Below, in pieces: positions 1 to 37,569 of a stretch of 37,569 bases of DNA. The stretch comes from Oscillospiraceae bacterium (GTDB taxonomy: Bacteria > Bacillota > Clostridia > Oscillospirales > SIG530), in assembly GCA_015067075.1 (NCBI GenBank), contig SVND01000023.1, positions 1-37,569 on the forward strand, given 5' to 3'. The translations under genes were made by a program, and so were the position numbers. Within the stretch, counting starts at the first letter, position 1, and every line of letters begins with the position of its first letter. Under the pieces are notes generated by a model. It saw only the letters and a program-made list of their open reading frames with translations. It searched no databases and had not been told where the DNA came from.

Positions 1-45
1 GATTCCTTGTGTGTAGTTCTTAAACTTTTGTCCTTTTGTAGCCAT
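1..45 (-). CDS. Partial IS3-type transposase OrfA (N-terminus only)
   Basis: An ATG at 45-43 on the minus strand opens a frame reading MATKGQKFKNYTQGI and running off the window edge. A strong ribosome binding site (TAGGAGG, complement of 54-60) lies nine bases upstream. The opening residues resemble the N-terminus of the small helix-turn-helix OrfA proteins of IS3-family elements, which bind the element ends and are fused to the DDE transposase by frameshifting. Only 15 codons are visible, so the family call rests on a short stretch plus the IS-like end nearby at 104-123. I cannot say whether the rest of the element is intact. Confidence 0.55.
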   Translation of the reverse strand, partial: MATKGQKFKNYTQGI

Positions 46-67
46 AACAAAAACCTCCTATGGTACC

Positions 68-73
68 ATTATA
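68..73 (-). promoter_or_regulatory. -10 element for the partial transposase gene
   Basis: The complement of 68-73 reads TATAAT, 22 bases upstream of the transposase start codon. The -35 side is A-rich with no good match to TTGACA. The -10 lies inside a small inverted repeat (TATGGTA...TACCATA, 59-78) that also reaches the ribosome binding site, so it could be folded or bound. Confidence 0.45.
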
Positions 74-103
74 CCATAAGAGGTTTTGTCTTTTTTCTTT
101 TTT

Positions 104-123
104 GTGAACTAAACGGGGTTCAC
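104..123 (-). repeat. Possible terminal inverted repeat of an IS150-group element
   Basis: On the minus strand this reads TGAACCCCGTTTAGTTCAC after a leading G. It resembles the TGAAC...CCCC...AGTT ends of IS150-group IS3 elements and lies just outside the transposase promoter, where the left end should be. It also contains a six-base inverted repeat (GTGAAC/GTTCAC). The other end and any target duplication are outside the window, so this is inference from position and similarity. Confidence 0.35.
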
Positions 124-158
124 TTCAAAAGCAATACCTTTTTTTATTACAAACATTT

Positions 159-190
159 AAATCTCCGTACGGTATACCATACGGAGATTT
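159..190. terminator. Hairpin, probable terminator downstream of the sigma/partner operon
   Basis: An 11-bp perfect stem, AAATCTCCGTA (159-169) with TACGGAGATTT (180-190), encloses a 10-base loop. On the plus strand it is followed by a T-rich tract, so it would terminate best in that direction. On the minus strand, where the upstream operon ends at 205, only a short TTT follows. It separates the sigma-factor operon from the IS edge. Confidence 0.6.
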
Positions 191-204
191 TTTCTATTTT
201 TGCA

Positions 205-1194
205 CTATTTGCCGATATTCAAAAGCAAATTAAGCGTTTTTGCCTCGTCGGGAGAAATTTCATAAAATCCGTCCCCACAGTTAAAGGTGCAAAGCGTCGG
301 GAAATAATCTATCATAAGCTGATAACCGTCGGTTGTTGTGATAAAAATAACCCTCTCGTTCTTCGTCAAAAGCGCTTGCGCTTTATCGCGAAGCTCCGTG
401 CTGCTGTCCCGATATCCGCACACACCGGCTTCCTCGTTGTAAAACACATCATCATTGCCATAGGTATCGTACCATAACTTTGCACATCGGCGCTCGTGCT
501 CCTGCATACCGAAATTGATTTTTCCCGATAAGATCTCAAAAACAGCTTCAATCACAGCTTCGTCGTCAATATCTGTCAAATGCCGTAAATCTGCGGTCAT
601 TATCTGCATATTTTTCATCGAACGCGGCAGGTCGTACGCAGACAAGAACACATCGAAGCTCGCCCCAATCTCATTTTCCACTTTTACATCGTAACTGCGT
701 GTATAAAAAGCATAGCCCTTCGGCGTGTCCACAATACAGATGGAATTATCTTCGCTGTACTTTGTAAAGCTGTAAACCTTGCAGCCGTTCAGCGTTTCGT
801 CCGCGCATCCTGCCACAACGCCTATCTGCTCTCCGATATCCGCTTCCGTTATCCTGTAGGTGTTTTCTTTGTTAAGGCCAACTGCATCTTCGGAAACAAG
901 TCCGTATTTTTTGCGCTGTTCAAAGGAAACGGGAAAATACAATGCGCCTTCTCCGTCAAGATAAAATCCCGCCGCCATTGTTACGTTATAATTATCCACT
1001 ATGTCATATATATTTGACTGATGCGCAACGATTGCGCAAATTGCGGCAACGGTGCTGATCAAAAAGCACAGGCACGCCGCTATCGCGCCGAATTTAAGCC
1101 AGACTCCTCTCTTATATTGAGGCTTACGGTCTGCCGCCTCAATATAAGCAGGGTCAATAAGCTCCATTTTATCTAATAAATCCTTTCCTTTCAT
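205..1194 (-). CDS. Membrane-anchored partner (putative anti-sigma factor) of the adjacent ECF sigma factor
   Basis: This 329-residue protein has a short cytoplasmic N-terminus (MKGKDLLDKMELIDPAYIE), one transmembrane segment at about residues 33-55 and a large extracytoplasmic C-terminal region of no recognised fold. Its start overlaps the stop of the sigma gene in an ATGA junction, so the two are translationally coupled. That arrangement is typical of an ECF sigma factor with a membrane regulator. Clostridia carry many such pairs in which the N-terminus resembles this one and the outer domain is variable and presumably a sensor. I see no zinc-binding HxxxCxxC anti-sigma motif, so the anti-sigma role is inferred from context alone. 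The outer domain has several cysteines that might form disulfides. Confidence 0.6.
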   Translation of the reverse strand: MKGKDLLDKMELIDPAYIEAADRKPQYKRGVWLKFGAIAACLCFLISTVAAICAIVAHQSNIYDIVDNYNVTMAAGFYLDGEGALYFPVSFEQRKKYGLVSEDAVGLNKENTYRITEADIGEQIGVVAGCADETLNGCKVYSFTKYSEDNSICIVDTPKGYAFYTRSYDVKVENEIGASFDVFLSAYDLPRSMKNMQIMTADLRHLTDIDDEAVIEAVFEILSGKINFGMQEHERRCAKLWYDTYGNDDVFYNEEAGVCGYRDSSTELRDKAQALLTKNERVIFITTTDGYQLMIDYFPTLCTFNCGDGFYEISPDEAKTLNLLLNIGK

Positions 1195-1751
1195 AAGGTG
1201 TAGTCCTCCTTTTCAAGCTGCTCCCGAAGCTGTTTTCGGCAACGGAAGAGTATTATTTTCACTTTACTTTCAGTTACGGCAAAGCGTTTTGAAATGTCTG
1301 ATATGGAATCCAAATACCAATAACGGCGGACAAAGATGTTTCTTTTTTCTTCATCCAGCGCGCCAAGAAAGCTGTTTATAGCCTTGCTCAGCATAATATC
1401 GTCGATACATCGAGCCGTATCATCGACAGCGGGAATGCATTGCTCCATCTCGTCGCTAAGCTCACATATAAAAGCTTTGCGCTTCAGTCGATCACGATCA
1501 CGGCAACGGTTGAGCGAAACGTGACGGGTAATACGAGCGAGAAACGCATACAAATATATCCTCGGCTCGTGAGGCGGTATTGTATTCCACGCCTGCATAT
1601 AAGTATCGTTTTCGCATTCTTCAGCCGTTTGGCGGTCATCAACTATCCCATAAGCCAATGCGCGCAGACGGTTTCCGTATTTTTCGGCAGTTTGCTTAAC
1701 AGCGTCCTCATCTCGCCGCAGATACAGCTCAACTATACTGTTGTCATCCAA
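1191..1751 (-). CDS. ECF-family RNA polymerase sigma factor
   Basis: This 186-residue protein has the two sigma-70 regions of ECF factors. Region 2 spans about residues 15-85, including the DDRQTAEECENDTYMQAW stretch that binds the -10 element and core polymerase. Region 4 spans about residues 125-180, with the helix-turn-helix around DISKRFAVTESKVKIILFR. The start appears to be TTG at 1751: the only nearby ATG is out of frame, and AGGAG lies nine bases upstream of the TTG. The gene is first in a two-gene operon with the membrane partner. A perfect 13-base palindrome (1778-1790) lies upstream and might be part of the control region. The stimulus and regulon are not visible. Confidence 0.88.
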   Translation of the reverse strand: MDDNSIVELYLRRDEDAVKQTAEKYGNRLRALAYGIVDDRQTAEECENDTYMQAWNTIPPHEPRIYLYAFLARITRHVSLNRCRDRDRLKRKAFICELSDEMEQCIPAVDDTARCIDDIMLSKAINSFLGALDEEKRNIFVRRYWYLDSISDISKRFAVTESKVKIILFRCRKQLREQLEKEDYTL

Positions 1752-1777
1752 ATCCTTCGTCTCCTTTCTTTCCGTAT

Positions 1778-1790
1778 TGAAGGTCCTTCA
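1778..1790. repeat. Short palindrome upstream of the ECF sigma gene
   Basis: TGAAGG-T-CCTTCA is a perfect inverted repeat around a single base, 27 bases upstream of the TTG start. It lies in the promoter region of the sigma operon and could be an operator, but its length gives modest significance. Confidence 0.25.
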
Positions 1791-1839
1791 CCCTTATAAG
1801 CACCGTTTAGATCTGATTGGTTACACTTTTTTTAAAAAT

Positions 1840-1882
1840 AAAAGGAACGATATAAGTTAAATACTCATTTATCGTTCCTTTT
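1840..1882. terminator. Bidirectional intrinsic terminator downstream of ricT
   Basis: A 13-bp perfect stem, AAAAGGAACGATA (1840-1852) with TATCGTTCCTTTT (1870-1882), has T-rich tracts on both outward sides. It ends the ricT operon on the minus strand, 22 bases beyond the ricT stop codon, and insulates the sigma-factor promoter. Confidence 0.85.
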
Positions 1883-1903
1883 TTCGATTTTCACTTTGCT
1901 CTA

Positions 1904-2770
1904 TCAGCCTTCAAGGTTTTTAAACTGTTCAGCTTCTCTCTTATCAACTCTGATAACGCCATCCTTAATGAGCTTTACCTCGCTTATTTCAAACTGCTTT
2001 ACAGTTGCTTCCTCACCGTTATCTATGCGAACCTTTAATCTTCCGCGCAAAATATCGTTTTCAACGACAGTACCCTTACCCTGCTTCGTTTCGACGATAG
2101 CGCCCACCTTCGGCGTTATCTTGAGAAGATGCTCATAGGTATCCTGCTCATATTTCAGACAGCACATAAGCCTGCCGCACATACCTGATATTTTCGTGGG
2201 ATTAAGGGAGAGATTTTGCTCCTTCGCCATTTTTATTGATACAGGCTGAAAATCGCTCAAAAACGATGCACAGCAATAAGGTCTGCCGCACATACCGAGA
2301 CCGCCAAGCATTTTTGCTTCGTCGCGCACACCTATCTGACGAAGCTCGATTCGCATTCTGAATATGGATGCAAGATCCTTTACAAGCTCACGAAAGTCAA
2401 CGCGTCCATCAGCAATAAAGTAAAAAATGAGCTTCGAGCCGTCAAACGCTGCTTCCACGTTGCGCAAATTCATGGGAAGCTTATGAGCCTCAATTTTTTC
2501 CTGACATACACGAAACGCCTCATCCTCACGCTGTCTGCGCTCGTTGAGCTTTTTTATATCTATCGCATCGGCTTTGCGGACAACCTTTTTCAGCGGAGCT
2601 ACAACAGACTGCTCCGAAACTGCTTTTTTTTCAATTGTCACCTCGCCGATCTCCGTGCCGCGTGCCGTTTCAACGATGACAAAATCGCCTTCACTTACTT
2701 CGATGTCGCCCGGGTCAAAATAATAGACCTTTCCAACGTCTCTGAAACGCACGCCGATTATCTGAACCAT
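1904..2770 (-). CDS. ricT: RicT/YaaT, PSP1-domain protein
   Basis: This 288-residue protein carries the PSP1 C-terminal domain and the two cysteine clusters typical of RicT: MCGRPYCCASFL at about 145-157 and MCGRLMCCLKYE at about 182-193. In Bacillus subtilis RicT joins RicA and RicF in a Fe-S-cluster complex that promotes RNase Y-dependent mRNA maturation and affects sporulation and competence. RicA and RicF are not in this window. The gene is last in the TSCPD-to-ricT block, 22 bases after holB, the same holB-yaaT order as in Bacillus. The start is ATG with AAAGGA 11 bases upstream. Identification is confident; the function in this organism is inferred from family. Confidence 0.93.
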   Translation of the reverse strand: MVQIIGVRFRDVGKVYYFDPGDIEVSEGDFVIVETARGTEIGEVTIEKKAVSEQSVVAPLKKVVRKADAIDIKKLNERRQREDEAFRVCQEKIEAHKLPMNLRNVEAAFDGSKLIFYFIADGRVDFRELVKDLASIFRMRIELRQIGVRDEAKMLGGLGMCGRPYCCASFLSDFQPVSIKMAKEQNLSLNPTKISGMCGRLMCCLKYEQDTYEHLLKITPKVGAIVETKQGKGTVVENDILRGRLKVRIDNGEEATVKQFEISEVKLIKDGVIRVDKREAEQFKNLEG

Positions 2771-2792
2771 TTATATACCAATCCTTTCGATC

Positions 2793-3770
2793 TCAAAGCT
2801 GTTCCCAGCATGACACAAGCATATCATTCACAACGATATTAGGATTTCCGTTGCGTATCATTTTCTGCTTTGCATTATCTATCACGGCAGTTATACCCAA
2901 AAGTGCCGAAATGGGCAACGCATCAGCCGCTTGATTATTTTTATCGGAATAATAACTGTATCCGTTTTTGACAGTTTTTTTGCTTATTATATCGCGCAAA
3001 TATACGATCAGCCCGTCTGCCGCAGCTTCAAACCCGTCCTTGCCGTTTTTCAAAAAGTCCGAGCCAAGCTTTATAAGATCGTATTCGCGCCGTGCGGCAA
3101 GTGCCGAGCAAAACCGCTCGTACAGCTCATCGTCAGGCATCCCCTTTTCAAGCATCTGTACCGCCTGTCCTACTGTGCCGCGCGCCATGACTGCCGCTTT
3201 TTCAATTTCATCCGCGCTTTTTTCGGGGAATTTCTGTTTTAAGTACCGAAGCATCTGCCCGTCGCTGACGGAAGAGAGCTGAAGCTTTCTGCCTCGCGAC
3301 AATATGGTCGGCAAAAGGGCGTTTATATTGTCACAGCAAAGGATCATAACTCCGTATGCAGGCGGCTCTTCAAAGCATTTCAAAAGCGCATTTTGCGCAG
3401 GGCCCTGCATAGTGTCTGCCTGCTCGACAATATATATCTTCTTGTCCGCTTCGTTGGGCATAACGCTCATATCGCCCGTCATACTGCGTATCTGTGCAAT
3501 AGTAACGGTCTTTGCGCCATCCTCGGGGCGCACGGTTATTATATCAGGGTGGTTGCCGTTGACGGATTTTACGCAGGCGCTACAGCTTCCGCAGGGCTTT
3601 TTTTCGCCCTTGCAGACGAAAGCTCTCGCCATATACTGCGCAAAGGTTTTTTTACCTATTCCGGGCCGTCCGTATAAAATATAGGCGTGTGATATTTTCC
3701 CGCTTTCCGCTTCCCTTTTTATCTGCGACAAAAGCGCATCATTGCCATATATCAAGCCTTTATCATCCAT
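2793..3770 (-). CDS. holB: DNA polymerase III delta-prime subunit
   Basis: This 325-residue AAA+ protein is the clamp-loader delta-prime subunit, close to the usual length of about 330. The N-terminal RecA-like domain has a P-loop-like GRPGIGKKTFAQ at about 34-45, a zinc module with cysteines in FVCKGEKKPCGSCSAC at about 51-66, and the SRC-like ILSRGRK near 155-161. It helps load the sliding clamp onto primed DNA and may also help process stalled forks. Its ATG overlaps the darA stop by one base (TAATG), so translation is likely coupled. The order darA-holB-ricT matches Firmicutes yaaQ-(yaaR)-holB-yaaT, with yaaR absent here. Confidence 0.93.
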   Translation of the reverse strand: MDDKGLIYGNDALLSQIKREAESGKISHAYILYGRPGIGKKTFAQYMARAFVCKGEKKPCGSCSACVKSVNGNHPDIITVRPEDGAKTVTIAQIRSMTGDMSVMPNEADKKIYIVEQADTMQGPAQNALLKCFEEPPAYGVMILCCDNINALLPTILSRGRKLQLSSVSDGQMLRYLKQKFPEKSADEIEKAAVMARGTVGQAVQMLEKGMPDDELYERFCSALAARREYDLIKLGSDFLKNGKDGFEAAADGLIVYLRDIISKKTVKNGYSYYSDKNNQAADALPISALLGITAVIDNAKQKMIRNGNPNIVVNDMLVSCWEQL

Positions 3771-4093
3771 TACAGCTTCTCAAACCGTTCAACGTTCATT
3801 ACGAACACAGTTGCACCACCTACGTTGACCTCAACGGGGAAGTTGGAATAATATCCCGTGGCGTAGGATGTTGTCGTAGGTATGATCTGCTTTCTCTTGC
3901 TGCTGTATTTTGATATGATCTGAACGACCTGTTCTACTTTTTCATCATCTGTACCGATAAGGAACGTGGTATTTCCCGCCATGAGAAAGCCACCCGTCGT
4001 TGCAAGCTTAGTTACTGAAAAGCCTTCCTTCATAAGATTGGTAGATACGACCTGGCTGTCATCATTGTTGATAATAGCAAGTATAAGTTTCAT
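3770..4093 (-). CDS. darA: DarA/PstA, cyclic-di-AMP receptor (PII-like)
   Basis: This 107-residue protein matches the PII-like c-di-AMP receptor family: MKLILAIINNDD at the start, then VTKLATTGGFLMAGNTTFLIG, whose loop residues contact the nucleotide. A longer reading from an ATG nine bases upstream is possible. The shorter start is preferred because AAAGGA lies nine bases before it but abuts the longer one, and because the family begins MKLI. It overlaps holB by one base and follows the decarboxylase by five. DarA senses c-di-AMP, but its output is still poorly defined in most bacteria. Confidence 0.93.
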   Translation of the reverse strand: MKLILAIINNDDSQVVSTNLMKEGFSVTKLATTGGFLMAGNTTFLIGTDDEKVEQVVQIISKYSSKRKQIIPTTTSYATGYYSNFPVEVNVGGATVFVMNVERFEKL

Positions 4094-4098
4094 AAATT

Positions 4099-5451
4099 TC
4101 ATCCTTTCGTCACTAAAATAGCTTCAAAGTTTCTTTTGAGTATCTTCGCCGTTTCGCCGTCGATACGCTCGCCCGGCATTATAACAGGTATACCCGGAGG
4201 ATAAGGCGCTTTCAGCTCCGCCGCGACTCTGCCTTCGCAGTCTGCCACAGCTACGCTTTCCTTTTCGGAGAAAAGTGCCTGCCGTACTGACATACACGCT
4301 TCGGGCCTTGTCAGCGGTAAAGTATCCTGAACCTTTTTTGCCGCCTTTACGGCAGGGCGCGCGCGTTCAAGCGCATTAACGAGCCGTGAATAAAGCTCAT
4401 CGTCGCGCCACAACGGCATAAGCGCTACAACGGAGTTTTCATCCGCCATTTCGCAAACTACTCCGTCCTTATATATTTTATCATAAATTTCTCTTCCTGT
4501 CACGCCCCAAGACGAAAAATTCATAGAAAATCTGAAAAAATCATCATTTTTTCCGTCCGAAACGATTATATCCATGTCCCAAAGACGTTTCCTAAGCTCA
4601 TTTAACGTCTCACGAGCCTGCTTCATGCGCTTTTTGCCCTCGTTTTCCATATATGCTCTCGCATAATCAAGGGACGCCATTATGGGATAGGACGGACTTG
4701 TCGAGCCAAAAACAGCCATTGCGTCAAGCATTTGCTTTTTCGTAAACACATTGGAGTGGAAATACGCACCGCCCGTTAAAACAGGGAGCGTCTTATGCGC
4801 CGAGTCGATGACGAGATGGGCGCCGTGCTCCAGCGGATGCTTTTTCCCCTCGTCAAATTTCAGATGGGTGCCGTGGGAGTTATCGACTATGACCGTAAGT
4901 CCGTATTTTTCAGCGACAGCCATTATCGCGCTGTAGTCGGCAATTTTTCCGTAATAATTGGGCGAGGTCAAAAAAACCGTCCTCGCGTCCTCCTTGCACG
5001 CGCTTTCAAGCGCTTTTGCGCTCATGCAGCTTGCACAGCCAAGCTCCTCATCCCTTTCGGGGTATACCCACACGGGTGTTATATCCAAAAGAGCCATTGC
5101 GCGCACCGTAGAGATATGGCACGCTCTGTCCATATAGACCTTGCCTCCGCACTTTACCGCAAGCAAAAGCGACGCCATTATGGGCAAGGTTGCGCCTCCT
5201 GCGGAAAAAACCGTAGCCTTTGCACCGAAGGCTTTCGCCGCAAGCTCCTGCGCCCGTCCTATAACGCCGTCGGAAACGTAGAGATTATCCGTTTCATCTA
5301 TCTCCGTCAAGTCATAGGGCATTACGCCGCCGAGCCAGCCGAAATCAGTCCTGCCTTTATGCCCCGGCATATGCAAACGCGCCGTATTGCTTTTCGCATA
5401 TTGCTCAACCGCTCTGTAAAGCGGAGCGTCATACAAATTCACGTCAGTCAT
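4099..5451 (-). CDS. Orn/Lys/Arg decarboxylase family PLP enzyme (YaaO-like)
   Basis: This 450-residue protein belongs to the fold-I PLP decarboxylases that make polyamine precursors from arginine, lysine or ornithine. Visible features are RLHMPGHKGR near the N-terminus (about 25-34), FSAGGATLPIMASLLL at about 82-97, DNSHGTHL near 191 and the PLP-lysine motif DSAHKTLPVLTGGA at about 216-229. The long N-terminal wing of inducible decarboxylases is absent, as in YaaO/SpeA of Firmicutes. Its start overlaps the racemase gene by eight bases. In Bacillus the order is yaaO-tmk-yaaQ; here tmk is missing. The substrate cannot be read from sequence alone. Confidence 0.9.
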   Translation of the reverse strand: MTDVNLYDAPLYRAVEQYAKSNTARLHMPGHKGRTDFGWLGGVMPYDLTEIDETDNLYVSDGVIGRAQELAAKAFGAKATVFSAGGATLPIMASLLLAVKCGGKVYMDRACHISTVRAMALLDITPVWVYPERDEELGCASCMSAKALESACKEDARTVFLTSPNYYGKIADYSAIMAVAEKYGLTVIVDNSHGTHLKFDEGKKHPLEHGAHLVIDSAHKTLPVLTGGAYFHSNVFTKKQMLDAMAVFGSTSPSYPIMASLDYARAYMENEGKKRMKQARETLNELRKRLWDMDIIVSDGKNDDFFRFSMNFSSWGVTGREIYDKIYKDGVVCEMADENSVVALMPLWRDDELYSRLVNALERARPAVKAAKKVQDTLPLTRPEACMSVRQALFSEKESVAVADCEGRVAAELKAPYPPGIPVIMPGERIDGETAKILKRNFEAILVTKG

Positions 5452-6547
5452 TTATAAATACTCGCTCCACATTTGCCCCTACCGTAAGAGGATTTGACTC
5501 CAGCACTACCTTATCTCCGACGGAGCATTCAATTCTTGTAACGTCTACTACTATATTTGTAAGCCCAATTCTGCCTAAAATAGGCACTTTCTTTCCGTTT
5601 ATAAGACAAAAAACTCTTTTATCCTTGAATATATCCTTGAAATCTCCCCACATATAGCGCAAAACGTCGCGGAAGCGATATGTGTCACGGGATTTCATTA
5701 CACCAAAGCCGTCCGTATGACCGATAGGCACAACGGCAGTTTTCGTCGCCTTCTTCGTTTTGAAAACATCGGCATAGCCGATATTCATATTTTCGGGCAC
5801 CCATTTTATCTGAGTTATACTGCTTTCGAAATAGCCGACCCTTGAAAAGCCCCAACTATCCTTAATGGGCAATCTTCCCAAAAAGCCTGAGCCTATTCTC
5901 ACCGCATCAAAGCGATATTCGGGATATTTCAGCGCCGTAGCCGTGTTAGCAACGTGCTTTATACCAAGATTTATGCGTTCGTTTTCCAGTCGCTCGCAAG
6001 TCTTTTTGAATTTTGCCATTTGCGCATCTATGGAATGTCTGTCTGAGGTATATGGATTTGATATATGAGTAAAAATACCGCCGATGCAAAGGTTTTTCAT
6101 ATGCTTTGCAACTCTTATTATTTTATCCTCTTCGCCCGACAAAAATCCGTATCTTCCGAAGCCTGTGTCGACCTTGATATGAACCTCGGTTATCTGTGCG
6201 GTCTGCTCCGACACGGAATTGAGCAAAACTGCACTTTCCGCAGAGTCGATACAGCCGATCAGTCCCATATCAACTATGCACGCCGCTTCCTCCTCAGTCA
6301 TAACAGGCGTCAGCATAAGAATAGGCACTTCTATCCCTGCCTTGCGAAGCGCCTTTGCCTCGTCAATGCGCGCAACCGCTAACATCTTTATGCCTTTTTT
6401 AAGCAGTACCTTTGCAAGGCTTACCGTGCCAAGTCCGTAGCCGTTGCCCTTGACAACGCCGATAATCTGTACCGTCGCCATTTGTCTGTGAAAAATGTCT
6501 GCATTTTTTCCAATAGCTTCACAATCTACGATATAGCGGTTCATCAC
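5444..6547 (-). CDS. Divergent alanine racemase-family (fold III) PLP enzyme
   Basis: This 367-residue protein has the barrel and C-terminal beta domain of alanine racemase. The PLP lysine sits in VVKGNGYGLG at about 32-41, where the usual motif is VVKADAYGHG. Conserved stretches follow: HIKVDTGFGRYG, GIFTHIS, ANTATAL, AVRIGSGFLG and GYADV, which holds the candidate second catalytic tyrosine. The usual GRxxMDQ motif is GRIGLTN, so the Met and Asp beside the substrate entry are changed. PLP chemistry is likely intact but the substrate may not be alanine. It is followed by a decarboxylase and preceded by a FemAB transferase, so a wall-precursor or amino-acid racemase role is plausible. Confidence 0.8.
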   Translation of the reverse strand: MMNRYIVDCEAIGKNADIFHRQMATVQIIGVVKGNGYGLGTVSLAKVLLKKGIKMLAVARIDEAKALRKAGIEVPILMLTPVMTEEEAACIVDMGLIGCIDSAESAVLLNSVSEQTAQITEVHIKVDTGFGRYGFLSGEEDKIIRVAKHMKNLCIGGIFTHISNPYTSDRHSIDAQMAKFKKTCERLENERINLGIKHVANTATALKYPEYRFDAVRIGSGFLGRLPIKDSWGFSRVGYFESSITQIKWVPENMNIGYADVFKTKKATKTAVVPIGHTDGFGVMKSRDTYRFRDVLRYMWGDFKDIFKDKRVFCLINGKKVPILGRIGLTNIVVDVTRIECSVGDKVVLESNPLTVGANVERVFIND

Positions 6548-6559
6548 ATTACCCTTCCT

Positions 6560-7627
6560 TTATTTTTTCCTCATCAATTTCTTTTTAGTCCTTCTGAGCC
6601 ATCTGTACGCTTTTTCGCACACGTCAACGAGCTTTTTACCGAAAGCATCCTGAACAAGATCCATTTCGCCGATAAATTCAACAAAATCACCGTTAAAGCC
6701 TTTTTTAAATCTATACAAGCCGTAAAGAGGATTTTGCGGGTCTAAATCACCCGAAACACCTCTGAAATCATATATACGGCATCCAAGCTGAACAGACCAT
6801 TTTATCATTTCCCATTGCAAAAGGTAATTGGGCATAACGTTCCTGTAAGCGTTGGAGCTTGCGCCGTAAAGATACCAGACCTTGTCGCCGCAATGTATCG
6901 CTATCGTTCCCGCAATGGGCTTGTCCTCATAGTATGCCATGTAAAGACGTGCATCGTCGCCGAAAGCATCCAGCATCTTGGCAAAATAACCGCTTGAGCG
7001 AATGGTAAAATCATCTCGCTCACCTGTTTCGACCATGATCTTATGGAAATCTTCAACCTGCTCCTTGTCGCAAATGCGCACCTGCACGTTATTTTTCTCG
7101 GCAACGCGGATATTGTACCTGGTTTTTGAGTGGAAGCTTGCCAAAAGCTCTTCTTCCGTTTTACCCTCAACGTTCAGGCGGAAAACAAATCGCGGCTGGA
7201 TACCCTCGAAATTTTTCGCCTTATTCTTTATATCAAAGCCTATCTCGCGCATGGTCTCGGCAAATTGCTCATCCTCAATCGATACGTCTGTGTCCACCTT
7301 GATAAGATAGCCACGCTCGCTTTTTGCCACATCCTGTGCGCCCTTTATAAGCGCCTTCACTACCTGTGCGTCGTTTACGTCGCACACGGGACCGCGCGGC
7401 GAATATAACAGCTTATAGGGCAAAACAGGCACTTTCCTTATTAAAAGCGCCATAGCGCCGACTATTTCTCCGCCTTCATTTCGGCAAAGCAGTCCGCACC
7501 AATTCCATTCACTTTTTACTTTTGACCACGATGACAGCTGGGTAAAATGCGCCTTAGAGCTTGTCCGCACAAACGCATCAAGCTCCGCGGCATTCACCTT
7601 CGTCACCTTTTCAATCGTATATGACAT
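6560..7627 (-). CDS. FemAB-family aminoacyltransferase (peptidoglycan bridge type)
   Basis: This protein of about 355 residues has two GNAT-like halves as in FemX/FemA/MurM. These use aminoacyl-tRNA to add residues to the stem peptide of lipid II. Visible family features include FTQLSSWSKVKSEWNW near the N-terminus, LLASFHSKTRYNIRVAEKN in the middle, and WYLYGASSNAYRNVMPNYLLQWEMIKW with YDFRGVSGD near the C-terminal half. The lysine-rich end (RRTKKKLMRKK) may lie at the membrane. A GTG start 12 bases earlier (7639) is possible, but AAAAGG lies only one base from it, so the ATG at 7627 is preferred. Because MurE here looks meso-DAP specific, the added residue and acceptor are uncertain. Confidence 0.88.
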   Translation of the reverse strand: MSYTIEKVTKVNAAELDAFVRTSSKAHFTQLSSWSKVKSEWNWCGLLCRNEGGEIVGAMALLIRKVPVLPYKLLYSPRGPVCDVNDAQVVKALIKGAQDVAKSERGYLIKVDTDVSIEDEQFAETMREIGFDIKNKAKNFEGIQPRFVFRLNVEGKTEEELLASFHSKTRYNIRVAEKNNVQVRICDKEQVEDFHKIMVETGERDDFTIRSSGYFAKMLDAFGDDARLYMAYYEDKPIAGTIAIHCGDKVWYLYGASSNAYRNVMPNYLLQWEMIKWSVQLGCRIYDFRGVSGDLDPQNPLYGLYRFKKGFNGDFVEFIGEMDLVQDAFGKKLVDVCEKAYRWLRRTKKKLMRKK

Positions 7628-7678
7628 ATCTATAACCACGCCTTTTCGCTTGCTCGCGTAAAAGCCTTTCTATCTTTG

Positions 7679-8509
7679 TTATTGCGTTCTTTCCGCTTCG
7701 TTCAAAAGCTCAATATTTCTTTTAAGCACAGCTCTTCCGCGCCAATTAAACGCTCTGTCCTTATATTTTTCCGCAAATAATTTATTTGTTTCGGGAATTT
7801 CCTGCGCCGTTACAGTCGTTTTAATATCGCAAAGAAAATCAGTCACACCCGTTTCCCTTGCGTTTTTATTCATGGGACACACCCTTTGGCACATATCACA
7901 ACCCCAAACCGTTCCTGCCGCGCGCAAAAGCGCCTTTTCCGTTTCACTAAGCTCGCCGCGCTTTTGGGAAATATGTGATATACACCGCTCCTTATCCATT
8001 TTTACAAGACAATTTTGACGGCATTTACCGCATTTTATACACCCTGCGATGCTTTCCTTTTCCGTAGTCTTTTCAAAAACAACGTCGGTAAGTATCTCGC
8101 CGATAAAAACGTAGCTCCCGTATTTTTCCGTTATCAAAAGCCCGTTTTCACCAAAAACGCCCAGCCCTGCCTTCGCCGCCGCCTTCACCTCGTTCAAAGG
8201 TGACACATCGGTATAGCAAGCAAAGCTGCCCTTCTTTTGCTCGGAAAGCCTTTTGCAAAGCTCGGAAAGATGATTTTTTACAACAATGTGATAATCCTTG
8301 ACCGATGCGTACGCCGACAGGTTTCCGCCAAAGACGTTTCCACTCATATAAGGAAACGCCGCCACAATGACAGTTTTCACATCAAAAACGGGCATCGTGC
8401 CGCCGCCGTTTTTCTCAAGCAAAAGATCTTTTTCAAACCTTACTGAGCCGTAAAGCGCGCCTTCGTATTCGTGTATAAGACCGTCCTCAAGCCAATCGAG
8501 CCTTTGCAT
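7679..8509 (-). CDS. Short QueG-like iron-sulfur protein (epoxyqueuosine reductase family)
   Basis: This 276-residue protein has the DUF1730-type N-terminal region of QueG followed by two 4Fe-4S ferredoxin motifs, CIKCGKCRQNC at about 157-167 and CDMCQRVCP at about 203-211. QueG reduces epoxyqueuosine to queuosine at the tRNA wobble base using cobalamin. Family members are usually 350-380 residues with a C-terminal HEAT-like domain that binds tRNA; that domain is absent here, so the substrate could differ. The start codon overlaps the TSCPD stop in a TAATG junction, implying coupled expression. Confidence 0.78.
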   Translation of the reverse strand: MQRLDWLEDGLIHEYEGALYGSVRFEKDLLLEKNGGGTMPVFDVKTVIVAAFPYMSGNVFGGNLSAYASVKDYHIVVKNHLSELCKRLSEQKKGSFACYTDVSPLNEVKAAAKAGLGVFGENGLLITEKYGSYVFIGEILTDVVFEKTTEKESIAGCIKCGKCRQNCLVKMDKERCISHISQKRGELSETEKALLRAAGTVWGCDMCQRVCPMNKNARETGVTDFLCDIKTTVTAQEIPETNKLFAEKYKDRAFNWRGRAVLKRNIELLNEAERTQ

Positions 8510-8757
8510 TACTGCTGCTCAATAGCGCCGCGAAGCGCCTTTGCAAGCTGGTCAGGACACGATGTAGCCTTAAAGCCACAGCGTATGCCCTCAAGGCGTT
8601 CTATCGCCTGCTGTGCCGTCATACCCTTTACAAGGCGGGATATCCCCTGTAAATTGCCGTTACATCCGCCGTAAAACTTTACACTTTCTATTATATCTCC
8701 GTTAAGCTCTATCTCTATCTCACTGGAGCAGGTTCCTTTTGTTTTATATCTTATCAT
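8509..8757 (-). CDS. TSCPD-domain protein (TIGR03905-like)
   Basis: This 82-residue protein has the hallmarks of the small TSCPD family: GTCSSEIEIEL near the start, a central GGCNGN, and CGFKATSCPDQLAKAL near the end. The domain also occurs at the end of some ribonucleotide reductases, but the role of the stand-alone form is not established. The four conserved cysteines suggest metal binding. The start is the ATG at 8757 with GAGG six bases upstream; a TTG twelve bases earlier is less likely. It is the first gene of the block running to ricT. Confidence 0.88.
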   Translation of the reverse strand: MIRYKTKGTCSSEIEIELNGDIIESVKFYGGCNGNLQGISRLVKGMTAQQAIERLEGIRCGFKATSCPDQLAKALRGAIEQQ

Positions 8758-8771
8758 AGCCGTCCTCAATC

Positions 8772-8777
8772 ATTATA
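8772..8777 (-). promoter_or_regulatory. -10 element for the TSCPD-to-ricT block
   Basis: The complement of 8772-8777 is a perfect TATAAT, 14 bases upstream of the TSCPD start codon. No clear TTGACA lies at the right distance; the -35 region is occupied by the right arm of the ftsZ terminator hairpin. The leader would be very short. Confidence 0.5.
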
Positions 8778-8787
8778 ATGAATATCG

Positions 8788-8829
8788 AAAATCACTTGAC
8801 ACGACAAATATGTCACATCAAGTGATTTT
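8788..8829 (-). terminator. Terminator-like hairpin after ftsZ
   Basis: A 12-bp perfect stem, AAAATCACTTGA (8788-8799) and TCAAGTGATTTT (8818-8829), has an 18-base loop and ends in a short T run on the minus strand. It lies 48 bases beyond the ftsZ stop and separates the dcw cluster from the next block. Confidence 0.75.
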
Positions 8830-8877
8830 ATGATATCTTGTGAACTTCGATACAACTTTCGTTGTTAAATTGACAGA

Positions 8878-10044
8878 TTATTTACCTCTCTTATTGATGA
8901 GAGAAATGAAATCGCCAAAGGGGTCGGAATCGTCGTCCATCTTCTCCGTTACGGGAGCTTTTGCAGGCTCAGCAGCCGGCTCTTCAGCAGCGTGCTTTGC
9001 TTCAGGTGCGACAAAACGCGGCTTTGCAGGCTCTGCTGCAGCTTGCTGGCTTGTCTTGCTTGCAACTGTAGAGTAGAATTCCTTCTCCTTTACAGCCTCG
9101 AAGCCCGTAGCGATAACTGTTACGCGGATCTCGTCCTCGAGAGTATCGTCGAATGCAGTACCCCAAATGATGTTTGCATCAACGTGAGCTTCCTTAGATA
9201 CGATTTCGGAAGCAAGCTCGATCTCGTCAAGTCCGATGTCAGGTGAAGATGTGATATTGATAATAACGCCGTGAGCACCGTTGATAGTCGTCTCAAGAAG
9301 CGGGCTGGAAATAGCCATCTTAGCGGCGATCTCTGCCTTGTCGCGACCTGTAGCGTGGCCCGTACCCATATGAGCAAGACCTGCATCACGCATAATAGCG
9401 GATACGTCGGCAAAGTCAAGGCTTACAAGACCGGGAGTCTTGATAAGGTCTGTTATGGACTGGATGCCCTGACGAAGAACATCGTCAGCAGCCTGGAATG
9501 CATTCTGGAGAGTTATGCCGTGCTCCGCAACGAGCTTAAGGCGTTCGTTGGGGATAACGACGAGGGAGTCAACGTGCTTGCGAAGCTCGTCGATACCTAT
9601 TTCAGCCTGCTGCATGCGGCGCTTACCTTCGAAATTGAAGGGCTTTGTTACAACACCGATAGTAAGTATACCCATTTCCTTTGCGATCTGAGCGATAACG
9701 GGAGCTGCACCTGTACCTGTGCCGCCGCCCATACCTGCGGCAATAAATACCATATCTGCGCCGTTCATTGCGGCAGCGATCTCTTCATAATTTTCTTCAG
9801 CAGCGCGCTGACCTACGTCAGGTCTTGCGCCTGCGCCCTGACCCTTTGTCAGCTTTTCACCAATCTGGATCTTCTGAGGTGCTGTAGAATGAATGAGAGC
9901 AGCTTTATCTGTGTTAACAGCGATAAAATCTACGCCCTTTACACCCATGCTGACCATTCTGTTAATTGCGTTATTTCCGCCTCCGCCGACACCGGCAACT
10001 TTTATCTGGACAATTCCTTCTTCTTCTTCGAAACCAAAAGGCAT
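8878..10044 (-). CDS. ftsZ: Cell division protein FtsZ
   Basis: This 388-residue tubulin-like GTPase forms the division ring. It has GVGGGGNNAINRM near residues 18-30, the tubulin signature GGGTGTGAAP near 108-117 and the T7-loop region FADVSAIM near 210. After the conserved core comes an Ala/Pro/Glu-rich linker from about residue 325 to 365, then the end DPFGDFISLINKRGK, which is not the common FLRR-type tail, so contacts with FtsA, SepF or EzrA-like partners may differ. The start is the ATG at 10044 with AAAGGGG upstream; an earlier in-frame TTG has no ribosome binding site. It is the last gene of the dcw cluster and has its own promoter. Confidence 0.97.
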   Translation of the reverse strand: MPFGFEEEEGIVQIKVAGVGGGGNNAINRMVSMGVKGVDFIAVNTDKAALIHSTAPQKIQIGEKLTKGQGAGARPDVGQRAAEENYEEIAAAMNGADMVFIAAGMGGGTGTGAAPVIAQIAKEMGILTIGVVTKPFNFEGKRRMQQAEIGIDELRKHVDSLVVIPNERLKLVAEHGITLQNAFQAADDVLRQGIQSITDLIKTPGLVSLDFADVSAIMRDAGLAHMGTGHATGRDKAEIAAKMAISSPLLETTINGAHGVIINITSSPDIGLDEIELASEIVSKEAHVDANIIWGTAFDDTLEDEIRVTVIATGFEAVKEKEFYSTVASKTSQQAAAEPAKPRFVAPEAKHAAEEPAAEPAKAPVTEKMDDDSDPFGDFISLINKRGK

Positions 10045-10117
10045 CTTTAAGTACCCCTTTCCATTATTTAAAATCAATTTTTATACGTGCGCCATTTTTC
10101 TTTTCTTTGTTTTATAT

Positions 10118-10146
10118 ATAATAACACTTTTTTCTCTCTTTTTCAA
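10118..10146 (-). promoter_or_regulatory. ftsZ promoter
   Basis: On the minus strand TTGAAA (10146-10141), a 17-base spacer and TATTAT (10123-10118) form a good vegetative promoter about 75 bases upstream of the ftsZ start. It lies in an AT-rich gap after ftsQ, so ftsZ can be expressed apart from the upstream dcw genes. Confidence 0.7.
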
Positions 10147-10161
10147 TACCTTATTGAAAAA
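10139..10161. repeat. Inverted repeat over the ftsZ -35 element
   Basis: TTTTTCAATA (10139-10148) and TATTGAAAAA (10152-10161) form a perfect 10-bp inverted repeat around three bases. One arm contains the ftsZ -35 hexamer. It could be an operator, or a weak hairpin between ftsQ and ftsZ. On the minus strand no T tract follows. Confidence 0.45.
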
Positions 10162-10214
10162 AAATATAATTTTTTTTTAATTTTTTGCGACTTTTTTGTT
10201 TAAATCAAGCTTTT

Positions 10215-11036
10215 TTAATTATCGGGCTTGTAAAACGACTTATTATCAACTATTTTCAGCGTTCCGCTTCCCTTTTCATCAATTTCGGAAACAGCCTTTT
10301 TCATCAGCTTGATCTTGTACTCCATATCAGTATGAGTTCCCAGCTCAACATTGATCCTACCCTCGTAAACGAGCTTCACCTGATACATATCGTTAACGTT
10401 TATTTCCGTTATTTTTCCTTCCAAGCCAAGCTTTTTCGCCTGCTTTATTATTTCCTGCACAGTCTTAATTTTCCCCGCGTCTTCAAATTCCGCTTCGCGT
10501 CCCATTTCAACGTTTTTCAGCTCCGCGCCGTCTATCATCGGTATATTCCCAGGCATAACAAGAGAGCTTTCCAATACTCTTGCGCTTTCTGATAAAAGCA
10601 AATAGCTTCCTCCAAGCTCCATTGCCATTTCCGCTTTATCAGGCGTTGTTCTTATCACAATGGTAGACGGTAGTCTTATATCAATATCAACGCTTTTCAC
10701 ATAAGTAAGCTCATTGCATATTTTTCTGGCAACTTGTCCGCGATTTATCAAAAAAAGATTCGTGCCCTGCCGAAGCTCCGCTGTTTCAATTATCAATTCG
10801 TCGCTGTATCTGCTGTCGTTTTCCACGGCAACCTCGGCGAGCTTGAAAAACAGCGTCACAGACAGTGCCGCCGTCGCACACAGTATAACAACCAAAACAA
10901 GGGATGCGATCAGCTGATCGCGTCCCGGTTTGTTTCTTTTGCTCTCGCTCATTCTGCTGTTTTCTCTTTGTTCGTCTCCGCCCAATCTGTAGCCCTTAAA
11001 TCCCGAGCCAAAGGCGTTATAAGAACGGTCTGTCAT
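10215..11036 (-). CDS. ftsQ: Cell division protein FtsQ/DivIB
   Basis: This 273-residue bitopic membrane protein has a basic cytoplasmic tail, a transmembrane segment at about residues 42-67, a POTRA-like domain (SDELIIETAELRQGTNLFLINRGQVARKI onward) and a beta domain ending near residue 265. It belongs to the FtsQ-FtsL-FtsB complex that controls septal wall synthesis. It follows murA and precedes ftsZ; the ftsA gene often found between ftsQ and ftsZ is absent. Sequence conservation in this family is low, so the call leans on topology, the POTRA region and position. Confidence 0.85.
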   Translation of the reverse strand: MTDRSYNAFGSGFKGYRLGGDEQRENSRMSESKRNKPGRDQLIASLVLVVILCATAALSVTLFFKLAEVAVENDSRYSDELIIETAELRQGTNLFLINRGQVARKICNELTYVKSVDIDIRLPSTIVIRTTPDKAEMAMELGGSYLLLSESARVLESSLVMPGNIPMIDGAELKNVEMGREAEFEDAGKIKTVQEIIKQAKKLGLEGKITEINVNDMYQVKLVYEGRINVELGTHTDMEYKIKLMKKAVSEIDEKGSGTLKIVDNKSFYKPDN

Positions 11037-11116
11037 TGCAGTTTTAGCCTTTCGTAGTTTTCGTTATGATGAATATAGTCAAATCGTTGCTTTGTGAGCA
11101 ACCGCACGACTACTCG

Positions 11117-12367
11117 TTATTTCATCTTTATATCAGCTCCGAGCGTGCGGAGCTTGCCGTCAATATTTTCATAGCCTCTTGCGATATGGTATATATCGTC
11201 AATTTCAGTTTTTCCCGTCGATGCCAGCGCCGCTATCACAAGCGCCGCTCCCGCTCTGAGATCCGTCGCTGTAACACGCGCGCCCGTCAGCCGCGAATTG
11301 CCCAAAACAATAGCCGTTCTATCCTCCACATAGATGTCGGCACCCATACGATAAAGCTCGTTGACATATTTGAACCTGCTTTGAAACACTTGCTCCGAAA
11401 CGAGTGTCACCCCGTCGGCCACAGAAAGCATAGCCGTAAGCATCGGCTGGCAATCCGTAGGAAATCCCGGATAGGGCGCTGTCACTATGCGCGGTACAGC
11501 CTTAAGCCTTTTCGGCGCATCAGCCGTTACAAAGCTTTCGCCCGTGCTTATCCTTACCCCTGCCGTTTCAAGCACGTCGGCAACAGCCTTAATATGCTCG
11601 GGCACTATTCCCGTCACCGTCACCTTGCCGCCCGTTATCATCGCCGCGGCAATCAGCGTTACAGCTTCTATTCGGTCAGGTATTATTTCGTGCTCCGCGC
11701 CGTAAAGCCTTTTTACGCCGACTATTTTTATTACGTCGCCGCCTGCGCCCTCGATCCTTGCACCCATTTTCGTCAGCATTTGGGCAAGGTCGGCTATTTC
11801 AGGCTCCTTCGCCGCATTAGATATTACAGTTTCTCCCACAGCCGTTACAGCCGCCAGCATTATATTTTCCGTCGCACCAACACTGGGAAAAGGCAAATGT
11901 ATATACGCTCCGCGAAGCTGCTGAGCTTCGCCATAAAGAAATCCACCGTATTCCACAAATTCCGCGCCCATCTTTTTAAGCGAGGAAATATGTACGTCGA
12001 TAGGTCTGGGGCCAAGATCACATCCGCCCGGCATACTTATTTCTGCCCGTCCAAGCCGAGCCAGCATTGCACCTAAAAATATTATTGATGAGCGCATTTG
12101 CTCCATAAGCGAATACGGTATATCCGATTTTTCAATACAATCAGCCTTGACCGTTACCGTGCCGCTTGAAAACTCCGCCTCACAGCCGAGGTATCTCAAT
12201 ATCTGCACCGTGTTGTCAACGTCGCTTATATCGGGACACCGCGTTACCCTGCACTCTTCTTCCGTCAGTATCGTTGATGCTAAAATGGGCAAGGCACTGT
12301 TTTTTGAGCCGCTCGCCCGTACCTCGCCGTTCAGCCTATGCCCCGGCGTTACAATTATTCTTTCCAT
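11117..12367 (-). CDS. murA: UDP-N-acetylglucosamine 1-carboxyvinyltransferase MurA
   Basis: This 416-residue protein catalyses the first committed step of peptidoglycan synthesis, transferring enolpyruvate from PEP to UDP-GlcNAc. It has SGSKNSALP near residues 18-26 (catalytic Lys-Asn pair) and PGGCDLGPRPIDVH near 112-125 with the fosfomycin-target cysteine. The ATG at 12367 is favoured because GGGAGG lies eight bases upstream; another ATG six bases earlier would be only two bases from it. The ribosome binding site can pair with an upstream ATGACCT (see the hairpin at 12369-12437). Confidence 0.97.
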   Translation of the reverse strand: MERIIVTPGHRLNGEVRASGSKNSALPILASTILTEEECRVTRCPDISDVDNTVQILRYLGCEAEFSSGTVTVKADCIEKSDIPYSLMEQMRSSIIFLGAMLARLGRAEISMPGGCDLGPRPIDVHISSLKKMGAEFVEYGGFLYGEAQQLRGAYIHLPFPSVGATENIMLAAVTAVGETVISNAAKEPEIADLAQMLTKMGARIEGAGGDVIKIVGVKRLYGAEHEIIPDRIEAVTLIAAAMITGGKVTVTGIVPEHIKAVADVLETAGVRISTGESFVTADAPKRLKAVPRIVTAPYPGFPTDCQPMLTAMLSVADGVTLVSEQVFQSRFKYVNELYRMGADIYVEDRTAIVLGNSRLTGARVTATDLRAGAALVIAALASTGKTEIDDIYHIARGYENIDGKLRTLGADIKMK

Positions 12368-12368
12368 T

Positions 12369-12437
12369 TTCATGACCTCCCGCTTTGCTTATGCGAAGGC
12401 TCATTCGCATATGACATACTATGCATCGTTAGGTCAT
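12369..12437 (-). promoter_or_regulatory. Potential RNA hairpin masking the murA ribosome binding site
   Basis: On the minus strand ATGACCT (12437-12431) is the perfect complement of AGGTCAT (12378-12372), which overlaps the Shine-Dalgarno GGGAGG. Between them an 8-bp stem, TATGCGAA (12390-12397) with TTCGCATA (12404-12411), stacks inside. Together they form a two-part hairpin that could hide the murA initiation region. The pairing is seen in sequence; regulation is inference. Confidence 0.4.
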
Positions 12438-12446
12438 TTTGTTAAT

Positions 12447-13565
12447 TTACTTTCCGCGCTTGCCGTTTATCAGCTTTACACATTCATCGTACATTTTTTG
12501 CGTTGAATCAAGCTTAGCAAGCTTCCTTGCATTTTCACTCATCTTTTCAAGCTTGCCTTCAGTTTCCAATATATCTTTTATTGCCTGTGCCAAGGTCTTC
12601 GCCGTAAGCTCCTCTTCTCTTATCAGCACCGCTGCGCCTTTGTCGGCAAACACCTTTGCGTTATGATATTGGTGATTATGGGTTACGTTGGGCGAAGGAA
12701 TAAGAATAGACGGCTTTCCCGTTGCCGCAAGCTCTGCTAAAGTTATTGCGCCGCTTCTGCATATGATAAGATCCGCCGCCGCCATAACTGTAGCCATGTC
12801 GTACACGTAGTCAACAACCTCAAAGCTGTCGTTTTTCGCTGTAAAGCCACCAACCTTTACAGTTTCGCATATCTGCACATAGTCATTTTTACCCGTTGCG
12901 TGAATGTGGTAAGTATCAACGGTTTTATCAAATGACAAAAGGTATTCTACTATGGTATCGTTAAGCTTTTTCGAGCCGAGGCTTCCGCCGTATGAAAAAG
13001 TCAAAGCCTTTACACCCTTTTTAAGCTCCTCGCTCGCCTGTTTCTTATCCTTAAATATGATTTCTTCGCGCACGGGATTGCCGCACACGATAACTGCCTT
13101 TTTGTTTTTAAGCTGAGCCGTCGTTTCTTCAAAACTTGTAAAAATAATATCGCATTTTTTCTCAAGCAGCTTTATCGCCGCGCCTGCAATTGAGTTTTGC
13201 TCATGGAGCACTCGCGGTATGCCAAGTGCCTTTGCTGCAAGGATAACAGGTGCACTGACATATCCGCCCATACCGATAACGATATCAGGCTTAAACTGCG
13301 CAAAAAGGTTTTTGCACTCTTTTTTTGCATCAAAAACCTTTTTAATAGTTGCAATATTTCTCAGCGAAAGCGAACGGCGCAATCCACGCACATCTATATA
13401 ATGTATATTAAAGCCCTCACGGGGAACGAGCTTCGTTTCCAAGCCTTCTTTTGTACCTATAAACAGTATTTCGCTGTTTTTGTTTTTTTCACGAATATAT
13501 TTGGCGATAGCTAAACCCGGATTGATGTGTCCCGCCGTACCGCCCGCCGCAATTACTACGCGCAT
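12447..13565 (-). CDS. murG: UDP-GlcNAc:undecaprenyl-PP-MurNAc-pentapeptide transferase MurG
   Basis: This 372-residue GT-B glycosyltransferase converts lipid I to lipid II at the inner membrane face. It shows GGTAGHINPGLAIA at about residues 8-21, GMGGYVSAPVILAAKALGIP at about 96-115, HEQNSIAG soon after, and the donor-binding CRSGAITLAELAATGKPSILIP toward the C-terminus. The start at 13565 is chosen because AGAAAGG lies nine bases upstream and the product then begins MRVVIAAGGTAGH like its family; an ATG 21 bases earlier lacks a binding site. The gene starts five bases after the ftsW stop. Confidence 0.97.
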   Translation of the reverse strand: MRVVIAAGGTAGHINPGLAIAKYIREKNKNSEILFIGTKEGLETKLVPREGFNIHYIDVRGLRRSLSLRNIATIKKVFDAKKECKNLFAQFKPDIVIGMGGYVSAPVILAAKALGIPRVLHEQNSIAGAAIKLLEKKCDIIFTSFEETTAQLKNKKAVIVCGNPVREEIIFKDKKQASEELKKGVKALTFSYGGSLGSKKLNDTIVEYLLSFDKTVDTYHIHATGKNDYVQICETVKVGGFTAKNDSFEVVDYVYDMATVMAAADLIICRSGAITLAELAATGKPSILIPSPNVTHNHQYHNAKVFADKGAAVLIREEELTAKTLAQAIKDILETEGKLEKMSENARKLAKLDSTQKMYDECVKLINGKRGK

Positions 13566-13569
13566 TCCA

Positions 13570-14736
13570 TCATACCTTTCTCGCATACCGCGAAAAATTC
13601 AGTACCACTCCAATTTCACACATCGCCACGACGAGCGCCGAGCCGCCGGAGCTGAAAAACGGCATTGAAATTCCCGTCGGCGGTATAGTGTTCGTTACAA
13701 CGCCAACATTGAATACGACCTGCAATGCTATCGTCGTCATAATACCGTAAACGACCATTGACGAGAAAACATTCGGACAGCGCGCACCTATAATAAAACC
13801 GCGCCATATGAGCATAAGAAACAATATAAGTATCAAAAGTGCGCCGACAAAGCCAAGCTCCTCGCACACTATAGCAAAGATGTAATCGTTTTGCGGCTTC
13901 GGAAGAAACATATACTTTTGTCTGCTTTGACCAAGTCCCAGTCCCATAACTCCGCCGGAGCTTATTGCGTAAAGCGACTGAAGCGTCTGAAATCCGCTGT
14001 CAAGCTTATCTGCCTCAGGATTTTGCCATATTGCAATACGCTCCTGCGCATAGCTCCAATACTTTATAGCAAGCTGCATACCTATTACGCCTATACCGCC
14101 CGCCACTGCAAAAAAGCCCCAATTTGTGCCGCCGATAAACATCATCATAGCCCCAATGGCAAGGATAAGAATAGTTCCCGAAAGATGAGGCTGCAATATC
14201 ATAAGCCCTGCAAGCACCGCCAAGACAATGCAAAACGGTAACGTGCCGTAGCGGAATGTTTTCATTTTCGACTGATGCTTTTCTATCCACCATGCAAAAA
14301 ACAGGATCATACCTACTTTAGCAAGCTCAAACGGCTGAATGCTTATACCGCCGATAAGAAGCCATCTTTGCGCGCCGCCGCCGATAGCACCTAAAACAAG
14401 CACAGCACCAAGCAAGCCAACTGAACCAAACAAAGCTATCCACGGTATGTACTTATTTCTGTACCACTTCATCGGCACTACTGCGGCAACGAACATTCCA
14501 ACAAATCCGACAAGAGTGTATTTAAGCTGGTTTTTAATATAAAAATAGCTGTCGCCCTCCTCCAGATACGCCCACGCATAGCTTGCGGAAAAGAGCATAA
14601 CAAGACCAATCGCCAAAACGACCATTGTAAGCGCGAAAAGAGGTATATCAATACCCTCGCTTATCAGCTTTTTTTCTTTTTTTGCTTCCTTTTCTGCCCT
14701 CTGTCTTCTCGGGCGAGCTTCTGTAATATCAGCCAC
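13570..14736 (-). CDS. ftsW: FtsW, SEDS-family septal peptidoglycan polymerase
   Basis: This 388-residue polytopic membrane protein has about ten transmembrane segments after a charged 30-residue cytoplasmic tail. SEDS features include FSASYAWAY at the first outer loop, the long loop around YKWSYAQERIAIW and GFQTLQSLYAISSGGVMGLGLGQS, and the C-terminal GISMPFFSSGGSALVV. FtsW polymerises lipid II together with a class B PBP. Its position between mraY and murG supports FtsW rather than RodA. No murD gene lies between mraY and ftsW, where it is usual. Confidence 0.94.
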   Translation of the reverse strand: MADITEARPRRQRAEKEAKKEKKLISEGIDIPLFALTMVVLAIGLVMLFSASYAWAYLEEGDSYFYIKNQLKYTLVGFVGMFVAAVVPMKWYRNKYIPWIALFGSVGLLGAVLVLGAIGGGAQRWLLIGGISIQPFELAKVGMILFFAWWIEKHQSKMKTFRYGTLPFCIVLAVLAGLMILQPHLSGTILILAIGAMMMFIGGTNWGFFAVAGGIGVIGMQLAIKYWSYAQERIAIWQNPEADKLDSGFQTLQSLYAISSGGVMGLGLGQSRQKYMFLPKPQNDYIFAIVCEELGFVGALLILILFLMLIWRGFIIGARCPNVFSSMVVYGIMTTIALQVVFNVGVVTNTIPPTGISMPFFSSGGSALVVAMCEIGVVLNFSRYARKV

Positions 14737-14759
14737 AGCTTATTCCTTTCCGTTACAGT

Positions 14760-15755
14760 TTAAATCGTCCCTACATAAATGTAAAGCGTTACAAAGGCAA
14801 ACACGCAAGCAATCGCCGTTATAACAGCGAAAACAGTAACTATTTTCTTTTCTCGCCATCCGCACATTTCAAGGTGATGATGAAACGGTGCCATTTTGAA
14901 AAGGCGCTTGCCGTGTGTCGCTCTGAAATATATTACTTGTAATATATCAGATAATGTTTCTATTATATATATTATACCTATTATAATAAGGATGAGCGGA
15001 ATATTAAGTGAAAACGCCATTGCGCAGACTATACCGCCTAAAAACAGCGAGCCTGTATCGCCCATAAAAACCTTCGCAGGGTATGCGTTGAAGATAAGAA
15101 ATCCCGCCAACGCACCTACTGCCGCCGCTGAATATATGGCTGTCGCTTCACTTCTGAAAAGTATAGCCGCCGCCGTGAAAAACACAGCTACTACCATCGT
15201 CACAGTCGTTGCAAGCCCGTCAATACCGTCGGTGATGTTGACAGCGTTAACCATCGCAATTATAGCAAATGCCGCAAAAAGATAGTAAAACACGCCAATA
15301 TCGAACGAAACATTGAAAATCGGTATAAAAAGCTGAGTTGTCATACTGCCCGACAGGTACATTGCAAGCAGATAAACAGCAGTAACTATTATCTGAAACA
15401 GCATTTTCTGCGATGCAGTAAGTCCCATATTCTGCTTTTTTATTACCTTGGTAAAGTCGTCGATAAAGCCGATAGCGCCAAATCCAAGGGGCATTATCAG
15501 CATTCTTAAAAGCTCCGTATCGCCCTTGAGTATCTGCCCGATGGCAGCGGCAACCACAGCAAGAAATATGCCGATTATAAACATTATGCCGCCCATCGTC
15601 GGTGTACCTTGCTTTTGGTTATGCCACGACGGTCCATCCTGCTTTATCATTTGTTTCAGCTTAAGCTTTCTCAGCACAGGCAAAATAAACCAGCCTGCGA
15701 GAGCCGTTGCAAAAAACGCAACAACAGCCGCTATCGCGATATGTATGTAATTCAC
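14760..15755 (-). CDS. mraY: Phospho-N-acetylmuramoyl-pentapeptide transferase MraY
   Basis: This 331-residue, roughly ten-helix membrane enzyme moves phospho-MurNAc-pentapeptide onto undecaprenyl phosphate, making lipid I. Family motifs are GTPTMGGIMF near residue 50, FIDDFTKVIKKQNMGL at about 96-111, NAVNITDGIDGLATT at about 170-184, FMGDTGSLFLGG near 229-240 and the histidine-rich MAPFHHHLEMCGW near 288-300. All key aspartates and histidines appear present. It lies directly after murE; murF, often between them, is not here. Confidence 0.97.
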   Translation of the reverse strand: MNYIHIAIAAVVAFFATALAGWFILPVLRKLKLKQMIKQDGPSWHNQKQGTPTMGGIMFIIGIFLAVVAAAIGQILKGDTELLRMLIMPLGFGAIGFIDDFTKVIKKQNMGLTASQKMLFQIIVTAVYLLAMYLSGSMTTQLFIPIFNVSFDIGVFYYLFAAFAIIAMVNAVNITDGIDGLATTVTMVVAVFFTAAAILFRSEATAIYSAAAVGALAGFLIFNAYPAKVFMGDTGSLFLGGIVCAMAFSLNIPLILIIIGIIYIIETLSDILQVIYFRATHGKRLFKMAPFHHHLEMCGWREKKIVTVFAVITAIACVFAFVTLYIYVGTI

Positions 15756-15776
15756 GCCTTTTCTCCTCTGTACGCT

Positions 15777-17228
15777 TTATTTCCCCAATATTTCACGAAC
15801 GACCTCACGCTCGTCAAAATGTATCGTTCCGCTGTTTAATATCTGATACGTTTCATGTCCCTTTCCCGCCAAAAGAACGATATCGTCCTTTTCAGCGATG
15901 GATAGTGCATACGCAATGGCCTCGCGTCTGTTTTCAATCACCTTTTTCGGTGTTTTCGTGCCGCGCATACCTGCTGTAATATCTTTAATTATCGCTTTTG
16001 GATCTTCCGTTCGCGGATTATCAGACGTAACGACAACGTAATCTGCTAAAGCCGCGGCGATCCTGCCCATAATCGGGCGCTTCGTTTTATCTCTGTCGCC
16101 TCCGCAACCGAAAACAACGATAAGTCTGCCTGCAGTTTTGGTTTGTCTTATGGACGACAAGACGTTTTCCAAGCCGTCAGGCGCATGGGCATAGTCGATT
16201 ATGACCGTGTAATCCGTGTCAACGTCCACGACCTCTACTCGTCCCTTTATGCCCTTGATATTTTTAACCGCTTTCAGCACCTTGTCAAGAGGCAAGCCCT
16301 CCGAAAGCACGAAGGTTATTGCCGCCATGACGTTTGAAACAGTAAATTTACCGGGAATCTGCACCTCTGCTCTGCCGATATCGTTGCCCGAGATCACCTC
16401 AAACTCAACAGATGCAGGCTTCAGCCTTATATTTTTTGCAAGCACGGTGGCATCGTTGCTTTGTGCCGAGAAAGTTATGGGATCAACGCCCGTACGCTCC
16501 CACATGACCTTGCTTGCCTCGTCATCCATGTTGAATATGCTCTTTTTGCACATGGTAAACAGCCTTTGCTTACTGCAAAGATAGTTTTCCATTGTCTTAT
16601 GATAATCAAGATGGTCCTGCGTTAAATTGGTGAAAATGCCGCAATCAAATATTGCACCGTCAACTCTGTGCTGATCGAGGGCGTGGGATGATACCTCCAT
16701 GACCACATATTCAGCACCGCTTTCAGCCATTTTCGCAAATATACGCTGAAGCTCAACAGGCTCAGGTGTCGTAGATGCACTTTTCAGCTCTTGCTGTACA
16801 TCGTCAATATAAACTCCCGTCGTGCCGATAACGCCTGTTTTAAAGCCAAACTGCTCCAATATCTGCTTTATCATCAGCGTCGTCGACGTTTTTCCGTTTG
16901 TTCCTGTAACTCCCACCAGCTTAAACTTAGCTGTAGGACAGTCATACATATTTGAAGCCATTTTTGAAATAGCTATTCTACTGTCATTTACCTCTATTAA
17001 CGGGCAGTCGAAGCCAAGCTTTTGCTCAGCAATTATCACTGCCGCTCCATCCTTATAAGCTTTTTCCGCAAAATCATGTCCGTCACTTGCAGTTCCGCGC
17101 AGGCAAACAAAGGCGCAGCCCTTCGTCACCTTTCTTGAATCACTGCATATGTCCGTTATCTCGATTTCACTACTCGGCATACTATGCGCTTTGTATTCAA
17201 TTCCGTTAAGAAGCTTGCACAACTTCAT
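15777..17228 (-). CDS. murE: UDP-MurNAc-tripeptide synthetase MurE (meso-DAP type)
   Basis: This 483-residue Mur ligase adds the third stem residue to UDP-MurNAc-L-Ala-D-Glu. It has the P-loop GVTGTNGKTSTTLM near 105-118, STTPEP near 150 and HAPDGLENVL in the central domain. Near residue 400 it carries SDNPRTEDP, whose DNPR sequence is the known mark of meso-diaminopimelate specificity; lysine enzymes differ there. The start at 17228 has GGAG six bases upstream, while an ATG 12 bases earlier has none. It lies 25 bases after the PBP gene. Confidence 0.96.
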   Translation of the reverse strand: MKLCKLLNGIEYKAHSMPSSEIEITDICSDSRKVTKGCAFVCLRGTASDGHDFAEKAYKDGAAVIIAEQKLGFDCPLIEVNDSRIAISKMASNMYDCPTAKFKLVGVTGTNGKTSTTLMIKQILEQFGFKTGVIGTTGVYIDDVQQELKSASTTPEPVELQRIFAKMAESGAEYVVMEVSSHALDQHRVDGAIFDCGIFTNLTQDHLDYHKTMENYLCSKQRLFTMCKKSIFNMDDEASKVMWERTGVDPITFSAQSNDATVLAKNIRLKPASVEFEVISGNDIGRAEVQIPGKFTVSNVMAAITFVLSEGLPLDKVLKAVKNIKGIKGRVEVVDVDTDYTVIIDYAHAPDGLENVLSSIRQTKTAGRLIVVFGCGGDRDKTKRPIMGRIAAALADYVVVTSDNPRTEDPKAIIKDITAGMRGTKTPKKVIENRREAIAYALSIAEKDDIVLLAGKGHETYQILNSGTIHFDEREVVREILGK

Positions 17229-17253
17229 AATGATCTCCATTCTGTGGGGTATG

Positions 17254-19452
17254 CTAATTCTTGGCGAATTCCACCGTTATTACCTCGCCAACCTTTACGG
17301 TTTCACCGTATGCGGGAGATTGCGACACAGCAGTAACGCTCGTGTCGTTTGCCGCGTTTACAAATTTTACGTTAAGTCCAAGCTCACCGAGCTTTTTATT
17401 TACCTCACCCGCCGTATAGCCCGAAAGATTCGGTACGACGACAGTTTCATATTCAGGCTGCTCCTCCGTATAAAGAGTTATCTTACTGCTCTTGGGCACT
17501 CGCGCCTTGTATGCGGGATACTGTTCCGTAACCACTTCTCCCGTACCTGAAAGAGTTGACATAAGCCCTGCCGAACGCAAGGAGGCTTCCGCGTCAGCAA
17601 TAGTCTTTCCCACTACGTTAGGCACTCTTACAAGGGACGATGTGAGCTCTTCATCCGTAAATACAGGCTCTATCCCCATATAGGGCAGTATTTCAGCCAT
17701 CATTTTTTGTACGATAGGCGCAACTGTAAGTCCGCCCGTGCGTTCGTCCACCTTCGGCTCGTCGAGAACAACGAGCAAAACTATCTGCGGATCATCTGCA
17801 GGAGCAACGCCAATGAAGGAGGACGTAACTTCTCCGTTATTTTCCGCAATTTTTTCACCCGTTCCCGTTTTACCGCCGATACGATAGCCCATTACGTAAG
17901 CATTTTTGCCCGTACCTTCAGTTACGACCTTTTCAAGCTCCTTGCACATAAATTCCGACGTTTCAGCCGATATTACCTGGCGAATGACCGTCGGCTCCGT
18001 CACATCAACAATGTTACCGCTTTCATCGCTCATGGATGCAACCACATACGGCTTCATAAGATATCCGCCGTTTGCAACGGCAGATACAGCCGTCACCAGC
18101 TGAAGGGGTGTAATTTTAAACGTCTGACCGAAGGATGCCGTTGCAAGTGACGATACGTCTGTTTGCAGCGTCTTCAGCGAATGTCTTATACCAGAGGATT
18201 CACCCGCAAGGTCTATTCCCGTTACAGAGCCAAGTCCAAAAGCCGTATAATACTTATAAAAATTATCAGCGCCTATTTTCGAGCCAAGCTGAATAAAGCC
18301 AGGATTGCAGGAATTTTGCAATATTTCCGAAAGCGTCTGTGTTCCGTGTCCGCCTTTTTTGTGACAGCTTATATCGTAATTGCTTACCTTCATACTTCCT
18401 GTGCAGGAAAATGTTGCGTTTTTGCTTACAACCTGCTCCTCTATCGCCATTGCCATGGTCAATATCTTAAACGTAGATCCGGGCTCGTAGCCGTCACTTA
18501 TTATCCTGTTGCGCCACAAACCGTTGAGAGTGTTGGTCAAAAGCTGTGAGCGTTCCGCGCCTTCCAGTTCGTCAAGCTGTTTGAGTATCTCTTCATTCGT
18601 AATTGTGAAGGGAGCATTCAGATCATATGTATCAACTATAGACATGGCAAGTATTGCCCCTGTTTTCGGGTCCATAGCCAACGCCATGCCACCTTTTTGC
18701 GCCTTATTCTCCGCAACGCCTTGAATAAGGTATTTATCTACTATACTTTGTATCGTTTCGTCTATGGTAAGATGCAGATCAAGTCCGTCCTGCGCATCAA
18801 CGTAGTTTCCATAAATAAACGGCATTTCCGTGCCGACACCGTTTTTCGCCGTAACCTTTCTTCCTGCAACTCCCTTGAGATACTTTTCATAATAAGCCTC
18901 TATGCCCTGCAAGCCGTAATCGTCCGTACCTGTAAAGCCGATAAGCTGGGCGGCAAGCGTACTGTAAGGATAATACCTTTTTGTGTCATCAATAAAATCG
19001 ACCGCATTTCCCAGCTCATTTTGTGTTATGAATGCTCGTACTTTATCTGCGGTCTCCTTTTCAACGTTCGTTTTAATTACTTCATAGTATGATTTTGTAT
19101 TTTTCGTCTTATTCATTACCGTTTCATACGGTACGTCAAGAAGCTGTGAAAGCCCCGTTGCGATAGTCTGCGCCACCTCAGGCTCATCCTTGAAATATAT
19201 AGGTGCGATAATTATCGTTTCCACAGGTGCGCTTTGCGCAAGCACCTTGCCCGTAGCGTCGTATATCGTGCCGCGCATGGGCGCTATTGTTTTATCTCGT
19301 GTTTGCTGCTTTATGGCTTCGCTTTGGTTTTTTTCAAACTCAAATATTTGCAACTTGGCAAGATTTCCAATTACTATTGCAAAAAAAACTAAAATAGCCG
19401 CAAAGGCAAGCAGACTGCGCCCGATTATTTTATTCGATGTTTTTTTAGACAT
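17254..19452 (-). CDS. ftsI: Class B penicillin-binding protein, SpoVD/FtsI type with two PASTA domains
   Basis: This 732-residue transpeptidase has one N-terminal transmembrane helix (about 10-30), a dimerisation region, the transpeptidase domain and two C-terminal PASTA repeats. Catalytic motifs are GSTFKI near residue 325 (active serine and lysine), SCN in LQNSCNPGF near 384 and KTGTG in GGKTGTGEK near 528. The PASTA repeats begin at about RVPNVVGKTIADAE (605) and VVPNLSGYTAGEV (670). In Firmicutes such proteins at this locus are either the division PBP or the spore-cortex SpoVD. No second copy lies beside it, so the division role is the simpler reading. It pairs functionally with FtsW. 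Confidence 0.93.
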   Translation of the reverse strand: MSKKTSNKIIGRSLLAFAAILVFFAIVIGNLAKLQIFEFEKNQSEAIKQQTRDKTIAPMRGTIYDATGKVLAQSAPVETIIIAPIYFKDEPEVAQTIATGLSQLLDVPYETVMNKTKNTKSYYEVIKTNVEKETADKVRAFITQNELGNAVDFIDDTKRYYPYSTLAAQLIGFTGTDDYGLQGIEAYYEKYLKGVAGRKVTAKNGVGTEMPFIYGNYVDAQDGLDLHLTIDETIQSIVDKYLIQGVAENKAQKGGMALAMDPKTGAILAMSIVDTYDLNAPFTITNEEILKQLDELEGAERSQLLTNTLNGLWRNRIISDGYEPGSTFKILTMAMAIEEQVVSKNATFSCTGSMKVSNYDISCHKKGGHGTQTLSEILQNSCNPGFIQLGSKIGADNFYKYYTAFGLGSVTGIDLAGESSGIRHSLKTLQTDVSSLATASFGQTFKITPLQLVTAVSAVANGGYLMKPYVVASMSDESGNIVDVTEPTVIRQVISAETSEFMCKELEKVVTEGTGKNAYVMGYRIGGKTGTGEKIAENNGEVTSSFIGVAPADDPQIVLLVVLDEPKVDERTGGLTVAPIVQKMMAEILPYMGIEPVFTDEELTSSLVRVPNVVGKTIADAEASLRSAGLMSTLSGTGEVVTEQYPAYKARVPKSSKITLYTEEQPEYETVVVPNLSGYTAGEVNKKLGELGLNVKFVNAANDTSVTAVSQSPAYGETVKVGEVITVEFAKN

Positions 19453-19490
19453 ATCAGTCTCCTGAATATCAGAAATTACAATATATTATA

Positions 19491-19982
19491 TTATTCCATA
19501 TATCCTAATATTACACTGAGGCTTCCCGCAATGGATGAAAGCAGATTTTCGACTGAATTTTCGTTTTCAGACTCCGCACTTTCCGCCTGAATGCTTGCGG
19601 ATTGCGAAAGGTCAATATACTGTACATCAGTTTTTTTCACCTTTACCATACCAAGACGGCTTTCAGCTATTTTTTCAATAGCAACAAGGTCAAGCTTTCT
19701 TTCCGCTTGAACTGCAAGCTCTGCGTTTTCTTCCTTAAGCGTTACTATTTCTCTTTCCATTCTGTTTTTATCAACTGTAAGCTCATTTATTTGAGTATAG
19801 TTATATACAAGGGATGCAAAAAGTACGAATACGAGTGCAAAAAACACTACGCTTACGGGCGATAAAGTAATTTTCCTCTTCGCTTTTTTTTCTTCCACAG
19901 GCGCTTTGCGGCTTTTTACTGTATATTGTTTCGGAAGCTCGTATATATCAAAATCTTCGCCTAAACCGTATTTATCAGCCAT
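19491..19982 (-). CDS. ftsL: FtsL-like division protein
   Basis: This 163-residue bitopic protein has a charged cytoplasmic tail (about 1-40), a transmembrane helix (about 42-62), a heptad-rich coiled coil (about 63-95) and the FtsL/DivIC-type stretch IEKIAESRLGMVKVKK. Its place between rsmH and the class B PBP gene is the standard one for ftsL. FtsL binds FtsQ and DivIC/FtsB and activates FtsW-FtsI. A Ser/Glu-rich C-terminal extension past residue 125 with a hydrophobic end is longer than in many homologues. Confidence 0.82.
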   Translation of the reverse strand: MADKYGLGEDFDIYELPKQYTVKSRKAPVEEKKAKRKITLSPVSVVFFALVFVLFASLVYNYTQINELTVDKNRMEREIVTLKEENAELAVQAERKLDLVAIEKIAESRLGMVKVKKTDVQYIDLSQSASIQAESAESENENSVENLLSSIAGSLSVILGYME

Positions 19983-19993
19983 GTCTTACTCCT

Positions 19994-20923
19994 TTAAAGT
20001 TTTTCCGCAACTCTGAGCTTCGCGCTTCTTGCTCGCGGATTTATTTCAAGCTCGCGTTCATCTGCTTCGATGGGTTTTCTTGTTATCAGCTTTACCTGCG
20101 GCTGATGACCGCAGACACAAATGGGAAACTCAGGCGGACACACACATCCTTTTGCCTTTTCCGCAAAAACGGTCTTAACTATTCTGTCCTCAAGAGAATG
20201 AAATGTGATTATCGCTATTCTTCCGCCTTTATTGAGCATATCAACTGCATCGGAAACAGCATCGTGGAGCATTCCGAGCTCATTGTTTACCTCAATTCTG
20301 ATGGCTTGAAACGTTCTTTTCGCAGGGTGCGGTCCTTCTCTGCGGTTTGACGCAGGTATAGACGCCTTAATTATTTCCGCAAGCTCCAGCGTTGTTTCGA
20401 TCGGATCAACGCTTCTTTTTTTTACTATATTTGCCGCAATACGTCTCGAAAAGCGTTCCTCACCGTAGTTATATATCACATCGGCAAGGTCTTGCTCCGA
20501 ATATGTGTTGACGACGTCGTATGCGCTGAGCTTTTGCTTGCGCGACATACGCATATCAAGCGGTGCGTCAATGTTATAGGAAAATCCGCGTTCACCGCAA
20601 TCAAGCTGATAAGACGACACGCCGAGATCCATCAAAATTCCGTCCACCCCCCGTATACCAAGGGAGCTTAGCACATTTTTCATGTTTTTAAAATTATCCT
20701 CGACCACGATCGCTCTTTCGCCATAGGCGCTGAGTCTTTCGCCGCCTGCGGCAATTGCATCGCTGTCCTGATCGATAGCAACAAGCCTTCCGTTTACAAG
20801 CCTTTTTGCAATTTCTGAGGAATGGCCTGCACCACCCATGGTTCCGTCAACGTATATGCCGTCGGGACGGATGTTAAGTGCGTCAATGCAAGGCTCAAGC
20901 ATAACAGGTACATGAACAAACAT
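19994..20923 (-). CDS. rsmH: 16S rRNA (cytosine-1402-N4) methyltransferase RsmH
   Basis: This protein of about 309 residues methylates N4 of C1402 in the ribosomal P site. It starts [16 protein letters not shown], with the SAM-binding [18 protein letters not shown], then [45 protein letters not shown] and [11 protein letters not shown]. The start at 20923 gives the family length and N-terminus; a frame extended 11 codons upstream overlaps mraZ and looks unlike the family. The start lies just past the mraZ stop, with GGAGG about 15 bases upstream inside mraZ, so coupling is likely. Confidence 0.96.
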
Positions 20924-20924
20924 A

Positions 20925-21341
20925 TCAGAAATCCATAGCCTCCATCGCTTCCGCAATCTTTTCGTCCGTAAGCGCGCTGCTCATCTCCTGCCACTTTGCG
21001 CTATCCCATATTTCCATTCGGTTGGCGGCACCGATAACAGTAACATCCTTAGTAAGTCCCGCATATTCGCGAAGGTCGGGTGTAATAAGAACTCTTCCCT
21101 GCTTGTCAGCTTCTGCTTCAAAGGCGCTTGAAAAGAAAAACAACTGCAGATCGCGCGATTTGACCATGGGGAGTGCTTTTATCTTTGCTTCAAGCACAGC
21201 CCATTCCTGTTGCGAATAGGCAAAAAGGCTTTTATTCAGTCCTTTCGTAATATAAAACGTTGAGCCCAGCTCTTCTCTGAATTTTGACGGCACGATTATT
21301 CGTCCCTTTGCATCCAACGTGTGTTTATATGCGCCGATCAT
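20925..21341 (-). CDS. mraZ: Transcriptional regulator MraZ
   Basis: This 138-residue protein has two AbrB-like half domains. The first is at about 5-50 ([21 protein letters not shown]) and the second at about 77-120 ([21 protein letters not shown]), each with the DxxGR motif. MraZ forms a ring and binds short repeats in the dcw promoter, usually repressing it. Four such repeats are visible just upstream at 21409-21448, supporting autoregulation. GGAGG is seven bases before the ATG. Confidence 0.97.
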
Positions 21342-21408
21342 CAGTTATCCTCCTTTCACAAAGCATTTTTGCTTATTTTTAGCTAAAAACAGGCCATTTT
21401 CCAATGAA

Positions 21409-21448
21409 ACTAACCCTTTTCGGGCACTTATCACCCTTTCGTACCACT
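21409..21448 (-). promoter_or_regulatory. Four 10-bp-spaced MraZ-box-like repeats
   Basis: On the minus strand four consecutive 10-base units follow the -10 element: AGTGGTACGA, AAGGGTGATA, AGTGCCCGAA, AAGGGTTAGT. Each begins A[AG][GT]G, one helical turn apart. Known MraZ sites are G-rich repeats with about this period placed near the mraZ start. The match is by eye; the third unit is weakest. Confidence 0.65.
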
Positions 21449-21477
21449 ATTGTACTATATAAACGCCAAAAATGCAA
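21449..21477 (-). promoter_or_regulatory. dcw (mraZ) promoter
   Basis: On the minus strand TTGCAT (21477-21472), a 17-base spacer and TACAAT (21454-21449) make a vegetative-type promoter about 108 bases upstream of mraZ. The MraZ-box-like repeats start immediately downstream of the -10, suited to repression by roadblock or occlusion. Confidence 0.75.
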
Positions 21478-21572
21478 TATGTTTTTCAAATTTTTTTAAT
21501 TTTTTTACGATTTTTTTCTTATAAATACGACACGAGTAAAAATCCAAAATTTTTTTACGCATTTGTCACGTT

Positions 21573-21601
21573 TTGACCAATTCAAAATGGTAACATATTC
21601 C
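21573..21601 (+). promoter_or_regulatory. Possible promoter of the tail module
   Basis: TTGACC (21573-21578), a 17-base spacer and TATTCC (21596-21601) precede the first tail gene. The -35 is good and the -10 poor. The upstream 21480-21560 is very AT-rich with T runs and holds no gene. A strong ribosome binding site (AGGAGGTG, 21611-21618) follows. Confidence 0.35.
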
Positions 21602-21623
21602 CGTCGGCAAAGGAGGTGAAACT

Positions 21624-22025
21624 ATGGACAAGCTTAATGCTTTTTTAGCAAAGGACAAACTGGAGCTTACGGAAGATATCGTTATCTCAGATCGTTTTTG
21701 CGAAAACGGCGAGCCTGTAAAATGGCGCATACGCCGTATCAGCGAGGCAGAAAATCGTGAGCTTCGCCGCACCGTTCCCTGCAATTCAAACGGTGTCGGT
21801 GTAGATTACGATTTATATCTGCTTCGCCTTGCAAGCTCATGCACCCTTTACCCCGATCTGAAAAGCGCCTCCCTGCAAAGCGCATACGGCGTACGCGGTG
21901 AAGCTTCTCTTTTGGAAGCGATGCTCCTTCCCGGAGAGTATGCGCAGCTTTTATCGGCGGTAAAGCGGATCAACGGCTTTGACGAGAGCTACAGCAAGCT
22001 TGCTTCGGAAGCAAAAAAATCATAA
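21624..22025 (+). CDS. XkdN-like phage tail assembly chaperone (unshifted product)
   Basis: This 133-residue protein matches the XkdN/Phage_TAC family: VKWRIRRISEAENRELRR near residues 32-49, LASSCTLYPDLKSASLQSAYGV near 71-92, and LLEAMLLPGEYAQLLSAVKRINGF near 97-120. In contractile-tailed phages such proteins sit between tube and tape-measure genes and escort the tape measure while the tube polymerises. Here it is the first gene of the module, with no sheath or tube gene before it. Its 3-prime end carries a frameshift signal giving a longer form. The strong ribosome binding site and intact frame argue against a decaying gene. Confidence 0.88.
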   Translation: MDKLNAFLAKDKLELTEDIVISDRFCENGEPVKWRIRRISEAENRELRRTVPCNSNGVGVDYDLYLLRLASSCTLYPDLKSASLQSAYGVRGEASLLEAMLLPGEYAQLLSAVKRINGFDESYSKLASEAKKS

Positions 22026-22162
22026 CCGACGGAGATTACAGCGCCGTTTATGCTTTTCATGCGCTTCGTCGGTTTCACATCCTGCCGTCACAATTCATAG
22101 CCCTGCCCCGCAATGAAAAAGCATTTGTGATAGCCGCTATACAGCTTGAGTCAGAACAATAA
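21624..22162 (+). CDS. Frameshifted tail assembly chaperone (predicted -1 fusion, about 179 aa)
   Basis: Slipping back one base on the A7 run at 22013-22019 bypasses the TAA at 22023 and continues in an open frame for 47 codons to TAA at 22160-22162. The added part includes AVYAFHALRRFHILPSQF and LPRNEKAFVIAAIQLE. It resembles the short second domain (T-like) of tail chaperones, with the common pattern of aromatic residues, a proline and an NEKAF-type helix. That frame has no start or binding site of its own, so a fusion is the natural reading. This parallels the gpG/gpGT arrangement of phage lambda. Confidence 0.82.
22013..22074 (+). promoter_or_regulatory. Programmed -1 frameshift signal: slippery A7 plus stem-loop
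   Basis: In the zero frame the heptamer 22013-22019 is A AAA AAA, the efficient bacterial slippery type. Four bases later an 8-bp perfect stem begins, AACCGACG (22024-22031) with CGTCGGTT (22067-22074). It encloses a second stem, AGCGC (22040-22044) with GCGCT (22061-22065). The zero-frame stop lies at the foot of the stem. Confidence 0.85.
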
Positions 22163-22197
22163 AATACAAGCTTCGGCAATCAAGATAGGAGATTTTT

Positions 22198-22572
22198 ATG
22201 ACATTTGAACAGCATTTTATCGGCATAAATGCTTTGATAAACACCTTGATAAGTATTTTTGAAATAAGCGACAGCTCCGAGCTTGCACCGACTTATTACA
22301 AAGATGCATTTCCCTCGGATTCTCAAGGCTTTTATCAGCATTTTGACGCCTTGGGGCATCACAGCGTCCAAGCATTTGATGCAAGCATATATTCGCTTCC
22401 TAAAAAGCCTGACGAAGGCAAGTCCGACGAAAGCACTGCCCGATTTTTCCGTTTGGACAAAAAGCCTTCAAACTTTTTTTCAGCTCTCAACAAAAACAAT
22501 ATTGTACAAGTTGTTGAAAGCTGTTTGAAGCAGCAGCTTTCTTCCCACAGCGGAGGTATTTATGACATTTGA
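22198..22572 (+). CDS. Small protein in the tape-measure position, unrecognised
   Basis: This 124-residue protein lies exactly where PBSX-type modules carry the tape-measure gene, after the frameshifting chaperone and before the LysM protein. Tape measures usually have several hundred to over a thousand residues. I see a hydrophobic N-terminal helix (about 8-25), a polar middle with a charged KKPDEGKSDES stretch, and a C-terminal helix NNIVQVVESCLKQQL followed by SGGIYDI. The last part recalls ends of some clostridial tape measures, so this could be a deletion derivative or a very short ruler. I cannot confirm homology. It overlaps the next gene by 11 bases and has a good binding site (GATAGGAG). 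Confidence 0.6.
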   Translation: MTFEQHFIGINALINTLISIFEISDSSELAPTYYKDAFPSDSQGFYQHFDALGHHSVQAFDASIYSLPKKPDEGKSDESTARFFRLDKKPSNFFSALNKNNIVQVVESCLKQQLSSHSGGIYDI

Positions 22573-23176
22573 TAAAACCTGCGTTTACCTTTTTTGCGAA
22601 GGCGATACACCCTTAAGATTTCCCGTAAATCCATCTTCCCTGCACATTTACGGCGGATCTCACACACTAAACAATCGCATCATTTCTTTTGGAGATATTG
22701 CAGAAATATCGAACGAAAAGCTTAAAACAATACGCTTTTCAGTACATATCCCACAGTTATATAGTAGAATATGTAGCTGTAATGAAAGTGATTTCGTATC
22801 ATCTGCCACATGGCTCAATGCACTTTCCACTTGGCTTTACGCAAAGTCTCCCCTGCGCTTTGTGTACTGCTCACCTGAAAAAGAGATCAACCTCCCCGTC
22901 GCTATCTCTGAATACGAAATAAGCGAGCACGGCGGATATCCGAACGATATTTTCCTTACACTTTCTCTTTCGGAGCTGAGGGATAGCACCGCGGAAGGTC
23001 ACCGCGCCTTCCGAGACACGCCGTCGCAATATACGGCTTCATCAAACGATGACCTTTTCAGCGTTGCTCGCTCCGTTTACGGTACGGATAGCTGGCAGGA
23101 TGTTTATTTGGCAAACGGGCACATTATCAATAACAGCGTTTTTATACCTGAAGGGACGGTGCTTGCTATCCCATGA
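22562..23176 (+). CDS. XkdP-like baseplate protein with C-terminal LysM domain
   Basis: This 204-residue protein begins with the beta-rich region seen in XkdP-type proteins (FPVNPSSLHIYGG, then FGDIAEISNEKLKTIRFSVHIP). It ends in a LysM domain (about 155-203: SSNDDLFSVARSVYGTDSWQDVY, then NGHIINNSVFIPEGTVLAI). In PBSX and R-type particles the equivalent links the hub to the wedge, and the LysM helps hold baseplate parts. GGAGG precedes the ATG. Its end overlaps the hub gene start by four bases. Confidence 0.85.
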   Translation: MTFDKTCVYLFCEGDTPLRFPVNPSSLHIYGGSHTLNNRIISFGDIAEISNEKLKTIRFSVHIPQLYSRICSCNESDFVSSATWLNALSTWLYAKSPLRFVYCSPEKEINLPVAISEYEISEHGGYPNDIFLTLSLSELRDSTAEGHRAFRDTPSQYTASSNDDLFSVARSVYGTDSWQDVYLANGHIINNSVFIPEGTVLAIP

Positions 23177-24117
23177 TAACAGCAGAGCTTATAACACGGG
23201 ATCGCGTCGTAAAATTACATCCCATTTCCATTACCGTGACGGAAAAATGCGGTGCCGCATCATACGCAAACGCAGTTTTTTATGCTTCCGATATTTCCTG
23301 CAAATGCGGCGACAAGCTTCGCATTCGGGAAAGCGACACGCTTATTTTCAGCGGTTTTATTTTCGAGCACGGAATTGACAGCGAAAACCGACTTACAGTT
23401 TTAGCTTACGACTGTCTGCGTTATCTTCAGTGCACGGGCTCGTATTTTATCTCGCAGGCCACTGCCTCCTCCCTTGTCAGGCGCATTGCCAACGATTTCA
23501 TGCTGCCAACTGCCGATATCGCCGAAACTGCCCACGTCATACCGCTCATCGATTTCGACGAGCAAAGCCTTATGAATATTATTTCATTTGCTTTAGCTGA
23601 AACGAAAGCAAATACTGCCCGATCATATATGCTTTTGAGCGACGATTGTAAGGTGTCGCTGATCGACCGTCGAAGCTATTTTTACAGCAAGCCTATCAGC
23701 GACGAAAACGTGATCTGCGCATATGAAACGAAGCTGTCCGCAGAAGGCTGCGCAAACGTCATTAAACTGACGAGCGCAGGTAAAGGCGGCTATAGGTACA
23801 GCTACACAGCAAAGGACGAGGACAGCATACACGCTTTGGGATATTTGAAATATTCCCGCTCTGTATCAGGCAAAAGCACATTTGAGCTAAAAGAGCTTGC
23901 CCATTCGCTTTTAGCTCAAAAATCAACTCCGGCCTTTACTGCAGATTTGGAATGCCGCTTTTTAGCAGGGCTTCGGGCAGGCATGCAGATAACGCTTTCT
24001 GTAAAAAAGCCTTCCCTTTACGGAACGTATGCGGTAGACAGCCTTGTGCATCGAATAGATGAAAACGAAAAGGTAAGCATACTACGATTGAAAGGAGCAA
24101 CCAATGGAGCTTATTGA
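23173..24117 (+). CDS. XkdQ-like baseplate hub protein (gp27/late-control-D type)
   Basis: This 314-residue protein corresponds to XkdQ/YqbQ, the hub joining tube end, spike and wedges. Visible features are the opening beta domain with SGFIFEHGIDSENRLTVLAYD (about 57-77), the helical YLQCTGSYFISQATASSLVRRIA region and the long beta C-terminal half ending SLVHRIDENEKVSILRLKG. It overlaps the LysM gene by four bases and the next gene by 14. Confidence 0.85.
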   Translation: MITAELITRDRVVKLHPISITVTEKCGAASYANAVFYASDISCKCGDKLRIRESDTLIFSGFIFEHGIDSENRLTVLAYDCLRYLQCTGSYFISQATASSLVRRIANDFMLPTADIAETAHVIPLIDFDEQSLMNIISFALAETKANTARSYMLLSDDCKVSLIDRRSYFYSKPISDENVICAYETKLSAEGCANVIKLTSAGKGGYRYSYTAKDEDSIHALGYLKYSRSVSGKSTFELKELAHSLLAQKSTPAFTADLECRFLAGLRAGMQITLSVKKPSLYGTYAVDSLVHRIDENEKVSILRLKGATNGAY

Positions 24118-24439
24118 GCTTATAAAACAAGCCGCGCGCGACGCCGTAGCTTCTGAAAAGCTGACAGACGTTTTTATCGGCAAGGTTATAGATACAGCCC
24201 CTTTGACTGTTATGATAGACAGCAAAGCTCTTATATCCGAGGACAACCTTTTGCTCTCTTCCCGCGTTTGCCTCGACACAGAAATGCTATCCCATAGTCA
24301 TACAGCTTCAAAGGAAGACGAAATATCACAAATTGTCACCTTATCAAAGCCGCTTTCATCGGATGATCTCGTTATTGTACTGAGATGTCACGGCGGCGGC
24401 ACATACGTCATTTTAGATAGAATAAAAGGAAAGGAATGA
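24104..24439 (+). CDS. XkdR-like (DUF2577) baseplate protein
   Basis: This 111-residue protein has the DUF2577 pattern: an N-terminal helix (MELIELIKQAARDAV), an OB-like beta region (FIGKVIDTAPLTVMID), DNLLLSSRVC and the end SSDDLVIVLRCHGGGTYVILDRI. In PBSX-type loci this small protein follows the hub and precedes the gp25-like gene, and it is thought to be part of the hub/spike complex. No clear membrane-piercing spike helix is seen, so if a pointed tip exists it must be elsewhere. Confidence 0.82.
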   Translation: MELIELIKQAARDAVASEKLTDVFIGKVIDTAPLTVMIDSKALISEDNLLLSSRVCLDTEMLSHSHTASKEDEISQIVTLSKPLSSDDLVIVLRCHGGGTYVILDRIKGKE

Positions 24440-24443
24440 TTTT

Positions 24444-24827
24444 TTGTTACCTGTCAGAACGGCTTCACTCACGACAGTTCCACCGTCTTCAAGCTACACC
24501 TACAAGCTCGCCTCTCCCGATAAAATGGACGAATACATTGACGGCATCGACGCATTGGAGCAAGCAATACGTCTTGTCTTTGCAACGCGCCGCTACGCTT
24601 ATCCAATCTATTCGCACAATTACGGAAATGAGTTTTCAAAGCTTTATGGCTTGAAAGGCGCAGTTTTTGAAAGCGAAGCGAAAAGGCTTATAAAGGAAGC
24701 TTTGCTCACCGACGACAGAATAACCTCCGTGGAAGGTTTTTCATTCTCTTACGAGTCAGATCGAATCCTCGTTGCCTTTACGGTCAAATCAATTTTCGGT
24801 GTTCTCTCATACGGCGACACCATATAA
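24444..24827 (+). CDS. XkdS-like (DUF2634) baseplate wedge protein, gp25 type
   Basis: This 127-residue protein matches the DUF2634/gp25 group: YKLASPDKMDEYIDGIDALEQAIRLVFATRRYAYPIYSHNYG-type sequence at about 18-58, then SEAKRLIKEALLTDDRITSVEGFSF and the C-terminal strands. gp25 homologues begin sheath assembly on the baseplate and connect to the wedge. The start is a TTG at 24444 with AAGGA upstream; an ATG at 24436 is in another frame. The presence of a sheath-nucleating protein is notable because no sheath gene is in the window. Confidence 0.84.
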   Translation: MLPVRTASLTTVPPSSSYTYKLASPDKMDEYIDGIDALEQAIRLVFATRRYAYPIYSHNYGNEFSKLYGLKGAVFESEAKRLIKEALLTDDRITSVEGFSFSYESDRILVAFTVKSIFGVLSYGDTI

Positions 24828-24848
24828 CGGTTATAGAAAGGATTTTTT

Positions 24849-25928
24849 ATGTCACAAACAGATTTTGAGCACATTTTAAGCGATATGCTTTCTCTCATTC
24901 CCGACGCCCTTGATAAGCGCGAGGGCAGCATCATATATAACGCTCTCGCCCCTGCTGCCGCTTCCCTCGCGACGGCATATATCAATCTTGAGCTTACTCT
25001 GCGCCGATGCTTCGCTGACACAGCAACGGGCGACGATCTTCAGCGCCGATGCGCTGAACGCGGTATACACCGTATTCCCGCAACAAGCGCCGTTTGCAAG
25101 GGTGAATTTACAGACATCTACGGAAAAGCTATGGCTATCCCCCTCGGCACACGCTTCCGCGTAAATTCACTTACATATGTCGCGGACACAGCTTTTGACG
25201 ATGGTTCATACCGCATGGTATGCGAGCAAAAGGGTACCGACGGCAATATTGCATCGGCACAGCTTACTCCCATCGACGATATTCCGTCGCTTGCACGGGC
25301 AAGGATAACAAGCCTTTTAGTTTCGGCGCGTAACGCGGAAAGCGACGACGCCTTGCGTGAAAGATATTTTGCTTCCTTTGACAGCTTTTCCTTCGGCGGT
25401 AATATTTCCGACTACGTTCAGCGAATTTCAGCCATCGACGGCGTTGGTGCAGTAAAAGTATTTCCTGCTTGGAACGGCGGAGGCACGGTCAAGGCTGTAT
25501 GTCTTGCATCCGATCTTTCCATTCCCGACGATACGCTCATCTCTACCATTCAGGAGCTTTGCGATCCCGCAGATTCGCAAGGCACAGGTCGCGGCTTTGC
25601 GCCCATTGGACACACGGTGACCATAGCGGCAGCTTCGGAATTTCCTCTTAATATCGCCATTGCCGCTACGATGCAAAGCGGATATGACGTTAACACGCTC
25701 ACACCGCTTTTAAAAATCGCCGCCGAGCAATATATCTTAAAGCTTCGTCAAGACTGGTCTTCCGACGAGCAGACAGTCGTAAGAGTATCACAGCTTGAAC
25801 ACGCTCTTTTGAGCGTAGACGGCGTTCTTGATATTTCCGCCGCCATAAATTCCTCTTCATCAAATATCCTTTTAGATGCGCATCAGGTGCCGTTTTTAAG
25901 CGTTTTTACAGTTTCAGCGGGAGGGTAA
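24849..25928 (+). CDS. XkdT-like baseplate J protein
   Basis: This 359-residue protein is a baseplate J/gp6-type wedge subunit, of normal length. It opens with an N-terminal helical region (LIPDALDKREGSIIYNALAPAAA, about 18-40), then GDDLQRRCAERGIHR, the beta domain KGEFTDIYGKAMAIPLGTRFRV and the core GGNISDYVQRISAIDGVGAVKVFPAWNGGGTVK. Wedges built of this protein change shape to trigger contraction. It follows the gp25-like gene by 21 bases. Confidence 0.92.
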   Translation: MSQTDFEHILSDMLSLIPDALDKREGSIIYNALAPAAASLATAYINLELTLRRCFADTATGDDLQRRCAERGIHRIPATSAVCKGEFTDIYGKAMAIPLGTRFRVNSLTYVADTAFDDGSYRMVCEQKGTDGNIASAQLTPIDDIPSLARARITSLLVSARNAESDDALRERYFASFDSFSFGGNISDYVQRISAIDGVGAVKVFPAWNGGGTVKAVCLASDLSIPDDTLISTIQELCDPADSQGTGRGFAPIGHTVTIAAASEFPLNIAIAATMQSGYDVNTLTPLLKIAAEQYILKLRQDWSSDEQTVVRVSQLEHALLSVDGVLDISAAINSSSSNILLDAHQVPFLSVFTVSAGG

Positions 25929-25931
25929 AAA

Positions 25932-26471
25932 ATGAAAAAATATTTGGATTATCTTCCCGATCTTTTTTCTCAGATTCCTGAGTTTTGCAATATCGCCTTC
26001 GCTTGCGATGCGCAAACGGAAAAGCTTTATCATGCTCAAAACGAGCTTTTGGAAAGTCAGTTTATCTCAACCGCCTCACCTCAGGCTCTTACACGATACG
26101 AAAATATGCTTGGCTTGCCTTTATTGTCTTCCATCGAAAGCCGTCGATTGCGCCTTACGGCAATTTTCTCTGACAAGCCGCCATACAGCTACGGCGCGTT
26201 CATCGCATGGCTGGACAGCGTTTGCGGAAAAGACGGATACACCGTCGAGTTTTCTCGCCACAAGCTTCAGCTTTACATCCGTATCGCTCTTTCAAAGCTT
26301 TCAGCCTTCGACGATATAGCTCGCCGTTGCCGTTTGATGATACCTGCCAATATACAACTCGATATAATGCCCATGTTTGCAACGCACAGCTTTCTTTCCG
26401 AAGCAACTCACGCTCTGCTTGCCTTGGGAAGCCACGAGCAAACAAAAACTTTAGTAAAGGAGACAGTATGA
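25932..26471 (+). CDS. XkdU-like (DUF2313) tail protein
   Basis: This 179-residue protein fits the DUF2313/YmfQ family that follows the J protein. It opens LDYLPDLFSQIPEF, then LLESQFISTASPQALTRYENMLGLPL (about 39-64), ESRRLRLTAIF and AFIAWLDSVCGKDGYTVEF. It probably bridges the wedge and the fibre network. The start is three bases after the J stop; its end overlaps the fibre gene by an ATGA junction. Confidence 0.85.
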   Translation: MKKYLDYLPDLFSQIPEFCNIAFACDAQTEKLYHAQNELLESQFISTASPQALTRYENMLGLPLLSSIESRRLRLTAIFSDKPPYSYGAFIAWLDSVCGKDGYTVEFSRHKLQLYIRIALSKLSAFDDIARRCRLMIPANIQLDIMPMFATHSFLSEATHALLALGSHEQTKTLVKETV

Positions 26472-26995
26472 AAACAACCGAAAGACGCGGCATTAAATGC
26501 CCCGAAAGCAACGATTTTTACAATATCGACGACTTTAATCACAATTTTGCAGTTCAGGATACAGCTTGCGACAAGCTCGCCTCAGCCGTTTGGAGCGGCA
26601 ACACGCTGATTGCAAAAAGCGAGGTGCCTGTTCTCAAGCTTTTTGACGGACTACGTATTTATATAAAAATGCCTGCTGCAAGCCCTGCCGCTCCCCTGCT
26701 CAATCTTGACGGACTTGGCGCAATATCCATTTTGCGTCATGACAGCACTCCCCCCGCCGCATCCCTTATGAATGCCGACACATGGTATAAATTTATGTAT
26801 GACGGAAGCTGTTTCCGTGTAAGTGAGCATTCCGCGCCCTTGACTTCGCCCTGCTTCAAGGGCGCTCCCACCACAGCCGCCGGAACTGATTACGGTGTAA
26901 AAAAGCTTCGCAATATTTTATTCGGCACATCAGCTCCCACAGCTTCAACCCAATGGTCAAACGGCGATATTTTCATCGTTTACGAACAGCAGTGA
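26468..26995 (+). CDS. Short tail-fibre/connector protein
   Basis: This 175-residue protein starts at 26468 with AAGGAGA upstream; the same frame is open further upstream but has no supported start there. It has a connector-like N-terminus (NDFYNIDDFNHNFAVQDTACDKLAS). It then has a module also seen in the large fibre at about 375-440: a DGL turn, a run of small residues, then L-N-DGLGA and an aromatic end. No enzyme motif is seen. By place, downstream of the DUF2313 gene, it resembles PBSX fibre genes. Confidence 0.65.
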   Translation: MKTTERRGIKCPESNDFYNIDDFNHNFAVQDTACDKLASAVWSGNTLIAKSEVPVLKLFDGLRIYIKMPAASPAAPLLNLDGLGAISILRHDSTPPAASLMNADTWYKFMYDGSCFRVSEHSAPLTSPCFKGAPTTAAGTDYGVKKLRNILFGTSAPTASTQWSNGDIFIVYEQQ

Positions 26996-27004
26996 GGTGG
27001 TACC

Positions 27005-27529
27005 ATGGCTTACAAATGGGCAAAATATTCCGTAGCGACAGCCGAAGGTGATTTCCCCCTATCTCCCACATCAGGCTCTTATATTTCTTCTGACTCATCC
27101 CTTGACGGCTACGGAAGCTATAATTTCACAAACGGCAAGTATAAGGGCGTACTTACCGCATCCATATCAGTATTTTCACCTACGGCTACAGTATTTACCA
27201 TATCCAATGACGGCACGCTTATTACAAAGCACGTCGGAAAAGACATCACCCATTCCATACCGCCGCGAATCAATATTTACAGTTTTACAAAGGGCGTAAA
27301 AAATATTTGCGGCGAGTTTATTGAGTTTGTTACAGCGGAAAATGCCGATGCGTATCCGCAAAACAATGCACAAGGCGGATATTGGTACGTTTATATGGGG
27401 GAAGAAAAAATCTCCGCATACGTTAACATTGACGGCAACGCGAAAAAGGTAAAAGCCATCTATCTCAACGTAAACGGAGAATCAAAAAAGGCAGTGAATG
27501 TTTACTGCAACACAGGAGGTAACACATGA
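27005..27529 (+). CDS. Putative tail-tip protein, unrecognised
   Basis: This 174-residue, beta-rich protein has no identified domain. The middle is Ser/Thr/Tyr rich. The C-terminal part holds two imperfect repeats, YVNIDGNAKKVKAIYLNV and NGESKKAVNVYCN. Such GxAKKVK repeats are common at the ends of clostridial phage tail proteins, so a receptor-binding or appendage role is plausible. It has a good binding site and overlaps the next gene by four bases. Confidence 0.55.
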   Translation: MAYKWAKYSVATAEGDFPLSPTSGSYISSDSSLDGYGSYNFTNGKYKGVLTASISVFSPTATVFTISNDGTLITKHVGKDITHSIPPRINIYSFTKGVKNICGEFIEFVTAENADAYPQNNAQGGYWYVYMGEEKISAYVNIDGNAKKVKAIYLNVNGESKKAVNVYCNTGGNT

Positions 27530-27741
27530 ATGAACAGCCGACACGCGAGTACATAACACGCAAAGAATTTGACGAACAGCTACTAAAGCAGGAAAAAACA
27601 AACGGACAGATGTTTGCCAATATCGAACGGCTTACAGCTCAAAACGCCAGCTTGTTGCGAATACAAACGTGGTTTATGGGTATTGTTTCAACGGTGCTCG
27701 TAGGGCTTATCGTTGCGCTGGCAGGTGTTATCCTTCAATAA
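27526..27741 (+). CDS. XhlA-like small membrane protein
   Basis: This 71-residue protein has a charged, helical N-terminal part (YITRKEFDEQLLKQEKTNG, then IERLTAQNASLLR) and one C-terminal transmembrane segment (about 48-69). This is the build of haemolysin XhlA, which in PBSX acts with a holin and endolysin in cell lysis. The domain call is from topology and sequence feel; the coiled N-terminal region would be cytoplasmic. Confidence 0.7.
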   Translation: MNEQPTREYITRKEFDEQLLKQEKTNGQMFANIERLTAQNASLLRIQTWFMGIVSTVLVGLIVALAGVILQ

Positions 27742-27756
27742 GAAAGGAGAAGATTT

Positions 27757-28068
27757 ATGCAAATAATGCAAGGTGATGCTTACAGCATCGGAATTGACGT
27801 GACGCTGAACGACGCACCGATCGACATAGCTATGGTTGAAAAAGCGGAGATCGTTTTAGGCGGACTTGCAAAGCAATATCCAAACGAAATTACATACGAC
27901 GGCGAAAACGGCAAATTTCTTTTTCCCATAACACAGCAGGAAAGCTTTTCTTTTGGTTTACCCCCTTCCCCTGCACAAATACGAATAAAGCTTAAAACAG
28001 GCGAAGTTATCGGAGGTAAGCTTGGCGTGTTTGATGTAAGCATGAGCGCATCAAAGGAGGTTTTGTAA
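27757..28068 (+). CDS. Small fibre-associated protein (BppU-like N-terminal domain)
   Basis: This 103-residue protein (MQGDAYSIGIDVTLNDAPID start, then KAEIVLGGLAKQYPNEITYDG and FLFPITQQESFSF) looks like the beta-sandwich domain at the start of clostridial fibre or BppU-type proteins, here as a separate ORF before the large fibre. It may be a fibre adaptor on the baseplate. Its stop overlaps the next start (TAATG). Family assignment is tentative. Confidence 0.5.
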   Translation: MQIMQGDAYSIGIDVTLNDAPIDIAMVEKAEIVLGGLAKQYPNEITYDGENGKFLFPITQQESFSFGLPPSPAQIRIKLKTGEVIGGKLGVFDVSMSASKEVL

Positions 28069-31034
28069 TGTACGAGCTTAAAGCAAAGCTGACGAGCGAT
28101 AGCTCTCTTTCCGCAAACCTCGGCGGTTTATATGCAAAAGCCCCCGAAGACGGAGCTACGTTTTATCCGTCCGTTTCTGAAGACGGCGTAATATCATGGA
28201 CGAACGACAAGGGGCTCGACAACCCTTTGCCCGTCAATATCAAGGGCAAAGACGGTAGCAAAGGCGACAAGGGTGATAGTGGTGAAGATGGAAATGATGG
28301 AAAAACTGCATACGCCTATGCACAGGACGGCGGCTATACGGGAACGGAAGCGGAGTTTGCAAAGAAGCTTGCAGTCGATTCGTTGCAAGTGGAGCTTACA
28401 AGCACGGGTATAACCGATGATGAAACAGGATTATTAGTGTTTAGCGCAAATAAATCTGTTTCTGAATGCATTGAGGCTTTCGAGAACGGTGTACCCGTGT
28501 ATGCTTGTTTAGACCCAACGGGAGATGCTTTCGGCGGTGTAATGGTCTCTTGCTTAGACGGTTTAGTTGTGTTTGAAGTTGCAAATTCATTAAATGTCGC
28601 CAAGCGGTATATGATTATCGGAATGAATAACGGTGAAAACGATATGTGGCTTGGTACGTATTCAGACGGCGCTACAATGGCAGATATTCCCGTTCCCACG
28701 ATTAAAGCTACATCGGAAATTACGCCCACAGAAGTTTTCAGGCTGATGCTGGAAGGAAAGGATTTCGCTATCATCCATACAGATGCAACATACGGCGAGA
28801 TGCTTTTTAACAGCTTCGTATATTCGCAAGCTCTTAATGGGATGGTCGCCAGCATTGTTTTTGAAACGGCGGGCGTTAAGTTCTGCGCTCAGCTTAGCGG
28901 CGGTTTAACACCTAACACATGGGCATTTAGTGCGTTTCAACTTGCCGGTGCAGAAGATATCCCCACATCTTTGCCTAATCCAAACGCTCTCACCATAAAC
29001 GGTACAGCCTATGACGGCTCAAAGGCTGTTGATATGACAACGTCGGTAAACGCTATGATAGATGCAAAAGCGAAAAAGGGCGAGAGCATTTATTATATTG
29101 TCGGCAACGGTGATACGGCAGGAGTTTGGACAGGTACTTGCGAAGATATTACCGAGTATTACGACGGGCTTACCATTCTTTTTAAGCTCAACGTGGCAGG
29201 TGTTTCGGGCGGCAGTACACTTAATATCAACGGTTTAGGTGCGTGTGCAGTAAAAAGAAACGCATCGACGGCTGTTACTACCACTTACCCTGCAGGTTCG
29301 ATAGTTATGCTCACCTATAGCGGCGGTGTTTGGCTTACGGCGGATTATGATGCTAATACAAAAACCTCCGCAGGTACTTCCAACAAAGTCGGAACAAAGA
29401 TGTTTTTGGTGGGCGGCACTTCGCAAAATTCAAGCGGTGTAACGACCTATACCAATACAAACTGTTACATCGGTACCGATAACTGCCTGTACAGCAACGG
29501 TAAAAAGGTCGCAGAGGAAGAAGATATCCCGACCGCTTTGAAAAATCCTAATGCCCTTACCATCAACGGCAAGACTTACGATGGCTCGGAAGCGGTTGAT
29601 ATTACAATCGCCGGCGGTTCAGCAAGTGAGAATGTTTTGCTCGGACAAACACCGATTACTTTATCCGAAGATGCAAATGTAAAATTAGTCGGTTCGGGAG
29701 CGCACACCTATAGCGTAAAAGGCAAAACCGTAGCGGACCTTTCAACTGCTGCAGGAAAGACAGCCGTAGCCGTACAGCTTAATGAAACCGAAGAATACAT
29801 TGAGCTTGTTGCGACGCAAAACTCCGCTTGGTATAGTTCACATTTGGACATTTCGATTAAGGGTCTTACTGTCGATGAGTCTTATGTTTTCGTAATAAAT
29901 GGCTTTGGTGTTGATACCGTCAACAAAACTTGCAACGGACATTTTATTTTGAAAAGCTCTACAGGAGCTACGTTGGCAACAATGACAAATAAATATGAAT
30001 CAGGTTTGGATAGTGTGTCATTTACGGCGACTACTGCGGATATAGTCATTTCAGTATATCCGGCAGATGCTTATTATTCGAAAGAGGGAAATGGTAACAT
30101 CTGGACAGCACGATTTATTGATTTTTACATCAACAAGGCAGCTGACGGCACTACACGTACAAGCATTATTGATAAATCGGGAACTTTCACCGATTCTTAT
30201 GCGCTCGGAAGTCTTTCGGCAGGTATCACTATCACCTCTGACCCATCTTGTGAAGTGTACAGCGTAGTCAGCGGAAGCGGCGGTTCGGGTGAAGCCGTGA
30301 TGCCCCTTGCAGGTAAAACCGTTGTTTGCTTTGGTGATAGTCTTTTTGGTATGTATACGGGAGATAGTTCTGCGCCTGCCTACGTGGCAAAACGCACAGG
30401 TGCAACGGTACACAATGTAGGCTTTGGCGGTTGTCGTATGTCTGTCCACCCGACTTCGGGCTATGCAGAATTTTGTATGTGGGCGCTTGCGAAAGCGATT
30501 GCCGAAAACAACTGGACTTCACAAGATGCCGCAGCATCAAAAGGCTCTGCAAATTTTCCCGACCAACTTGCTGTCTTAAAATCTATTGACTTTAATGATG
30601 TTGATTATATCGTCATCCATTACGGCACAAATGATTTTAATGGTGCGATTATCGACAACGCAAGCAACCCCAAAGACTACAATACTCTTTGCGGTGCTTT
30701 GCGATACAGCATTGAAACTTTGCTGACGGCTTACCCGAAGATTGAAATTTTTGTTTCTCTCCCTGCTTTTCGTTTTTGGACGGAAAACGGAACAGTGACC
30801 TATTCTGATACAAAGACCAACACCAACGGCGACAAACTTACCGATTTTGTTAAAGCTCTCGCAGATACAGCGAGGGAATATAACCTTCCTGTAATAGATT
30901 GCTATTACGGACTCGGTATCAACAAAATCAATGCCGCTACGTTCCTTGGTGACGGAGTGCATCACAATGTAGATGGAAGAAAACGCTTTGGTGAATATAT
31001 CGGAGCAAAGCTGATAGCAAGCGGCGATGTTTAG
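28068..31034 (+). CDS. Large tail fibre with C-terminal SGNH/GDSL esterase domain
   Basis: This 988-residue protein is probably the main receptor-binding fibre. Its N-terminal part has a collagen-like run (KGKDGSKGDKGDSGEDG, about 60-80) and a YAQDGGYTGTEAEFAKKLA linker. Two repeats follow, at about 300-325 and 487-512, each with NPNALTING then YDGS. A beta module at about 345-440 resembles one in the 26468 gene. The end, about 745-985, is an SGNH hydrolase: FGDSLFG (near 755), NVGFGG, HYGTNDF (near 851) and DGVHHNVDG (near 962) supply Ser, Gly, Asn and Asp/His. It may remove acyl groups from a target-cell glycan. Substrate and host are not visible. Confidence 0.83.
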   Translation: MYELKAKLTSDSSLSANLGGLYAKAPEDGATFYPSVSEDGVISWTNDKGLDNPLPVNIKGKDGSKGDKGDSGEDGNDGKTAYAYAQDGGYTGTEAEFAKKLAVDSLQVELTSTGITDDETGLLVFSANKSVSECIEAFENGVPVYACLDPTGDAFGGVMVSCLDGLVVFEVANSLNVAKRYMIIGMNNGENDMWLGTYSDGATMADIPVPTIKATSEITPTEVFRLMLEGKDFAIIHTDATYGEMLFNSFVYSQALNGMVASIVFETAGVKFCAQLSGGLTPNTWAFSAFQLAGAEDIPTSLPNPNALTINGTAYDGSKAVDMTTSVNAMIDAKAKKGESIYYIVGNGDTAGVWTGTCEDITEYYDGLTILFKLNVAGVSGGSTLNINGLGACAVKRNASTAVTTTYPAGSIVMLTYSGGVWLTADYDANTKTSAGTSNKVGTKMFLVGGTSQNSSGVTTYTNTNCYIGTDNCLYSNGKKVAEEEDIPTALKNPNALTINGKTYDGSEAVDITIAGGSASENVLLGQTPITLSEDANVKLVGSGAHTYSVKGKTVADLSTAAGKTAVAVQLNETEEYIELVATQNSAWYSSHLDISIKGLTVDESYVFVINGFGVDTVNKTCNGHFILKSSTGATLATMTNKYESGLDSVSFTATTADIVISVYPADAYYSKEGNGNIWTARFIDFYINKAADGTTRTSIIDKSGTFTDSYALGSLSAGITITSDPSCEVYSVVSGSGGSGEAVMPLAGKTVVCFGDSLFGMYTGDSSAPAYVAKRTGATVHNVGFGGCRMSVHPTSGYAEFCMWALAKAIAENNWTSQDAAASKGSANFPDQLAVLKSIDFNDVDYIVIHYGTNDFNGAIIDNASNPKDYNTLCGALRYSIETLLTAYPKIEIFVSLPAFRFWTENGTVTYSDTKTNTNGDKLTDFVKALADTAREYNLPVIDCYYGLGINKINAATFLGDGVHHNVDGRKRFGEYIGAKLIASGDV

Positions 31035-31080
31035 GCATGATAGGCTCAAACGAGCCGATTGAATAAAGGAGGTATAAAAA

Positions 31081-31320
31081 ATGACAGTCAAAGCAGAAAC
31101 AATCATCCGCACGGTAATTCTTGCAATAACGCTTGCAAATCAGATACTTACGGTGTGCGGAGCAAACCCCTTACCCTTTTCGGAGGACGAGCTGTACAGC
31201 CTTTTTTCAGCCATAGCTACAGCCGCCGTATCAATTTGGGCTTGGTGGAAAAACAACAGCTTCACTAAAGCCGCTATCGAAGCGGATGAGGTTTTGGAAA
31301 AGCTGAAAAAAGCTTCATAA
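31081..31320 (+). CDS. SPP1-type phage holin
   Basis: This 79-residue protein has two transmembrane segments (about 8-27 and 38-56), the pattern NQILTVCGANPLPFSEDE between them, and the SPP1-holin-like IWAWWKNNSFTKAAIEAD followed by a charged end. Holins make the hole that lets an endolysin out; in tailocin loci the same proteins release particles. No endolysin gene lies in this module. AAAGGAGG precedes the start, and a terminator follows the stop. Confidence 0.85.
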   Translation: MTVKAETIIRTVILAITLANQILTVCGANPLPFSEDELYSLFSAIATAAVSIWAWWKNNSFTKAAIEADEVLEKLKKAS

Positions 31321-31327
31321 AAGCACG

Positions 31328-31356
31328 AAAGCAGATGACGAAACGCCATCTGCTTT
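31328..31356. terminator. Bidirectional terminator between the tail module and the SDR gene
   Basis: A 10-bp perfect stem, AAAGCAGATG (31328-31337) with CATCTGCTTT (31347-31356), ends in a short T run on the plus strand. It lies eight bases after the holin stop and just past the end of the convergent SDR gene. Confidence 0.75.
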
Positions 31357-31360
31357 TCCT

Positions 31361-32062
31361 TTAATCCAATTTCCATCCGTTATCGTTGTGATACACCATA
31401 AGGCGTGTCATACCGCCGTCGATACAAATATTTTCACCGGTTATAAAGCCCGCGCTGTCGGAGCAAAGATACAGCACCATATCGGCAATATCACGGGGAT
31501 TACCTACCCTGCCCGCAGGATGCTGATATGCATCAGCGCCCTCATACTGCGTATAAGCCGTGTCGATCCAGCCGGGCGAAACAGAGTTCACCCTCACCTT
31601 TCCTGCAAGGCTCACCGCGAGAGCATGGGTCAGCGCGCTTATACCGCCCTTCGCCGCAGTATAGCTTTCGGAAAAGGGCTGGCTCATCCTGTCACGCGAT
31701 GATGAAATATTCACTATTGCCGCTTTTTCCGCAAAATACGGCATAAAAAGCTTCGTCAGCATAAACGGCGCGCAAACGCCGACACGCATTGCGTAATCAA
31801 ACTGCTCGTAAGTGCAATCCTTTATCCCTTTAAAAAGCGGCGGAGCGTTATTTATAAGATAATCCACGCGTCCGTATTGGGCGATCACTTTGTCGGCAAA
31901 TCGGCAAAGGGTGTCCTCATCGCCAATATCGCCCACGAAATACGGATTTTCCGCAACATCTATAATGCACACCTTTGCGCCTTTTTCTTTAAACTGCTCA
32001 CAAATGCACTTGCCGATCCCGTTTGCACCGCCTGTTATAACGGCAATTTTATCTTTAAACAA
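31361..32062 (-). CDS. Short-chain dehydrogenase/reductase (SDR)
   Basis: This protein of about 233 residues has the Rossmann motif ITGGANGIG at its start, a YLINNAPP segment in the NNAG position, and the catalytic SESYTAAKGG (Tyr-x-x-x-Lys). The C-terminal FITGENICIDGGMTRL is typical of classical SDRs such as glucose dehydrogenase-like and FabG-like enzymes. A TTG start at 32062 is preferred: GGGGG lies seven bases before it and the product then begins MFKDKIAVITGG. An ATG 30 bases earlier would overlap the glycosylase gene and adds an atypical leader. The substrate is unknown. Confidence 0.85.
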   Translation of the reverse strand: MFKDKIAVITGGANGIGKCICEQFKEKGAKVCIIDVAENPYFVGDIGDEDTLCRFADKVIAQYGRVDYLINNAPPLFKGIKDCTYEQFDYAMRVGVCAPFMLTKLFMPYFAEKAAIVNISSSRDRMSQPFSESYTAAKGGISALTHALAVSLAGKVRVNSVSPGWIDTAYTQYEGADAYQHPAGRVGNPRDIADMVLYLCSDSAGFITGENICIDGGMTRLMVYHNDNGWKLD

Positions 32063-32064
32063 AT

Positions 32065-32544
32065 CTATTCCCCCGTTCTTATCCTTTTCCATTCATTTAT
32101 TAAAGCTTCCGCGCTCCACGTTGCGTTTGCAGGACTTGTGGACGGAAGCACTATTGCATCACGATTCACAGCACACCTTATGTACTTATCGTAATACTTT
32201 TTCGCTGTTTTGCCGTTAACGTAAATTTGCGTTACGTTGCTTCTTTCAAGAATGGCTGAAATGTCGTTTGGCACAACGTTTTTTATGGAGCTGTCAGCGC
32301 TTCCCGTTATATCGCATCTTGCGATAACATCCCAAAGCGCAATTTTGTTTTTCAGCAAAAAAGCTTTTTTCTCATCTACCGTTTTCGGCTCATCGCTTTC
32401 AAATACGGCGGCAGCCACCTTCCAAAACCTGTTTTTGCCGTGACCGTAGAAAAATCCCGTTTCCCTTGATCGCACCGACGGAAAAGAGCCTAAAATAAGT
32501 ATCCGCGAGTTTGCATCATATACAGGCGCTATCGTATGCTCCAT
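32065..32544 (-). CDS. Deoxyinosine/uracil-type DNA glycosylase
   Basis: This 159-residue protein is in the uracil-DNA glycosylase superfamily, closest by motif to the hypoxanthine (deoxyinosine) group: ILGSFPSVRSRETGFFYGHGKNRFWKV-type sequence at about 16-42, ALWDVIARCDITGSADSSI at about 69-87 and LPSTSPANATWS near 133-144. It removes deaminated bases (hypoxanthine or uracil) in base excision repair. The second motif is followed by NVVPNDI. The gene is upstream of and likely cotranscribed with the SDR. Confidence 0.85.
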   Translation of the reverse strand: MEHTIAPVYDANSRILILGSFPSVRSRETGFFYGHGKNRFWKVAAAVFESDEPKTVDEKKAFLLKNKIALWDVIARCDITGSADSSIKNVVPNDISAILERSNVTQIYVNGKTAKKYYDKYIRCAVNRDAIVLPSTSPANATWSAEALINEWKRIRTGE

Positions 32545-32575
32545 TTAATCACCACTTTATACTTTCGTTTGCTTC

Positions 32576-32604
32576 ATTATAGCACAAAATCGGCAGAGAA
32601 ACAA
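32576..32604 (-). promoter_or_regulatory. Promoter of the glycosylase-SDR operon
   Basis: On the minus strand TTGTTT (32604-32599), a 17-base spacer and a perfect TATAAT (32581-32576) lie 31 bases upstream of the glycosylase start. The -35 and spacer overlap the terminator of the isomerase operon. Confidence 0.65.
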
Positions 32605-32620
32605 TATCTCCACCGATTTT
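32586..32620 (-). terminator. Hairpin after the sugar-isomerase gene
   Basis: AAAATCGG (32586-32593) pairs with CCGATTTT (32613-32620), with partial pairing inside (GGAGA/TCTCT). On the minus strand the 3-prime arm ends in TTTT. It lies nine bases beyond the isomerase stop. The T tract is short, so it may be leaky. Confidence 0.55.
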
Positions 32621-32629
32621 CATACTTAC

Positions 32630-34018
32630 TTATTTAATTACTGCACAATCAAAACCGCAAAGCTTTGCAAAGGCTTCAAGAGTTTCAACGTCGCCGTCGT
32701 ATACAAGTGCGCCGTGATGTGTGCCGCCCAGCTCGCCGTACTGAGCAAGGAACTTGTCAATAGTTACGTCGGGAGCAAACCAGCCACTTACAGCGGAGGA
32801 GAAATTATTCTTTTCAACGTCAACCATCTTACCGGGAGCAAGAATAAGCATATAACCGTTTTGTGTCTTCGCAAGGTCAGCGTAAACCACGTTACCACCC
32901 TTCATATTACCGCTGATAAATACGGGGTTTTCAGCATCCGTATATGGGAAGTCCTTATTCTGCATAAGAACATCCTTTGCAATAGCAAGATTAAATTCAC
33001 CCATATGGCTGAAGAAAAGAGTGTTACCCTTCCAGTCGGGGCAGAATACCTCGGCAAAGGTTGCGCCGGGATATACAGACAAAAGTGCAGAAACAAAGCC
33101 TGCTGTCATAACGTCACCCTCGCCTGCATAGCCTGTGCCGCGAGCCATCGCCTTGCAAGCTTCCATAAAGGGCATAGTCTTAAGAGGCTTATCCTTGCCT
33201 GTTTCAAGGAAGTTTACGGTAAAGCCGTCAAGCTTTTCTTCAGCAAGCCACTTGCGAACAGCGAGAGACGTCTTTGCCGTTTCATAGTGAGCTGTTTCCG
33301 TGAAGTTGTCAAGGCTCTTGAAGCTGTCTCTGTCCTTTTTCATTTCAGCGCGGATATCTTCCTCGCTTATACCGTCGCAAATATCAGCAAAGCTTTCAGG
33401 GCAAATATCAACGATAGTCATACCAAGGTCGTTTTTAAGATCTTCATAAGGAATAGCAAAGTCGCCCATTCCCTTAAAGGGCTTGCCGACGATACCGATT
33501 CTTGCCGAGGACATCTTTTTCGCAATTTTTGCCGCGTTGGCAATGACGTTAGCTCTCGCAACCACATTCTTTATAAGGTCTGTTCCCTCGTAGAAGCCTG
33601 CGAAAACGTCAAAAGCCTTGCCGTTTCTGCGAAGCAGATTGCACATATCCATGACACCGTGGATACCGTGGTTGAGCATTATTACGGAATTGCTTTCGCT
33701 GTCGAATGCAAACTCCTGAGTCGTGTCTAAAACGATGATGGGAAGCTTTGTTTCAGCAAGCACCTTGGCGCTTTCAAGAGAGGGAGAATATGCAAGGTGA
33801 AGCGTTACCATAACGTCACACTGTGCATCCTCAAAGCTCTTTACAGCAGCTTTGAATTCATCCTCAAGTCGGCAAATATCGCTTGTAATAACCTCTGCGC
33901 CCTGCTCAGCCAAAAGGCCGCATATCTTGTCGCGGAACTGCTCCATAACAGGTCTGTATTGGGGAGAGGACTCATCGTAAAGTGCAATGTAAAGCGGAAG
34001 TAAACCTATTTTAGCCAT
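32630..34018 (-). CDS. L-arabinose/L-fucose isomerase-family sugar isomerase
   Basis: This 462-residue protein has the AraA/FucI fold pattern: an N-terminal domain, a middle sugar-binding domain and a C-terminal beta domain. Candidate metal and catalytic residues lie in GYAGEGDVMTAGFVSALL (Glu), FAEVFCPDWKGNTLFFSHMGEF (Glu and His) and GGTHHGALVY (His) near the end. Such enzymes interconvert aldoses and ketoses using Mn2+. The sugar is not clear; no kinase, epimerase or transporter is adjacent. It is cotranscribed with the SGNH hydrolase upstream, suggesting work on an acylated sugar polymer. AAAAGGAG precedes the start. Confidence 0.85.
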   Translation of the reverse strand: MAKIGLLPLYIALYDESSPQYRPVMEQFRDKICGLLAEQGAEVITSDICRLEDEFKAAVKSFEDAQCDVMVTLHLAYSPSLESAKVLAETKLPIIVLDTTQEFAFDSESNSVIMLNHGIHGVMDMCNLLRRNGKAFDVFAGFYEGTDLIKNVVARANVIANAAKIAKKMSSARIGIVGKPFKGMGDFAIPYEDLKNDLGMTIVDICPESFADICDGISEEDIRAEMKKDRDSFKSLDNFTETAHYETAKTSLAVRKWLAEEKLDGFTVNFLETGKDKPLKTMPFMEACKAMARGTGYAGEGDVMTAGFVSALLSVYPGATFAEVFCPDWKGNTLFFSHMGEFNLAIAKDVLMQNKDFPYTDAENPVFISGNMKGGNVVYADLAKTQNGYMLILAPGKMVDVEKNNFSSAVSGWFAPDVTIDKFLAQYGELGGTHHGALVYDGDVETLEAFAKLCGFDCAVIK

Positions 34019-34039
34019 AATATATATCTCCTTTTTGTA

Positions 34040-34630
34040 TTATAAATATCTTTCAAGAAATGATGCCACGGCTTCAGCGCATTCTTTAATACCTTTTTCA
34101 GACAGATGCACCTTATCCTCGCAAATATTACCCTCAAGGTCGCTGTTTATCACAGAATAAAGGTCATCAATTTCAAAACCGCTATACTGATAAAGCGGAA
34201 CAACGCAATCGTTAAAAAGCTTTATTCTTTTGTTCCAATCATCAAATTCCACCGTTCCCGGAATTGTCGTAGCAAACGCCGCCTGCGGAGCAATAGCCTT
34301 AATCTCCCTTACAAGCCTTTCCGAAGTTGCAACGTATTCAGAAAGCGTTGTAAACGGCTCGCCGCATCCCTTTGTAAGGGATATATCGGCGCCGTCCTCC
34401 ATTATGTAGCGGTGATTGTCCCAAATTCCTGCATTGAAATGCACAACGTCAAAATTTCCGCCGAGAGCTGCCGCCCAGTGCCGCGCGCCCCAAAGCAAAA
34501 ATTTTATATATCGGCAATTTTCCTCGGGAAAAAGCACCTCCGCCTTATCCTTCAGTAATTGAGCCACAACGGGTCCGTATTGCAATCTTATGGAATCGCC
34601 GAGAAGCAATATTCTTTTTTTATTCGACAT
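34040..34630 (-). CDS. SGNH/GDSL-family hydrolase
   Basis: This 196-residue protein has RILLLGDSIRLQYG at the start (block I Ser), VVHFNAGIWDNH near residue 68 (block III Asn) and CEDKVHLSEKGIKECAEAV near 174 (Asp/His). No signal peptide is seen, so it probably acts in the cytoplasm, perhaps as a deacylase for imported oligosaccharides. It is not a copy of the esterase domain in the tail fibre beyond the fold motifs. It is the first gene of the operon with the isomerase. Confidence 0.83.
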   Translation of the reverse strand: MSNKKRILLLGDSIRLQYGPVVAQLLKDKAEVLFPEENCRYIKFLLWGARHWAAALGGNFDVVHFNAGIWDNHRYIMEDGADISLTKGCGEPFTTLSEYVATSERLVREIKAIAPQAAFATTIPGTVEFDDWNKRIKLFNDCVVPLYQYSGFEIDDLYSVINSDLEGNICEDKVHLSEKGIKECAEAVASFLERYL

Positions 34631-34669
34631 TTTATTCCCTCTTTTCGCAAGATGAATATCAGTATATAT

Positions 34670-34698
34670 ATTTTACATCATTTTTATTTTATTGTCAA
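34670..34698 (-). promoter_or_regulatory. Promoter of the SGNH hydrolase-isomerase operon
   Basis: On the minus strand TTGACA (34698-34693), 17 bases, TAAAAT (34675-34670) form a near-consensus promoter 40 bases upstream of the start codon. A perfect palindrome lies 11 bases upstream of the -35. Confidence 0.8.
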
Positions 34699-34709
34699 TA
34701 TACTTTTTA

Positions 34710-34739
34710 TTGTTTCTTTCATAAATTTGAAAGAAACAA
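34710..34739. promoter_or_regulatory. Perfect 30-bp palindrome between divergent promoters, probable operator
   Basis: TTGTTTCTTTCA (34710-34721) and TGAAAGAAACAA (34728-34739) are perfect inverted repeats around six bases. The site is between the promoter of the sugar operon (-35 at 34693-34698) and that of aroF (-35 at 34767). Its place upstream of the first suits an activator or a repressor. No regulator gene is adjacent, so the protein that binds it is unknown. Confidence 0.55.
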
Positions 34740-34766
34740 CTTGATGAAAAAATTTATAAAAAACTC

Positions 34767-34795
34767 TTGACAAAACGAATAAAAGAGAATATAAT
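34767..34795 (+). promoter_or_regulatory. aroF promoter (perfect consensus)
   Basis: TTGACA (34767-34772), 17 bases, TATAAT (34790-34795). Transcription would begin near 34802, giving a leader of about 240 bases before the aroF start, with a leader peptide and an attenuator in it. Confidence 0.88.
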
Positions 34796-34858
34796 ATGGA
34801 CATAATAAATATTCATGATTTTGATTTATTATACCAATTCACAAAGGAACTGACAAAA

Positions 34859-34945
34859 ATGGCTCTCAATTGCACGAAAAAGTATTATTACTACTTTAGC
34901 TTTACCTCTTTTTTTGGTAAGGCTTGTTTTGGTTCGCTGCAATAA
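34859..34945 (+). CDS. Tyr/Phe-rich leader peptide of aroF
   Basis: A 28-codon ORF has AAAGGAA 10 bases upstream of its ATG. Residues 9-13 are YYYYF, followed by Phe at 15, 18, 19 and 24: four Tyr and five Phe among 28, and no Trp. It lies between a consensus promoter and an intrinsic terminator in front of DAHP synthase. The last codons (Gly-Ser-Leu-Gln) contain the left arm of the antiterminator. This is the build of a leader peptide for ribosome-mediated attenuation by charged tRNA-Tyr and tRNA-Phe. Too short for homology search; context carries the call. Confidence 0.85.
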   Translation: MALNCTKKYYYYFSFTSFFGKACFGSLQ

Positions 34946-35004
34946 GAGTGTTCTGATTTTTTGTATCACAAATCGAACGAGCAGCAACCGCTGCTCGTTT
35001 TTTT
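34931..35004 (+). terminator. Attenuator: antiterminator/terminator pair before aroF
   Basis: The terminator is a 10-bp perfect stem, AACGAGCAGC (34976-34985) and GCTGCTCGTT (34990-34999), loop AACC, T7 at 34998-35004. GGTTCGCTGC (34931-34940), in the last sense codons of the leader peptide, can pair with GCAGCAACC (34981-34989), bulging one C, and so break the terminator. A further hairpin between (GATTT/AAATC) brings the arms together. A ribosome at the leader stop would cover the left arm and allow termination; one stalled at Tyr/Phe codons would leave it free. Confidence 0.85.
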
Positions 35005-35041
35005 ATTATTAAACGTATTTTGCCGAAAGGATGTATATTCC

Positions 35042-36046
35042 ATGATAGTCTTACTTAAACCCAACACAAGCAACGAGCAAGTTGCAAATTTCGAAAATTG
35101 GCTTCGCAGTATGCAGCTTCAGGTTCACGAAAGCCGCGGTGAAACTCACACCATCCTCGGTCTTGTCGGTGATACCACAAAGGTTGATATCGAGCTTATT
35201 AAAGCCCTTGACATCGTTGAAGACGTAAAGCGTATTCAGGAGCCCTTCAAAAACGCAAACCGCAAATTCCATCCCGACGATACCGTCATCGACATCAACG
35301 GCTCGAAGATAGGAGGCGGCAATTTTGCACTTATTGCAGGCCCCTGCTCCGTTGAAAGCGAAGAGCAGATCTGCCTCGTTGCACGCCTTGTAAAGCAGGC
35401 AGGTGCAACCATGCTTCGCGGCGGCGCTTTCAAGCCCCGCACGTCGCCTTACGCATTCCAGGGTATGCGTGAGGAAGGTATTCGCTTGCTTTTAGAGGCT
35501 AAAGCCGAAACAGGTCTTCCCATTGTAACGGAAATTATGGACCTTTCACAGCTTCCGCTTTTCGAGAACGTGGACGTTATTCAGGTCGGCGCACGCAATA
35601 TGCAAAACTTCGAGCTTCTTAAGGAGCTTGGCAAAACACAAAAGCCCATCCTTCTCAAGCGTGCTCTCGCCGGCACTATGCAGGAGCTTTTGATGAGCGC
35701 CGAATACATCATGGCAGGCGGCAACGAAAACGTCATTCTTTGCGAGCGCGGCATACGCACCTTTGAAACGTATACACGAAACACCCTTGATATTTCTGCC
35801 GTTCCCATGCTCAAGAGCCTTTCTCACCTTCCCGTCATCGTTGACCCCAGCCACGGCACAGGTGTTGCAAAGCTCGTTCGTCCCATGGCTCTTTCCGCCG
35901 CGGCGGCAGGTGCAGACGGTCTTATCATCGAAGTACACAATGACCCTGCCCATGCAAAATGCGACGGTCCGCAGTCTCTTACGCCCGATGCGTTTGCCGA
36001 GCTTTCCGATACCATCTCCAAGCTCCGCTCCGCTATACAGCTTTAA
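35042..36046 (+). CDS. aroF: 3-deoxy-7-phosphoheptulonate synthase (DAHP synthase, type I-beta with regulatory domain)
   Basis: This 334-residue enzyme joins PEP and erythrose 4-phosphate in the first step of aromatic amino-acid synthesis. The N-terminal part (about 1-70) is the ferredoxin-like regulatory domain of the Thermotoga type, known to bind Tyr and Phe. The barrel has LIAGPCSVES near 98, FKPRTSPYAFQG near 130, GARNMQNFELL, ILLKRALAGT and VDPSHGTG near 267. The ATG at 35042 has AAAGG 11 bases upstream; an earlier in-frame ATG would fall in the attenuator. Expression appears set by a Tyr/Phe attenuator, so both gene and enzyme would sense the same end products. Confidence 0.96.
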   Translation: MIVLLKPNTSNEQVANFENWLRSMQLQVHESRGETHTILGLVGDTTKVDIELIKALDIVEDVKRIQEPFKNANRKFHPDDTVIDINGSKIGGGNFALIAGPCSVESEEQICLVARLVKQAGATMLRGGAFKPRTSPYAFQGMREEGIRLLLEAKAETGLPIVTEIMDLSQLPLFENVDVIQVGARNMQNFELLKELGKTQKPILLKRALAGTMQELLMSAEYIMAGGNENVILCERGIRTFETYTRNTLDISAVPMLKSLSHLPVIVDPSHGTGVAKLVRPMALSAAAAGADGLIIEVHNDPAHAKCDGPQSLTPDAFAELSDTISKLRSAIQL

Positions 36047-36108
36047 TCAGTATCGCCGTGAAAGCTTCTTGCATATAATGTAGTATATACATTTAAGGAG
36101 GAGTTTTT

Positions 36109-37398
36109 ACGGTAATACATACTGTCAGCGCAGGTGAAACTGTATATTCCATCGCAGCGCGCTACGGCGTATCAGCCGCCCAGCTTATACGCGACAACGA
36201 AATTTCAGACCCCTATTCACTTGTTATCGGTCAGACTGTCGTTGTGCTTTTCCCGAAAATCACTCACACTGTTTCCGAAGGAGAAACTCTCAGCTCTATC
36301 GCCGTCCGTTACGGTGTCACGGTGAACACTCTTTACCGCAATAACATATGGCTTATGGGGCTTTCTGCCATCTCTGCAGGCGAAACGCTGGTAATAGAAT
36401 ACGAGTCCTCGCCCACGCGCACGATCACCGTCAACGGCTATGCTTACCCATTTATAAACGAGCTTCTTTTGCGCCAGACTCTGCCCTACTGCGGTTATCT
36501 TACGCCATTTACCTACGGCTTTACGACCGAGGGTGACATTGTCACCCTTAACGACAGCGAGCTTATAAGTATCGCAAGCGAATACTCCGTCGGCTCGCTT
36601 TTGCATTTTTCCACCCTGACTGAAAGCGGCGGCTTTTCAAACGAGCTTGCCGCAGCTATTCTCAACGACCGCACCCTTGAGCAAACGGTAGTAACGAAGC
36701 TCCTTGCCATAATGAACGAAAAAGGCTACGCAGGGCTTGATATTGACTTTGAGTACGTTTTCGCCTCTGACCGCGACAATTACACGTCCTTTCTCTCAAG
36801 AACAACTCAGCTCATGAACGCAAACGGCTACCCAGTCATCGCCGCTCTCGCTCCCAAAACAAGCTCGGATCAGCCGGGACTTTTGTACGAGGGACACGAT
36901 TACGCAGGTATCGGCTCTGCCGTCAACGCGGTTTTGCTCATGACGTACGAATGGGGCTATACATATGGGCCTCCAATGGCGGTTGCACCCATCGAAAACG
37001 TAAAGCGCGTGCTTGATTACGCCGTTTATCAGATCCCATCGGGTAAAATACTTCTCGGCTTTCCCAACTATGGCTACGATTGGACGCTTCCGTACATTCG
37101 CGGACAGTCCAGAGCGCAGTCTGTTTCAAACGTGCGCGCCGTGGAGATAGCCGCCGAAAACAACGTATCAATAAGCTTTGATCCTTTTGCCAAAGCGCCG
37201 TTTTTCCGCTATTTCCGCGACGGCACAGAGCATGAGGTCTGGTTTGAGGACGCCAACAGCGCCCGCGCAAAGCTTCGGCTGATAAACGATTATGATCTGC
37301 TGGGCGTGGCGTATTGGAATCTCATCCGCCCGTTTCCGCAAAATTGGCTCGTGCTCAATAACGATTTCGATACGAGCGGAGTCTTTTCCGTAAATTAA
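36109..37398 (+). CDS. LysM-LysM-GH18 protein (YaaH/SleL-like), probable ACG start
   Basis: This protein of about 429 residues has two N-terminal LysM domains (about 3-45 and 48-92) and a GH18 domain whose motif GYAGLDIDFEYV (near 206-217) carries the catalytic Glu. YaaH and SleL act on cortex peptidoglycan as N-acetylglucosaminidases; they lack signal peptides, as here. The first LysM, VIHTVSAGETVYSIAARYG, begins right after an ACG at 36109 with AGGAGG seven bases upstream. The next usual start, GTG at 36244, would remove that LysM. I see no terminator between aroF and this gene, and no clear promoter. A role in spore-cortex or wall turnover is likely. Confidence 0.88.
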   Translation, partial: TVIHTVSAGETVYSIAARYGVSAAQLIRDNEISDPYSLVIGQTVVVLFPKITHTVSEGETLSSIAVRYGVTVNTLYRNNIWLMGLSAISAGETLVIEYESSPTRTITVNGYAYPFINELLLRQTLPYCGYLTPFTYGFTTEGDIVTLNDSELISIASEYSVGSLLHFSTLTESGGFSNELAAAILNDRTLEQTVVTKLLAIMNEKGYAGLDIDFEYVFASDRDNYTSFLSRTTQLMNANGYPVIAALAPKTSSDQPGLLYEGHDYAGIGSAVNAVLLMTYEWGYTYGPPMAVAPIENVKRVLDYAVYQIPSGKILLGFPNYGYDWTLPYIRGQSRAQSVSNVRAVEIAAENNVSISFDPFAKAPFFRYFRDGTEHEVWFEDANSARAKLRLINDYDLLGVAYWNLIRPFPQNWLVLNNDFDTSGVFSVN

Positions 37399-37400
37399 GA

Positions 37401-37426
37401 AAAAAACGCACCTTTGTGCGTTTTTT
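37401..37426. terminator. Bidirectional terminator after the LysM-GH18 gene
   Basis: AAAAAACGCAC (37401-37411) pairs with GTGCGTTTTTT (37416-37426) around a four-base loop, giving T6 on both strands. It serves the GH18 gene and the convergent partial gene at the right edge. Confidence 0.88.
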
Positions 37427-37462
37427 CTCATCTATAAATCTGTTCGATAAATTGGAATTTGC

Positions 37463-37569
37463 TCAATTATTATCAGCAATCCATTTCTTTGACCAATCAA
37501 ACAAAGTTTCTGACATCAAGTTGAAGTCTACCGTTCCGCCATTTTTCAAATCAAGAAATGTATCAACGA
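37463..37569 (-). CDS. C-terminal end of an unrecognised protein (partial)
   Basis: An open minus-strand frame enters from the right edge and ends at TGA (37465-37463). The 34 visible residues include FLDLKNGGTVDFNLMSETLF and end DWSKKWIADNN. The sequence looks like real protein and stops shortly before the bidirectional terminator. I do not recognise the family. Confidence 0.55.
   Translation of the reverse strand, partial: VDTFLDLKNGGTVDFNLMSETLFDWSKKWIADNN

Follow-up and report, generated by a model that had tools for sequence, protein, structure and literature searches.

A putative minimal tape measure protein in a dispersed, phage-derived gene set of an Oscillospiraceae genome

In PBSX-type (Xkd) modules, the genes for a contractile tail lie in one late operon in the order TAC(-1 frameshift)-TMP-XkdP(LysM)-XkdQ-XkdR-XkdS-XkdT-XkdU, in which the tape measure protein (TMP, XkdO) has about 620-1170 aa. 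Tail length corresponds to ∼0.15 nm per tape-measure residue, and repeats of 13 residues are typical of tape measures. In phage λ the functional G/GT pair of the tail assembly chaperone (TAC) has a purpose only with a TMP to coat. A strongly shortened tape measure is found in the gene transfer agent RcGTA, which is tied to the regulators of its host. The RcGTA tape measure has about 216 residues and its tail five tube discs (PMC7296036).

We analyzed a stretch of 37,569 nucleotides from an Oscillospiraceae bacterium (the window, contig C41 of the genome). The window follows the PBSX-type gene order, and members of the matching head and tail families (SPP1-type portal, scaffold, capsid, sheath, tube) are encoded elsewhere in the genome. 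The place of the TMP is taken by an ORF of only 124 codons (P124). At a probability of roughly 0.58, we consider P124 to be a minimal TMP, consisting of almost only the C-terminal docking end, of a dispersed and co-regulated phage-derived particle that is GTA-like or a related domesticated element. The features are collected in Table 1.

Table 1. Features of the window, and sites of the shared promoter motif on other contigs (contig given before the position)
Feature	Position	Strand	Evidence
Shared promoter motif TGTCACGTTTTGACC	21564..21578	+	motif TGTCANNTTTTGWCC, 5 genome occurrences
-10-like element TAACAT, 12 bp after TTGACC	21591..21596	+	TAnnAT at same distance at all five sites
XkdN-like tail assembly chaperone (TAC)	21624..22025	+	PF08890 (Phage_TAC_5) 3.6e-29, phrog_389 7.9e-33
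Slippery heptamer A_AAA_AAA, -1 frameshifting	22013..22019	+	A_AAA_AAC or A_AAA_AAA at same position in relatives
TAC -1 frame extension (lambda G-GT type), IITDGDYSAVYAFHALRRFHILPSQFIALPRNEKAFVIAAIQLESEQ	22019..22163	+	pattern conserved in 14/15 relatives compared
P124, putative mini tape measure	22198..22572	+	slot, coding score, C-end
TMP-like C-end of P124 (residues 100-122), NNIVQVVESCLKQQLSSHSGGIY	22495..22563	+	anchored PSSM 11.4 bits
XkdP-like LysM tail protein	22562..23176	+	phrog_380 2.5e-28, phrog_8272 0.0038
XkdQ/YqbQ-like baseplate hub	23173..24117	+	PF24032 2.5e-50
XkdR-like DUF2577 protein	24104..24439	+	PF10844 4.3e-18
Sheath initiator (XkdS-like)	24444..24827	+	PF10934 7.5e-27
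Baseplate J (XkdT-like)	24849..25928	+	PF04865 7.3e-49
Mu gp48-like baseplate protein (XkdU-like)	25932..26471	+	PF10076 5.6e-16
Fiber-region protein	26468..26995	+	position; phrog_28171 7.3e-7 on longer ORF from 26207
Fiber-region protein of unknown family	27005..27529	+	position
Small fiber-region protein	27757..28068	+	position
Tail fiber, 988 aa, C-terminal GDSL/SGNH hydrolase domain	28068..31034	+	PF13472 2.4e-11, residues 754-972
TGTCANNTTTTGWCC site before portal operon	C46:17754-17768	-	motif match
TGTCANNTTTTGWCC site before TerS operon	C54:3097-3111	-	motif match
TGTCANNTTTTGWCC site before DUF6291 gene, end of C65	C65:18041-18055	+	PF19808 1.8e-16
TGTCANNTTTTGWCC site before orphan 270-aa gene (L297:2707-3519 +)	C15:39640-39654	+	motif match

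The tape-measure slot and its short ORF

P124 is the sole gene between the TAC and LysM genes. In the ORF check it began with ATG and carried an upstream AGGAG. Its codon score of 0.139 bits/codon matched that of the LysM and hub genes (0.142) and exceeded that of the other five frames (≤0.017), so P124 is probably coding. The initial annotation had placed one small, unusually short ORF between the chaperone and the LysM gene, in the tape-measure slot, and our analysis bears this out. The gap from TAC end to LysM start is 549 bp here. Among 91 loci with a recognizable TAC and LysM gene, a set in which some places were fetched twice, it spans 1.84-4.96 kb in 75; the other 16 rows include several duplicates of one place and the window itself. 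P124 has about one-sixth of the usual tape-measure size (typically ≥600 aa) and gave no match to the full-length TMP profile.

Database searches returned little for P124. Pfam, PHROG and phage records (50,697 records, tblastn) gave no match, and phmmer against the PDB gave a single meaningless one (E 1.6). Close relatives of P124 and of the LysM protein in GTDB and IMG/VR were confined to an identical copy of the same contig (L071/L291), and the relatives of baseplate J reached 35-45%. No close homologue that could show purifying selection on P124 was found, which we counted against the tape-measure reading. The maximal 19-residue hydropathy was 1.35 vs. 2.1-3.7 in full TMPs, and strong membrane segments are absent. 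The 12-13 residue aromatic repeat of other TMPs was not significant (p 0.26). An AlphaFold2 model of P124 alone was all-helical with a pLDDT of 44; it was unusable and was kept out of the fold search.

The neighboring chaperone gene is of the λ G/GT type, with a -1 slippery site followed in the -1 frame by a domain of 48 codons that is conserved in 14 of 15 relatives. By analogy with λ, the conserved frameshift would imply that there is a TMP to coat here too. The TAC of one further genome with a related module (G001) has no frameshift extension.

Two profiles were used to look for a full-length tape measure in the rest of the genome. The initial annotation had made its reading depend on the absence of such a gene, and neither profile found one. 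Profile A1, built from ten full TMPs, gave nothing at E ≤ 10 in the own genome (G000); it matched TMPs in 9 of 11 control genomes, including two short ones via the C-end alone. A profile of the TMP C-end gave no match in the whole own genome and missed P124 itself. This profile recovered four of five short TMPs left out of its building, two clearly (E about 4e-9) and two weakly (E 0.003 and 0.045), and missed the most diverged one, in genome G367. The evidence that the genome holds no recognizable full TMP is strong but not final, because the assembly is only 95.9% complete (85 contigs); the C-end profile also misses the most diverged short TMPs. It is very unlikely in our estimate that the real TMP lies elsewhere, unassembled or too diverged, and that P124 is incidental. 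Such a gene could sit in the missing sequence or beyond the end of contig C65, where an operon runs off, and short TMPs have been relocated in other genomes (see below). Against it, neither profile found a candidate, and a TMP-like end is found on the very gene that fills the canonical slot.

The nearest phage by capsid (IMGVR_UViG_3300012979_000105, L216) has its genes in one stretch, with a TMP of 728 aa in this slot; the short state is therefore most likely derived.

The C-end of P124 and short tape measures in other Clostridia

PBSX-type TMPs have a common C-terminal end, D.DG..., then ...AEGV[YH]. The SGGIYDI end of P124 had been said to recall tape-measure ends, and the resemblance held in an ungapped alignment of 23 residues (100-122) in the correct register. 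In a free HMM search with a first small TMP-end profile, P124 fell into the right register but scored -1.2 bits, without significance, and an end-anchored test was used for this reason. Here P124 scored 11.4 bits, whereas the best of 5,201 unrelated ORF ends reached 7.5 bits and none of 20,000 shuffles attained the P124 score. Members of the TMP family score 16 bits and up. With the iterated profile (107 members over the fetched loci, with some genes entered more than once or in truncated form), the free HMM search of P124 alone was marginal at E 0.02-0.034.

The near-invariant Asp and Glu are missing from the P124 end, and the codons of its SGG double as the Shine-Dalgarno sequence of the LysM gene (GGAGG). 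Since Gly-Ile-Tyr, which provides most of the anchored score, coincides with this Shine-Dalgarno and start region, the overlap was tested separately. None of 380 Shine-Dalgarno-coupled ORF ends reached the P124 score. When the last five columns, which overlap the signal, were dropped, 36 of 5,201 ends equaled P124; when the tail was kept and the rest shuffled, 5 of 5,000 reached the full score. We concluded that a relationship of P124 to tape measures is likely but not proven.

Short TMPs that keep only the C-end were found in other Clostridia of the same order or class as the host. Four of them have 236 (G119), 337 (G044), 245 (G050) and 279 aa (G007). In three f76 genomes (G367, 224 aa; G472, 259 aa; G489, 308 aa) the gene lies between the large terminase (TerL) and portal genes (L197:1265-1939, L198:3281-4060 and L199:16770-17696, minus strand). 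The usual slot of these three is nearly empty, with the LysM gene almost directly after TAC, and an empty slot therefore need not mean an absent TMP. PHROG_1068 ("tail length tape measure") matched three of the short TMPs scanned at its last ∼40-57 positions, G489 being the sole clear match (E 9e-7; G119 0.0037, G050 0.029). In a relative of the f8 module, this C-end stands on a full-length TMP of 1,166 aa. The series of 224-337 aa suggests that shortening by loss of the body has happened more than once.

All seven short TMPs resemble P124 in that only a C-end of ∼25-50 residues is recognizable and strong membrane segments are absent. They differ from it in length, in bodies made of unrelated repeats or low complexity, and in C-ends that score clearly as TMP by HMM, whereas that of P124 scores marginally. 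The 12-13 residue aromatic repeat is significant in the G119 protein, whose body (L200:7158-7868) consists of tandem 13-residue NTEN(N/S)SAVYRNDY-like repeats.

These comparisons also bear on the suggestion that P124 is an unrelated small protein (a cap, hub accessory or fiber chaperone) inserted in the slot of a tail that has no TMP, which we regard as quite unlikely. P124 has no database homologue, its residues 1-99 resemble nothing found, and TMP-less modules may exist, as in G001 the LysM gene directly follows TAC and no TMP C-end was found in the genome. Against this suggestion, the C-end of P124 matches in register and where a TMP end is expected, and the f76 genomes pair their empty slot with a short TMP gene that has moved beside TerL.

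Dispersed operons and their shared promoter motif

The phage genes lie in three separate operons, for the terminase (C54), for capsid, sheath and tube (C46) and for chaperone, baseplate and fiber (the window). Sheath and tube are encoded outside the window, at the end of the C46 operon (portal, scaffold, capsid, small proteins and connectors, sheath, tube), which closes after the tube gene with a strong hairpin terminator (-31.2 kcal/mol, z -6.35). A 38-bp hairpin with GGACGGAG arms occurs in two near-identical copies downstream of the tube gene (L045:10932-10969 and 11615-11652). The small and large terminase genes, the former assigned by position, lie by themselves on C54, next to a URO-D-like gene. 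The operon in the window adjoins mraZ, and no tRNA was found at the window boundaries. The GDSL/SGNH domain of the tail fiber perhaps deacetylates host surface glycans.

Sheath, tube and TAC each had a single match in the genome, and there was one clear large terminase, so the loci are complementary. Across the three contigs the head and tail gene set is complete and intact, and the flanks are cellular-type genes. The split was judged unlikely to come from a chimeric assembly because of the strong terminator after the tube gene and the promoter motif of its own before TAC.

The motif TGTCANNTTTTGWCC occurs five times in the 2.26-Mb genome (0.15 expected), and TAnnAT follows TTGWCC at exactly 12 bp at all five sites. 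The first three operon sites served to derive the motif; independent support comes from the site before the gene for DUF6291, a phage-associated family, and from the fixed spacing at the last two sites. The DUF6291 operon runs off the end of C65, and further phage genes may follow; the orphan 270-aa gene on C15 may be another member of the regulon. In G119, G001 and G044, the ∼300 bp upstream regions that were inspected lacked the motif. At 10-13 of 17 positions the motif resembles the consensus of two tandem Spo0A boxes, and the genome encodes Spo0A (9.1e-47). Control of these sites by Spo0A is only a lead. Genes dispersed over co-regulated loci, as in gene transfer agents, are found here as at least three structural operons and one further phage-gene site. 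Together they form a dispersed, co-regulated, phage-derived element that resembles a gene transfer agent. Such agents keep structural phage genes, terminase and capsid included, in the chromosome with no integrase or replication genes beside them, and they package random host DNA for transfer.

Related arrangements were seen elsewhere. G001 also disperses contractile-phage genes (L057, on G001:C56; L204, on G001:C1; L207, on G001:C33): TAC-LysM is separated from sheath-tube-initiator by mutS and a glycosyltransferase gene, the portal and a second TAC-like gene are on another contig, and the terminase is alone on a third. In G119 (G119:C19; L202:14745-16133, L200:1019-2515) two opposite-strand genes lie between the terminase and the portal operon, possibly an intermediate of dispersal. 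The IMG/VR entry IMGVR_UViG_3300031555_010720 (L071) corresponds to window positions 21624-32092; one third of the element, with some cellular sequence, has been filed there as a virus contig.

P124 might instead be a non-functional remnant of a deleted TMP in a decaying prophage, whose tail would be absent or without length control. We hold this to be rather unlikely. Only the C-end of P124 is recognizable, and diverged, and the full TMP of the nearest phage in the same place shows that material was lost. Decay would fit poorly with the intact P124 ORF, its ribosome site and gene-like codon use, and in the three operons every other phage gene that was read is intact too. The frameshift extension of TAC, the partner of the TMP, has been retained, the common promoter has been kept across the operons, and other lineages have shortened their TMPs in a similar way.

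Comparison with known systems

If P124 is a minimal TMP, its last ∼25 residues would dock in the hub of LysM and XkdQ-like proteins, while TAC and TAC-GT, made by -1 frameshifting, would coat the remainder and deliver tube subunits. Tube polymerization would end after the few rings spanned by ∼100 residues; at 0.15 nm each, these would correspond to roughly 15-19 nm and 4-5 rings. Docking, ring number, ruler function and the GTA-like role are what we infer from the genes. A bolder version, possible but doubtful, is that the element is a gene transfer agent of Clostridia whose contractile tail has few rings, whose genes lie in at least four operons switched on jointly from tandem-Spo0A-box-like promoters (tied to the sporulation decision), and whose TMP is the shortest known for a contractile tail.

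Were the preferred reading right, the series of ∼700, ∼250 and 124 residues would show that the indispensable part of a TMP is its C-terminal docking end, and these proteins would be natural constructs with which to ask whether tail length, coating by the chaperone and passage through the membrane can be separated. For gut-type Clostridia, a search of the available literature for gene transfer agents found nothing; the dispersed and jointly controlled operons point to an element of that type in this group.

The PBSX-type module is similar in gene order and in its head and tail families. P124 differs from XkdO in its much smaller size and in having neither the N-terminal TMP domain nor membrane segments, and the genes here are split into separate operons. 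The phage nearest by capsid has the same gene families and a capsid protein 64% identical to that of the C46 operon; unlike here, its genes are contiguous from terminase to hub, its TMP is full-length, and early-region-type ORFs lie upstream of the terminase. For the tube near 20 nm, "far shorter than known", that the initial annotation expected if P124 is a ruler, RcGTA serves as the comparison, with its ∼216-residue TMP and five discs on a non-contractile tail. Like RcGTA, the element described here is phage-derived and would have a much shortened tape measure; RcGTA is siphovirus-like, P124 is shorter still, and no sequence relation was seen.
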